DNA from: Patiria pectinifera
Lineage: Eukaryota; Echinodermata; Asteroidea; Valvatida; Asterinidae
Assembly: GCA_029964075.1 (NCBI GenBank)
Contig: CM057144.1
Location: forward strand, 12,113,281-12,177,280
Direction of reading: 5' to 3'
DNA length: 64,000 nt
The notes beneath the pieces were generated by a model. The model had not been told where the DNA came from, made no database searches, and saw only the letters and a list, made by a program, of their open reading frames with translations. This document shows positions 1 to 64,000 of this stretch, piece by piece. Positions within the stretch are counted from its first letter, which is position 1, and every line of letters starts with the position of its first letter. Both the position numbers and the translations under genes were made by a program.

Positions 1-598
1 GCTACATGTAATATACTGTAATAATTTGTTGTCATTTTCAATTGGTACCATATGGAGCTAGTATAGACTAATCCGCCGGCAGCCATATTCTGCGGTGGTG
101 CAAGGTTCGGGCGAGTCGTGCTCCGGTAGGACGTGCATGCTTCGTGCTCTTTCGACCAATAGGAGTACCAAAATGCAAGTGCCCCTTGTTTTGAAGAATG
201 CGTGCAGCATGTGCGCGAGCGTGACACCACCGCAGTAAAAGCTTCTTATTCTGGTCGCCGGATTCCACTACATGTATACATGTGTATACATGTGTTCACA
301 ATTCAAAAAAGATCAAAAGAAATGTGAAAAGATATCTTCTCCCTCTGTAACTTCTTCTCCATACTTTCCTTTGTAGCCCACACCTTAAGTGACCCTCTGG
401 CCTTGTGATGGGCGATTTCCCATTAACAGAAACAAAAACAAAAAAAACAAAGAAAACAACATTCCACAAAGGTTGCCCTTCACTGAATGTCGACTGTTTT
501 TTCTGGAGCATGTGCTGGTACTCGATTCCGTTTCGAGTTCTATGCCTGTCCTTTTTTGTTCTTCAATTTTTGAACATTTCAACATTGTCTTTCTCAAG
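1..598. other. Intronic sequence before the first visible SCHIP1 exon
   Basis: No gene is supported here. The stretch precedes the acceptor at about 597-598 and is presumably part of an intron of the SCHIP1-like gene whose upstream exons lie outside the window. A pyrimidine-rich tract leads into the acceptor. Short reading frames on both strands have no protein-like character. Confidence 0.5.
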
Positions 599-3500
599 GC
601 TCCATCGGTCACCTTCCAAGACGCGGAGGATTTTGAGACGCAGCAGGCCCGTCTTCAAGACGAGGCTCGTGTAGCTCTGGCCCGGGCGGAGCCGCTGGCC
701 AGAATGCAGATGGAGCTGGAGAGACAACAACGGAAAAAGTCACCGGTAACGGAATTGGTGAGGGTGGACTAACACTAACACTAACACACTAACTAAGACT
801 GTGACTCTGTGTTAAATGATCTGAAAGTTCAACCTGTTCTCACACTATTAAAGGGGCACAAGGTCCTGAAATCCTCGAAAATTTCATGTTTTGGAATGTT
901 TACTAGCCTATTTCAAACATCTGGGCCCAATTTCATAGAGCTGCTTAAGCGGAACATTTGCTTAAGCACGAAAAAACATTGCTTAGTAAAATTAGGTTAC
1001 CGGCCAAAACTCCATGTGATGTACATTGCTTGTGACTGGTATTTAGCTGTTGTTTACTTAGCATAACAATCGCATGGAGTTTTGGCCGGCAACCTGATTT
1101 TATTAAGCAAGACGTTTTTGTGCTTAAGCAAATTTTGTGCTTAAGCAGCTGTATGAAATTGGCCCCTGGTTGAAAGGAAAACAACCTTTAGAATGTCTTA
1201 CCGTTCCCGAGAAAAGACAAAAAAAACCCCGCTTGTTTACATCGGACACGACGGAGCACAAATGCGTTTTTCGTGTCGTTCTCAGTGTACGATGTGCACG
1301 TGTGTCTGGGAAACAGCGGTGACCAATCACCAATGAAAAATAGTAGTTTCTTCAACATCCACAAAAGACGAGCACTTCACGAATGAAATCACAACTAGCA
1401 TCCAAACAGCTCGAATTTATGGGGTCGCAAAAGTGGACCCCGAAATTCGTTCTCGCACACATAATATAGGAATTGCACAAAAACGCCCAGTTTGGGAAGG
1501 ATAGTTGTGTGGATGTTTATATCCTACTTTTAAATGTTATTTCCGATTAAAATCATTTCATTCCAAGCACGTTTTGTAGCCCAATTGGGCTGTTCCAGGA
1601 CCTAGTGTCCCTTTAAATGTTTCGTGCTAATTCATGTAACCCCTGAAAGTCACTTTCCAGGCATGAGATTTTTCGGACTTTTGTCTGAAATCAGACTTTT
1701 TGAACTGAGAGAAAGACATTATAAGTATAGAAAGAAATGCATCTTTCAGACCTTTTATTCAATTTTTAGATTTCTTTTCAAATTCACCATCTCATCCCTG
1801 ACTTTCGTAAACGAGGATCTCTGCTGTTATCTTAGAACTCATACATGTCATACATGTAGCTTATGTGCTGAAATTTTTTGACAAGTCTTCCGACTTTTTT
1901 GCTGGTACAGTATCTTTGTTTGTGTTCCTCACTATTTAGCAAAAAGTCAAGAAAACCGATTTTGATTTTGACCTCACCCTTTCATCCCTCTCCCTTTTCT
2001 CATTCCCCTCCCGTAAAAACTCAGATTTAGACTGACAAGTTTTTTTAATCAGATGTCGTGTTAACATGATCTGGCTGTTTTTATACACACGCACAGCTGA
2101 CGGGTTAAAATGTCAAGCGTGCCTCAACCCGCCTCCGGGTGACCTCTAAACACGCTAATCCATCGTTTGTTTTGTACACCCACAAAGTCTGTGGAAGCGT
2201 ACCATGTGTTGATCTTGAATTGGCTGCTGTGCACGGCCTATTGTTCTACAATTTACACTCCCGTTCCACACCCCGGAGTGTTGAAAAATACGAGGTTCCG
2301 GCAAAAAATGTCGTTGAAATGACTCTTGCGAATCAGCATTTGTGGCATTTGGCTGTATGTCAGAGGTTGGCTGTTATATTTTGCCTTTTTTGAAAAATCG
2401 AAATTTTCGGCAAAAAATAATCCCGTCCTGAAGTGGTGACACGACAACTTATTCACACTATGAGTGGCGCTTTATTTTGTTTTAGGCTGGAGTGTCAGGC
2501 ATGACGGACATCTGCGACAGACTCTACGGCAAGAAGCTGACACAGCGGGCACTCAAGAACATGTCCCTCAGCAAACTACAGTTTGTGGTCAATGACCTGC
2601 ACTCGCAAATCGAAAGTAAGTCCGTCCATTTGTCACGGAGGAAAACATATGGCGGGAGAGGCATGCAAATGAAACACTTGAGGGACTAGTGTTAGCAATG
2701 GTGCATTCTTGTAAGAGCTGTGTGTTTTTTGTTTGGTTTGGAATTTTGTGTGTGCGTGCTCGAGGCCTGGTTGAGGGTAGCAACTTGTAGGTGATGGAAA
2801 CTTTCAAGATAAGTGAAGTCGACAAACCTTGGAGACATTACCCTCTGATCTGTGGCGAGTAAGCCAAAATATTCATTCAAATTTATGATTTGAAATAAAT
2901 AAGCTGTTAGGATGAACTTCCCCCAGGCTTACGTATACATGTGTACATTTCAACATTTCAGAGTGAAAGAGAACAAAGTTTTCCACTTCATTTTTGGCTT
3001 CATTTTGATATTATTTTTAAAACGTTTTGTGATCACAAAACCTGAGATCTGAACTGCCTCTCCAAAGAATTGTTCCTGGACAAAAGGAACCCATCGCCCA
3101 CTCGCAGTCCGACACAAAACCACACCGACAGTGGCGCAAGAGGGGAAAAAGTAATTTGTTTTCTTGCCCCGTATAATTCACCCAGTTTATTTCCTCCGTT
3201 TTCTTTTTTGTGTGAGTGTGGAAATGCCAGGCCTTGCCCAGGGCTTGTTTTTATTTGCCCAGCGACGGCAGACTCTATCGGCAAATCTCCCGTCACAAGA
3301 TTACCGCCTAGAGTTGGAGCGTGTCACTGTCACCGCACAGATCATTACGGGCACCACGGTTGCCGCTGTACTTTAATTCACCTCCAATTAGGAACATGTT
3401 TAAGGAAAAAATGAGTTCATCTGCTAATATGTCCCAAGCGCTCGGTCTCTGGATCATGAATCAATAAGCTTCGCTGCATCATGAATTAATGAGCTTTGCT

Positions 3501-6500
3501 TTCCACAGAAGCAGTAGTCATGTTTCTTCTGTGGAGGACGTCACCTTAAAGGTGTTATAATTACTATCTTAGTTGGAGATAGTGGGATTATTACTGGTTA
3601 AATTAATTAACCGTCGCTTAAGTGGGCAAGGTGGGTTGACACCTGCTACGAATGTTTCACACCTTGACTTCGCCATCTGGATTCAAGTCACACTCTGCTT
3701 TGGAATTTATGGACCGGGGTTCATCTTGCTGGCTTGACTATTGTAAGGAAAACATTTACCAAAACAAGAAGTTCTCCAGTGAAAGAACAGTTTGAGATTT
3801 CAGACTCTTGGAGGGTAACTTGTCTCGACCTCTGAGCCCAACATTACCTGATCAATTTATTTTTGGAGGAAAGTGGGGCATGCACAATAGTAGCACAGGC
3901 ATGCAACTCTTCCTCGGATCAGCTGATAAATCTTTTTTCCCCACTTCTCTTGTACATGTATGCCATTAAAAATTGAAAAACACTTCAGTGAGTAGTGTAA
4001 AGCTTGGAATTCCCTTTTTTTTAATGACTTCCCGAGTCGTAGTGATGCTGCAACCCTTGAAAATGTAACCGGGCATCAGTCAGGCCCATCTGCAGAACTT
4101 GGCAACAGCTAATGGCTTGCATGTACCTATGGAAGCGGCTGAAGACATGTGTGAGTCTGCTAAGTATTTTGGATGCAACTTCAGTTTCCAATTGTGTTGT
4201 TGTTTTTTTGTTCAGGTCTGAACGAAGAGCTGGTCCAGCTGTTGATCCGTCGAGATGAGCTTCAGATGGAGCAAGACTCCAAACTGATTGACATCGAGGA
4301 CCTGACAAGGTGGATCCGCATGAGTGAGTCACAACCTTGAGATTGCATCACCTGATACCCAACAGTTACCATGGCAACCTACTCACACCACTCAAAGGGC
4401 ATCTCATTTTGGTCTTCCTCCAATATTTCTTAATCCAGCACAAAATGCAATAGTAACTGAGAATTCCACATTTAAGAACACAATATGCATGAGATTTGTT
4501 AGACAGTAATATGCTGAAATTGGATTTTCGAGACATTTTGAAAGGTGTGAAGAGGTGGACCAAGCAGTGCCTTCAGTGTTCAGTGTTAAACAATTTTTAT
4601 GAATCCCGATCCACTCAGAATTGTACTTATTTGAAATGTTTGTGTAAATTGTGATATTTCAAATTACTAAAAAAAAACAAAGCCTGTCACTGAAATTGTG
4701 TAACTTTTATTTTTATGACGGCATAATTTGTGACTGTGTTGTCATAATTGTGAGCTGTGGCAAAGTGAACATATTGATTTTTTTTTTGCCTTTTTGTGGA
4801 CAAAAGTGTCTCCTACCTTTTGCTGTTTCTTGCCTTTCAAATCTTATTATCACACTGAAAGACAAAATTTGCAAATCACTGGCTACAATCTGTGTCTTTG
4901 ATTTTGCATGAAAAATGTCAGTTTCACAAAGTGTTATTTTTTTATATTTATATTTATAAACTGCAGTAAATATGAATTTTTTTCTAATTGTGGAAAAACA
5001 ACTCTTTTAGTAGTGATCAAAACTCCAAACTTTTTATAACGGATAACCCAAAACACAGTCAATATAACTTGTCTGCTCCCCAAATATACAGGCAAAAATG
5101 TGATATTTTTTTTATGGTTGACAAATCAGCCTTTCTTCCTGTGGCACTTAATCTGTTAGTACTCAGCTGATGCAATGTCATTGGTGTACGATGTATGCAA
5201 GGTACCAGGCAAAAATCTCAGTCAGCCAATGAACGCTCAAAACTTTCTTGAATTACAACTTAGCTCCTAAATTTCTACCCTTTTTAAAATATATTTGTAT
5301 CACCCACTCTTAGCACCAAGCTAATCCAGTTAAAATCCTGTAAAAAAAAGTCTCAATATTGCAATGAAACTACGGAATCCGAATTTACTTTTTCCCAGCA
5401 CATTTTTGTTTGTGTCGAGTTTGCATACATCTATACCCTGTGGCGATATGTACATAATCTGTGAGATATTCATGTTTATATGTGCACAATTATGATTTTT
5501 CCGTTTTTGCTACCTTGGATTTGTTATGTTCGTGAAATGTTCTTTTCTATTGTGCATGTTTTCATTTTGTGCAGTTTTCTTTCTTTCCCAATTTTAGTTT
5601 TGATTTTCAATTTTCTTTTCAAAATTTTCCAAGTACAATTTGAATTGCTGTAAACTCCTGTAGTAGGAAAGTCTGTCACAAGCGAATATGGCCTATCAGT
5701 CCAGTGTTATCTCCGGTTTCAGTAGCATGAAATGACTGAGAATATTTCTATTCACCCTAGATGAGATGCCAAACAATCGCAGGTTACTCCTCAGCTAATG
5801 CCAGTAATCATAAATACTCCTGGGTGGAGAAACTAAGGCAAGTGAGGTGAAGTGGCTTGCTCAAGGACACAACATATGACCAGCAGCTGGATTTAAACCC
5901 CTGACCCTCTGATAATGAGTAACAAACCTTACACTGGGACACAGTAAAAGAGGGAAGAAAGAGACTTGTATAAAATTGTCCAAAAACTTTGGCACCTTCT
6001 GGAAGGTACGGGTCCTTTGCCTAGCAACTTTTTAGAATTAAATGAAACCATGTGCTGCACATTACCATTGTTTTTATTCAGTTACATAAATTTTTTTGAA
6101 CATTCTATGTAAGATTCTTATTCTTTTAGATGATGTTATACTTCATATTTAATCACCATCCAGTTCTGTTTAAAAAACAATCATTAAAAACAAACCATGT
6201 CTATAAAAAATTTTATTGGTTTTAGTTATCTAGACTAGTGTAATGTAAAAATAAATGGAGCTTTTTTATTTATGAAATAAATGTCAACCATTTTATGACA
6301 GCTTTCAGCTGTTAAATCACTAAATGTACGTACCTCAAGTTGAAATAAATTATTTCTCAGGGACATTCTGTTTCAGTTTGCATGCCGTCCTAAAATAATC
6401 TGTCCCCTCCGAGTACGTAATGTCTTTGTAAAAGAAGTGGGGAAATCCCTACTTTGCTTTGTGTGGTTTAACAACACAGCGCTGTAGACAATGCATTCTT

Positions 6501-7891
6501 CCAATTTTGCATGTTGTTTTGCATGTTGTTTTCCCAGTTTGCTTGTCAAACTTTCGTTTTCACAGAGCTGCTCAGTTTGAAAGCTTCGCATTCTTTTATG
6601 ATCAAATTTATGCAAATTCTTGCGAAGAATTGCCTTGGTTAAAAGTTGTCCACATACCTTAGGGACAATTAATGTAAGAACATGGTAGTTGTTTTAAAGC
6701 TATAGTCCATCATTTGCAGCCATCCGAAAAGTAACTGGTGTAATTATTGTTGAAAAACATACTTGGTTGAAAGATAGCAAGGGGACTAAACTCCCTGTGA
6801 AATTATTCTTTCTGGCAAGCTGTCATTTTGAAGTAATCAACGAAAGAAGGCCTTTCCAACGGTGCGTCTTAAGACGCACCGTAGGAAAATTTTAATTAGT
6901 AGTTCGTTTTGTTATTCGGCGAAGCGCGCGCAAGCATTAGCACGACGCACACGCACGCGCGGTTGCTGTAATTTGTTAGATCAGTGCGCGACATCGCATA
7001 GCTGCAATCGGCTCAGTGAGAACGCGTCTCGGACGTTGAATTCAGGCCCAATTCAAAACATGATTCAGCAACTTTTGATTTGAAAATGAGATCCTAGAAT
7101 GCTGTTTTTCTCAGAATATACAGCTGAAGCTGAGCTGAAACTTCATCAGGTTAGTTGTTCAGTACCCTTCATTAGATTTTGAACACTTTTGTTACTTCAA
7201 ACGAACAAAATGCACAAATTACAAATGATGGACTATATCTTTAAATAACGGCTCTTCCAACGCTGTAGTCCAAACTGGTTGTTCCGCAAGTCACAGTGAT
7301 CACATGCTTTAGTGGATAACTTGTAAAAGAGAGTGCTTTTTCTCAGTGGTAAGTGGGATGATCTTTGTAGTATTGAGGCTCAGAATGGATGCTAGTTTTC
7401 ATTTCAAGCATTGCATGGTGGTGGCCTTTGTTCTTTCCAGGTTGTGGAGCGTGCTTACATTTTTGTGCATGTTGCTTGTGTCATATTGCCATGGTTACAC
7501 TTAACAATCACATACTAACCAAGTACTAATTGTAGTCGGTACCCGCTGCACCCCCCTCACAGACATGCAACAGAACAACAACAACAATACCATCATCGGC
7601 AAACAGCCGCTGGAAAACGGCCGTAAGCGCCAGTACGAGACCCTCCTGAAACTCTTGGGCAGCACCCTGCCCGTCAGCAGGAAGTGCTTCTGTGGTCTGA
7701 GTCGGAGTTCGTCGGTGGTGTCCAGTCGGTCAGCGTCAAGTCCTGAAATCCAAGAGATGGCGTCCAGTCCTCTTAGTCCACAGACGTCCATCTGTCGGTC
7801 AGCGTCCAGTATGAGCATCAATGAGAGTAGAGCGTCCAGTCCTGAAATGACGTGGGTCCGGCAAGCCATGATTAAATACTGGTACAACTGA
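599..7891 (+). CDS. SCHIP1: SCHIP1-like (schwannomin-interacting protein 1) gene, 3' four coding exons
   Basis: Coding exons read as 599-757, 2486-2615, 4216-4323 and 7563-7891, stop TGA at 7889. All joins are in frame (phases 0, 1, 1) with GT-AG introns; 241 residues are visible and the N-terminus lies upstream of the window. Exon 1 is acidic then basic ([20 protein letters not shown]). Exons 2 and 3 form a leucine-rich coiled coil running through [17 protein letters not shown] and LNEELVQLL to [19 protein letters not shown]. This matches the conserved C-terminal region of SCHIP-1 proteins, which bind merlin/schwannomin and, as IQCJ-SCHIP1, sit at the axon initial segment with ankyrin-G. The last exon (QQNNNNN, then a Ser-rich tail) does not look like the short vertebrate C-terminus, so it is less certain. 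Introns contain transposon copies (852-1612, 6698-7240). Confidence 0.8.
852..1612. mobile_element. TTAA-flanked inverted-repeat DNA element, 761 bp, in SCHIP1 intron
   Basis: The left end AGGGGCACAAGGTCCTG and right end CAGGACCTAGTGTCCCT are inverted repeats with few mismatches, each bordered by TTAA (848-851 and 1613-1616). No transposase frame is present, so it is non-autonomous. A second palindromic repeat is nested at 923-1167. Part of the same family recurs near 21220-21565. Confidence 0.7.
923..1167. repeat. Nested palindromic MITE-like repeat
   Basis: The ends GGGCCCAATTTCATAGAGCT and its approximate inverse at 1145-1167 face each other. Internal arms are built from repeated GCTTAAGC motifs and from inverse copies of GGCCAAAACTCCATG. 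Similar palindromes are common interspersed repeats in marine invertebrate genomes (from general knowledge, not searched). Confidence 0.6.
5765..5950 (-). repeat. Degenerate tRNA-derived SINE-like fragment
   Basis: Read on the minus strand, a B-box-like stretch (ggtttaaatcc) is followed by GTGTCCTTGAGCAAGCCACTT and a CACCCAGGAGTA motif. The same module order is seen in the better preserved SINE-like copies near 24.0 kb and 45.5 kb. It lies in the last SCHIP1 intron. Confidence 0.4.
6698..7240. mobile_element. TTAA-flanked inverted-repeat element, 543 bp (copy 1)
   Basis: Termini AGCTATAGTCCATCATTTG and its inverse lie directly inside TTAA at 6694-6697 and 7241-7244. The 49120-49674 element is the same family in the opposite orientation. 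No protein is encoded. TTAA targets suggest a piggyBac- or Kolobok-type mobiliser, but the ends do not begin with CCC as typical piggyBac ends do, so the superfamily is left open. Confidence 0.75.
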
Positions 7892-7984
7892 TGACAGGTT
7901 GACCTTTGAACTCTGACCCAACAGAGTGACCCTTGATGGGGGTCAGTTCAGCAGGACTGACTTGGTCAAGTTATAAATAATATA

Positions 7985-7990
7985 AATAAA
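7985..7990 (+). terminator. Candidate poly(A) signal of the SCHIP1-like gene
   Basis: An AATAAA hexamer lies about 95 bases after the stop codon. Placement is plausible for the 3' end of this transcript, but no transcript data can be seen. Confidence 0.4.
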
Positions 7991-7991
7991 T

Positions 7992-10900
7992 AGTACAAAT
8001 GATAAAAAACCTTGCTCCTATCGCTGTAATGACATGATCGGTCGACTCCATACGACCGCAGATAAATAGACATGACCTGGGTCATCTGAACGTGACCTTC
8101 GACACATCTCTTATTATTGCATCTGAGGGCGTGAAGTAAAAAATTGGAGATAAATTTGTACATAACATTTCCAATTAGTTTTCTTTACACCAACATTTTT
8201 TTCCTGAAAGTGCAGTCTGTTAAAAACTAGACACAATGCAATTTGACAAATTTTTCATATTTTTTGCTTTGCACCCCCTCCCTGAATTAAAAATGTTACT
8301 CTGCTTTAAGCTGAGCAAAGTGTAAAGATGTAGATACAACTGGAATTATATGAATGAATATTGGTAGCTGAGTATATGCTGTATATGGGAATCAACGGCT
8401 TGATATGCAGTTTTTATATGAATTTATTTTTTGAAAGCAGAATTATCTGGTAGTTTCTTCAGCTGTCACGATTGTGCTAGTAACTAAAATGGTGGGCATT
8501 GGAATGATTGATTCTTTTGTGGGAATGTCATTTCCACAGAAACTACGAAGGCAACAAGCAAATGCGGCATATAATATAAGTTCTAGTCATTCCAGGTTCA
8601 AAAGATTACATGTACGGTTTGGTAGTCAAAAAGTTTACTACGAAACTGGCATGCGAGGGATGATCCCACTGAAAGTCAGATTTTTTTTGTTATGCCACCA
8701 AATGTTTGTTGTCACTTACATCTCAAAATGAGCATACTTTCAGATAATTTTGAGCTCTGCGAGGATGGCATCTTGTGACCTTTGACCTTTAGGTATCTTG
8801 CCATTGTCTAACTTTTCTTGCAGTCGGCAGCACTTTATCTGCTGCGAATTTGGCAATTGCTGTACAGGTAGCGCGTAATAGCATGTTCAATAACTTATTG
8901 CTGATGCTATTTTGAACCTTTGCACATCATGCTGCGTCTAATAATCCTAACATTTAGTTGCTGTTATGCACCATCATGGCTCGCGTTCTATGCTGTCATT
9001 TTTAATATTTATTGGGGGAAAAATATTACAGTTTACTCTAGCTCTGGGGCCGTTTCCACCATTTGCGTGCGCTCGACTGTACATTCAGCTGTAGTCCAAC
9101 AACAGAAATGCTGTGTAGCATAGTGTCAACTATAATTCCTCGATTATTTCAATTTTGTCTTCCATGAAATCTTATGTAGATTTACGTTGTGTAAATAAGA
9201 AAGAACTAAAAAAGTGTATCATATTCTTCCTGTGTTCAGAATCACCCATCGATAATTTAAAACGCTTCAAATGCTTGTTACTTTTTTTTGGTATTTAAGC
9301 GTGGGTCACTTACGTTGGACTGCACAGCCATTGAATCGTGCAGGATAGGATAAAGGATAGGATAAAGTGGGTACACTGCAAAAACTGTAGTGTTAATTTA
9401 ACACCATTCGGTATCTATATAGGAATACACCAGTAAAATTTAACACCAGATGGTCCTATATAGATAACGATGGTGTAAATTTAACACTGCACTGTAACAC
9501 TTTTTTTTCTAATTACGCAAGGTTTCGGTCTTTTTAATCCCTTTTTTTTACCGACTGTGATCTTCTTATAACTTTAAATTGGCATCTCAAAATAAACTGC
9601 ATTTGACTATTGAGTCAAGCTTTCTCTTTCTCATGCACTGATAATCATTATAACTACATGTATCATGTTTAACATCACTCCATGTCCATTGACTGACAAA
9701 AACACCTTTCAGTCGTTGTTAGTTGAGGTCATCATTAACAGGAACATTCTTTCAACTGTTAGAGGTCGAGGTGTTATCAAAGTTGGTAAAATGCAATCTT
9801 TTCTGCATTTTCATGTGTGAATGTATTGTTTCCTTCGTCTTCGTTTTGCACCGCTACACCATTGGGTGCATAAAATTATAACTTCAAATTCTGGTTAATT
9901 CTGGTTATTAGTACATCTCTGATTATATTTGTCATCAAAAGGTACTATGTACTAATTCGAATCCAAACACAACTCAACCGACAATTTTTGTCATGTGTGC
10001 GTGTTTACATCTGTTCCTATCCAAAACGTCATACCATGTGACATGACCCGCTATCGGTGGTGACATTTGACCTTTGGCATCTCAATTAAAATTGAAGTGT
10101 GTCTGTCATTGATCTGTAAATAAAGTGTATATAAATACACACATATACGACCCATTTGGTTTATTTTTATATTACTTTGGAGACACTTCAGTGTAACTTG
10201 TACCAGCATCTTTAGTTGATAGCAACTGCTTTGGAGCCAGTTGATGTTGAATGGGAATAGCCTATGGGGGCCCATTGAGTTGTGTAGTGGTTGTATTTTT
10301 TTCACGCTAATCAATTGTCGCCTGTGCCAAATTATAAACAAAGATCTTATCAGAATGGTTTTATTTGAAAAAAAATGATACTGTGCCACTAAAGGAACCT
10401 TCTCTGACTTTTTTCTATGGAGGAAAATCTTTTGGTATAAAAATGGATAGATTTTCATAGCTCAAAACTATTGATTAGTTTCTCATTGAACAGGTGGACT
10501 TAAAGATATCACCTGTCATTAATTTTTCTTGTCGAATTTGTATCTCCTTGATCAAAGCCGTATACTATTTATGACCTGATGATAATTCTTAATATACGCA
10601 TGTAGAACCTATTTTACCCAAAAATGCATTGTATGTCCCGAAAGTGTGCTATTCTTATATACCTTTTCCCAATTTCAAACAAAACGTTATCCACCGACAG
10701 AAATAAGATTGTATGAAATTGAACTGAATTCCAGATTGAAGCTGAGATTATTATATTATTAAAAAGGCTTAAAAGCGTATTCACCCTTAACCTTTTCTAA
10801 TAAAAAAAAGACCAGTTGAATGTCATAATTAATCTCGTGTATTCCGACATCGTTTTCTGATTTGAAGATGTCATAAAAGTCTCATCACTGTGCGGTTGAA

Positions 10901-11755
10901 CCAACCCGGTAATTCTTGAATAAAAAAATCACCCAGTGTTTTTATGCCATGACCTGCCTAGTATGTTTTTTTGCTTGAATTATAGTTTGATTTCCTAGCT
11001 AAGAATTTCGTGAAATGTGTTGATTTTTACCAGACAAATCCAAGTTAACAGCCCTCTCAGAATCAGGTAAACAAACTCAATCATCGACCCTGCCAAAGAT
11101 AGCATCCAATCATTGATGAAATATTGACAAAAGTACACACGAGCAAAAAAACTACACACACTAAAAGAGCAAAGATATTTATTGAAGAAAACCAAACTTT
11201 CGTCAAACTTTTTTTTTTCAGTTGCTGATAACAAACTTGACTACTTCTAGTCTGGTTCCCTGACCCCTTTGTCCTTTGGACTTCAAAAATGGGGTCTGGT
11301 AACCAGCGGTAAATCTGGTATACATTGCCCGGAATTCCGGAATTATGCATGACGTCATAGGTCTGAAACCCGCCTCGCCTCGTGAATTCAAAATCACAAC
11401 GGTAATGTTTGCGCTTAACCAGCCTAGGCCTGTTGCAAAATGGCAATAGGCCTGGCCACGTATGTGCAATTTTGGAGGTAATAAGCTTCGATTTTGAATT
11501 TGAAAGTATCTCTGGCATTGCACATATTAATATAGAGAGAAATATTGCTGTTCAATATTTACAACCTATGCAGCTGAGAGCTTGGAAGTTGCTTTCATGG
11601 AGACATTGGTGATTTTGTGCACTTTTTGTGGTAAGACAAGCGTGACTTTGTTGATAATCGTGGCTTCAATCACCGGCGTCCATGCACAAAAGTTAAACAG
11701 CGATTCAAAAATAAACAATCGTGATGCGCGCACAGAGGCGATCCAATCAAAGGCT
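7992..11755. other. Intergenic, no gene recognised
   Basis: AT-rich sequence between the SCHIP1-like gene and the cyclase cluster. It contains a small palindromic repeat (9385-9493) and a dispersed repeat near 11240-11300 that recurs inverted at about 43345-43385. The frame at 10051-10458 on the minus strand has no protein-like character. Confidence 0.5.
9385..9493. repeat. Small palindromic repeat
   Basis: Arms carrying TGTTAATTTAACACCA and GGTATCTATATAGGA are repeated in inverse order on the other side of a short centre. This looks like a miniature inverted-repeat element; no clear target duplication was found. Confidence 0.55.
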
Positions 11756-11759
11756 TTAA

Positions 11760-12214
11760 CCCTAAAGGGGCCGGGGGGGGGCGGAATCCGCCCCCCCCCT
11801 CAACATTTTCCGTGATAGCCTCTAAAAAAAATTTTTTCGCGACCCAAGCTGTTATGACTTTTTAGCCTCGAGCTTTGCGCATCTTTTGATACCAAAAACA
11901 TAAAAATCGGACCACGGGTTGCCGCGTAGCGAAAAATTTTCCGGCGCTACGCGCCGTGAAAACTGAATTTTCGCATATATGTCGTGTACACAGAGCAGAA
12001 TTGCCATTCGTACATATGAATAATTAATTAGCCATAATTCCAAAACCCTTTGACCTATAGTCATGAAATTTCTTGGGTATGTTTAGGAAGAGTTGCTCTA
12101 TGCATGTGCCGAGTTTCAAAATTTTTCGTCACTCGATGGCCGAGATCTTAGGGGGGGGCGGAATCCGCCCCCCCCCGGCTGAGAGTTGGTCAAAATAACC
12201 CGGCCCCTTTAGGG
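11760..12214. mobile_element. piggyBac-like MITE, 455 bp
   Basis: Terminal inverted repeat CCCTAAAGGGGCCGGG at the left and its exact inverse at the right, each adjoining TTAA (11756-11759 and 12215-12218). TTAA duplication plus CCC-starting ends is the piggyBac pattern. Subterminal G-runs followed by CGGAATCCG are repeated in the same orientation near both ends. No transposase is encoded. Confidence 0.8.
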
Positions 12215-12749
12215 TTAAATGGGAACTACTGGTCCCCATATATATAGGGAGGCGGGAAACAGTCAAGTCTTCTTCGAAAAGTTTATCGTGCAGAAAAATA
12301 TGAAGTATAGATAATGTGCAAATAAGTTTGAACCCACCAACAAAAACCCTCAACGTATCATATTTACTAAAACACCGAGAAGATACACATGTATACACAC
12401 AATACTATTACTGCTTGCGGCAATTAATAAAACTACAAGGAACAATGAAGGAAAAACTAAATGGTTTTCAAGTTTTGACCCTTACACCAAAGTAATTTTA
12501 AAATGTGATAAACCACGTATAATATCAAGAAATAAATAGCAAAACCGTACTCGTGATCCAGCAAAGCGTGTTGGCTCATCCATTCACGCATGCGTCAGTA
12601 AAGTTGGTAATCACCGCCTGCGTACCAAGGGAGACGATGATTGGTTGACGCCCCTTAATGAGAAGGCGGGAACCAATCTTATAGTAAAGAAAATACAGTG
12701 TATACCTCACTGGTTCGCGTTGCTTTTATCGCACACTCTGAGTAATTGC

Positions 12750-13240
12750 CATAGAGCTATATTAAATTACTAGAGCGCTAACTTCGTGTACAAAGTAATG
12801 CCTGCTGGGTGCATCCATGATTGTGCACAAACCTATGGCGACCTAGAAATTTTGTACGGCTTTTGTACGGCTATTTGCGTATCTGCGTTTGTATTCCATA
12901 CCGGTTCGTTATCGAAGCCAATACGCCCAAAACCGAACGCACGATCAGCAAATGAGCGTATCATTTTGCTCTACGCAAACAGCGCAACGCGTGCGCGTAT
13001 TCGCTGCAGATGCTTTTTGCCGTCAGGTTTTTTTGAACCGTCAATGACGCGCTTATTGTTTGCGCGTGTTCTACTTGCGCGTTGCATGTAGAGTACACTT
13101 TCAAAATTCAATCTATCTAATTTCATTATGTTCTACAAACACGCACATAAATTCAAAATCTCTGCGCTCAGAACGGCTTCAAAGCGTCTTCGCGCGCAGA
13201 ATGACGAGTTAGCGCTCTAGTAATTTAATATAGCTCTGTG
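12750..13240. mobile_element. Inverted-repeat element with 8-bp target duplication, 491 bp
   Basis: Ends run CATAGAGCTATATTAAATTA and, inverted, CACAGAGCTATATTAAATTA, continuing inward through ACTAGAGCGCTAAC. The 8-bp GTAATTGC occurs at 12742-12749 and 13241-13248. An 8-bp duplication with CA.AG ends fits a non-autonomous hAT-like element. The reading frame at 12786-13091 lies wholly inside and is not a gene. Confidence 0.8.
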
Positions 13241-13479
13241 GTAATTGCATACCAGGGAAACTGCATTGTCCTGCACTTCGTCCTGCATTAATCATGACTA
13301 CTACGCGGGTGCGTCTTTTAAACAATACAACCCTCTAAACTTTAACATTAAACAAAATGTGAATTAACAAGGCCTAATTTGGTAACTTGAATTGTCAAGT
13401 TCTACATCATATCTTTTTCACCATGGAGACTAAGATCACAGCCTACAAATGGCAGCAAGCTTGGACGACTGGTGGCGCT

Positions 13480-16400
13480 CTACTCCATCACGTCAGGTGG
13501 TGTGATACAGTCGTCGTGGGTTGGATCCTTTGAACATTGGATGTGAAACACACGTCTGTCGATGCACAGCAAAGGTATCCAGAACACTTTTAGTTAAATC
13601 CAAATAGGTCCATACCTAGCAGTTTTTGTTGGACTTAAAGGTCATGGTTAAGATTTTACTCTTTTCATTCGAAACAAACAAGATGTACGAACGCTTGGAC
13701 AAAGAAGGGGAATATTGGTCGAAGGCAGACACGTGTTGGTACTGAATTTTCAAAAATATTTAAGAAAATATCTTGAACTTTTTGAAAAACTTACTCGTCA
13801 CTGTCCGTGCATGTCCATTCGATTCCTTTTTCCGTGAACAATCTCTCCAGGAGAGCAACCGATCCAGTACCGCATGTCTCACTGAATTGCAGACAAAAAC
13901 CAGTGATGATCAAATTACCCGCACAGTGACAACAATATAAAGACGATTCCAAACTCTCTCAAATTTCAGCTTTGAAAAGCTTTCAGTTGTTAGACAATTC
14001 ATGGGAATCCGAATTATTTTCAGGATTCCGCCTTTTTTTTTATGAACGATTAAACTATACCACACAATTCGGTGGCGTACCATAAGCACATCGAACGTGT
14101 AAAATTAATGTGCAACTTACAGTCGACTCTCGTTAGTACAAACTCTGTTAATACAAAAGTCTGGTTATAACAAACATAAGGCCTTGGTCCCGACTGTGCA
14201 TTTATGTGCACAATGAAAAAGGACTGACGTTCCTCTTAATACAAAATTCTGATATAACAAACAATTTGGCTATATGTCCGAACAAGTTTGTATTAACGAG
14301 ACTCGACTGTATATCAAATAGACCTGAGACCCAATGACGTCACGCTTTGTTTACATGTGCGCTTTCCTAAGAGAGTCAGGTGGGGCGCATCCTCTCATAG
14401 GAAAGCCTGGTGTAAACAAACCCTGACGTCATTAGGTCTTACAGGTTAACTTATACCTGTTTCTGTTTTAGTATTATGGGTTTTGCCGATATTATGGATT
14501 TTGCCGATGTGAGTGTTGTGATAATCATTACTTTCCTATAGCCTGTGATGAGAGTATCACAAGACTGATTGGGACTCGAGCCCACGACCTTTTGCAACTG
14601 ATTCGTTTCAAACTTACACGATAGGATTCCCCAGGCGATTGACAAGGATGATGTCCCCTCGAGTAACCTTCTCTGGATCCATGTTGGGGAACTCGTACTT
14701 GGCGAAAAAACTAGAAGTCAGAAAAAAGTCCCACACTGTTAAAACAACAGTTAAAATATTGACTAGGTTCTGTAGTTTTTGGCAATTGACTCATTTAATT
14801 CTGGAATTGAAATAATGCACATCACATCGACGTTTATCAGTTTTCAGTGAATCGGTAAAACTATCATATTAATAACTTAACTCTGGTGTCAACGCCTACC
14901 TGTCGTTGCGATAGGCACCGTCTGTTCTGGTAGCGTCCAACATGACGGTGACGACGCCCGTAGCTTGACGGCCAATCTGTGATCGTTGGAAGAAGGAGAA
15001 AACGGGGTTTCAAACAGCAGTTTGCACCATCCAACGGCGGATGGGGGCAGCGGGGTCATGCCCCCCAAAAAAATTAACGAGTCCAAATGTTTTTTTAAAG
15101 TTACGTCGCAAAAAGGTAGCCACTGCGTACACCATCCACAAAACTCAGCAAAAAATTGACCCATTTTTTTCGGGAACAATAATTATTGGTTTGCCCCCCC
15201 CCCTAAAAAAGAAGAAGTTGTGTTCTGGATCCGCCCTTGGCACCATCCCCATTAATCCTTAAAAGCTCATGTACTGTGCTCATTACAAAAGGCCTTGGTA
15301 TTGTATCATTTAAACCACAGAAAACCAATCCAAGTGAAGTTGAAGTTACTTACAGCAGACGATGTCGCAGTATAAAAAGCCGTCGACGCCACTTCACACC
15401 CCTCTTGCCAGAACTCGGGGCATTCCTTATAGTTGAGTCCGGTGGACCAAGGATTGGTGGAGCTGCACCACTGCAGACCATCTACCATGTACCCCATCAA
15501 CGTGTCCTCCAAGGTCAAGAGGTCATTGGCAGCCTCCGTGTACTCGTGGACGATGTAACTGGTGCCCGACCAAAACATTGACTGGAAAATGAATAAAGAA
15601 CAGACTGGTATGAACTTGGAGACTTTGCTGGACAGACCACAGACAGGCAAAGAGGTCACTAAAGACAAACAGTTAAACACGGTTATTTTAATCGAAAGTG
15701 GACTGTATGTCATTGCGCTACCTTCGGTATTTTGATAATAATTTCAGAGCGAATCAGACCTTGTATTAACAGAAGCACACAATGGAAAATCTTGCCAAGT
15801 TCTGCTTCGATGATTTCGAAAACAGGGATAAACCAAGAAGATGGGATATTAGCACTTTCCGTCTCTCCTCAAATTTTAATTTAAAGGCCCAAATCATCAG
15901 TCATGTTTCTTTCACGGAACAACGATCGGCCGCCAGCCACTGAACCGTTAATTGAAGGTGCATTAATTAACTTCTTTATGAAATTGTTTTAAAAAAACGA
16001 AACCCCTCCAATATGCAACCCAAAAAATACTAAAATCCAATGAATGAAGCACAGTTTTTTATTTAATATAATAAATTTTTAACTGGTTTATTTGTATTTC
16101 TGTGAAGCGCCTTGAGCGTCACTTTTTGACGTATCTGGCGCTATACAAAAATTAGTTATTGTATTATTATATTCTTTGGAAGCTCAAACTTCCATTCCAC
16201 GACAAAGTGGAACTCGGTCCTAAATTTAATACTTTAGATGAAAACTGGAATAAAAATACTTTTGTCCACCTTATCAGCTGGCAGTTGGTGAGGCACTGCT
16301 GCAATGAACTCCCGGTAGGCGTCCAGTGGTATGGCGCACGGGTCCTTGTATGCTATGGCGTCATGGAAAAGTTTCCACAGGCGCATACAGTTGACGGGTC

Positions 16401-18749
16401 TATAAAGAAGAATTACGGAGTGTGCAGTAATACACGAACGCAGCACCGAGATGATGCAGAGCAAATTTGGGCTGATATCCTTTTGATCTCTATCTCGGTG
16501 ACCTTGATCAGAACTGATCGAGTGTCGCTCACGGGAAACACGCGGCACGTGCTGACCACCCCCCCCCCCCGCATTTATGCATTCCGTGAAATGATTAGGC
16601 CTGCTTTACCTATTGAAGCTTTCAGCCACATTTTCTCGCATTGCGAAATAACTCAATAGTTTTACAAAATAACGCAATACTTATTGTGAAATAACGCGAT
16701 AGTATCGAAATAACGCAATAGTATTGCGAAATAACGCATACTTTTGCGTTATTTAGCAATACTATTGCGTTGTTTTGCAATAATGATTTTTTTTTTCACT
16801 TTTAAAACATGGAACGAACGGGCTTCCGTATGTTTGAGAAGAAACAAGTAAGGCCAAGAAAAAGTCTCCGGTTTCTGGTCTGCGCGCGCGTCGCCGTAGC
16901 CATGCGCGTCGGCAAAATTAAAAAGTTTTTTTTTTAAATGTAAGATGATGTCTCAAAACCGCCGAACTCACTGGTTTGACTAGAATCCTGCTGCTGCACA
17001 ATTTTAACGTGTTTTTAGATGGGGTTACAATCGAGTATAAGCTTTATGTGGCCTCTCTGGGCACCAATACATTTTGCCGACTAAATAAATTCGGGCACCA
17101 TTTGCAGTCATCAACCGACATTTGAAGAGAAAAAAAGTAAAAAAAAACAAAAACCTGCACTACTTTTGGGGCAAGCTCCATACCAGACACCGGAGACTTT
17201 TTTTTTTGGCCTAAGGATTCTATAATTTGATAGTTCTTGATATGATCCAACATATGGTCCAACTATTCATGCTCAATTTCCAAACCAATTTTCTACTGTA
17301 CTTTTATAATTTTAGTGACGGTATTTGAGTATTTTCACTGTAATTGCTGGGGTTTGGTGCCTTCAATTTTGCATTAACGTAGCCAATTGATATCCTCATT
17401 GTGGTATGCTAAATAAACTCAACCCCCAAAGTTTGGTTATCTAAGGTGTCGTTATGTTTGTATATAATACAAACTGTAGATAATGTTCTTGTGTAACAAC
17501 AAACATGTTCACAAGCACTCGTACTTTATTAGTGTCATTGATAATTTATTTCAGTAATCCCATCTTGTCGCCATTCAACTGTGGTAACTGTTACATGAGC
17601 CAGTACCGTACCAGTCACTAACTCTCTGGCAGGTACGGGTAACATGACTGTTAATTTTTCATATTGCGAAAAATTAGTAAAGATTGGCATTGAGTATTTC
17701 CCTTGCATTTTTGCCTCACTTTAACTCTACATTATGTACGTTGAACAAGTATTCGTTAATTTGTGAAATGTCTCCTGTTTGGTACAGAATCCATTTTGTT
17801 TGGACATAATAGGTATTGTAGCTGTGGAAATTTGAATATTTCAAATGCCTTGCATGTGTTCTTAATTGTCAAATTGAAATAACGCAATTTTAGAAATCGT
17901 GCCCACCTTGATAAAACTTTGTAGTCGTGATATTGTACATACTTGCTAAATATTTTCCCACTCCAAGTGATATCAATATTTTCATTCTGTACACAGAACC
18001 CCTCATCGTCTGGTGGCCTTATATTTCCCCTTAATTTTCCCGTTTTTGTCCTTGTTTTACCCGGACCAATTTTGTACATACACTAAACCCCAAAAGAAAG
18101 TCCCTCATTAATACTTTTTTTGTCTAACTCAAAAACTACTGGACACATCTTGCTCCAATTACGACTGATCAGTACATTAATTCCTTAGCAATCCAAACAT
18201 ACTCTTTGTTTGGTCGAAAACAGTGATAATGTGTACACAATTATGCAACTTATGACAACACTTGTACACTTGCAAGGTGAGTGTGAACCGCAACATGCAC
18301 GTATACAAAAGTTGCAACTGTTTTCGGTATCATTCGTCATAAATTGCATACATTCGTACACATTATTAACGTTTTGGTCCAAATAAAGAGACCATTATTC
18401 ACTATACAGTAAAGGTTTTCATAATAATTTGGTAGGTTTGTTTTTTTGGACGTTTGTTGCATATTACCCCACCCGCCACAAACTCACCCAACCCCACCTC
18501 GCCTGCTTTCGTGCACCCCTTTATCATTCCTACGATAAATTATACGTACCTCTGTGGGCAAGCGTTGGGTATCGCAGTCTCCACCTGTAGCTCCAAACAT
18601 CTTCCCAGGAATATCTCCTTGATGAACGGAGTGGTGCCTGTGCTCTCGGGGAAGCAACTTTCCCTCTTTCTGCGGCTCAACCTCTCCATGTATTGCCCGC
18701 AACACAGGCCAACCAACACCAATAACACAAGAATATTCAGCAGCTTCAT
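13480..18749 (-). CDS. ADP-ribosyl cyclase (CD38/Aplysia cyclase family), tandem copy A
   Basis: Seven coding exons: 18550-18749, 16270-16399, 15354-15581, 14900-14976, 14618-14710, 13795-13881, 13480-13555; 296 residues. Start ATG opens a signal peptide (MKLLNILVLLVLVGLCCG, mature end near residue 19). Family marks: KDPC in exon 2, MFWSGT (111-117), TLEDTL (133-138), CPEFW, TVML, then FAKYEFPN with the expected catalytic Glu at 218, ETCGTGSVA, and the late cysteine pair in HIQC...HDDC. These enzymes convert NAD to cyclic ADP-ribose and, by base exchange, NADP to NAADP, both calcium-releasing messengers; the signal peptide places it in the secretory route. No transmembrane segment or clear GPI signal is seen. 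The residue matching Trp189 of CD38 appears to be Tyr180. Intron 3 holds a hAT MITE absent from copy B. Confidence 0.92.
14120..14309. mobile_element. Tc1/mariner- or pogo-type MITE, 190 bp (copy 1)
   Basis: Left end CAGTCGACTCTCGTTA and right end TTAACGAGACTCGACTG are inverted repeats bordered by TA on both sides (14118-14119, 14310-14311). It lies in intron 5 of cyclase copy A. A near-identical copy is at 56488-56674 in the RNA-binding protein gene. Confidence 0.75.
15032..15239. mobile_element. hAT MITE, 208 bp, in intron 3 of cyclase copy A
   Basis: Ends CAACGGCGGAT and, inverted, CAAGGGCGGATCCAG, with the 8-bp duplication GCACCATC at 15024-15031 and 15240-15247. The homologous intron of copy B continues without it, so it inserted after the gene duplication. 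The 42848-43156 element has the same ends. Confidence 0.85.
16641..16790. repeat. Inverted AT-rich repeat of an AATAACGCAATA motif
   Basis: Several direct copies of GAAATAACGCAATA are followed by inverse copies (TGCGTTATTT, ATTGCGTT), so the stretch can fold on itself. It lies in intron 1 of cyclase copy A. Its origin is unknown. Confidence 0.5.
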
Positions 18750-18799
18750 GATTTGATATTGCTTCGTAGTGCGAGCACAGTACCAATACGCGAGTGGTG

Positions 18800-18811
18800 T
18801 ATATAATTATA
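18800..18811 (-). promoter_or_regulatory. TATA-like box upstream of cyclase copy A
   Basis: Minus-strand ATAATTATATAC lies 51-62 bases upstream of the start codon, leaving room for a start site about 20-30 bases before the ATG. Copy B has no equally good TATA at the same place. This is a sequence match only. Confidence 0.3.
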
Positions 18812-19946
18812 ACCGCTTGTTCAAGCTGCGAAGACTATACTACCAAACCAACTAACTGAGAAGTTGGAAAGTACAGGCCGCTTCTATATTGCTGTATAGT
18901 CCGAGGATCAAACATTCACGTATGTAGAGCCACGGTCAAACGCCTGATATATCCTAACATGCAAATTTTATGCGACACCACGCCAGCCAATCGGAGTCGA
19001 CTTTAAAAAATGTGACGTCATTTCGATCAGAAATAGCTGTAGCCTAGTCATGTTGGATGCCATGTTTTTTGTAATACAACAACGGGTTACGGAAGACCCG
19101 ATAGAACGCGCCCGCTGAATGGTCAGAATCTCGAGGTCAAGACGCAATCTTGTTTTACATAATTAATCACCGAATATGCTTGCATATCATACCCTTGCTG
19201 TGCAATGGGATATTCCATAGACTAATATTGCTAGTGGTTAACCTGAACAAAAAACACACACAAAACTAGAGATTCGCGTTTGTTTTCGTTACTATTACGC
19301 ACAACCGTTACAACAGTTATTTCATTGGACATTGCCGAGTTCAGATATGAATATCATTGGTCACAACAAAAATAATCAAATTTGGCATTTTCCAGTGTAG
19401 TAATGTATTTTAATTTGATAATAAAATAATCGTATCGTGTTTGACAGGTTTCATTTAAACGTGACTTCCGGTTTGATGACGTCATCAGTTGAAAATTCGC
19501 AGAATGAAAAATTGATTTTGTTTAGACAGGGTCATAATTTTATGCAACATGGAATGGAGAAAAACCTCTGAAAAAACACGAAAGTATAAATGTATATATA
19601 TGTATGTATATACATATCGAGAACAATTATTGACGGACAGAAAAATTCGGATGCACACATAGTCTATATCCGTATCCATCCTATTTTCAACGCCTGCAAA
19701 TTTTCAGGGAAATCCTATGTTTCATCACCTTGTGCCATGGCCATTCGTCGAAACTCTTTGATGCAAAAAGAGAATTAGGGCGATTAAGGTGCGATTCCAA
19801 TATCGCTTTCTACTTAATCTTCCATTGATGAAAGACCCGCATAAATGATACCATAATTACTAGCGATGAACAAGTATCATTTCAAATTACTAGGTAATCC
19901 ATGCCAGTAATGAGTTTATGAAAGCCAGTGCCCTCGACCAACAAGT

Positions 19947-21101
19947 CGTCACCGACACCACGAAGTAACACTCATGTGCATACCAGTAAAAACTAGCAAT
20001 CGGAGAAAACGGCATCTGAAGTTGAACGCCTTCTAAAACAACACTTTGCGTCAAAACTGCAGAGTATTTTTAGTTGGGTTTCTCGTTGTGGACACTTGAT
20101 GTATTGATGTCATTAAATTTGCTGTTTTTGACCAGTTTGTGTATTAAAACAACAAGAAATAAGAGAAAAAAGATGAGTGCTAGTTCGTGAAACCAAAAAA
20201 GCTGCGAAACTGTAAATTTTCGTTTTCACGAAGTAGCACGCTTCAATGTATTACAACACTAGAAGAGTGTTACTTCGTGGAAACGGAGGTCAGCGCGCGC
20301 GCGCTCAAACAAGAAGAGTGTTACTTCGTGAAAACGTTTTTGCTCGCATTTGAGAAGAGTGCGCGCCATGCATTACAATGGTAAATGGAACTTGAGTGTT
20401 ACTTCGTGAAAACGAAAATTGTCACTTTCGCGCGAAAGTTGCCATGGTAATTAGCGTAATTATTAAAGTAAAGCTCTTAAAGATTTGAAACTTCGTGCAA
20501 TGGTAGGCCTTGATGAATAATGTTAAAAAATGTAAAAAAATGAAAACCGAAAACAAAATATGGTTTAACCACTGATCTCTATATAAAGACTGGATAGCGG
20601 ATATGCATACAACATTCACACAGTAGACCTTGCATATTGACCAATTCGCCCCCGGTCTCACGAAGATGGCCGCGTATAATAAGAACGTTCTACGCGTAAA
20701 TACGCGCGCGTTGTATCAACAGTTGACGCGCATTTTGGTCACGTACATATATTATGATGTTCTAAAAGGGACACATTTCCGTAGTAATTATTATTTCAAA
20801 AACGCCGAAAAACTGATTTGCGGCATTATAAAAGTAACCACGACGATAGAAAAATTGTAGTAAACCTTGGTCAGTTGGTCAGTGCTGGTGGCCAAAATAT
20901 AAGTCAAGTGCACCGCGACGTTACAAAAGAAATCATGCTGTCTATAAAAACGGCAACTTGTCCTTTGTAGATCACCAGCCGGTCTCACCAATATGGCGTC
21001 AAATTCGTACATTGTGCGGCTCTTTATTAGCTATCCAGTCTTTATATAGAGATCAGTGGGTTTAACACATGAAGTGTTACTTCGTGGTGTCGGTGATGAC
21101 G
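19947..21101. mobile_element. Long inverted-terminal element of about 1.15 kb, host of a nested MITE
   Basis: The left end CGTCACCGACACCACGAAGT and the matching inverse at 21082-21101 define the element. The subterminal motif GTGTTACTTCGTG is repeated three more times inside the left half (about 20267-20410). No clear target duplication was found and no transposase is encoded. A second element with its own duplication sits inside. Confidence 0.6.
20570..21058. mobile_element. Inverted-repeat element with 8-bp target duplication, 489 bp
   Basis: Ends CACTGATCTCTATATAAAGA and its exact inverse continue inward through CTGGATAGC. GGTTTAAC is duplicated at 20562-20569 and 21059-21066. An 8-bp duplication suggests a hAT- or P-type mobiliser. 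It inserted into the 19947-21101 element, so it is the younger of the two. Confidence 0.8.
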
Positions 21102-21219
21102 TAAATATGCCTGTAATTATTGCTGACAGTGTGCATGTGTGTCACCAGAAATTTACTCACTAAGTACGGTAGCCCGACAAAAAAATTACTAAAGTGGAAT
21201 TTTGCTTGGACATATAGAG

Positions 21220-21565
21220 GGCCAGTAATGTATAATCAAAGGTTGTTTACATCGGCCGTGCATGACGGACATTTTGTGGCATATGCATACGTATTTCCAG
21301 CCGTGTCCATTCAATGTACGGTACACGTTGTGTGTGTGTCACATAATATACTCAACAGCTCGATTTTTGGGAGTCAACATTTTGATCCCCGAATTCGTTA
21401 TCGCATGGTTCTTGCAAGAATATCATACACAAAAACACCCAGTTTTTAAAGGATGGCCGTGTGCACGCTTATATTCTACTTTTAAATGCTATTTCAAATG
21501 AACCATTTAGCATCATTTCGTTTAAAACGCCAATTGGATCGACGTAATGGACGTAATGTCTCTTT
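21220..21565. repeat. Partial copy of the 852-1612 element family
   Basis: Shares the blocks GTTTACATCGG, CGAATTCGTT, ACACCCAGTTT and TACTTTTAAATG in the same order as the right half of the 852-1612 element, and ends near TGTCTCTTTAA. The left end is missing or too diverged to see. Confidence 0.5.
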
Positions 21566-21740
21566 AATCATGACATACTCAGTGCCTATATACATGTAGC
21601 TACTTTTAATAAAAAAAAAACTTTAAAAAAACCCTCAAAACCTAAAAATACAATAAAAATGCAAATTAACTAGGTCTAATTTGGTAACTGGAATGGAATT
21701 GTCAAGTTCTGCATCAGCTCAGCCACCATGCAGACTAAGA

Positions 21741-24700
21741 TCATAGCAAGTGTAACCAAGCTTGACTGGTGGCGCTCGACCCCGTCACGTCAGCTGGCGT
21801 GATACATTCGGTGTGGGTCGGATCCTTTGAACACTGGACGTGATACACACGTCTGTGAATGTATAAACAAATATAAAAGTGTGAAAACCTATAAATGCCT
21901 ATTAAATTACAGGGAGTGTTTTGTTTGTAAATATTGTATCTTGACCACGATACTGTAGCCCATAACCTAAACGATATTCGATCATTGTAAATTTGTCTTT
22001 TAAAAATTAGTCAGAGAAGAGAACAGTTTTAAGGGGATAAATTTGTGCTTGGCCGGTGTTAAACAAGCACGTTTCAAGCCGGCTTGAGGGCTAGACGCTG
22101 CTGACCGCCGATTGCGAGGGACATTATCGGCGACCAGGCCCACGCACGGTAAAGATGAAATGACATCACACTTACGAACCGGACAGGAATGGGTGAACTC
22201 AGTGTCCCAGGTATTTATGAATAGTTAAAAACCCAGTGGACACAATTGCAATGCGGCAAATTTAGGTAAGTGCTTTGCTTGGTCGTATATCTTCAAGATA
22301 TTTCAAGATAAATTCCTGATATTTTTGTCAAACTTACTTGTCACTGTCCGTGCATGTCCATTCGATTCCTTTTTCCGTGAACAATCTCTCCAGGAGAGCA
22401 ACCGATCCAGTACCGCATGTCTCACTGAATTGGAAAAAAGAATATATGATAAAAACTACCTGTACCACAGACGTGAGCACTATAACTACGACTTCAAAAT
22501 CCCTAAAGGCCTGTCGGAATAAAACTCACAAGCCCGATTGAGACTAGAACCTAGCAACTATCAGGAATATAACATAAGAATTAGGTAAACTTACACGACA
22601 GGTTGCCCCTGGCGATTGACAAGGATGATGTCTCCTCGAGTAACCTTCTCCGGATCCATGTTGGGGAACTCGTACTTGGCGAAAAAACTAGAAGGAGGGG
22701 GAACAGGTCTCACTCTATTACTCTATTAAAACAACAGTTAAAATATTGACTGGGTTCTCTAGTTCTTTGAATTTAATTTAAGTCTCCAAATAAAAATAGT
22801 GTAATATGTAACAGTAATTCCTCATAAATCGTTCCACATAAAAAAAAAAAATCAAATTATGACTGAGAATGCATGTTATTGTTCGCCGGCTGTAGGCCCT
22901 AATTGGTTGACACTAATTCTACTGACAAAAATCGATATCCAGTAGACAGTCATTAATTGTAACAGCTCTATTTTCTTCTCTAATTTTTTCAGAAATGAAA
23001 ATCTGCCCTGAACCCAACAGGCGACGTGCCTGTGTTCTTATGTTGTTATCATTTCCATTGATGCTTCAATTCAATGCTTAAATTAAACATTTTAAGGATT
23101 TTCTTTTCTTTAACAACGTTGCCTGTAAACAAATTTCCTTGATGTCTGACGTGAGTTAATTAGCTTGATTTCTGTCAAAGCAATTGGATGAAAGCCTAAG
23201 CCGTGTCAACGCCTACCTGTCGTTGCGATAGGCACCGTCTGTTCTGGTAGCGTCCAACATGACGGTGATGACGCCCGTAGCTTGACGACCAATCTGTGAT
23301 CGTTGGAAGAAGAAGAAAGCGGGGTGTCCAAAAGTTAAATCGTAGATTCACTCATTTAGCTCGTGTACTTTTAAAAGTAACTTAGTAAACTCACTACAAT
23401 AGGCGATGGTATGTTATTGTATCATTTGAACTACAGCCAAAAATCCAACAACAACAAGTTGAAAGACGGATCGAGAACGCTAAAGGAAAATAGGGATTTC
23501 ATTTTACTTACAGCAGACGATGTCGCAGTATAGAAAGCTGTCGACGCCACGGCACACCCCTCTTGCCAGAACTCGGGGCATTCCTGATAGTTGAGTCCGG
23601 TGGAGCTAGCATCGGTGGAGCTACACCACTGGAGACCATCCACCATGTATCCTAGCAACGTGTCTTCCAAGGTCAAGAGGTCATTGGCAGCCTCCGTGTA
23701 CTCGTGGACGATGTAACTGGTACCCGACCAAAACATTGACTGCAATGAAAAAGAACAGATTGGTATGAACTAGGAGACATTGCTGGACAGACCACAGACA
23801 GGCAAAGAGGTATAGACAAACAGCTACACACGGTCATTTGAATCGAAAGAGGACTGTGCGCCACCTCGTTCGTGTATTTTAATAAGGCAGATATTAAACA
23901 CCGCAAAAAAAAGGAAATTTCCCACTCATTGTGGAGTGCTGTGGCCTCATGGTTAAGGGCACTGGGTTCGCGGTCTGTGGTTAAAGCTGCGGGTTGCGAG
24001 TTTTGAGTCCAGCCGGGGTCATCGGTGCGTGTGCTCTAGGGCAAGGCACTTTGCTCATTGCTTCTCTCCACCCAGGAGTAAATGGGTACCTGTGAGGGCC
24101 GAGATGGTTATTGTGATTGAATTAGCTTCCTTGCGCCTAACAGGCAGCATCGAGCTGTATACTCCCCAGGGGGGCTGAGATGGTATTTGGAATTGGCCCA
24201 ATGATCAGAGGTAATAATAATATTGCAAGCGCTGTGTTTAGTTTACTAATAAGAGCTTCTTAAATGCCGCTATTATTATTATTGGAGGGGTCATAACTTA
24301 CGAATCTGATCGTCTTGTGACAACTTTTCGAACTGCATTATTTTTCATAAACTGTTTTTCACCTCGGACGATTTGTAGTCTTTGGCATAGCAAACGGGGT
24401 GGCAAAAGAATCTAAGTAACCAAATTCCCCAAAGGTCTATACTAATGACGTCATCATCAGACGATCAGATTCAAAATTATGACCCCTCCAATGAGTATGG
24501 ACCTTTCTGGCGGCGTTTATTTTTAACTGCAGGGCTAACCCGGGGAGATCAGATAGGTAGCACTTTCGGTCTTTCCTCAACTTAAAGGCCATATTATCGG
24601 TCATGTTTCTTTCACAGAACAGCGTGCACTGAACCATCAAATGAAGGTGCATTAATTAACAACTTCATTCAATTTTAATTTAAAACAAGAACCCTTCTCA

Positions 24701-27049
24701 TATGGCATATACAACACAAAAACCCTATAAAATCCAATTGATAAACCAGACTCTTTAGAAGCCCAAACTTCCTTTCCACGACAAAGTGGAGCTCGATCCT
24801 AAATGTTATACTTCTAGGGCCTATGGAACAAAAATGCTTACATTACTAACACGTGCATTGTCGTAAACGTTGGTATCTGGAAATTTCTATGCAAAACCCC
24901 CTACACCGGGGGTTTGTGTAGAAAATATCAGTCGGTTATTTATTACTCCCGATCACGTTCAATTAATTTCGGCAGCGACCGCAAGCCCCATTTGAAAGAA
25001 AAAGTTAAGACCGGATCAATTCACCAACTTTCACGACAACGTGTTTGTAATGTAGTAGCTCTATATCCACCTTATCGGCTGGCAGTTGGTGAGGCACTGC
25101 TGCAATGAACTCCCGGTAGGCGTCCAGTGGTATGGCGCATGGGTCCTGGTATGCTATGGCATCATGGAAAACGTCCCACAGTAGCGTACAGTTGACAGGG
25201 CTTTAAAAAAAATTACAGATACATCACTTACAAGAAAAAGCTATGCCAACTCTGATATCGGTTTTTAATTGAGTCTGTTTTAGCACTTTTTATGATGAAT
25301 ATTTCGTGCAATGCGACACCGCTTTCTTTATTTCACGTTGCGGCACACATTCAGCGTTAATAGCATGCAGTCAAGGAAAATATAATGTAAATTCAAATTG
25401 TGAACCCATTTGTGAAGTGCATTGGAAATAATTATGTTTGATCCTTATACTTTTTGTAATTGTTATTATTATCTAAATCGAAACACACGCACATGTTTAC
25501 GTTACGTATAGTGTGGACATTCCCTTGGTTTCGTGTAGTTAAGAAACCTTTGAAAAAACTCATTTTACTCTCACTGTGAAAACACTTTCACAATCCAATT
25601 TTTTTTCTCTCTATGATTCCATTTAGTGTTTCTCTTCATTTCGCCACAGATAAACCTAACCCCAAAATGCCTCTAAACCTGTTTTCCAGAGAGGGGGAAA
25701 CACTGTGTGGACTTGCCCACGTCCACACAACGTCGCCGCTACCTCAGTGGTTTTTGTGGACCTCTTTTGTTCGGAAGTCCACACAGTGAATGTAATGCCT
25801 ACCCAGACACACCCACAAGCAAACAAGAGACAGCAAAAAGAAACTGCTGGGACCATGCTGGGACTGAAGGCACAAACGTTTTTTGAAAAATGACCGAACC
25901 CAGCAACTGACCCGGAGGTAATGCAGAGCAAATTTGGGCCGATGTTCTTTTATCTCGCCTCTCGGTGACCTTGATCAGAATGGATCAAGTTTTGCTCGTG
26001 CATGCGCCGTACCAGCCCGTTTAAACACGCAGCACCTGCAAACTCCGGCCCCCTCCACCCGCATTGATGCATTCCCTTTGTCCCAATGTTTATTCTACCT
26101 ATACTATCGGCCATTTTCTCGTGACCACGTACTTTGACCCCACTGCATATGGCCCTGACTGCAGGGTTGCACCCTTTTCAGTTCAATTTTTGTGTTCAAT
26201 AAATACAAAGGTTTGAGAACAAACAATTAAAGTTTGTATAAGTTGTGAATTCTTTGTATTATGATCGAACATGGTCCAACTAGTAGATGGTTATTCTAAG
26301 TATGCTCAACTTGAACCAGACAAAGTACACAACAGACTCCTCAAATCTATTTTTGGAATTTGTGTTTTGCCTTTTTATACATCGAATAATACTTTTAAGC
26401 GAAAATTGCCGATGGACCCTGATTTTACTTTGAACGAGACACATCGTGTGAGCGATGGAGATCGACTGGTTGCAATGCTACAAGAATACTGAAAAGGCAT
26501 AGATTTATTCCTGGCTCACTGTATCGTAAATTCTGTAAATCTGAAAGGTAATTACAGGGAGAGTAAAAAAACGCATCCAAAATGGCAGGACCAATTTTTG
26601 AATGAAGTTTTGCCTGTAGCACTTTCAAAATCTAGGATATGAAAGCCCAGTCGTTATATAAGCTTTCTTTATTGTACAAGAATCATTGTAACATTGTAAC
26701 AAAGATGGTTGGACATCGCAGATAATCGCAGCGGGTCCCCAATTCTCCAACAGTACCGTACGTCATCACTGCCCGGCACAAACTCAGTGAAATCCACCTC
26801 GCCGAATTCGTGTACCCCTTTATCGTCCCTATGATAAACCCATACGTACCTCTGTGGGCAAGCGTTGGGTATCGCAGTCTCCATCTGTAGCTCCAAGCAT
26901 CTCCCCAGGAATATCTCCTTGATGAACGGAGTGGTGCCTGTACTCTCGGGGAAGCAACTTTCCCTCTTTCTGCGGCTCAACCTCTCCATGTATTGCCCGC
27001 AACACAGGCCAACCAACACCAATAACACAAGAATATTCAGCAGCTTCAT
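21741..27049 (-). CDS. ADP-ribosyl cyclase (CD38/Aplysia cyclase family), tandem copy B
   Basis: Seven coding exons: 26850-27049, 25071-25200, 23512-23739, 23217-23293, 22595-22687, 22338-22424, 21741-21852; 308 residues. The first six exons match copy A in length and phase exactly. The signal peptide is identical. Exon 3 differs from copy A at six of 76 positions, exon 2 at about six. The same family marks are present (MFWSGT, TLEDTL, CPEFW, FAKYEFPN with catalytic Glu218, late cysteines in HVQC...HTEC), and the same Tyr replaces the usual pocket Trp. Expected role: secreted or luminal conversion of NAD(P) to cADPR/NAADP. The C-terminus reads 12 codons past the place where copy A stops, ending SSATSQAWLHLL. 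Exon 1 could read on into intron 1 without a stop for some 60 codons, but the donor GTACGT is conserved with copy A, so splicing is preferred. Confidence 0.92.
23935..24222 (+). repeat. tRNA-derived SINE-like element
   Basis: An A-box-like TGGCCTCATGGTTAAGG and a disrupted B-box region (GGGTTGCGAGTTTTGAGTCC) are followed by GGGCAAGGCACTTTGCTC, a CACCCAGGAGTAAATGGG core and a short TAATAATAA tail. It lies in intron 2 of cyclase copy B and is absent from copy A. Confidence 0.6.
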
Positions 27050-27514
27050 GATTTGATATCCTTCGTATAGCGTAGTGCGAGCAGAGTACAAAATACGCTA
27101 CGCGATCGTGTCCTCAAGTTCGAACTGCGAGGATTAACTACCAAACCAACTTAAAAGTTAGAAAATGCAGGCCGCGCCTATAGTCCTATTGGTTAATCCA
27201 CTCTGCCGAACAAAACAAAACAGCTAACAATTAAAACGAACTTCTCCTCAACACGTCATAGTAAGCCTACTGTGCTCAGCGGGCGGGAGGTGTAGGGCTG
27301 TATTGAAGAAGGTCGATCGTTTTCAATGCCAAATAATGCCAGTGCAAGCATGCTGGGCGATATAGTACGGAAGCCCAGGGTCAGGTACGTCCTTTTCACA
27401 GCGGCGCGTTTCTCTTTCACGGTCACGTTCTCTCGCCTGGTAGCGAGCCTCTCTTTCACAACGTGTGTCTCTCTCTTTCATGTTGGCTAGCCTCTCTTTC
27501 AAAACATTGGTTTT

Positions 27515-27790
27515 TTTTAATTTAAGGATGAGAACTTCTAGTTCATATTATTTTGTACGAAAATAATGTTTGATAACAGGCTGACGAAGGACTGTTGGGA
27601 ACAGCGAACGGACTATGTATATAGGCCTGATAAACAGTGTTAACAAACAAATCCGTAAAAAAATCCTTTTCTTTTTAAAGACGTCCGTACGATTTTAAAA
27701 TAGTAGTAGGGGAGTTGAGAATCTGTGTCTATCCAAATACAAAGAGTAGAAGTCAGGCGCGGAACCCATGTGAGAGGTTTGACCCCACCC
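27515..27790. repeat. Dispersed 270-bp module, copy 1
   Basis: From AAGGATGAGAACTTCTAGTT to AGTCAGGCGCGGAACCC the sequence is nearly identical to 43630-43905, in the same orientation. The two copies bracket the satellite block at some distance. It encodes nothing recognisable. Confidence 0.7.
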
Positions 27791-28191
27791 ATGCTCTGAC
27801 GCACACAAAAAAATGTACATCTATCACAATTATAATAATAATAAGGTCCACCTGTCCGCAACAATCTAATATAAACATATATCTTTAACGGGCCTGAACC
27901 CTCCCCCCCCCCGCCAAAAATCCTGGATCCGCCCCTGCACGCCTGATGTCTTTTTCAAAAAAGGCCTGCATAATAATAGTTTCCATTGTTGCGTAACGAG
28001 AGGTGCGTTTAGCACACGTTAGGCCTTCGACTAACGAGGCTGCCGTATACAATTTTCCAAAGAAATGAAAACAGTGGGCTCATTATTGCCCGAAATGTCA
28101 ACTTCTTTTCGTCCATGGAGCCCAAACAGAATGGACTCACCAATGTGCCACGTTTCTCAGCCTATTATTTTTGAGAAGAACTCTAAGAAAG

Positions 28192-28265
28192 CCGAATGGC
28201 CTGATGGTTAGATTCGCCGTCCACGCATCGCGCGGGGCACGGGTTCGAATCCCGTCGGTGTCGTT
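28192..28265 (+). tRNA. tRNA-like sequence, probable pseudogene or SINE head
   Basis: An A-box-like TGGCCTGATGGTTAGA and a perfect B box GGTTCGAATCC with a good T stem (ACGGG/CCCGT) are present. The acceptor stem pairs poorly and no proper 5-bp anticodon stem forms, so a working tRNA is unlikely and no anticodon is assigned. Confidence 0.35.
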
Positions 28266-29565
28266 TTGGTTTTAATCGCACTCGTTCAGTCATTATATAA
28301 GATGTTTAATTTCCCGTCGTAAATTACCAACGGTACCTTAGCTTAACCGGTAAGCACTGCGGCTGGTACTGTCCGCGAGTTCCAGGTTGGCGCCTTCGTA
28401 CAGGTTCAGGGCATTGATCCACTCGGAGGATCAGGTTTAGGGGCCGCCCTGTTCCTCCCTTAGCTCTTTGCTTTTACATGGTGCCTAGCCCTCCGGGGTT
28501 ATATGGATGGACAGGGAAGGAAGTGTGTATTGGTCGGGGACACCGAGACCCCGGAAGAGAACTAGGGGGTCGGCTGGGGCATTGTTATGGCTCAGACCGA
28601 TCCCTGAAAGCTTGACTAGCACATAACTTTTTGATTTTTTTTTATCCTCTATTCATTATACTTTGGTTTAGTTTGATATTTGCATCTGCTCGGCAGATGT
28701 ACGGTAGTTTTGAAAACGAAGCAGAGGTCTATGTCATGAATCAATGAATCATAATTGATTATAATTAAAACGGAGTTTCGTTCGATCAATATGACTACCA
28801 TTATTAATGGCGCAATTTCCAATTGGACGTAAAAACGCTATATTATTATACCGGGGATAAATAAGATGTACATTGCATATGAACATTATTTACATCTTTC
28901 AAATAATATTTCTTGAATTGTGAACATTCCCAACAAATGTAGTAATTCGCAAAATAGGGTGAAAAACGCGAGATAACAAAGTCCATCACCCTTAAAACTA
29001 GAATTCAAAATGAAAAACAAAGTCAAGTGGAATACAAGAATGTACATTAAGGGTTGAATTGGAAAAAATATCCATTGCATTGGGCTTTTACGGACTTGCT
29101 TTTTTACAGTCAGAAATATGCAGGAGCAGATCCTGAGCAAGTTTTTTTTTGGTGGGTGGGGGGTGGGGTGGGGTTTGAACCCCTCCCCTGCTCTGACACA
29201 AAAAGTAAACCTATTCTACAGCGGTTATTAACACTAGGCCTATATCACAGAATATGCATATGCCCCCAAACAAAGCTGCCGATGTCTGTATTTTTGTGCA
29301 AAGTGGACATTATTACCAGTAAACAATTAAGCGTGTCGGAAAGGCGGGGGGGGGGGGTGTTTCTCATGTTTTTTTCACGGAATTCTATGATTTTTTGGGG
29401 GGGACAGAACTGGGCATGGGCATCGCAAGGGGTGCAAGGAGGGGGGCGCTTGTCCCCCCCAAGAAAAGCAAAATAAAAACAAAAACAAAAAAAAGAGAAA
29501 AAGAGGCGCGAAGTCATAGTGGTGTAAATTTAATGAGTTAGGGGGATGTGTTCAAAATGTCCCTG

Positions 29566-29703
29566 CCACCCTCTTTAACTGATAAATCGAGAATTTGTTG
29601 AGAAATACAAGAATTGTGGGGGAAATGTTTTTTGGCTCCCTCTAGAAAAAGTCTTGGCGACGCCCTTGGAGGTGGGAGACCACCCTCCCCCAGATCCGCG
29701 CCT
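29566..29703. repeat. Satellite-flanking module, left copy
   Basis: The stretch from CCACCCTCTTTAACTGATAA to CCCCCAGATC recurs at 42036-42178 in the same orientation. Shared blocks include AACTGATAAATCGAGAA and TGGCGACGCCC. The left copy is separated from the first satellite unit by about 120 bases of unshared sequence; the right copy adjoins the last unit. Confidence 0.7.
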
Positions 29704-29825
29704 GCACCTCTTCGATCGTTTTGCGCAACACATGATCGAGTAGTGTGCAATGACATCGGGGATGACCCTGCATTTCTTCAGAAGCTTACGGCAGCAGCAC
29801 GTGCCTTCCGCTGCCGTCTCCTGCA

Positions 29826-32800
29826 AGGCTAACCCCTTGCAATTTTTGTCAATTTTGGTCAAAAAATGAAATTGCTCCAAACTTCCTGGAAAGACTCCTA
29901 AGGAACCCTCGAACAAATTCCAACTCGATTTAGGGAAAGATATATCATTAATTTTTTTTTATATTTTAGCCTAATTTTATGAAAAATGTGAGGCTAACCC
30001 CTTGCAATTTTTGTCTATTTTGGTCCAAAAATTAAAATGCTCCACACTTCCTGGAAAGACTGTTAAGGAAACCTCGAACACATTCCAACTCGATTTAGGG
30101 AAAGATATATCATTAAAAAGAAAGTTATATTTTAGCCAATTTTTATGAACTGTAGGCTAAGGATCACATTTTCAATTTTTGTCAATTTTGGTCAAAAAAT
30201 GAAATTGCTCCAAATTTCATGGAAGGACTCCTAAGGGACCCTGGAACGCATTCCGACTCGATTTAGGGACATATATATTATTAAAAAGAAATTCATATTT
30301 TAGCCAATTTTTATGAAAAATGTAAGGCTAACCCCTTGCAATTTTTGTCAATTTTGGTCAAAAACTGAAATTGCTCCAAACTTCATGGAAGGACTCCTAA
30401 GGGACTCTGGAACGTATTCCGACTCGATTTGGGGACATTTATATTATTAAAAAGAAATTCATATTTTAGCCAATTTTTATGAAAAATGTAAGGCTAACCC
30501 CTTGCAATTTTTGTCAATTTTGGTCAAAAAATGAAATTGCTCCAAACTTCCTGAAAGGACTCCTAAGGGACCCTGGAACGCATTCCGACTCGATTTAGGG
30601 ACATATATATTATTAAAAAGAAATTCATATTTTAGCCAATTTTTATGAAAAATGTAAGGCTAACCCCTTGCAATTTTTGTCAATTTTGGTCAAAAAATGA
30701 AATTGCTCCAAACTTCATGGAAGGACTCCTTAGGGACCCTGGAACGTATTCCGACTCAATTTGGGGACATTTATATTATTAAAAAGAAATTCATATTTTA
30801 GCCAATTTTTATGAAAAATGTAAGGCTAACCCCTTGCAATTTTTGTCAATTTTGGTCAAAAAATGAAATTGCTCCAAACTTCATGGAAGGACTCCTAAGG
30901 GACCCTGGAACGTATTCCGACTCGATTTGGGGACATTTATATTATTAAAAAGAAATTCATATTTTAGCCAATTTTTATGAAAAATGTAAGGCTAACCCTT
31001 GCAATTTTTGTCAATTTTGGTCAAAAAAAGAAATTGCTCCAAACTTCATGGAAGGACTCCTAAGGGACCCTGGAACGCATTCCGACTCGATTTGGGGACA
31101 TTTATATTATTAAAAAGAAATTCATATTTTAGCCAATTTTTATGAAAAATGTAAGGCTAACCCCTTGCAATTTTGGTCAATTTTGGTCAAAAAATGAAAT
31201 TGCTCCAAACTTCATGGAAGGACTCCTAAGGGACCCTGGAACGCATTCCGACTCGATTTAGGGACATATATATTATTAAAAAGAAATTCATATTTTAGCC
31301 AATTTTTATGAAAAATGTAAGGCTAACCCCTTGCAATTTATGTCAATTTTGGTCCAAAAATGAAATTGCTCCAAACTTCATGGAAGGACTCCTAAGGGAC
31401 CCTGGAACGCATTCCGACTCGATTTGGGGACATATATATTATTTAAAAGAAATTCATATTTTAGCCAATTTTTATGAAAAATGTAAGGTTAACCCCTTGC
31501 AATTTTTGTCAATTTTGGTCAAAAAATAAAATTGCTCCAAACTTCATGGAAGGACTCCTAAGGGACCCTGGAACGTATTCCGACTCGATTTGGGGACATT
31601 TATATTATTAAAAAGAAATTCATATTTTAGCCAATTTTTATGAAAAATGTAAGGCTAACCCCTTGCAATTTTTGTCAATTTTGGTCAAAAAATGAAATTG
31701 CTCCAAACTTCCTGAAAGGACTCCTAAGGGACCCTGGAACGTATTCCGACTCAATTTGGGGACATTTATATTATTAAAAAGAAATTCATATTTTAGCCAA
31801 TTTTTATGAAAAATGTAAGGCTAACCCCTTGCAATTTATGTCAATTTTGGTCAAAAACTGAAATTGCTCCAAACTTCATGGAAGGACTCCTAAGGGACCC
31901 TGGAACGCATTCCGACTCGATTTGGGGACATATATATTATTAAAAAGAAATTCATATTTTAGCCAATTTTTATGAAAAATGTAAGGCTAACCCCTTGCAA
32001 TTTTTGTCAATTTTGGTCAAAAACTGAAATTGCTCCAAACTTCATGGAAGGACTCCTAAGGGACCCTGGAACGTATTCCGACTCGATTTGGGGACATTTA
32101 TATTATTAAAAAGAAATTCATATTTTAGCCAATTTTTATGAAAAATGTAAGGCTAACCCCTTGCAATTTTTGTCAATTTTGGTCAAAAACTGAAATTGCT
32201 CCAAACTTCATGGAAGGACTCCTAAGGGACCCTGGAACGTATTCCGACTCGATTTGGGGACATTTATATTATTAAAAAGAAATTCATACTTTAGCCAATT
32301 TTTATGAAAAATGTAAGGCTAACCCCTTGCAATTTTTGTCAATTTTGGTCAAAAAATGAAATTGCTCCAAACTTCCTATAAGGACTCCTAAGGGACCCTG
32401 GAACGCATTCCGACTCGATTTAGGGACATATATATTATTAAAAAGAAATTCATATTTTAGCCAATTTTTATGAAAAATGTAAGGCTAACCCCTTGCAATT
32501 TTTGTCAATTTTGGTCAAAAAATGAAATTGCTCCAAACTTCATGGAAGGACTCCTTAGGGACCCTGGAACGTATTCCGACTCGATTTGGGGACATTTATA
32601 TTATTAAAAAGAAATTCATATTTTAGCCAATTTTTATGAAAAATGTAAGGCTAACCCTTGCAATTTTTGTCAATTCTGGTCAAAAAAAGAAATTGCTCCA
32701 AACTTCATGGAAGGACTCCTAAGGGACCCTGGAACGCATTCCGACTCGATTTGGGGACATTTATATTATTAAAAAGAAATTCATATTTTAGCCAATTTTT

Positions 32801-34262
32801 ATGAAAAATGTAAGGCTAACCCCTTGCAATTTTGGTCAATTTTGGTCAAAAAATGAAATTGCTCCAAACTTCATGGAAGGACTCCTAAGGGACCCTGGAA
32901 CGCATTCCGACTCGATTTAGGGACATATATATTATTAAAAAGAAATTCATATTTTAGCCAATTTTTATGAAAAATGTAAGGCTAACCCCTTGCAATTGAT
33001 GTCAATTTTGGTCAAAAACTGAAATTGCTCCAAACTTCATGGAAGGACTCCTAAGGGACCCTGGAACGCATTCCGACTCGATTTGGGGACATTTATATTA
33101 TTAAAAAGAAATTCATATTTTAGCCAATTTTTATGAAAAATGTAAGGCTAACCCTTGCAATTTTTGTCAATTTTGGTCAAAAAAAGAAATTGCTCCAAAC
33201 TTCATGGAAGGACTCCTAAGGGACCCTGGAACGCATTCCGACTCGATTTGGGGACATTTATATTATTAAAAAGAAATTCATATTTTAGCCAATTTTTATG
33301 AAAAATGTAAGGCTAACCCCTTGCAATTTTGGTCAATTTTGGTCAAAAAATGAAATTGCTCCAAACTTCATGGAAGGACTCCTAAGGGACCCTGGAACGC
33401 ATTCCGACTCGATTTAGGGACATATATATTATTAAAAAGAAATTCATATTTTAGCCAATTTTTATGAAAAATGTAAGGCTAACCCCTTGCAATTTATGTC
33501 AATTTTGGTCCAAAAATGAAATTGCTCCAAACTTCATGGAAGGACTCCTAAGGGACCCTGGAACGCATTCCGACTCGATTTGGGGACATATATATTATTA
33601 AAAAGAAATTCATATTTTAGCCAATTTTTATGAAAAATGTAAGGCTAACCCCTTGCAATTTTGGTCAATTTTGGTCAAAAAATAAAATTGCTCCAAACTT
33701 CATGGAAGGACTCCTTAGGGACCCTGGAACGTATTCCGACTCGATTTGGGGACATTTATATTATTAAAAAGAAATTCATATTTTAGCCAATTTTTATGAA
33801 AAATGTAAGGCTAACCCCTTGCAATTGATGTCAATTTTGGTCAAAAAATGAAATTGCTCCAAACTTCATGGAAGGACTCCTAAGGGACCCTGGAACGCAT
33901 TCCGACTCGATTTAGGGAAATATATATTATTAAAAAGAAATTCATATTTTAGCCAATTTTTATGAAAAATGTAAGGCTAACCCCTTGCAATTTTTGTCAA
34001 TTTTGGTCAAAAAATGAAATTTCTCCAAACTTCATGGAAGGACTCCTAAGGGACCCTGGAACGTATTCCGACTCGATTTGGGGACATATATATTATTAAA
34101 AAGAAATTCATATTTTTGCCAATTTTTATGAAAAATGTAAGAATAACCCCTTGCAATTGATGTCAATTTTTGTCAAAAAATAAAATTGCTCCAAACTTCC
34201 TGAAAGGACTCCTAAGGGACCCTGGAACGCATTCCGACTCGATTTAGGGACATATATATTAT
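29826..34262. repeat. 166-bp satellite array, left block (about 27 units)
   Basis: Head-to-tail units of 166 bp, each running AAGGCTAACCCCTTGCAA ... GACTCGATTTGGGGACA ... TTTTAGCCAATTTTTATG. The first two or three units are the most diverged. Unit variants recur at about 1.66 kb (ten units) and about 0.5 kb (three units), a higher-order pattern. Since 166 is not a multiple of three, reading frames across units are accidental. The array is cut at 34262 inside a unit by an inserted element. Confidence 0.95.
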
Positions 34263-35249
34263 TATTCTCAGACAACACACAAAACCACACAGTGAGAGTT
34301 GATTTGACTTTTCTGGCATAGATTTTTTGAGCCGCTAATTTATTTCTCCTCGGTAAATGTTTAACTGTATTAAATGTCCGTAAATACGTTAACAAGCTAT
34401 AACATACCAATGAATAATTACCTATTTGCTAAAAGATATTTGCCTTAGAAACATTTTAAACAAGCTAAAAACGGGGCACGCTTGCCCCAAATACTTGCCA
34501 TGCTTGGCATCACTGGGCCCGAAACCTTGGCACGCTTGCCAACCATTCACTAGCCCCACCAGAACAAGTGGGTGCTAGCCAAAGTGTTTTGTCACATGAC
34601 TTAAGTATTTGTCACGTGACTTTAGTATTTATATGCCTATATTACTCAAGAAGTTATTTGTAGTTAAAGCACACCGATTTGGTCCACCGCTCGTAGATAC
34701 GGTTGGCATGCCCCATCAGTACAAATGGGTGCTTGGCGTACTTTTTTACAAAGATTAAACACAACTTGTTAAATGTTTAACGTCCAAATTCAAAGGTTTT
34801 ACTTAAGAACTATTCACCCAACTTGTTTATTTAGTTTGAATTGAGGCACTGCCCGTCGCTCCCAGCCAACTTCGCCCATTTATAGAAGTATAAAAGTATG
34901 GTGGTTGAATGGGAGGTGGTGGGTTTATTTTTGTTGTTGCGGTCTCAAAAAGCTACGCCGAACTGGCCTTTCATCCACGGCGTGCACGTAGTGCGTCTGT
35001 GCGCGCGCGTGGACTTATCACCTTTGTATCAATATTTATATCTCCCTTGGAAGTTACATCAACTTCTGCCTATGAACAGCACTTTTGGCTTGATGCCAGC
35101 AATGGATGGCCAGCTGCAATTTGGGCAATCAATATGTTTACTAATTCCATACCATAGCAACCATCCGCTGATTAACAGAGAGTTTGAAACTCAGCCAGCC
35201 GTGTGTACGTGGAGAATAATGTATTTTATCTTTCAGTGATAAAATGAAT
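34263..35249 (+). mobile_element. Short rolling-circle-like element, 987 bp (first of a tandem pair)
   Basis: Made of a 614-bp left module (34263-34876), 47 unshared bases and a 326-bp right module (34924-35249). Both modules recur in the next element. The left end reads TATTCTCAGACAACACAC. The right module carries the inverse motif GTGTGTACGTGGAGAATA not at the tip but upstream of a terminal hairpin (ATTTTATC/GATAAAAT, 35223-35245), then TGAAT. Inverted repeats placed asymmetrically plus a 3' hairpin, with no target duplication, are Helitron2/Helentron-type traits. No RepHel protein is encoded, so it would be non-autonomous. A tandem deletion derivative of a tyrosine-recombinase element is an alternative. 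Confidence 0.6.
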
Positions 35250-38200
35250 TATTCTCAGACAACACACAAAACCACACAGTGAGAGTTGATTTGACTTTTC
35301 TGGCATAGATTTTTTGAGCCGCTAATTTATTTCTCCTCGGTCAATGTTTAACTGTATTAAATGTCCGTAAATACGTTAACAAGCTATAACATACCAATGA
35401 ATAATTACCTATTTGCTAAAAGATATTTGCCTTAGAAACATTTTAAACAAGCTAAAAACGGGGCACGCTTGCCCCAAATACTTGCCATGCTTGGCATCAC
35501 TGGGCCCGAAACCTTGGCACGCTTGCCAACCATTCACTAGCCCCACCAGAACAAGTGGGTGCTAGCCAAAGTGTTTTGTCACATGACTTAAGTATTTGTC
35601 ACGTGACTTTAGTATTTATATGCCTATATTACTCAAGAAGTTATTTGTAGTTAAAGCACACCGATTTGGTCCACCGCTCGTAGATACGGTTGGCATGCCC
35701 CATCAGTACAAATGGGTGCTTGGCGTACTTTTTTACAAAGATTAAACACAACTTGTTAAATGTTTAACGTCCAAATTCAAAGGTTTTACTTAAGAACTAT
35801 TCACCCAACTTGTTTATTTAGTTTGAATTGAGGCACTGCCCGTCGCTCCCAGCCAACTTCGCCAAACGCGCAACGCGCGCCCCATGGGACGACAGGCAGT
35901 ACCCTCACACCCTTACCCCGAAGAGTAGAACCCCAAAAGAGAAAAACTGAACGAAACAAATACTAGCGCCAGGGTAATACTGGAGTTGTGTATAACTATT
36001 ACCAACTGAGGATAGAGTGCGAACTGCTACCATTTTTTTCTTTTTTTAAGGAGTTAATGTTGCAAACATCATTAATGCTGTAACCTCATCGGCATGCTTG
36101 CCACAAATCTTTGGCACTCTTCCTAAACCACACAAGCTGCCTCTTTGAAATTTTTGAAAATTAAACATGCATAATAATAATACACATTACAAAGTTAGGT
36201 ATTATAATCATACGCCACAACTTGATCATTGGATAACGTTGTCAAAAGAGGTAAAACTAACTACAAATGTTGATTAAATACTTTTATATATTTCTCAAAC
36301 CAATCCTGATCGATATAGATTCAATTGATACAAAGGGGGAAATGTTAGTGGCTACCTTCTAAGCTGGCCTACAAAGTGGCAAAACCATTCGTGGACAGAA
36401 AGAGGACGAAATGTACTATTTTCCCGTGGGTAGATCTAATCTAAATCAGTAAGGGGAAATATCCCCAACATATCAACCTCCTATTGTGAGTATCACTAAC
36501 GTGAACTAAACAAATTAGCTATTATTGCTCCTGAAAAAGGCGAAAAGCAAGTACGAAACCCATCCTGGTGGAAAAGATCGAAAAAATTCCCTTCCAGCCC
36601 CCAAATAGGCGACCAAGTTTTCTTTGTAGTTTTAGGAGCAAAATTATCTGGAGGCATAAAGATTTTTTTTTTAATTTTTTTTTTAAAACTTTTTAATTGT
36701 TTATGTTATCTTCCAAAAGTACAATTATTACTTAAATCCCCTTAAAACAATGAACTTGTTGAAGTAGCCGTTATTAAATGTAAACAGTCAATGTATAGCT
36801 ATAGTTAGTCATTTAAACTGTTTACCTAACGATGAGTATTCCGTGTTCAATGTAAAATAAAATACAGTACAAAATAGCCAGGACTATGTACAACCTACAA
36901 CCCAATACAATGACATCAAAAGCATGAATGCAATTTAGAAAATTCCAAGTTGTAATTTACTTAGCAATATTCATTTCATGTCAAGAAATGTTTCTAACCA
37001 GCTTTATCTGTTCCTTGTTGTTGTTTTTTTGTGAAAAATCATAACCAGCAGGAGGCTTACAAGTAGGGTGCATCAACGTTAACATGACAATGGGAAATAT
37101 TATTACACTTACAGGTAGGCCTACATATGAATAGTACAATTAGGCTGCTAAAGATCTGGGTCAAACACGTAAACGCGCAACGTGTGGTTAAATGTATGTG
37201 TCTACAGATCATATAACTGAGCGTACACTTTATGTTATATTATCCTCCTCAATGCCATCATGCTTTTAAATCGCGTCAACTTAATTGAAATGGATGTCCA
37301 TAGAATTTAATAGGTCATGGTCAAAAAAGTGTGCCGCTTTTTCTGTTGACGGCTTTTTTCCTGTTGACAGTTATTTTCCTGATATTCGCCTTTAGGCAAC
37401 AGTTTATAATCTGGAAGCCAAACTGGCCAAATTGCTGGACGATCAGTACCAACCGAACTTGACAAGATGTCCAACCTTGGAAGACCTCTATGTTGCAAAT
37501 CTGAAGAGCATTCGATGATATGAGTCCCGGTCCCAAACCAATTTGTAGCGTGTGCTATCCCCTGGCATCCTGCAACAGAAAATACTCAAAGCAGCAGCTA
37601 TCCTTTGCAAACATATCTATCTTTTAAATGTATTCATTTATTTTTTGTTTATGTGTTTGTTAGGTTGTTGGGGTGTTGGGGTGTTTGTTTTATTTGTTTT
37701 GTCAGGGTGTTTGTTATCATTATTATCATTATTATTATATAATCTACAGCATCCCACAAATGGGCGGCAGGTTCTTTCTTTTTTTAAAATTTATTTGGCA
37801 AGTCACATCTGGATTTTGGCAACATGCCATGTGGGGGTGACAAATTGGAGTCACCCCTATTGTTAGAACGACCCTTAGGACAAGGAATGTTTCTGTTGCA
37901 AATTATCTAGCTCGAGAAAATCACCAAATTTCGTGAAGAAAAGATAAGAGGTAAACTTGGATTAGGTGATAGTTTAGGTTTGTGCACAAGTCTATGGTAA
38001 AGTCTCGCTGTTATGGCATTAGTAGAAATTATTAATATTTAATTATTACAGTTTGTAGTATAGTATTTCATTATAATTTTAAATGTTAGTATAAATTCCT
38101 ATGGCTTCACAAGTTGGCCCAGGTGACAGAAAAGGATGTCAAGCTAAATAGGAGAGAAACTATACCTCGAATGAATAGGTCCCCCTTAATTGTGTGAAAA

Positions 38201-40870
38201 AGAATCTAGCATTTTGCTGCAATCATATACAAGGTTGGGTTAATTACACATTGTCAAGCGGAGCCTACTGCGTTTTTGAACTCTTTGGCCAGGTTCCTTG
38301 GGTTAACAATTAACATGCCTTTTCAAAATAGGTTAAAAAAGTGTCCATCCACTGATCTCAGATCTGCCAACCTGCTCCGAAAGCAGCTGCTCTGACAAAC
38401 AGCGATCATGTCATGTTTGGCCAAAATCGCAAATTTATGTGGAAGTACTATCTTATCTTAGGAACTGTCAAGATTAATCATGCCAGTGGGGACACTGTCA
38501 CTCTTCTTCTTCTTCTTCTTCTTGTTTTTTTTTTTTTTTTTTTAAATTTGCATTAAAGTGCTGTCTTTACATTTTAATTGTGTAGACCCTACCATTAATA
38601 TCATCATGATTATGTTTATAACTATGTAATTGGCATTACATGCACTGGCTAAAAACTGCTCAGATTGCACCGCGGTGTTATTATAGGCCCTGGGCCCCTA
38701 TTTATTGTATTAGGAACCAATGCCGAAAGATCGGCTCAAATTAGCTGTAGAACAATAACATTTGTCAGACTAGAAATGGTCTGAAAAATTAATTAATTGC
38801 CCAGGGCTGTTTTAGCTCTAGTATCTTATTGGATTGTTTTTTATTTTTTTTATTTTTTTTTATTTGTGTGTTTGTTAGTTTATTTATTTGTTATTCATTT
38901 ACTTCTTATTATGTTTTACGGTTACATTTGCACTCTGGCCACGATTTGAGACAAATACAAATGAAACAAATGAAATAACTGAATAGGCGCTAGAGCCTAG
39001 CCCCTGCTAATTCTTTCATGAGTTTTAGTCCTATATGTTAGGAAAACAAAACAAGCCCCACTGCATGCCTCAACATGTCGTAATATAGGGCCAACAAAGG
39101 CCTATTAATTATATTATTAAACATAAATGGCTGGCTGCAAAAACAAAACTATTGATAAAATTCAATAATTATTATTATTTTTTTTTTATAAATAAAATGA
39201 AGTAGGGACCAGGTATCTCCGTTGAGGGAAGTAATTGCAAAAGCGAATGAACAAGTCAACTGAACACTTAGAATAGCTCATGCTCATAGTCATAGCTTCA
39301 GGAAACCAGTATGTAGGCCTAGGCTTATTAATTATGGCAAACAATTAAGCTACCCAGGTATAAAGTTGACTCAGTAGACTACCAAAGTTTAAAGGCCTCG
39401 GTGATCAAGTGATGCCTAATCGCCATGATTCGCCTTCAGCTTGCAGTGGATAGGCATTTTAACTATCGCGCTTGGTCCCCGAATGATCGAATTTGTATCA
39501 AATCGGCCTAGGCCTATGCCGACGTCAACACCAATGCCCCGTCTGAGTGATCATGGTGATATTACATTCAATGTGCCGTAAAACTCATCAGACATATTGG
39601 ACAATTTGTTCAGTTTAAATATCAAAATCATTAATTCAACTATCCAAATTAGGTCAAACCATGGAGGTATGAAAGGAAATTGTACTTGTAGGATTCAATC
39701 AAATGTCGATCGATCTCCGCACTTTCGATAGGGCCCTATCGCTGGTTGCGTATAATTGAGGCCTATAGCGTTAAAACTAAAATCATAGAAACGGTGAACA
39801 AAAACTTCACACGATATTGCACAGTACAACAAAAAAAACGGGACCAAAACAAATGCTGTGTGATTGGAAAATTCTCACCTTGAATTCCATCATGCATGGC
39901 ATGTTTGAGCATGATGTCCAAGCCAGTGCACCAAGCGGGAAATCTCGAGAGAGGGTCGTGAAGAACAAAGATCCAGCGTTCACACTGCAGGCCGACACGT
40001 TGCCGCGGTCTAGCATGCCGAGAACAACAGCCACCAGCACCGGGGCGGATTGAAAGCTGGGCGGGGATGCGCTGCCCGGACTCGGCTGGAACGCACCGTC
40101 ATGACCGTTGATTTGGCGCCTGGACTTCGGTGTCCGTAAACTTATGACGGGCCATGATTCAAGTAGGACTACACAAGCTTCAATCATGGACGGCTGACAT
40201 AATCCAGTGGTGATTCAGCATTCGAAAAAGTACGAGTAGGCCTAGGCCTAAAACGCTGATACTTGATAGAATTCATGTTCTGGAAACCTTGGACGGCTGT
40301 GACAAATCGCATGAAATGTCGACAAGCGAGCGTATCGCTTGGGCTGACGTTCTGACGAGGCATCTTCTAAAAGCTGTGTGGTCGTACTTGACGTAGGATA
40401 TACGTAAATGCCGTCTCCAAAACCCCAAAAGATCACTGAAGTCAGCTGCATAACATTTGCAAATCATAAGTTCACTAACCGAAGTTCAAATGTGAACGAA
40501 AAATTCATGGAATGTAAGCGAACAAACGCTTATTCCAGGAGAAATTTATTTTTGTTGTTGCGGTCTCAAAAAGCTACGCCGAACTGGCCTTTCATCCACG
40601 GCGTGCACGTAGTGCGTCTGTGCGCGCGCGTGGACTTATCACCTTTGTATCAATATTTATATCTCCCTTGGAAGTTACATCAACTTCTGCCTATGAACAG
40701 CACTTTTGGCTTGATGCCAGCAATGGATGGCCAGCTGCAATTTGGGCAATCAATATGTTTACTAATTCCATACCATAGCAACCATCCGCTGATTAACAGA
40801 GAGTTTGAAACTCAGCCAGCCGTGTGTACGTGGAGAATAATGTATTTTATCTTTCAGTGATAAAATGAAT
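35250..40870 (+). mobile_element. Long rolling-circle-like element, 5,621 bp, with acquired interior
   Basis: Starts directly at the end of the short element with the same 614-bp left module (35250-35863; one base difference was noticed) and ends with the same 326-bp right module (40545-40870). The 4.7-kb interior is not in the short copy. It contains AT-rich and microsatellite-like stretches and, on the minus strand, two exon-like segments of an unrecognised gene (37307-37569 and 39879-39984). No transposase, helicase, reverse transcriptase or recombinase frame was found. At 40871 the satellite resumes in register with the point where it was broken at 34262. Confidence 0.6.
37307..39984 (-). 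pseudogene. Two exon-like segments of an unrecognised gene inside the element
   Basis: Segment 39879-39984 reads CERWIFVLHDPLSRFPAWCT... and ends ...MHDGIQ with an acceptor (ctgcag) and donor (GTGAGA). Segment 37307-37569 begins after a good acceptor (tgttgcag) and continues in frame GCQGIAHATNWFGTGTHIIE, then LPRLDILSSSVGTDRPAIWP, to a stop at 37307-37309. Phase 1 joins phase 1 exactly, giving 122 residues rich in Trp, Cys and His that look protein-like. I do not recognise the family. No start codon, upstream exon or promoter is apparent, so this looks like a gene fragment captured as genomic DNA with its intron. The last 25 or so residues are low-complexity and may be read-through. Confidence 0.45.
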
Positions 40871-42035
40871 TAAAAAGAAATTCATATTTTAGCCACATTT
40901 TATGAAAAATGTAAGGCTAATCCCTTGGAATTTTTGTCAATTTTGGTCAAAAAATGAAATTGCTCCAAACTTCATGGAAGGACTCCTAAGGGACCCTGGA
41001 ACGTATTCCGACTCGATTTGGGGACATATATATTATTAAAAAGAAATTGATATTTTAGCCAATTTTTATGAAAAATGTAAGGCTAACCCCTTGGAATTTT
41101 TGTCAATTTTGGTCAAAAAATGAAATTGCTCCAAACTTCATGGAAGGACTCCTAAGGGACCCTGGAACGTATTCCGACTCGATTTGGGGACATTTATATT
41201 ATTAAAAAGAAATTCAATTTTTATGAAAAATGTAAGGCTAACCCCTTGCAATTTTTGTCAATTTTGGTCAAAAAATGAAATTTCTCCAAACTTCATGGAA
41301 GGACTCCTAAGGGACCCTGGAACGTATTCCGACTCGATTTGGGGACATATATATTATTAAAAAGAAATTCAATTTTTATGAAAAATGTAAGGCTAACCCC
41401 TTGGAATTTTTGTCAATTTTGGTCAAAAAAATGAAATTGCTCCAAACTTCATGGAAGGACTCCTAAGGGACCCTGGAACGTATTCCGACTCGATTTGGGG
41501 ACATATATATTATTAAAAAGAAATTGATATTTTAGCCAATTTTTATGAAAAATGTAAGGCTAACCCCTTGGAATTTTTGTCAATTTTGGTCAAAAAATGA
41601 AATTGCTCCAAACTTCATGGAAGGACTCCTAAGGGACCCTGGAACGTATTCCGACTCGATTTGGGGACATTTATATTATTAAAAAGAAATTCAATTTTTA
41701 TGAAAAATGTAAGAATAACCCCTTGCAATTGATGTCAATTTTTGTCAAAAAATAAAATTGCTCCAAACTTCCTGAAAGGACTCCTAAGGGACCCTGGAAC
41801 GCATTCCGACTCGATTTAGGGACATATATATTATTAAAAAGAAATTCATATTTTAGCCACATTTTATGAAAAATGTAAGGCTAATCCCTTGCAATTTATG
41901 TCAATTTTGGTCCAAAAATGAAAATGCTCCAAACTTCCTGGAAAGACTCTTAAAAGACCCTGGAACACATTCCAACTAGATTTAGGGACAGATATATCAT
42001 TAAAAAGAAATTCATATTCTGGCCAATTTGAGTGA
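40871..42035. repeat. 166-bp satellite array, right block (about 7 units)
   Basis: Same unit as the left block, beginning TAAAAAGAAATTCAT, the exact continuation of the unit broken at 34262. Several units here share a short deletion (AAATTCAATTTTTATG, lacking CATATTTTAGCCA) and GGAATTTTTG in place of GCAATTTTTG, so this block has been homogenised separately. The last unit is strongly diverged. Confidence 0.93.
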
Positions 42036-42178
42036 AAAACCCTGCCCCCCTATTTAACTGATAAATCGAGAAATTGTTGAGAAAGACAAGAATTTTGTGG
42101 GGAACATTTTTTTGCCCCCGTTAGAAAAAGTCCTGGCGACGCCCATGGAGGTGGGGGACCCCCCCCCTCCCCCAGATC
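42036..42178. repeat. Satellite-flanking module, right copy
   Basis: Direct copy of 29566-29703 with minor differences and longer C-runs. Its position next to the array on the other side suggests that array and module belong to one larger repeat. Confidence 0.7.
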
Positions 42179-42847
42179 AGGGGGAATCTTGAGAGATGGA
42201 TTTTCAAATTGAGTTGATAATTTTCTAGCATTACATTACTTTAATGCACTTTCCTCCCCCCGTCAAAATTCCTGGATCCGCCCCTGCACGCCTGATGTTG
42301 CATCTGTTGCAGGGTGGCAAATTGCAACGGGCTAAAGATTTTAAGAGCGAGCAAGGCGGGGACGCTGAATGATGGCAGCAAAATCAGGGCGGCGACCACG
42401 GCCTGTCGGAAAAAAAACCTGCACGTCAGACCGCAGGGATGAAGAGCGCCGCCTACTCTCCGAGAGAGTCCATGAGTGTCTGCTTTTGACAGTGCCCCTA
42501 TGGTAGCAGACCAGTAATTAAACTTCCATAGACCCCAATGGTAAATGCTCCCTCTTCAAAAATTCGGGAAAAATACTCACAACTCTCCAAGGTGTTCGAG
42601 AAACACATCAAATTAAAGCTTATTTCATCATCTTTCGTTTTCTTTTCAATTTTCGGGAGGGGGGGGGGTCAACTGATGACTTTTAGGAGAAATTTCCATC
42701 TGAAGATGATCACCCCTGAAAATAGTCCTGAAGCCCATCGCCATTTTGAAAAACGATGCCTACACTCCATTGCAAAATAGAGCGCTTTTAGGGTCCAAAT
42801 TACATCCAAATTACACAGAACTGCAAGCTCCCAGTCCTGTGCACGGC

Positions 42848-43156
42848 CAAGGGCGGACCCAGAACACAATTTTTGGGGGGGCCAAAAAAAAATTTGGTCC
42901 CCTAAAAAAGTGGGTCAAAAAAATTACGGCGTGGGGTTCGGGGCCCGCTTAAGGGCCCCGAAAAATTTTTGGATTCTAGATGCTCTGTGGTGCGATCTGA
43001 GGCAATTTCTGACCACTTTAACCAATGTTTTTTGAGGAAAAGATGGTGGTGTACTCATTGCCTGCCTTGCGATGTCACATAAAAAAAAAAAAATTGGTTT
43101 CGTTTTTTTGGGGGGCCATGGCCCCCTTTGGCCCCCCCCCCCTGGATCCGCCCTTG
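42848..43156. mobile_element. hAT MITE, 309 bp
   Basis: Ends CAAGGGCGGACCCAGAACAC and, inverted, CAAGGGCGGATCCAG; the 8-bp TGCACGGC is duplicated at 42840-42847 and 43157-43164. Same family as 15032-15239. No transposase is encoded. Confidence 0.88.
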
Positions 43157-43629
43157 TGCACGGCTTCCTCCCATATTTTTTTACAAACCCTCAAGTTCAT
43201 GGCCCACAGCTTGCTCAAATACTCAAGATTTTGAGGGCATGCAAATCGCGATTTGGCCGGCCTCAGCAATTTCGGACCGATTTACTGGCCTGCTGCACCT
43301 CGACTGTTTCCCGGCCCATGATGCACCTAAATATATTTTTTGAAGTCCAAAGGATTATGGGGTCTGGGGAACCGGACTAGCCTACGCCCTTTTATACAGC
43401 TACAGAAGCTTTAATTATGTCTTTAGATATAAGCCACGATAAGTTACCCAGAATGTCATCCCCACCGTCCTTTACAAGATTCTGTGAAGCTCGCCAGCCC
43501 TTCTCGGCCCAGCGTCCTGGGCCCAACCTTCAGGGCGGGGGTACGAGCGAAGCGCTATGCACATCGGTGTCATGAACAGCGCCCCTATAATGCGGTGCAT
43601 GTCCTGGTGTACATTTTAATAGTCGGTGG

Positions 43630-43905
43630 GTTTTTTTTAAATTAAGGATGAGAACTTCTAGTTCATATTGTTTTTTACGAAAATAATGTTTGATAACAGG
43701 CTGACGAAGGACTGTTGGGAACAGCGAACGGAATATGTACATAGGCCTGATAAACAGTGTTAACAAACAAAGCCGTCAAAAAAATCCTTTTCTTTTTAAA
43801 GACGTCCGTACGATTTTAAAATAGTAGGTGGGGAGTTGAGAATCTGTGTCTGTCCAAATACAAAGAGTAGAAGTCAGGCGCGGAACCCCTGAGAGAGGTT
43901 TGACC
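43630..43905. repeat. Dispersed 270-bp module, copy 2
   Basis: Matches 27515-27790 in order and orientation from AAGGATGAGAACTTCTAGTT onward, with scattered substitutions. A further hAT-like end motif (GGATCCGCGCCTG) follows near 44470. Confidence 0.7.
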
Positions 43906-45190
43906 CCCCCCCCTCCGCCAACCTTCCAGATTGTAGTACACAGAATATCTAGGGGTTAGATGGTAAAATTGTGAATAATTGTTTTTTTTTAAGTCAAGTT
44001 TCATCTATCTTTGACGTACTGTTAGAGGGCGTCCTTGCAAGTAATGACGTTATCATGCCCGGTGTTTGACATTTCGCACTGATTATTTGCTTAACTTATT
44101 TAACTACATGTAGTAAACTGCTTCCATTTTCAAGTGATATTCAATTTTCATTGCGCTTCCCGGGTAACACCGGAGGTAACGCGTCGATAACAAAATAGTG
44201 CTCTAGACACTCTGATCTTTAACTGGTCACATGGAACAAATGAGCACGGTTCTCCACTCCTTGTGAAAAGTTATAGTTCAAAGTATTTTTTTTTTAATTT
44301 GGATATTATATCGATTATTAACACTAGATTACAGAACAGGCAGACATACAAGTATTATTTTTTGGGGGTTGTCACAGCAGGGAGGGGTTTTCGCATTATT
44401 TTTTTGGAATTTGTATGATAATTTTTTTTTGGACAGAGCTGGGTTTTTTTTTGGCCCCCCCAACCCCCCTCCGGATCCGCGCCTGTACATGTAGTAGGCC
44501 TATATATCAGTGGCAGATAAAGCATTTACTGGAAGGGGGGGGGGGGCGCCAAAAATGAAGGCGAAAGCCGAACATACAAGTGGGGCATATAATTTGCTCA
44601 CGCGGGTGAACATTTCTGTCTTTGAAGTAATTAAATAACCAGCAGAATTTGCCAGCAGAAGGAACAGGAGAAGAAACAAGAAGTACATTTTGTACCTCCT
44701 TAAAAAAGAACGAGAATAGGGGAAGGGTGGGGGGGGGGAGGCTCCTCTCCCCTATGAATCTATTTTACTATACATCAATCAAATTATTTCAAAGGCATTT
44801 GGCGCTGGCATCACCCGCGCACCGATACTTTAGAAACGATAGTGGTTCACAGTTTGATGATGGAAGTGTCTTGAACATGAACACCCATTGCATGAGAGCA
44901 CTTTTACATAACCAGGCTAAGCAAGTCAAGAAGGGTAGATTTGTCAAGCAAGTTCTCGAAACTATCAATATTTATTCCAGTGAAAAATAACCTGAAAATG
45001 TTACAATTCAGTACTATATACGTTCGAAAAGACTATATTTCTCCACTAATATGAGTTGATGTAAAAGTCTAGGCGGGATTTTAATTAGCAATGAAACATA
45101 ACAAATTCTACACTGTTTTTTTGACAGAATGTTGTTACAGCTAGAGAGGTCGATATTTTGAGCTAAAATAAACATGCCAAAAACCTGATA
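43906..45190. other. Gene-free stretch
   Basis: AT-rich sequence with several poly-G/poly-C runs near 44450-44550 and 44725-44740. Short reading frames near 44500-44990 show no recognisable domain. Confidence 0.45.
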
Positions 45191-45194
45191 ATTA

Positions 45195-45618
45195 TGCAAT
45201 AATAATAATAATAATAATATCGGAGTCTTATATAGCGCACGTATCTACCAACAATTAGGTACTCAAGGCGCTGGAAATTATGTCTATTATTAAAGAAAGG
45301 TAAATAAAGTTTATGAGAAATATGAGACCCATTATGTAGCACCTTATAATGGTTTACAAGGTACTGCGGCGCATATTGCAGCCACTGCCAGAAACACCGG
45401 GGCAAACCCCTTCTCTTAGCGATAAGTGTTACTGGGTTCTTTAACGTGCATTACACAACACACGGGACCTACGGCTTTACGTCCCATCCGAAGGATGAAG
45501 CAATAATGGTAAAGTGCCTTGCTCAAGAGCACAAGCACCATGTTTCCACGGTCAGGATTCGAACCCATGTACCACGGCACACGAGTCGAACACCATAACC
45601 ATTGGACCACAGCACCCC
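45195..45618 (-). repeat. tRNA-derived SINE
   Basis: On the minus strand: A-box-like TGGTCCAATGGTTATGGTG, B box GGGTTCGAATCC (45555-45566), a body with GAGCAAGGCACTTTACC and GCACGTTAAAGAACCC, and an ATT-repeat tail at about 45199-45219. This is the best preserved SINE in the window. Confidence 0.7.
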
Positions 45619-46109
45619 ACAGCAATAATCTTCTTAAAATAAAATTTGGCACAGTTCTAAAAATAAAATACAAGTACAGGTGAATGATTAATGAAGATGG
45701 TTAAACTTATATTCTATACAGTTAAGTCCCAAAAAATGCGTCCGGCTGACTTTTTTTGAAATAACTACAAAACCATGAAGTCACTTTTGAAATTTGTTGA
45801 TTTTGCAGATACTCCTTGGCCTAAACCCCTACGAATTTCATTTAATTTCAGCCGCATATCACTACACGATTGTCAATTGATCACAACAACATTTTTCAAC
45901 CCAGACACCAAGTTCCTTGCCTTAATGAATTTCAGTGCTGTGTTATGTCAGCTGTGTAAAATCCTGCATGTTGTGAAAAAAAATCCACCAAAATGGGGGG
46001 GATGCATTTTGATGGAGTGGACAGGGTTAAGTTATCTACGTTTCAAAAAACAAATTGATGTATGCACTCCTCACTCGCCTTTCAAGTAAATGTGAGAAGG
46101 CAATTCCAC

Positions 46110-46494
46110 GGTTACTCACGTTACATTTTTGATGTACTTTTGAGTTTCCTTGGGCTGTAATTACCTTACTGAAAAGATTTAATAACTGTTATCCCCATGG
46201 TAGATAGAGTAGACCTAGACCTACCTAAGCACAGTACATGCCAAAGATGACATCCAGAAAAATGTGTTATGTATGATAACAAGATGCACAAAGTCGGTTA
46301 CTCACGTTACATTTTCGTAACGTGAGTAACTGATTTTGTGCGTCTTGTTTATCATACATAACACATGATTCTGGATGTCATCTTTGGTGCTTAGGTAGGT
46401 CTAGGTCTAGGATAACAGTTATTAAACCTTTTCAGTAAGGTAATTACAGCCCAAGGAAACTCAAAAGTACATCAAAGATGTAACGTGAGTAACC
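46110..46494. repeat. Foldback repeat with four copies of a 14-bp motif
   Basis: GTTACTCACGTTAC occurs at both ends of the left arm (46111, 46297) in the same orientation, and inverted at both ends of the right arm (46317, 46480). The arms, about 180-200 bp each, are otherwise inverse copies of each other. The repeat lies 127 bases past the stop codon of the dioxygenase gene and could fall in its 3' UTR. No clear target duplication was seen. Confidence 0.75.
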
Positions 46495-46620
46495 GACACC
46501 ATTTTGGGACAAGAGTTGACTCTAGTCGAGCACCGTAACTTACTCGCTCATGGTGAAGTCACAAAGGGTGCTAGACAGGGTGTCCCAAAGGGCGGGCCCG
46601 ACAAACGATGGGCCGTGTAC

Positions 46621-49600
46621 TTAAATACGCCCCTTGCCGGCAAGCTCACTCATGAGTTTGGCATTGTACGCGGCATGTTTCTTCTGCAATTCTTCATCGT
46701 CGACGGCACTTTTGGCCCAGTAGGTCAATCCCAGGGCCGGCCTCCAACGCTCCTTGGACCTTGTTTTATGAGGATAACATCAAATAAAGTTCAATATGAA
46801 TGACCGACTCATAATGAAATCCGACAAAAAAATGTTTTCATTAAAAACAAATTCATACTTACTTGTTTTCTCCTGCTCTGTGAACCATGTACGGATGGTG
46901 GCCCAGCAGAGTTCCTATACAGAGGAAATATAGCATAAAACACAATCAACAAGTCACTTTATTATGCTGAGAAAAGATTTGGCCAATTCATTTAAAACAT
47001 ATAACTCAACCTCCTTCTGTGTTTCAATTAACTTTCCAAATACATGTACTTTGTAATTTACCTACTCAAAACCTACTAATATGTCTTGTCACCTTCAAAC
47101 CTTCTTATGACCTACTGACCTATCTTATGACCTACTGACCTATCTTATGACCTACTGACCTATTTTATGACCTTCTGAACTTCCATGTCACCTACTGACC
47201 TCTCTTGCCCTACTGACCTCCCATGACTTAACTGACCTTGCTTTTGACCTCCTGACCTATGTTATGACCATCTGAACTTCCATTTCACTTTCCGACCTAT
47301 CTTGCCCTACTGACCTCCCATGACTTAACTGACCTTTCTTTTGACCTACTAGCATACCTTATGACCATCTGAACTTCCACGTCACCTACTGACCTCTCTT
47401 GCCCTACTGACCTCCCATGACTTAACTGACCTTGCTTTTGACCTCCTGACCTATGTTATGACCATCTGAACTTCCATTTCACTTTCCGACCTATCTTGCC
47501 CTACTGACCTCCCATGACTTAACTGACCTTTCTTTTGACCTACTAGCATACCTTATGACCATCTGAACTTCCATGTGACCTACTGACCTCACTTGCCCGA
47601 CCGACCTCCCATGACTTAACTGACCTTTCTTTTGACCTCCTGACCTATGTTATGACCATCTGAACTTCCATATCACCTACTGACCTCTCTTGCCCTACTG
47701 ACCTCCCATGACTTAACTGACCTTTCTTTTAACCTACTGGCCTACCTTATGACCATCTGAACTTCCATGTCACCTACTGACCTCTCTTGCCCTACTGACC
47801 TCCCATGACTTAACTGACCTTTCTTTTAACCTACTGGCCTACCTTATGACCATCTGAACTTCCATGTCACCTACTGACCTCTCTTGCCCTACTGACCTCC
47901 CATGACTTAACTGACCTTTCTTTTGACCTACTGGCCTACCTTATGACCATCTGAACTTCCATGTGACCTATTGACCTCTCTTGCCCTACGGACCTCCCAT
48001 GACTTAACTGACCTTTCTTTTGACCTACTGGCCTACCTCATGACCATCTGAACTTCCATGTGACCTACTGACCTCTCTTGCCCGACCGACCTCCCATGAC
48101 TTAACTGACCTTCCTTTTGACCTCCTGACCTTCCTTGTGATTTATCAGCCTACTACTTCTTGCAACTTCCCAACTTCTAGAAACTGCATCTTAGCCTCTT
48201 GGCTTTCTCGACCTCCCACTGACCTCCCTGTGACCTACTGACCTTTCTTGGCTGGCATCACATTCTCGGTCTCTTTCATCCAGTCTTCGTACTCCACCAG
48301 CGCCTGGCTGAAGCCCAAGGCATCTGTCTTACGGTGTTCAAGTTCTCCTTTCCTATCGGACTGCGGGACATAGTACATGCAGCCATTTTCAGCATCCGCG
48401 TCATCCAGGGCAAGCCAAAACGTAATGCCTAACGGATTGAAACAGATTGAGACATGTTACGTCAAACTGTAATCTGTTTACATGGTTTGTTCTTGGATAA
48501 ACTTTGGGGAAGGCCCATATGTAGCCAACCAATTCATGTACACCTTCTAAATTTGCAAGTCTCAATTTGAGCTTTGCATCAGTATTCCATCAAATTTTGT
48601 TGATCATCTAAAAAAATAAATTTTACTGTCCCTCAAAATAGCCAAACTTTCTCAAAAAGCAAGTCCAGAAAAAGTGGTCACATATACTGGAAATTGTTCA
48701 GCCACTTAAACATCCACGTAAACGGCACATAAATAAGACTTGCATGTGGTATGTTTGCGACAGAATGTTTGCGACAGAATGCAACAATGTCAACAAATAC
48801 CACTTCAGAAACTTGAGGGTGTAATGTTGCCTGTCCTTTGTGCGATTTAAACTTAGTCTGGTGTCAAATCGAGAAAATATTAGCCTTAGCAAAAACCAAC
48901 CTTTATCATGCATGAAGTATTTGCCGTCTTGATGTGCAGGGGTGCATTTGGCTCCCGGTGGCTTGGAGAAATATTGCACGTTGTTCGGGATGCACTTTTC
49001 ACCCAAGAGTAAGTCAGCTAGCCCATTGAAAGCAGGCGATTCTCCCAGATCCTGGGAAGAGGGTCAAAGGTCAAAGAAAAAGAAAGAAAATCAACCCACG
49101 AGAATCAGGTGAGACTTAAAGATATAGTCCATCATTAATGTCATTTGTGAATTGAGCATTTTGTTCGTTTGAAGCAACAAAAGTGCTCAAAATCTAAATC
49201 AGGGTACTGAACAACTAACCTGATGAAGTTTCAGCTCAGCTTCAGCTGTATATTCTGAGAAAAACAGCATTCTAGGATCTCAATTTCAAATCAAAAGTAG
49301 CTGAATCATGTTTTAAATTGGGCCTGAATTCAGCGTCCGAGACACGTTCTCACTGAGCCGATTGCAGCTACGCGATGTCGCGCACTGATCCGACGAATTA
49401 TAGCAACTGCGCACGCGTGTGCGTTGCCAGTGCCAATGCTTGCGCCTGCTTCGCTGAACAACAAAACGAACTACTAATTTAAATTTCCTTCTGTGCGTCT
49501 TAAGAAGCACCGGTGGGAAGGCCTTTTTTTTATTATTACTTCAAAATGACAGCTTCCCAGAAAGAATAATTTCACAGGGAGTTTAGTCCCCTTAATATCT

Positions 49601-51962
49601 TTCAACCAAGTATGTTTTTCAACAATAATTACGCCAGTTACTTTTCCGATAGCTGCAAATGATGGACTATAGCTTTAAGTAACTGATGATGAAATCAACA
49701 ACAACCACAAAGGTACAAGACTCACCAATTTACAATATAAGAACTGAATCATAACCTTGCTGAGAGATGTGTCAACTTTAATGATTATTCATGATGTTAC
49801 ATACACTCATTTTTCTTCTAAACTATTAAAGCTTTTGCTGATATTAATGGATTTTGTAATGTTGCATATACACTCATTTTTTTAAAAAGTTTTTGCTGAT
49901 ATTAATGGATTTTGTAGTACATTTATAAAGCATACCGATAAAGGCAGATTGGGACCGTGAGTGCAGAAAAACCTGACAAACAAATTCAGGCCAACTTTAC
50001 TCACTCTTTACCCAACAAAATTCTCCAAAATTTTAATTCATGGGTATAGACAAGGTCCCACAGTATTTCACTTGCCAAGTTTGCGAACTCACTGCAACTT
50101 TTAAAGGACACTTTTCATCACCATTTTGCACCCGAGAGTGAAGCCAAGTGATTTCAATTTGAAGCCTAAGACTAGACACGTACATGTCCAACTGTTTGAA
50201 AAAAATGACCTCTTAAAGTAGTCTGGTGGCACACTATGGAGAGATGTTTAGAAATAGAGACCGATACCAGATGTTTCTTTTGACACAATTGATCATGCAG
50301 TACTAAAGGGATGTTGGACTGGTTGTTTCATGTGCCAGTCTTTTTTCCTGTGTTGCATGTTTTCAAAGTTTTTGGACTCTTTTATTTATGGAGAGTCCCA
50401 AATTTTCGGATAAGTCCACAGGCAACGTAAATATCATGTGGCACTAAAGAATGCTTACTGAACTAGCATATTTTATACAACACCTGAATAAATCCCTGTC
50501 ATCTGATAGGTGGATCGTTGATCACATGCCATTGAATTATTCGTACCAACGCAAGGCGCGAGCGTGGCGCGCAGCGCACAGTGCAATGGAAGTACTATTG
50601 CACGGTGAATAGAATGTCCTTTGCACGGTGTCACTGCTGCTGGTAGTGGCGCTGTTAAATCGAGAAAAAATTGAAAATGATTGTTCTCAACCTGTTGAAC
50701 AGTTTGCATTAATAAAATATGATGAACTTGTCGAACTTTTAAACAGTTTTTAACCTGAAAAAATTGGCTATTAAAAGTCAACCAATCAGATGACAAGGAT
50801 TTATTCAGGTGTTATATAAAACAAATAATGAATGTTCCACGTTCGTGCAATGGAAAGAATAATTTCATAATAAATTTCATCATGAAATTGTTCTTACCAT
50901 TGCACTCACAAACATTCATTATTTGTATAACAACCCTTAGTAGCAAGTTAATAATGTGGCAATTGCTATCTGAAAGCAACTGAGAACTCACTTTGAAGAA
51001 TTCGTCATGGTCCATCATTCTCTCCAGACGAATAATCGAATCTTTCTTGCCTTTCTCCTCATAAAAAGCCATCTTGGGAGGTAGGTCAGGAACAACATTG
51101 TTCTCGTAGCGTTTCAGTTCATCTTTGATGGTGCTCAGCTCCTTCTCAGAAATAAACGCATCGGCCTATAATTTTAAGAGATAAACATGAAGCGGTTTGC
51201 CAAGTTGAAGATGAGTTCAATTTCAATTCCAATTCCAATTTTTATGGCAAAACTCTATTTAGTTTCATACTGCACGGCAGAGTATTTCTTATTGTGTTAT
51301 TTTGTTTTTGTTTTTAATGAGGGAAGTACTGGAAATAGCACCTGCATATTCGCATAAGTGTGCAATATGCACAAAAATAACAAATACGTACATCATCAAA
51401 AATCAAGTTGTTGTTTATTTTACATGTTTAATGGGGATTCCTGATATTATACATTTTGATAGGTTTGGACAATAAATGTACATGATGTATACAGCAACTT
51501 CTAGAATAAGAAGGCTTCTCTCCACTGACGGAGAGAAGCCTTCTAATTCTAGAAGCCTTCACATTCTAGAAGTAGTAGTCATCATGCTAAAACTTGAAGT
51601 AAATAATGTAAAACTCACACTAGCTCCAAGTTTGGCCATTGAAATTGTTGTATCTCCAAGGTGCAAATACCTATGACGCTGATTCAAACGCCATTGATTT
51701 TGTCGCGTAATACTCTTTTCAGCATGTCCAACATGTCCAACAAAACATGAGATTTCTTTCTTTAAAAAATTAAATTCGCCGGACTCCCTACGGCCGACGG
51801 CTATCACGAAATAGATTCAGTTAGACGACGTACCCTGATGTAGCCCTTTTCTTTGAACATCTCTGAAATCTTAGATTCATCCAACCTCTCAGAGAACTTG
51901 GTCCACGATGACACTACCCCTTCTCCCGTCTTCTGCCTTTTAGCTTTTGGAGAAGCTGCCAT
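46621..51962 (-). CDS. Phytanoyl-CoA dioxygenase (PhyH) family protein
   Basis: Six coding exons: 51834-51962, 50992-51165, 48901-49051, 48243-48428, 46863-46914, 46621-46759; 276 residues, ATG to TAA, all phases consistent. The family consists of Fe(II)/2-oxoglutarate dioxygenases. Visible marks: the HxD iron ligands in AHQDGKYF (His141, Asp143), then ITFWLALDDADAENGCMYYVP (in part), and the distal iron His in HHPYMVHRAGEN (His225), followed by basic residues (KERWRP) suited to 2-oxoglutarate binding. The N-terminus is short, basic and Lys-rich (MAASPKAKRQKTGEG), not a clear peroxisomal targeting signal, and the C-terminus (AGKGRI) is not PTS1. The substrate cannot be inferred; it is not a close match to PHYHD1. 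Intron 4 holds a 97-bp minisatellite, intron 2 a 555-bp transposon and intron 1 a perfect-looking hairpin. Confidence 0.92.
47110..48240. repeat. 97-bp minisatellite rich in TGACCT, intron 4 of the dioxygenase gene
   Basis: About ten or eleven units of 97 bp (CCATGACTTAACTGACC recurs every 97 bases), themselves built of short TGACCT-based subrepeats, about four TGACCT per unit. The array reaches the 5' splice site: the donor GTCAGT plus AGGTCA is made of the same motif read on the gene strand. Confidence 0.92.
49120..49674. mobile_element. TTAA-flanked inverted-repeat element, 555 bp (copy 2)
   Basis: Same family as 6698-7240 but inverted; ends AGATATAGTCCATCATT and the inverse of AGCTATAGTCCATCATTTG lie inside TTAA at 49116-49119 and 49675-49678. 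It sits in intron 2 of the dioxygenase gene. Confidence 0.75.
51498..51555. repeat. 58-bp hairpin in intron 1 of the dioxygenase gene
   Basis: Arms of 26 bases (CTTCTAGAATAAGAAGG... and its inverse) surround the 6-base loop ACTGAC, with one mismatched position near the middle. No small-RNA homology is recognised; it may be the remnant of a miniature element. Confidence 0.75.
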
Positions 51963-54900
51963 TTTGTAATATAAAGCTGAGGCGAATTGCAAGTACAAGT
52001 GCGACTCCTCGTCATCTGCGGCAACACTTCCCTGATGATGAGCTAGCTGTATAGTACAGTCTAGTCCGCCCCATACGTACATGTACGTGCACAAATTGCT
52101 CACATGACAGATCTTATTGCCGTCTCGATTTACATAGCATTTTTACAGACGCGGATTCCAGACTGATCCCCAGTAAAAAGAAAAACATCCTCTCGACCTT
52201 TGACATTCATTGTCTCGGTATTAACCCCGCCCCTAATGTAAAATTTTGCCAATCAATCAGCGCGATCTGAAACGAATCTTGTGACCTTCATTTGCACCAT
52301 TGAAAGACCTCAGTGATGGCGCTGTTTGTCTTCAGTGAGGGCGCTTTGTGCAAAGGGTCTTTTTACGTACTGTAGCCATAGGCTTTGGCTGGTAGTGGCA
52401 GAGCCAGGATTTTCCAAATAGGTCCAGGATTTAGGGAGCAGTGAAATTAGCGATTCTAGGGGAATTTGGAATGAAACAAAAAACAGACATTTGCAATATT
52501 TGCTGGTGCTATTCCAGGACAGAAAATTGGGGATTTTAATCCAGTACAAATAATTTTGATTTAATTTTTGCTGACCCCTAGGGCAGCCTATTGCCCTCGT
52601 TTTGGTAACAGCTACTTGTTCTGGTTGAAGGTGCTGTTGCACGTTGCTCTCTTCGAGATAAAAAAGGGCCAGATTGTCGAAAGGCAGGGCAATCTCCTAC
52701 CCCCCCCCCAATTCATAGCTGGTCCAAACAAGTCACATTAGTCTTTTAAATGATCAAGCTCCTTCTACAATGTTCAGTTATCTTCAAATGTTTCAACTGA
52801 AACAGTTTATTAGCTTGCCTCTGAACACAAATTACAAAGTTTATCTAAATTGTATCTAAATACGACGGGGGGAATAACTACAGCGTACTTTCAAAGTGCC
52901 AGAATCTGTACCATTTTTTTTTTTTCATTCACAGTAAAGTAACGATGGTATTTTTCATGAAACCGATTAAATATTATATGAAGACCATGCGTGAGAAGAG
53001 AACCGTTTTCTACTGTGGTAAGGTATCCTTATCAGAGATATTTGGAGTGAAGTCTACGACATTGACTGCAATAATTAAAACCTTTATGTACAGCTTACAC
53101 GGAAATCCAAACTATATAAAAAGTTCGACTTAATCTGACTCGACAAGAAATGATTTGAATCGTCCCAATGTAACCTTTGATTTCTGCGAGTCTTCCTCCT
53201 GTTGGCAATGAATTTTTTTTTTGAGAATCTGTGGAGCAGAAATACCCCCCAAACAGCTATGCTTCACCAAACACTATACGCCAAGGGCTTGCTGCTTGCC
53301 ATAATATTTGCAAAAATGTGGGAAGTGGTATTTGAGTGACGTAAATGACGATATAAAGTCATTATGAACATGATGCTTGAACCTTTCTAGACCAATCAAA
53401 TGACAGTATCCAAAAACACAATACATGTTTAACCAACACTTGCACAGTATATGACCTTCCAAGACCCATGAAACTACAGACTGTACCTTCGACATAACAC
53501 AACCGATGTTTTTTTTTACACAACAGAGAAAGTAAGGCCATACACAGTTAAGAAGTTCACACTTGTCATAAAAAATTTCTGCAGTCACCAAAAAAAAAAA
53601 AAAATTATAATAATAACAAAAAAAATAATAATAACAATTCAGTTTTGGTATGAGCATTAATCAATCAGGTCAGTTGCAAATGGAATTTCAAGAAAATCTA
53701 TGCAAGAGAAGAGACACTAGACAGTGTTGTAGTCGAAGTCCATCACAAGTCCGTCAGCCTCGAGTCAAGTCACTAGCTATGCAAGTGAACCGTTACAAAA
53801 GCCTTCCCTTGTCGTCGTTCATCGCGTTACTGACGACTGCGACTTGTGATGGACTTCGAGTACAAACGCTCACATGAGATAAAGCAGGTAGGAAGCAAAA
53901 AATATGACGGGCAAATAGAAAAGTTGTACCATTACTCGTATAATCAAACAAAGAGTGTCTCGCCCTACAAATTAAAAAAAAAAAACACCTACACAGGTGT
54001 TCTGATCAAACAAAAAGTACAAACCAATCAATTCTAAGAGGATGGTTTTATAACTACACGAAAATAACTCACAGGCAACAAATTCACTGATTAGTGGTTT
54101 CTACTATTACAATCATATCACATCTTGTCTTCGAGAATCTCCTACTTGTTTTTTTAAGAGTCAAGAAATGGAGGCGAAATTTGTAGTTCCGCTTCCTTTT
54201 TTTTTGTGGTGGATACGAGTTGCGGACTACGGGCATGAAAAGATTAAGTCTGCACAAGGAAAATCCCTTGATATTAATGAGAAATCACTGGCCGTACACT
54301 TTCGACACTCCTCGTTTGAAGAGTGCGAGAGATGAGAGTGCAAAGCAAGTACCGTCTGTGCTCATCACATCTGGAGAGTAAAAAATGAAACAACGTAGGA
54401 TGTGGTTATGTTGGGAAATACAGAAATATCCTCATGAGAAGCAGTCAGTAAAAAAAGTTGCACAAAGAGTGTGCCAGTTAAAATTGGTGTGTGGCGATTG
54501 ATATGGAACACTGGAGTGTTTTGCAGTACCTTTTTAAGTGTAAAAGGTTTTTTAACCTGATAAAAGGATGTGAACAATGAACCGCCGTTAACAAAAACAA
54601 TTACCACCGACACAAAAAGTGGCACCTGACAATTAGGAACCACAACTTCACAATAAAATAACGTCACAGTCGTGTGTCCCCCCCCCCCCCCTCACATTCA
54701 ACAGGGGTGTGAGTGACCACTGATAAAAAATAGCTAAAAACAGCTGAAAAAGGTGTAAAAAAACCCTGAACTTTGGAAATCTCCTGTACTTTTGTACACA
54801 GCAAGTGAGGGGAAAAAAGCTGAATCCAAAAAAAAAAAAAAAAAGCTGACATCAGCTTTAAAGCTGAGATTTTACACCCCTGATTCAAACCGGCAAAAAA

Positions 54901-55689
54901 GCTATTCGAATATTCGGTTGATGAGTAATTATTCGAGTATTCAATATATTCAGGACAGCCCTACATGGTACAAAATGGGCGGAAATGAGGCAGAAGCTTG
55001 GGTAATCGCATTTACCTGTCAACAATCACCAGGCAAGATGTCAAAGGTGACTTGGTTTATTAGCACACCATATTGGACACATATTTTGGCCTGCCCTACC
55101 TTGTGGCGAGACAGATACAACGTCCGCCCTTGCATTTATCTGTTCTGCATTCTTATTCACCTGCAGTGGGAAGAACAGCCTAATCCCAGAGAGGTTAATC
55201 TCCATGAAACTATCGTCTCAACTTTTCTAAATCACATAGTTTTTGGTGTCGCATTACCCTGGCAACTGTCGCAACGGTGACTGCCACACAACCTACATTT
55301 TGTGAATTGAGATTTTTTGGGCAAATTTCTCTCTCAAATAGAGATCTTGGGACATTGGTTGCATTTTTTTTTTATTTGATGTGGGGTCGCCCCAACAGCC
55401 CATTTGGTCTCCACACCCAAAACTATTGATGGTCTCGAGTCTAGAAATATCCCAGTCTCTCTTTATTGTTCCACGCGGGGAATCATGGCATCTCTTTATT
55501 TTCACCTGAAGCCCGATCTCACTTGAGGCGTGAAAAAAAAAGCCATGTCCGACATAAAAGCATACTCCACAGTTAATAAGAGTGGTGAAGTCAGCCCATC
55601 ACAAGTCAGGCCACAAGTAAATCACAAGTCCTGTCGCAAAAAGGGGGGGGGAGGGGGTAAACAATAACTAAGGAGTGTCTCGGCCACCG
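51963..55689. other. Intergenic between the dioxygenase and RNA-binding protein genes
   Basis: Upstream of the dioxygenase start and downstream of the RNA-binding protein gene. It contains a small inverted-repeat element (53728-53864), poly-A/T and poly-C runs and no recognised exon. The 162-codon frame at 54792-55280 has no recognisable domain. Confidence 0.45.
53728..53864. mobile_element. Short inverted-repeat element, 137 bp
   Basis: TGTAGTCGAAGTCCATCACA at the left and the near-exact inverse at the right (GACTTGTGATGGACTTCGAG). Fragments of the same ends (CCCATCACAAGTC, TGTGATGGACTTGAC) flank the 34-bp minisatellite near 55593 and 56091. No target duplication is evident. Confidence 0.6.
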
Positions 55690-55695
55690 TTTATT
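55690..55695 (-). terminator. Candidate poly(A) signal of the RNA-binding protein gene
   Basis: AATAAA on the minus strand lies about 460 bases past the stop codon, just beyond the 34-bp repeat array. If it is used, the array is part of the 3' UTR. Confidence 0.35.
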
Positions 55696-55696
55696 T

Positions 55697-56074
55697 GAAC
55701 AGCTTGTGACTCAACTTGGGACTGGCTCGAGAACAGCTTGTGACTCAACTTTGGACTGGCTCGAGAACAGCTTGTGACTAAACTTTGGACTGGCTCAAGA
55801 ACAGCTTGTGACTCAACTTGGGACTGGCTCGAGAACAGCTTGTGACTCAACCTGGGACTGGCTCGAGAACAGCTTGTGTGACTCAACTTGGGACTGGCTC
55901 GAGAACAGCTTGTGACTCAACTTGGAACTGGCTCGAGAACAGCTTGTGACTCAACTTGGGACTGGCTCGAGAACAGCTTGTGACTCAACTTGGGACTGGC
56001 TCGAGAACAGCTTGTGTGACTCAACTTGGGACTGGCTCGAGAACAGCTTGTGACTCAACTTGGAACTGGCTCGA
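55697..56074. repeat. 34-bp minisatellite, 11 units
   Basis: Units read GAACAGCTTGTGACTCAACT followed by TGGGACTGGCTCGA. Two units carry an extra GT (TGTGTGACTC), each followed by a unit with GGAACTGG, so a four-unit block has itself been duplicated. Ten of eleven units contain TGACTCA; one has TGACTAA. Confidence 0.95.
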
Positions 56075-56154
56075 GAGGACCTGTGTGGACCTGTGATGGA
56101 CTTGACTATCACATTGTTGATTTACCTTTCTTGATGTTGCTGAGATGCGGTCAG

Positions 56155-58711
56155 CTAATAACCACCGTAGCCGCCATAACCTTGCGATCTGTAGCCACCG
56201 CCAGCTCCACCTCCACCACGCCCACCGCGGGGACGATAACCACCGCCGCCGTTGCCGCCGCCGCCGCCACCGTCACGTCTCTGCCTAGCCATATTGACCT
56301 TGATGGTTCTTCCATCAACTTCCTGCAAGTCCAAAGTAAAACCATACCAAAACATTACAATCTTTTTATAAATACCAAGACCATGGATCTCAACAAACTG
56401 GGTTCAAGAGATGAATGGCTGTTTTGGGACACAAAAGCAATGCATCAAGCCAGTGTGGACATTTACATTGAATCTGGAAGAATATATCAGTCGAATCTCG
56501 TTAGTGCAAACTCTGTTAATACAAAATTCTGGTTATAACAAACACAAAGCCTTAGTCCCGACTGTGCATTTATGTGCACAATGAATGGGACTGATGTTCC
56601 TCTTAATACAAAATTCTGATATAACAAACAATTTGGCTTGGTCCGAACGAGTTTGTATTAACGAGACTCGACTGTAGTTGTAGCGTACAGTCAACATTAT
56701 CCTTTATACTTCATTGATTATGAAATATGCAGTTTATTTAAATCCTCTCCCCAAACAGAAGTATGAATTTCGAGGCTATCCCTGGTTTCAAGACACGGGG
56801 CAGAAAACTTCATAACATTTTGAGCAAAATGTTCCTCTCATTAGATCACAATGACTGTCCACAGTTTACAGGCGTGCAACTTACCGAACCATCTAGGCCG
56901 TCAATAGCTTTCTGAGCCTCATTTTGCTTCTCAAAAGTCACAAAACCAAAGCCACGACTACGACCAGTTTCTCTGTCCATGATAATGATACCTGCAGGTG
57001 AAAGAACAAAGAGCCACACAGTGTTTTAGCCAGGATTCGGGAGACAGGGGGTGCAAATACAAGTTGTGGGAATGCAACATTCCATCGCAATGCCGCTGCA
57101 CGTCTCAAAAGTCTCAAAAGAAAAATTTTGAAATGTAGATGCTCTGTGGTGCATTTTAAAGCCTCCTGGCATGCCTGGGCCAACTATTGGTCGAAAATGT
57201 TTTGCAATTTATGCATGTTTTTAAGTTAAATTTTCCTTCATATTGGCTTGAAACTACCTAAATGGCCAACTTGTATATGAAAACTGGGAAATTCGACCAC
57301 GTTTTCCATATTTTAACTCCTTACTGCATGTACTGCACATCGTCATCGCGTGTTCCGGCTTCTGATCGAGTCGCCTAATTTCTGCCCATTAACCACGTGT
57401 TCCATCCAAATCCATTTCCACGGATTCGTAACCTGAGGATCGGTCTTGTCAATGTCCGTATCAAACTCCAAACCTCTTTGGATAATAACACATTTGTGTT
57501 GCACTGACATCTTGCGGAATTAATAATGTCAAAATACGTTCGAAACATTTGAAACGACGTACGTATCAGCATGCAGCGAAATACGCAGCAGGATGCGTGC
57601 ATGCAATGAAATGCACGCATGAACTTTGCCCCGCATGATGCCCTCTACCGGCGCGGCACGGCGACAATTTACTAGTCTTATTTCAAGGCTTTATATTTGC
57701 AACAAGACGATGTTTACAGCGAGTTATTGTGGAGATCATCGCGTGTCACTACATGCATAGACACAGGAACGGCCGCAAAGAGTCCCAACGCGCTTCATGG
57801 CGCATGTGTGAATATTCATATTTATCTGCAGCCAATCACAGCGCAATGACTGTTCGTTCCCTGGATGCTGTTTACACGTTGTGTACACACGCGGCTTCGT
57901 ATAGTACACACGTACGTACGTATATGTACATGTACATGTACAATGTACATTGAATACTCGCTTGCACGCACCCCATCCCAGAGCTAGAGCGGATTGCGTG
58001 CGCTCGGCGGCGGCGGCGGCGGAAAATAAAATAAACGGAAATAAAATCAATGCTTACGCGCGGGGAAAAAGCGGGGGGAAATCTGGACCATTGGAAGAAA
58101 AAAAGCGGAAAACAAAATGTGGCACGCTGAACAAAAAAGCGGAAATCCGCTAAATAGCGGAGATTTCACACCCCTGCTAAATCCTCTTCGCAAAATGGAG
58201 GATTTCGCGGTTACATGGCAAAAATGTGAAGCTGGTTTTGGAAGATGAACTGTGTCTAGGCCTTGGGCCGGACCATGTGTTTTTTATGCTCAGCCGTGCA
58301 TGAATTTAGGCCTAGATTGCACTTTGAAATCCTCAACACTGCTCCAGGATGTCACTGGCTCTGCCTCAACATAACGACAGTGATTGCTGGAGGACTTTGC
58401 AGGATTGAGGCAGTGGTCACCCCTCCTAGGATAAAGCAGAATTTTGCAGGATTGAGGCTGTTTGCAATTTTCAGACGGAGGAAGTTGGAGCATTTTGCAG
58501 GATTAAGGTTGCATCCAAGCAAAAATGCCTGGGGTGTTAGGGATAAACAAAGCTAACACACTGTGGAAAATGAACTTGGGTTCTACATGAAACTCTTACA
58601 TTCGGTCACTGCGCCAAACTCGCCGAAGATACCCTGGAGGTCCTCATCCTGCGTCTGAAAGGACAAGTTGCCCACATACACCTTAGAGCTGTCTTGATCT
58701 CCGTACGACAT
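56155..58711 (-). CDS. Glycine-rich RNA-binding protein with one RRM (CIRBP/RBM3-like)
   Basis: Three coding exons: 58600-58711, 56885-56991, 56155-56322; 128 residues, phases 1 and 0 consistent. One RRM occupies residues 9 to about 84, with RNP2 KVYVGNLS (10-17) and RNP1 RGFGFVTF (50-57), ending [13 protein letters not shown]-terminal RGG/GYGG tail follows ([19 protein letters not shown] onward), ending YGGYGGY. This is the layout of cold-inducible RNA-binding protein, RBM3 and plant-type glycine-rich proteins, which bind mRNA and act in stress, splicing and translation control in nucleus and cytoplasm; the Arg-Gly tail usually carries methylation and supports condensates. An acceptor eight bases before the ATG (58720-58721) implies a 5' UTR intron with its first exon further upstream. 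Intron 2 holds a mariner-type MITE. Confidence 0.93.
56488..56674. mobile_element. Tc1/mariner- or pogo-type MITE (copy 2)
   Basis: Near-identical to 14120-14309; ends CAGTCGAATCTCGTTA and TTAACGAGACTCGACTG. TA follows the right end; the left boundary reads AT before CAG, so one flank base has changed or the border is shifted. Confidence 0.75.
58180..58560. repeat. Dispersed repeat, copy 1, in intron 1 of the RNA-binding protein gene
   Basis: Shares with 60009-60400 the ordered blocks GGTTACATGGCAAAA, ATGCTCAGCCGTGCAT and CTGCTCCAGGATGTCACTG, and repeated copies of TTTTGCAGGATTGAGG. Same orientation in both. Confidence 0.7.
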
Positions 58712-60008
58712 TCTGCGTTCTGAGGTGGGAAGAAAGTACAAAAAAAATTGCTTTTCTAATTAGGTTTTGTATACAGTTTCAGATTTATTTTCATTTGGAA
58801 AGAAGGATCTTGACACCAAAAGTCTGTTACCATGGTTATGGGCATAATGGGAAGTGTGACAATTTTCTTCCTATCAAACATGACAAAGTTGGCCTATATT
58901 TGCATATTTAAATATCTGCATATTTACATATCTGCATATTTGCATATCTGCATATTTACAATGTACCATTAACTGACCGCCACTGACCGAGTCTCGTTAA
59001 CTCTGTCTTATGTCATTTTTTACCACATCTTAGAGTAATAAGGCCAAGGAAAAAAAAATACCAGTTGATCGTCCAAGTTTTTCCAAAAGGAGGAGGGCCT
59101 TTTAAATTTTTTATTTTTTTTCCCAAGATGCCCCCGGTGGCTTTTACATTCGAAATGGCCGACAACTTTCAAGTTCAAACTTTCAAGTTCAAAATTTTTT
59201 ATTAAGTATTTTTGATTGGCGGAGACGGCCATCCTCTCCCATTTGGCAATTCCATCAACCTCACTTACTCCCAGTAAAACTCACTCGTGAAATTAAGTGG
59301 AAAAAACCCCAACCTTTTGCCTTTTTAATTTTTTTGGAACAGCATAATTTAAATACAGACAATTTGAAAAATTATTTAAGTTAACCATGACATTCCAGCA
59401 AAACAAGGGTTACCAGTAGATGTTTGAAGATTTCGTCAGACATGGTTTGGCATGTTTTTATTAATAAATTGGGCCTTTTAGGAGGGACAAAAGAGATGGC
59501 AGGGATTTGTTGTTGCTTCTGATTTTTCCATGGAATTCTTTGTCTACATAAATTATTATTTTTCTCTCATTTTGATAATTAGTTATCACGATTCCAAATA
59601 CAATTTGCCATTTGTATTTTTACGTTTCAATTTTTAGTTCAATCCCATTCAAAACTGCCTTCCGGATATGATATTGAATAAAACACTAAGTAGACAAAAG
59701 TCTCTTTTGGACTTTTGCGTTGCCATGGCAAGTTTTCATGACAAGTTTTGGAGATACGAAGCATTAAAAATGACACAAAGTACACAAAAATTGCTTGGGA
59801 CTTAGTTTTATTTTACTGACAGTGCCACACTTGCACAGCAGCAGTAGGCCTATAAAAAAAAATATTCAAAAATCTGTAACCTTTTAACCGTTCAACGGAC
59901 TGTTTTATTTTTTTTTTCAGAATGTTTGGTTTTTCCCTCTTTAATTTGATATATTTTTGATATAGACGAATTCATCACTTAACAATCTATACATTAACCG
60001 TTACCACC

Positions 60009-60400
60009 CTGAATGCTCCAAAAGCCTTTTTGCAAATAGGAGGAATTTGCAGGATTGAGGTTACATGGCAAAAGTGCGTTGCCGATTTCGGAGTACGCAC
60101 TGTGTCAAGGTCTTGGACCGGACCTTGTGTTGTTTATGCTCAGCCGTGCATAAATTTAGTCCTTGATTATACTTGACATCCTCTGCACTGCTCCAGGATG
60201 TCACTGCCTCTGCCACAGCCTACTGACAGTCATAGCCAGAGGATTTTGCAGGATTCAGGCAGTTGGCAGTGGTCACACCTCCATGGACCATATTCAAGAA
60301 ATAACAGAGGAATTTGCAGGATTGACCATTTGAGGCTAAGCAATTTTTCCATAAGGCCAATTGGAGGATTTTGCAGGATTGAGGCTCCTAGTAAAAAGAA
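60009..60400. repeat. Dispersed repeat, copy 2
   Basis: Second copy of the 58180-58560 repeat, with four versions of the TTTGCAGGATTGAGG motif. It lies directly left of the 60415-61299 palindrome. Confidence 0.7.
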
Positions 60401-60414
60401 TCTTGGAGTAACAT

Positions 60415-61299
60415 TAGCTCTACTGAGTGGAGCGTTGAATTACGGGTACCCCTCCATACAAACGCTCCACCGATTTGCCATACTTTGGTAGCACTTACAC
60501 GGTCGTCATGACGGTTTGCATTTTGTGCATGCCCTCGCGAGGACAAGGCCCAAAAAAACTGATAAAGAAAATACAAATGAGGAAGACAGTAACCCTGGAT
60601 AGATCCACACATTCATGACATTCCATAAGACCCCTCAAATTGTTTCAAACAACCGGTAATTTTGAAAAAAGAACAAAATAGTCTGAACTTACCGCTCACA
60701 ATTAAATGTGTCTGCCGAGTTGCACAATCTATTTCACTGACATGACTGATGCATAATTCATTGCGCGCGTGTGTGACGTCACTATTGAAGGGAAAAACAA
60801 GTCGCGCTTAATCAACGACTGTTTCATGTACTGATATGTGCCCCGCACCAAAAACCCACAGTCAGACGGCGCGGGGCACATATGACTACATGAAACAGCT
60901 ATTGAGTAAGCGCAACTTGTTTTTCTTCAATAGTGACGTCACACACACGCGCAATGAATTATGCATCATCATGTCAGTGAAATAGACTGTGCAACTCGGC
61001 AGACACATTTAATTGTGAGCGGTAAGTTCAGACTATTTTGTTCTTTTTTCAAAATTACCGGTTGTTTGAAACAATTTGAGGGGTCTTATGGAATGTCATG
61101 AATGTGTGGATCTATCCAGGGTTACTGTCTTCCTCATTTGTATTTTCTTTATCAGTTTTTTTGGGCCTTGTCCTCGCGAGGGCATGCACAAAATGCAAAC
61201 CGTCATGACGACCGTGTAAGTGCTACCAAAGTATGGCAAATCGGTGGAGCGTTTGTATGGAGGGGTACCCGTAATTCAACGCTCCACTCAGTAGAGCTA
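60415..61299. mobile_element. MULE-like foldback element, 885 bp
   Basis: Two arms of about 430 bp form an almost uninterrupted inverted repeat around a short centre (about 60848-60873), with outer ends TAGCTCTACTGAGTGGAGCG. A 9-bp duplication GAGTAACAT borders it (60406-60414, 61300-61308). A 9-bp duplication and very long terminal repeats are typical of Mutator-like elements. The same roughly 65-codon frame occurs in both arms as mirror copies and is not taken as a gene. Confidence 0.85.
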
Positions 61300-61308
61300 G
61301 AGTAACAT

Positions 61309-64000
61309 CTTTCAGTTCTGCCCCCCCCCCTTCTTTTTTTTTGGGGGGGGGGGATTTGTCGAAAATCCATCATGTCCATAAATGAATTTTTTAAACAGAC
61401 TTTCCACCCTTTTCAGCAGAATTTTAAAAAGGGTCTATTCCTTCCTCCATGTATATCACATAGCCTAAGTTGAAGCGTCTTATTACAAAACCACTCAAAA
61501 ATTACATCTTTTCTTCATTTGTTCTTCATGTTCTTAATCTTATGACTATTTTCGACGTTTTTCATGTTTTTTATGCCAGATTTTCTCATTCCCAAACAAA
61601 GTGTGAATCGGGGAACAAAGTTTTTTTGATATGGTAGGCCTACACCATAATCTACATGTCTGTGAAGTTTTATAAAATACGGCGAACCAGACCGCGTGGC
61701 GAGCGAAAAAAAGGCCTCGTCCCACGGACTATTGTCGAACAATACCGACCATGCCGCGCCGACAAAAAAAAATGGCCGCTGCGCGCGTCCTATGCTTATC
61801 ATTGTATGTCAAGGACATAAAGCGCATGCGTTATTGCGAAATTCACGGGCTCAAAAGCTCACACAAAAAACAAGTCAAGAAACCCTTAAATTCATCGTTG
61901 TTTGTGCTGTATAACTTACCTTTGTTGCTGAGAAATACTGTACCCAAAGTTACTTCTGCTAAGCATACCTTGTGGGCCAATGAAGGGCAGTTTGGGATGA
62001 ATATTTCTACCCGATTTGTCACAATTTCTTGATGCGATAATGAAGCGCGCCAGTCGTGATTCTCAACTACGCACGCGGTTTCGGTGTCATGTCAAATAGT
62101 GTCCGCAACTGTCCCGTAGTGCAGATATACAGAAGATGGGAGTGTCGATTGTAGCGCGTACTATACATGTAGGTTTCTTATACTGTTTGAAAATGTGCTC
62201 TTTAATTAATGTTAAAAAACGTATCTGCAATGACTGATAACTATCATTGAGGCTATTAAGAAAGATTGCTTTTCTTTTTAGTGCCAAACTTTTAAATTAG
62301 TGCCAAAACTTTTATATCCGGAAACCGGAATACCAACAGGCCATAGCAGGGTATTTTTTTTATGGCCGAGGGGGGAGGGGTAAACAGTTAGTGAAAAAGG
62401 GCACTCGCACAAGTCCGTGCTGAATGTACACAGGATATTTATTTCTCCGGACACTTGGCCTCCGTAAAATCAAATAATCAAAAGGGGGTGGGGGGGGGGG
62501 AGGTTCTATCTTTAAATGGGGGCTCTGTTCAAAACCGGACAAGCAGGCAAGATTGGACATTAATAGATGCCGCGCTATTCAGGGGGTGAGCGAAATTCCA
62601 AAGTGGGCACTCGTAAAACACAAGGCAGCTTAGTGGTAAAAAGAGCAGTTTCTTGGTTTTTTTTTTGTACAAAATGAGCACTTGTTTAAAACAAAAGGGC
62701 ACTCTTCACGAACCCTCTTCACAAATATTCGGGTTGAAACACTTGTGAAAAAGGGCACTTCAATGGAAAAGGGCAGTCTATGGGGGGGGGGTACCCCCCT
62801 TTACCCCCCCTTCCCCCAGCTAGGCCTCTAGCTCTACCTATAGGTTGCAATTATAATATTATTAGAGCCATCATAAATATCATGGCTGATCTGCTGCTCA
62901 GTATGACCTAGTAGCTGACTATCGAAAGAATTTTGAAAAACCTGAAAAGAAAGGCAGGGTAACACATGGGCGTCGCCGTCGCCATTTTTCTTTTCGCCAG
63001 CGCGGTACGGTGTAAAGCATTCACAAGAACTGGCATTAGCGAATGAAATCACCGGCCGTGGAAAAATCGTTGCCAAATCATTTGATTAGCCCATCGTATT
63101 CTTTTTTCATTGTCTTGTTCCTTTGTTTTTTCGGGGTTTTGATTTGATTTATGGTCATCCAGCCAAGTAAGTGGTTCATTTCAGCATGGTTGATTTCAGC
63201 AGCTCATTTGAAATGCATTTAAATAGTGATTGAACTTGTTCTGGACATATATAATTGCGACATGAAAATAATATTTGTTAGGTTGGGAGAAACAAAGTTA
63301 GATTTTGAAGTACAAAATATCAGCCTTTTAATTTTGTTTCGTCACAATCTCCAGAAACCTGCATGCGTTTTTTTAAAATTAGGTATTTGGCATAAGCCTT
63401 GCGGGTCAACAACGACGAAGCAGCGATCATGCGCATTACGTCTATGCCGTCCATGATTTGCAGAGATCCCAAGTGTACGTGACACTACCAGTGCTGTAAA
63501 ACAATGTGGCTAGCTAGCTAGCTGCAGTAGTGCGCGTATGCTATTATGCATGCTTGTAGTGCATGCAGTTGCAGTACATGTACAATGTACACCAGCGCAC
63601 AGTCCCTGGTGGTGAAATCATGCACGTGACAACTCAACGGCAGTATTTTACACCTCAACTTTTTCCTTCCAATGGACAACTTCAAACAGATTCAGTAGTT
63701 TCTAGTGCTTTTTTTGCACTGTTACGGAGCAAAGAAATAAAGTTGCATTTTCGATTGTCTGAGTATATTCAATATATTTAATAATCGAAAAAAATAATCA
63801 GCAAAATTTGATATTAAAGGGTGTAGGTTCAACAGAAGGAAAAGCTCACAATCACATGACAGTGTCTACCATTTTTAGCTGGTAGCCGACTTATTGCTCA
63901 ATCGAAACAGTATAATTTCGGAGTGGTACGGGTACCAGTCGTTCTTTCATGATTTCTGGAAACTGGCGAAGAGACATCAAACTTCCCAAAGACTGCCAGC
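61309..64000. other. Right-hand stretch, no gene recognised
   Basis: Contains facing C- and G-runs near 61320-61350, degenerate copies of an AAAAAGGGCACT motif between 62390 and 62780 (probably an old DNA element), GC-richer patches near 61680-61800 and 62970-63010, and AT-rich sequence. Upstream exons of the RNA-binding protein gene could lie here but none can be shown. Confidence 0.4.

Follow-up and report, generated by a model that had tools for sequence, protein, structure and literature searches.

Two non-coding Helentron-like elements in tandem split a satellite array in Patiria pectinifera and recur as an ordered pair

In a 64-kb stretch of the Patiria pectinifera genome (the window, C16:12113281-12177280 of a 613.5-Mb genome in 1020 contigs), a 166-bp satellite array is interrupted by two head-to-tail, non-coding, Helentron-like elements, a short one (S, 987 bp) followed by a long one (L, 5621 bp). 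The two recur elsewhere in the genome as an ordered pair, S before L, and it is this recurrence that is new here, the traits of HINE and Helitron2 elements being already known. S and L probably represent a composite non-autonomous Helitron2/Helentron unit, two members of one family inserted together, in which the inner terminator (that of S) is usually read through and the arms are kept alike by conversion.

The split satellite and the anatomy of the insert

Tandem Repeats Finder follows the satellite (period 166 bp) from 29825 to 34264 and picks it up again at 40869. Alignment of the joined flanks with intact satellite units places the insert at 34262-40869, with the left border between TATATATTA and TTATTCTC and the right border between GATAAAATGAA and TTAAAAAG. 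When the flanks are joined in silico they restore an intact satellite unit, with 0 bases gained and 0 lost. The original prediction of a satellite precisely split without target duplication is thus confirmed; its bounds for the insert are refined, and what it took for a single element is two complete elements in tandem. The features of the locus are:

29825..34261, no strand: 166-bp satellite array left of the insert (Tandem Repeats Finder, 26.8 copies; end fixed by empty-site comparison)
34262..35248, + strand: short element S, 987 bp, composed of left arm A, spacer and right arm B (start TTATTCTC and end AAAATGAA read directly; the S unit is also found at other genome places)
34262..34876, + strand: left arm A of S (99.8% identical to arm A of L)
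34877..34923, + strand: S-specific 47-bp spacer (absent from L; a homologous spacer occurs in subfamily 2)
34924..35248, + strand: right arm B of S (3' subterminal repeat GAGAATAA from 35212; hairpin at about 35223-35245, placed from the identical folded L end)
35249..40869, + strand: long element L, 5621 bp, composed of arm A, interior X and arm B (end reading, arm comparison and interior copies in the genome)
35249..35863, + strand: left arm A of L (arm comparison with S)
35864..40544, + strand: interior X of L, about 4.7 kb, with no coding sequence recognised (Pfam scan of seven open frames of L, Rfam scan of the window, genome matches)
40545..40869, + strand: right arm B of L (arm comparison with S)
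40833..40840, + strand: GAGAATAA, the inverse of the 5' TTATTCTC, 29 nt before the 3' end (read directly)
40844..40866, + strand: 3' hairpin with an 8-bp stem and a 7-nt loop, 3 nt before the end (folding)
40870..42029, no strand: 166-bp satellite array right of the insert (Tandem Repeats Finder)

S and L share their start (TTATTCTC), their end (GATAAAATGAA), a left arm of about 615 bp and a right arm of 325 bp, which correspond to the repeated modules (about 614 and 326 bp) described earlier. The first 300 bases are 100% identical in both comparisons (arm A, 34261-34560 with 35248-35547; arm B, 34924-35223 with 40545-40844), and over their full lengths arms A are 99.8% and arms B 100% identical. 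The elements meet at ATGAA/TTATTC, an exact junction of tail to head. The best match to the S spacer within L is only 11 nt long and lies on the opposite strand. None of the seven scanned open frames of L had a Pfam match at E 0.1, and no Rfam match was found anywhere in the 64-kb window. Genome matches to X fall mostly at L-family places, with a few weaker ones at C1:15.00, C22:4.16 and C20:31.5-31.7 Mb; apart from these weaker matches, the genome searches showed no host gene as a source of X.

Three further repeats were seen in the window: a 97-bp tandem array at 47111-48140 (10.6 copies), within a stretch of very strong C over G skew; a 34-bp tandem array of GAACAGCTTGTGACTCAACTTGGGACTGGCTCGA at 55697-56076 (11 copies); and, at 16640-16782, 21-bp repeats followed by what appears to be their inverse (ATTGCGAAATAACGCAATAGT and ATACTATTGCGTTATTTAGCA).

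Ends, target sites and copies in the genome

The inverted ends (ATTATTCTC...ACACAC and GTGTGT...GAGAATAAT) are asymmetric and complementary at 15 of 20 positions, and the 3' hairpin of L folds at -5.2 kcal/mol (z -3.2; 4 of 200 shuffles equally stable), both in line with the original prediction. All 34 left ends listed start with TTATTCTC, and so with a 5' TT of their own (34/34), while nearly every copy read ends with GATAAAATGAA. These two ends do not fit a canonical Helitron (Helitron1), whose defining motifs are given in the available text of PMC5148889 as 5' TC, 3' CTRR and insertion between A and T.

Other copies of the modules were searched for, as had been proposed, and each end has about 200 in the genome. 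With up to 2 mismatches allowed, the 19-nt type-1 left end occurs 212 times, compared with 8 for its reversed control, and the 22-nt right end, with up to 3 allowed, is found 189 times, compared with 31; for type-1 left ends and right ends, the pair tallies given below rest on about 100 places per search among the matches listed. Exact matches to the 37-nt 3' end number 110, and those to its reversed control 0, which argues that the copy family does not arise by chance. A second subfamily has a left end of its own (up to 1 mismatch; 61 occurrences, control 0) and arms that are 83% (A) and 75% (B) identical to those in the window. Its inverted repeat is altered in step on both sides (ACGCAC/GTGCGT versus ACACAC/GTGTGT), and its last 38 nt are the same as those of type 1. 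At C22:8893500-8900500, five S stand in tandem as a two-unit higher-order array, in which identity is 98.7% between units two apart and about 95% between adjacent ones, and the 3' hairpin is altered in the second and fourth.

The proposed comparison with empty sites was made for the 14 insertions that have both outer ends: 8 proved seamless, 2 had gaps nearby and 4 had no empty site in the data compared, the empty sites being taken from arrays or paralogs and the seamless one at C6 covering only 32 bases. Among 32 distinct right flanks, the first base is T in 18, A in 11, G in 2 and C in 1, followed by T in 26, A in 22 and T in 22 at the next three positions; 15 start with TT. The base to the left of the insertion is A in 19 of 33 flanks and T in 7. 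A 3-bp ATT duplication, previously considered an equally exact reading of the borders, is excluded because the empty sites are seamless in 8 of 14 cases and because 17 of the 32 right flanks do not start with TT. The suggested insertion between two Ts likewise does not hold as a strict T^T target (T on the left in 7/33, on the right in 18/32). Judging from the right-flank base counts, the target resembles TTAT, the element's own tip, rather than strict TT.

Compared with the traits that define HINE elements, target duplication or deletion is absent, asymmetric subterminal inverted repeats and a 3'-end stem-loop are both present, and insertion is not confined to a TT dinucleotide. Because of the lack of target duplication, the asymmetric inverted repeats and the 3' hairpin, the insert fits the class of non-autonomous Helitron2/Helentron (HINE) elements. 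The Helitron2/Helentron assignment made earlier is supported in part: the seamless sites, the inverted repeats, the hairpin, the many copies and the presence of a Helentron-type element elsewhere in the genome speak for it, the strict T^T target does not hold, and no autonomous relative with the same ends was found among the ends listed.

Order and common history of S and L

There are 28 type-1 L interiors, 20 of which have a left end among those listed, and S lies directly upstream of 13 of these 20. The other 7 have no S upstream; two of them, C20:19.93 and 19.94, have right flanks in common and could stem from a single insertion. For 11 S of subfamily 2 the downstream element has both of its ends listed, and in 10 cases its right-end distance is that of an L, C21:12.04 being the exception; C19 provides one more S-L by spacing. 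Together with C21:12.04, four S (the others at C21:12.95, C124 and C597) precede a unit that was not assigned as L. The S-then-L pairs thus number 24 (13 type-1 and 11 subfamily-2), and no array starting with L was seen among the ends listed, giving 24 to 0 for S-L versus L-S (sign test, 1.2e-7), where most L-like units were recognised from a distance of 4-8 kb between their ends and the L of most subfamily-2 pairs from end spacing only. A further element after L, counted by its left end so that a mutated left end would escape the count, was found in 0 of 17 type-1 cases and 2 of 25 subfamily-2 cases, both in arrays beginning with S; C14:31.13 is S-L followed by another left end, and C19:16.5 is S-L-S-L.

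Twelve subfamily-2 loci, chosen by right-end spacing and including two that share flanks and count as one insertion (C20:24.76 and 24.86), were read. Ten have S, one of these internally deleted; the other two are a truncated S with an S spacer and C17:9.36 Mb, where the unit before L has no assignment. Head-to-tail junctions are exact at all loci read but one. S also precedes L far more often than it precedes another S (13/20 L versus 5/35 classified S, the latter at 2 loci; Fisher p 0.0002, or 0.00001 with the C22 array counted as one, unclassified left ends being omitted).

Linked S and L resemble each other more closely than do S and L from different pairs. In type 1, the mean distance between arms A of linked elements (12 pairs) is 0.0042, compared with 0.0080 when partners are shuffled, and between arms B (10 pairs) it is 0.0061, compared with 0.0164. 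With paired loci only as the control, 0 of 100,000 permutations were as low as observed for either arm. Distances between unlinked elements (0.0219 for A, 0.0210 for B) were not used as the main control because the arm-A set of 19 L includes C3:11.0, a truncated S, and C8:9.04, a fragment. Seen from S, arm A places the linked L closest, or in a tie, for 10 of 13 copies, and arm B does so for 9 of 11. Private arm variants, such as the AT/A set of C14:37.83 and C18:12.96, are present in both S and L, and these two loci are sisters (support 0.991) on a tree of X from 16 L copies that omits C2 (too short), C3:11.0 and C8. Two solo L are nested among pairs on the same tree (C16:1.21, support 0.933; C20:26.32, support 0.999). 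A single complete subfamily-2 pair was read, C9:5.10; its S and L arms are 99.8% and 99.7% identical, whereas the two subfamilies are 17-25% apart. The spacer of S belongs to the subfamily of its L in all 24 readable pairs (11 type 1, 13 subfamily 2; 23 with a duplicated locus counted once, and with the spacer unparsed at C15 and C17).

Transposition of the pair, its relatives and the search for an autonomous partner

Joint transposition of S and L, with bypass of the inner terminator and conversion between the arms, is the most economical account of these observations. A RepHel protein acting in trans would nick the outer 5' end, before TTAT, and unwind through S, usually passing the internal 3' end of S and halting at the 3' end of L; the strand would then be joined to an N^(T/A)TAT target, near the letters of the element's own 5' tip. 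A start at the inner 5' end would yield a solo L, and a stop at the first 3' end a solo S. Gene conversion or recombination between the members of a pair may keep the repeated arms similar, and the spacer of S and the interior of L would be inherited separately. Several findings count against this account. Like arms could also come from conversion after separate insertions; arm A puts another L closer than the linked one for 3 of 13 S, and arm B for 2 of 11, and the second S at C19 is an exception to the likeness of the arms, being about 12% different from its neighbours. Also weighing against it are the seven solo type-1 L, the unassigned unit at C17:9.36 Mb, a target that is not strictly TT, and the lack of a RepHel with S/L ends among the ends listed.

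Successive Helentron/HINE insertions, in which L arrived first, S entered later exactly at the 5' tip of L (a favoured TTAT) and gene conversion evened the arms, seem unlikely, even though the (T/A)TAT consensus of the right target resembles the 5' tip TTAT and, in Fusarium, a Helitron2 element is described in the available text of PMC5148889 as lying 2 bp upstream of the 5' end of another. The left arm of about 615 bp is near-identical in the two elements, so S would be expected before S as before L, and chance entry of S is hard to fit to the 13/20 and 5/35 given above; mixed-subfamily pairs, moreover, are 0 of the 24 readable. At C14:37.83 Mb, S ends in bases that match the flank to the left of the pair. 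Such a junction suits either reading, being what later entry of S might leave and also what conversion of arm A of L by arm A of S would be expected to produce if it ran slightly past the edge.

Integration of rolling-circle concatemers, with a circular dimer of S and L opened at whichever junction is cut, is very unlikely. Exact junctions at all loci read but one, the S-L-S-L locus and the two-unit period of the five S on C22 (98.7% versus about 95%) would all be consistent with it, but a circle of this kind would have two junctions that match over hundreds of bases, and L-S should then be as frequent as S-L, in contrast to the 24 S-L and no L-first array (1.2e-7), a count in which most subfamily-2 L were called from end spacing only and C17 has no assignment. 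An element of another class, moved by a tyrosine recombinase or a DDE transposase, is a highly improbable source of the insertion: no RepHel with S/L ends was found among the listed ends, but the 8 seamless empty sites have no duplication, the target has no invariant crossover core, and asymmetric ends with a 3' hairpin are rolling-circle traits.

If S and L do move jointly, the regular mobile unit could possibly be the ordered pair itself, with an intact internal terminator that is routinely ignored, arms kept by recombination, and the first 5' end held during transfer; we put this forward only tentatively. Because the two junctions would be impossible to tell apart, the S-before-L order would mean direct transfer from donor to target with the 5' end held, rather than a free circle reopened anywhere. 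To our knowledge, neither the passage of Helitron-type elements from donor to target nor the frequency of terminator bypass is settled (see PMC5876387 and PMC5148889). The pair is a naturally occurring dimer whose halves can be told apart and whose junctions are nearly identical, and thus offers a test in which the polarity of independent insertions records the junction used. It also provides a case of repeated arms that would evolve together, as in LTRs, in a rolling-circle element.

Known systems share parts of this arrangement. Non-autonomous HINE/DINE-1 Helentrons, as described in the available text of PMC4067079, have an unmodified target, T-rich or A/T-rich target sites, subterminal inverted repeats, a 3' palindrome and no coding capacity. 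In those elements the 5' repeat is set 2-4 nt in from its terminus and the 3' repeat 38-60 bp in, with the palindrome 8-35 bp from the 3' terminus, whereas the corresponding distances in S and L are 0 nt, 29 nt and, for the hairpin, 3 nt; the targets of S and L, in addition, are not strictly TT, and two different elements recur as an ordered pair. For the distances of the repeats from the tips, the published elements compared are those of mites. In Fusarium, the Helitron2-like FoHeli elements have asymmetric terminal inverted repeats, a T at the 5' tip, reconstructed pre-insertion sites, self-insertion and tandem cases, but in the available text of PMC5148889 the tandems are single cases and autonomous FoHeli encode RepHel, while the S-L order recurs in two subfamilies and S and L have no RepHel. 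Tandem Helitron arrays with head-to-tail junctions are known from bat, silkworm and plants (cited in the available text of PMC4067079 and PMC5876387) and have been explained by a bypassed termination signal (PMC4067079); unlike those arrays as cited there, S and L are two kinds of unit in fixed order with arms that appear to evolve together. In the Pacific oyster, Cg_HINE also links non-autonomous Helentrons with satellite DNA, though according to the available text of PMC7492417 it carries tandem repeats inside, whereas the S-L pair sits inside a satellite. No ordered two-element Helentron was found among the papers listed, a weak negative, as one survey showed a small part of its matches, mostly from other fields.

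The original prediction also called for an autonomous RepHel relative with the same ends, and none was found among the ends listed. Distances were taken from 132 of the 148 Helitron_like_N matches to 75 left ends of type 1, 61 left ends of subfamily 2 and 111 typed right ends, one of which was entered twice; the nearest matches lie 9.5, 13.4 and 15.8 kb away. The first of these (C21:14.02 Mb, near a subfamily-2 left end at C21:14.03 Mb) is weak, below cut-off, interrupted by four stops and on the other strand; the match at 15.8 kb lies inside an insert that apparently splits an L. A 31-kb candidate at C3:16842392-16873984 was rejected as an autonomous element, as its left and middle L pieces and right end fit one split L; they suggest an L split by about 26 kb with a Helitron_like_N match on the other strand. 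Similarly, a 9.9-kb candidate at C13 consists of an old S and a separate L, and the genome-wide Helitron_like_N search had no match there. Two further candidates, at C1:2.72 and C2:21.18 Mb, are copies of a Helentron with a different 3' end. They are 98% identical over 5.4 kb, their homology ends after ...ACACACTTTTCTT[G/T]TTATT, and the C1 copy has Rep, PIF1 and endonuclease in separate frames. Helitron_like_N matches cluster on contig C7, which has 75 of the 132 typed places, and several weak ones with stops, tens of kb apart, lie at C21:13.93-14.07 Mb.
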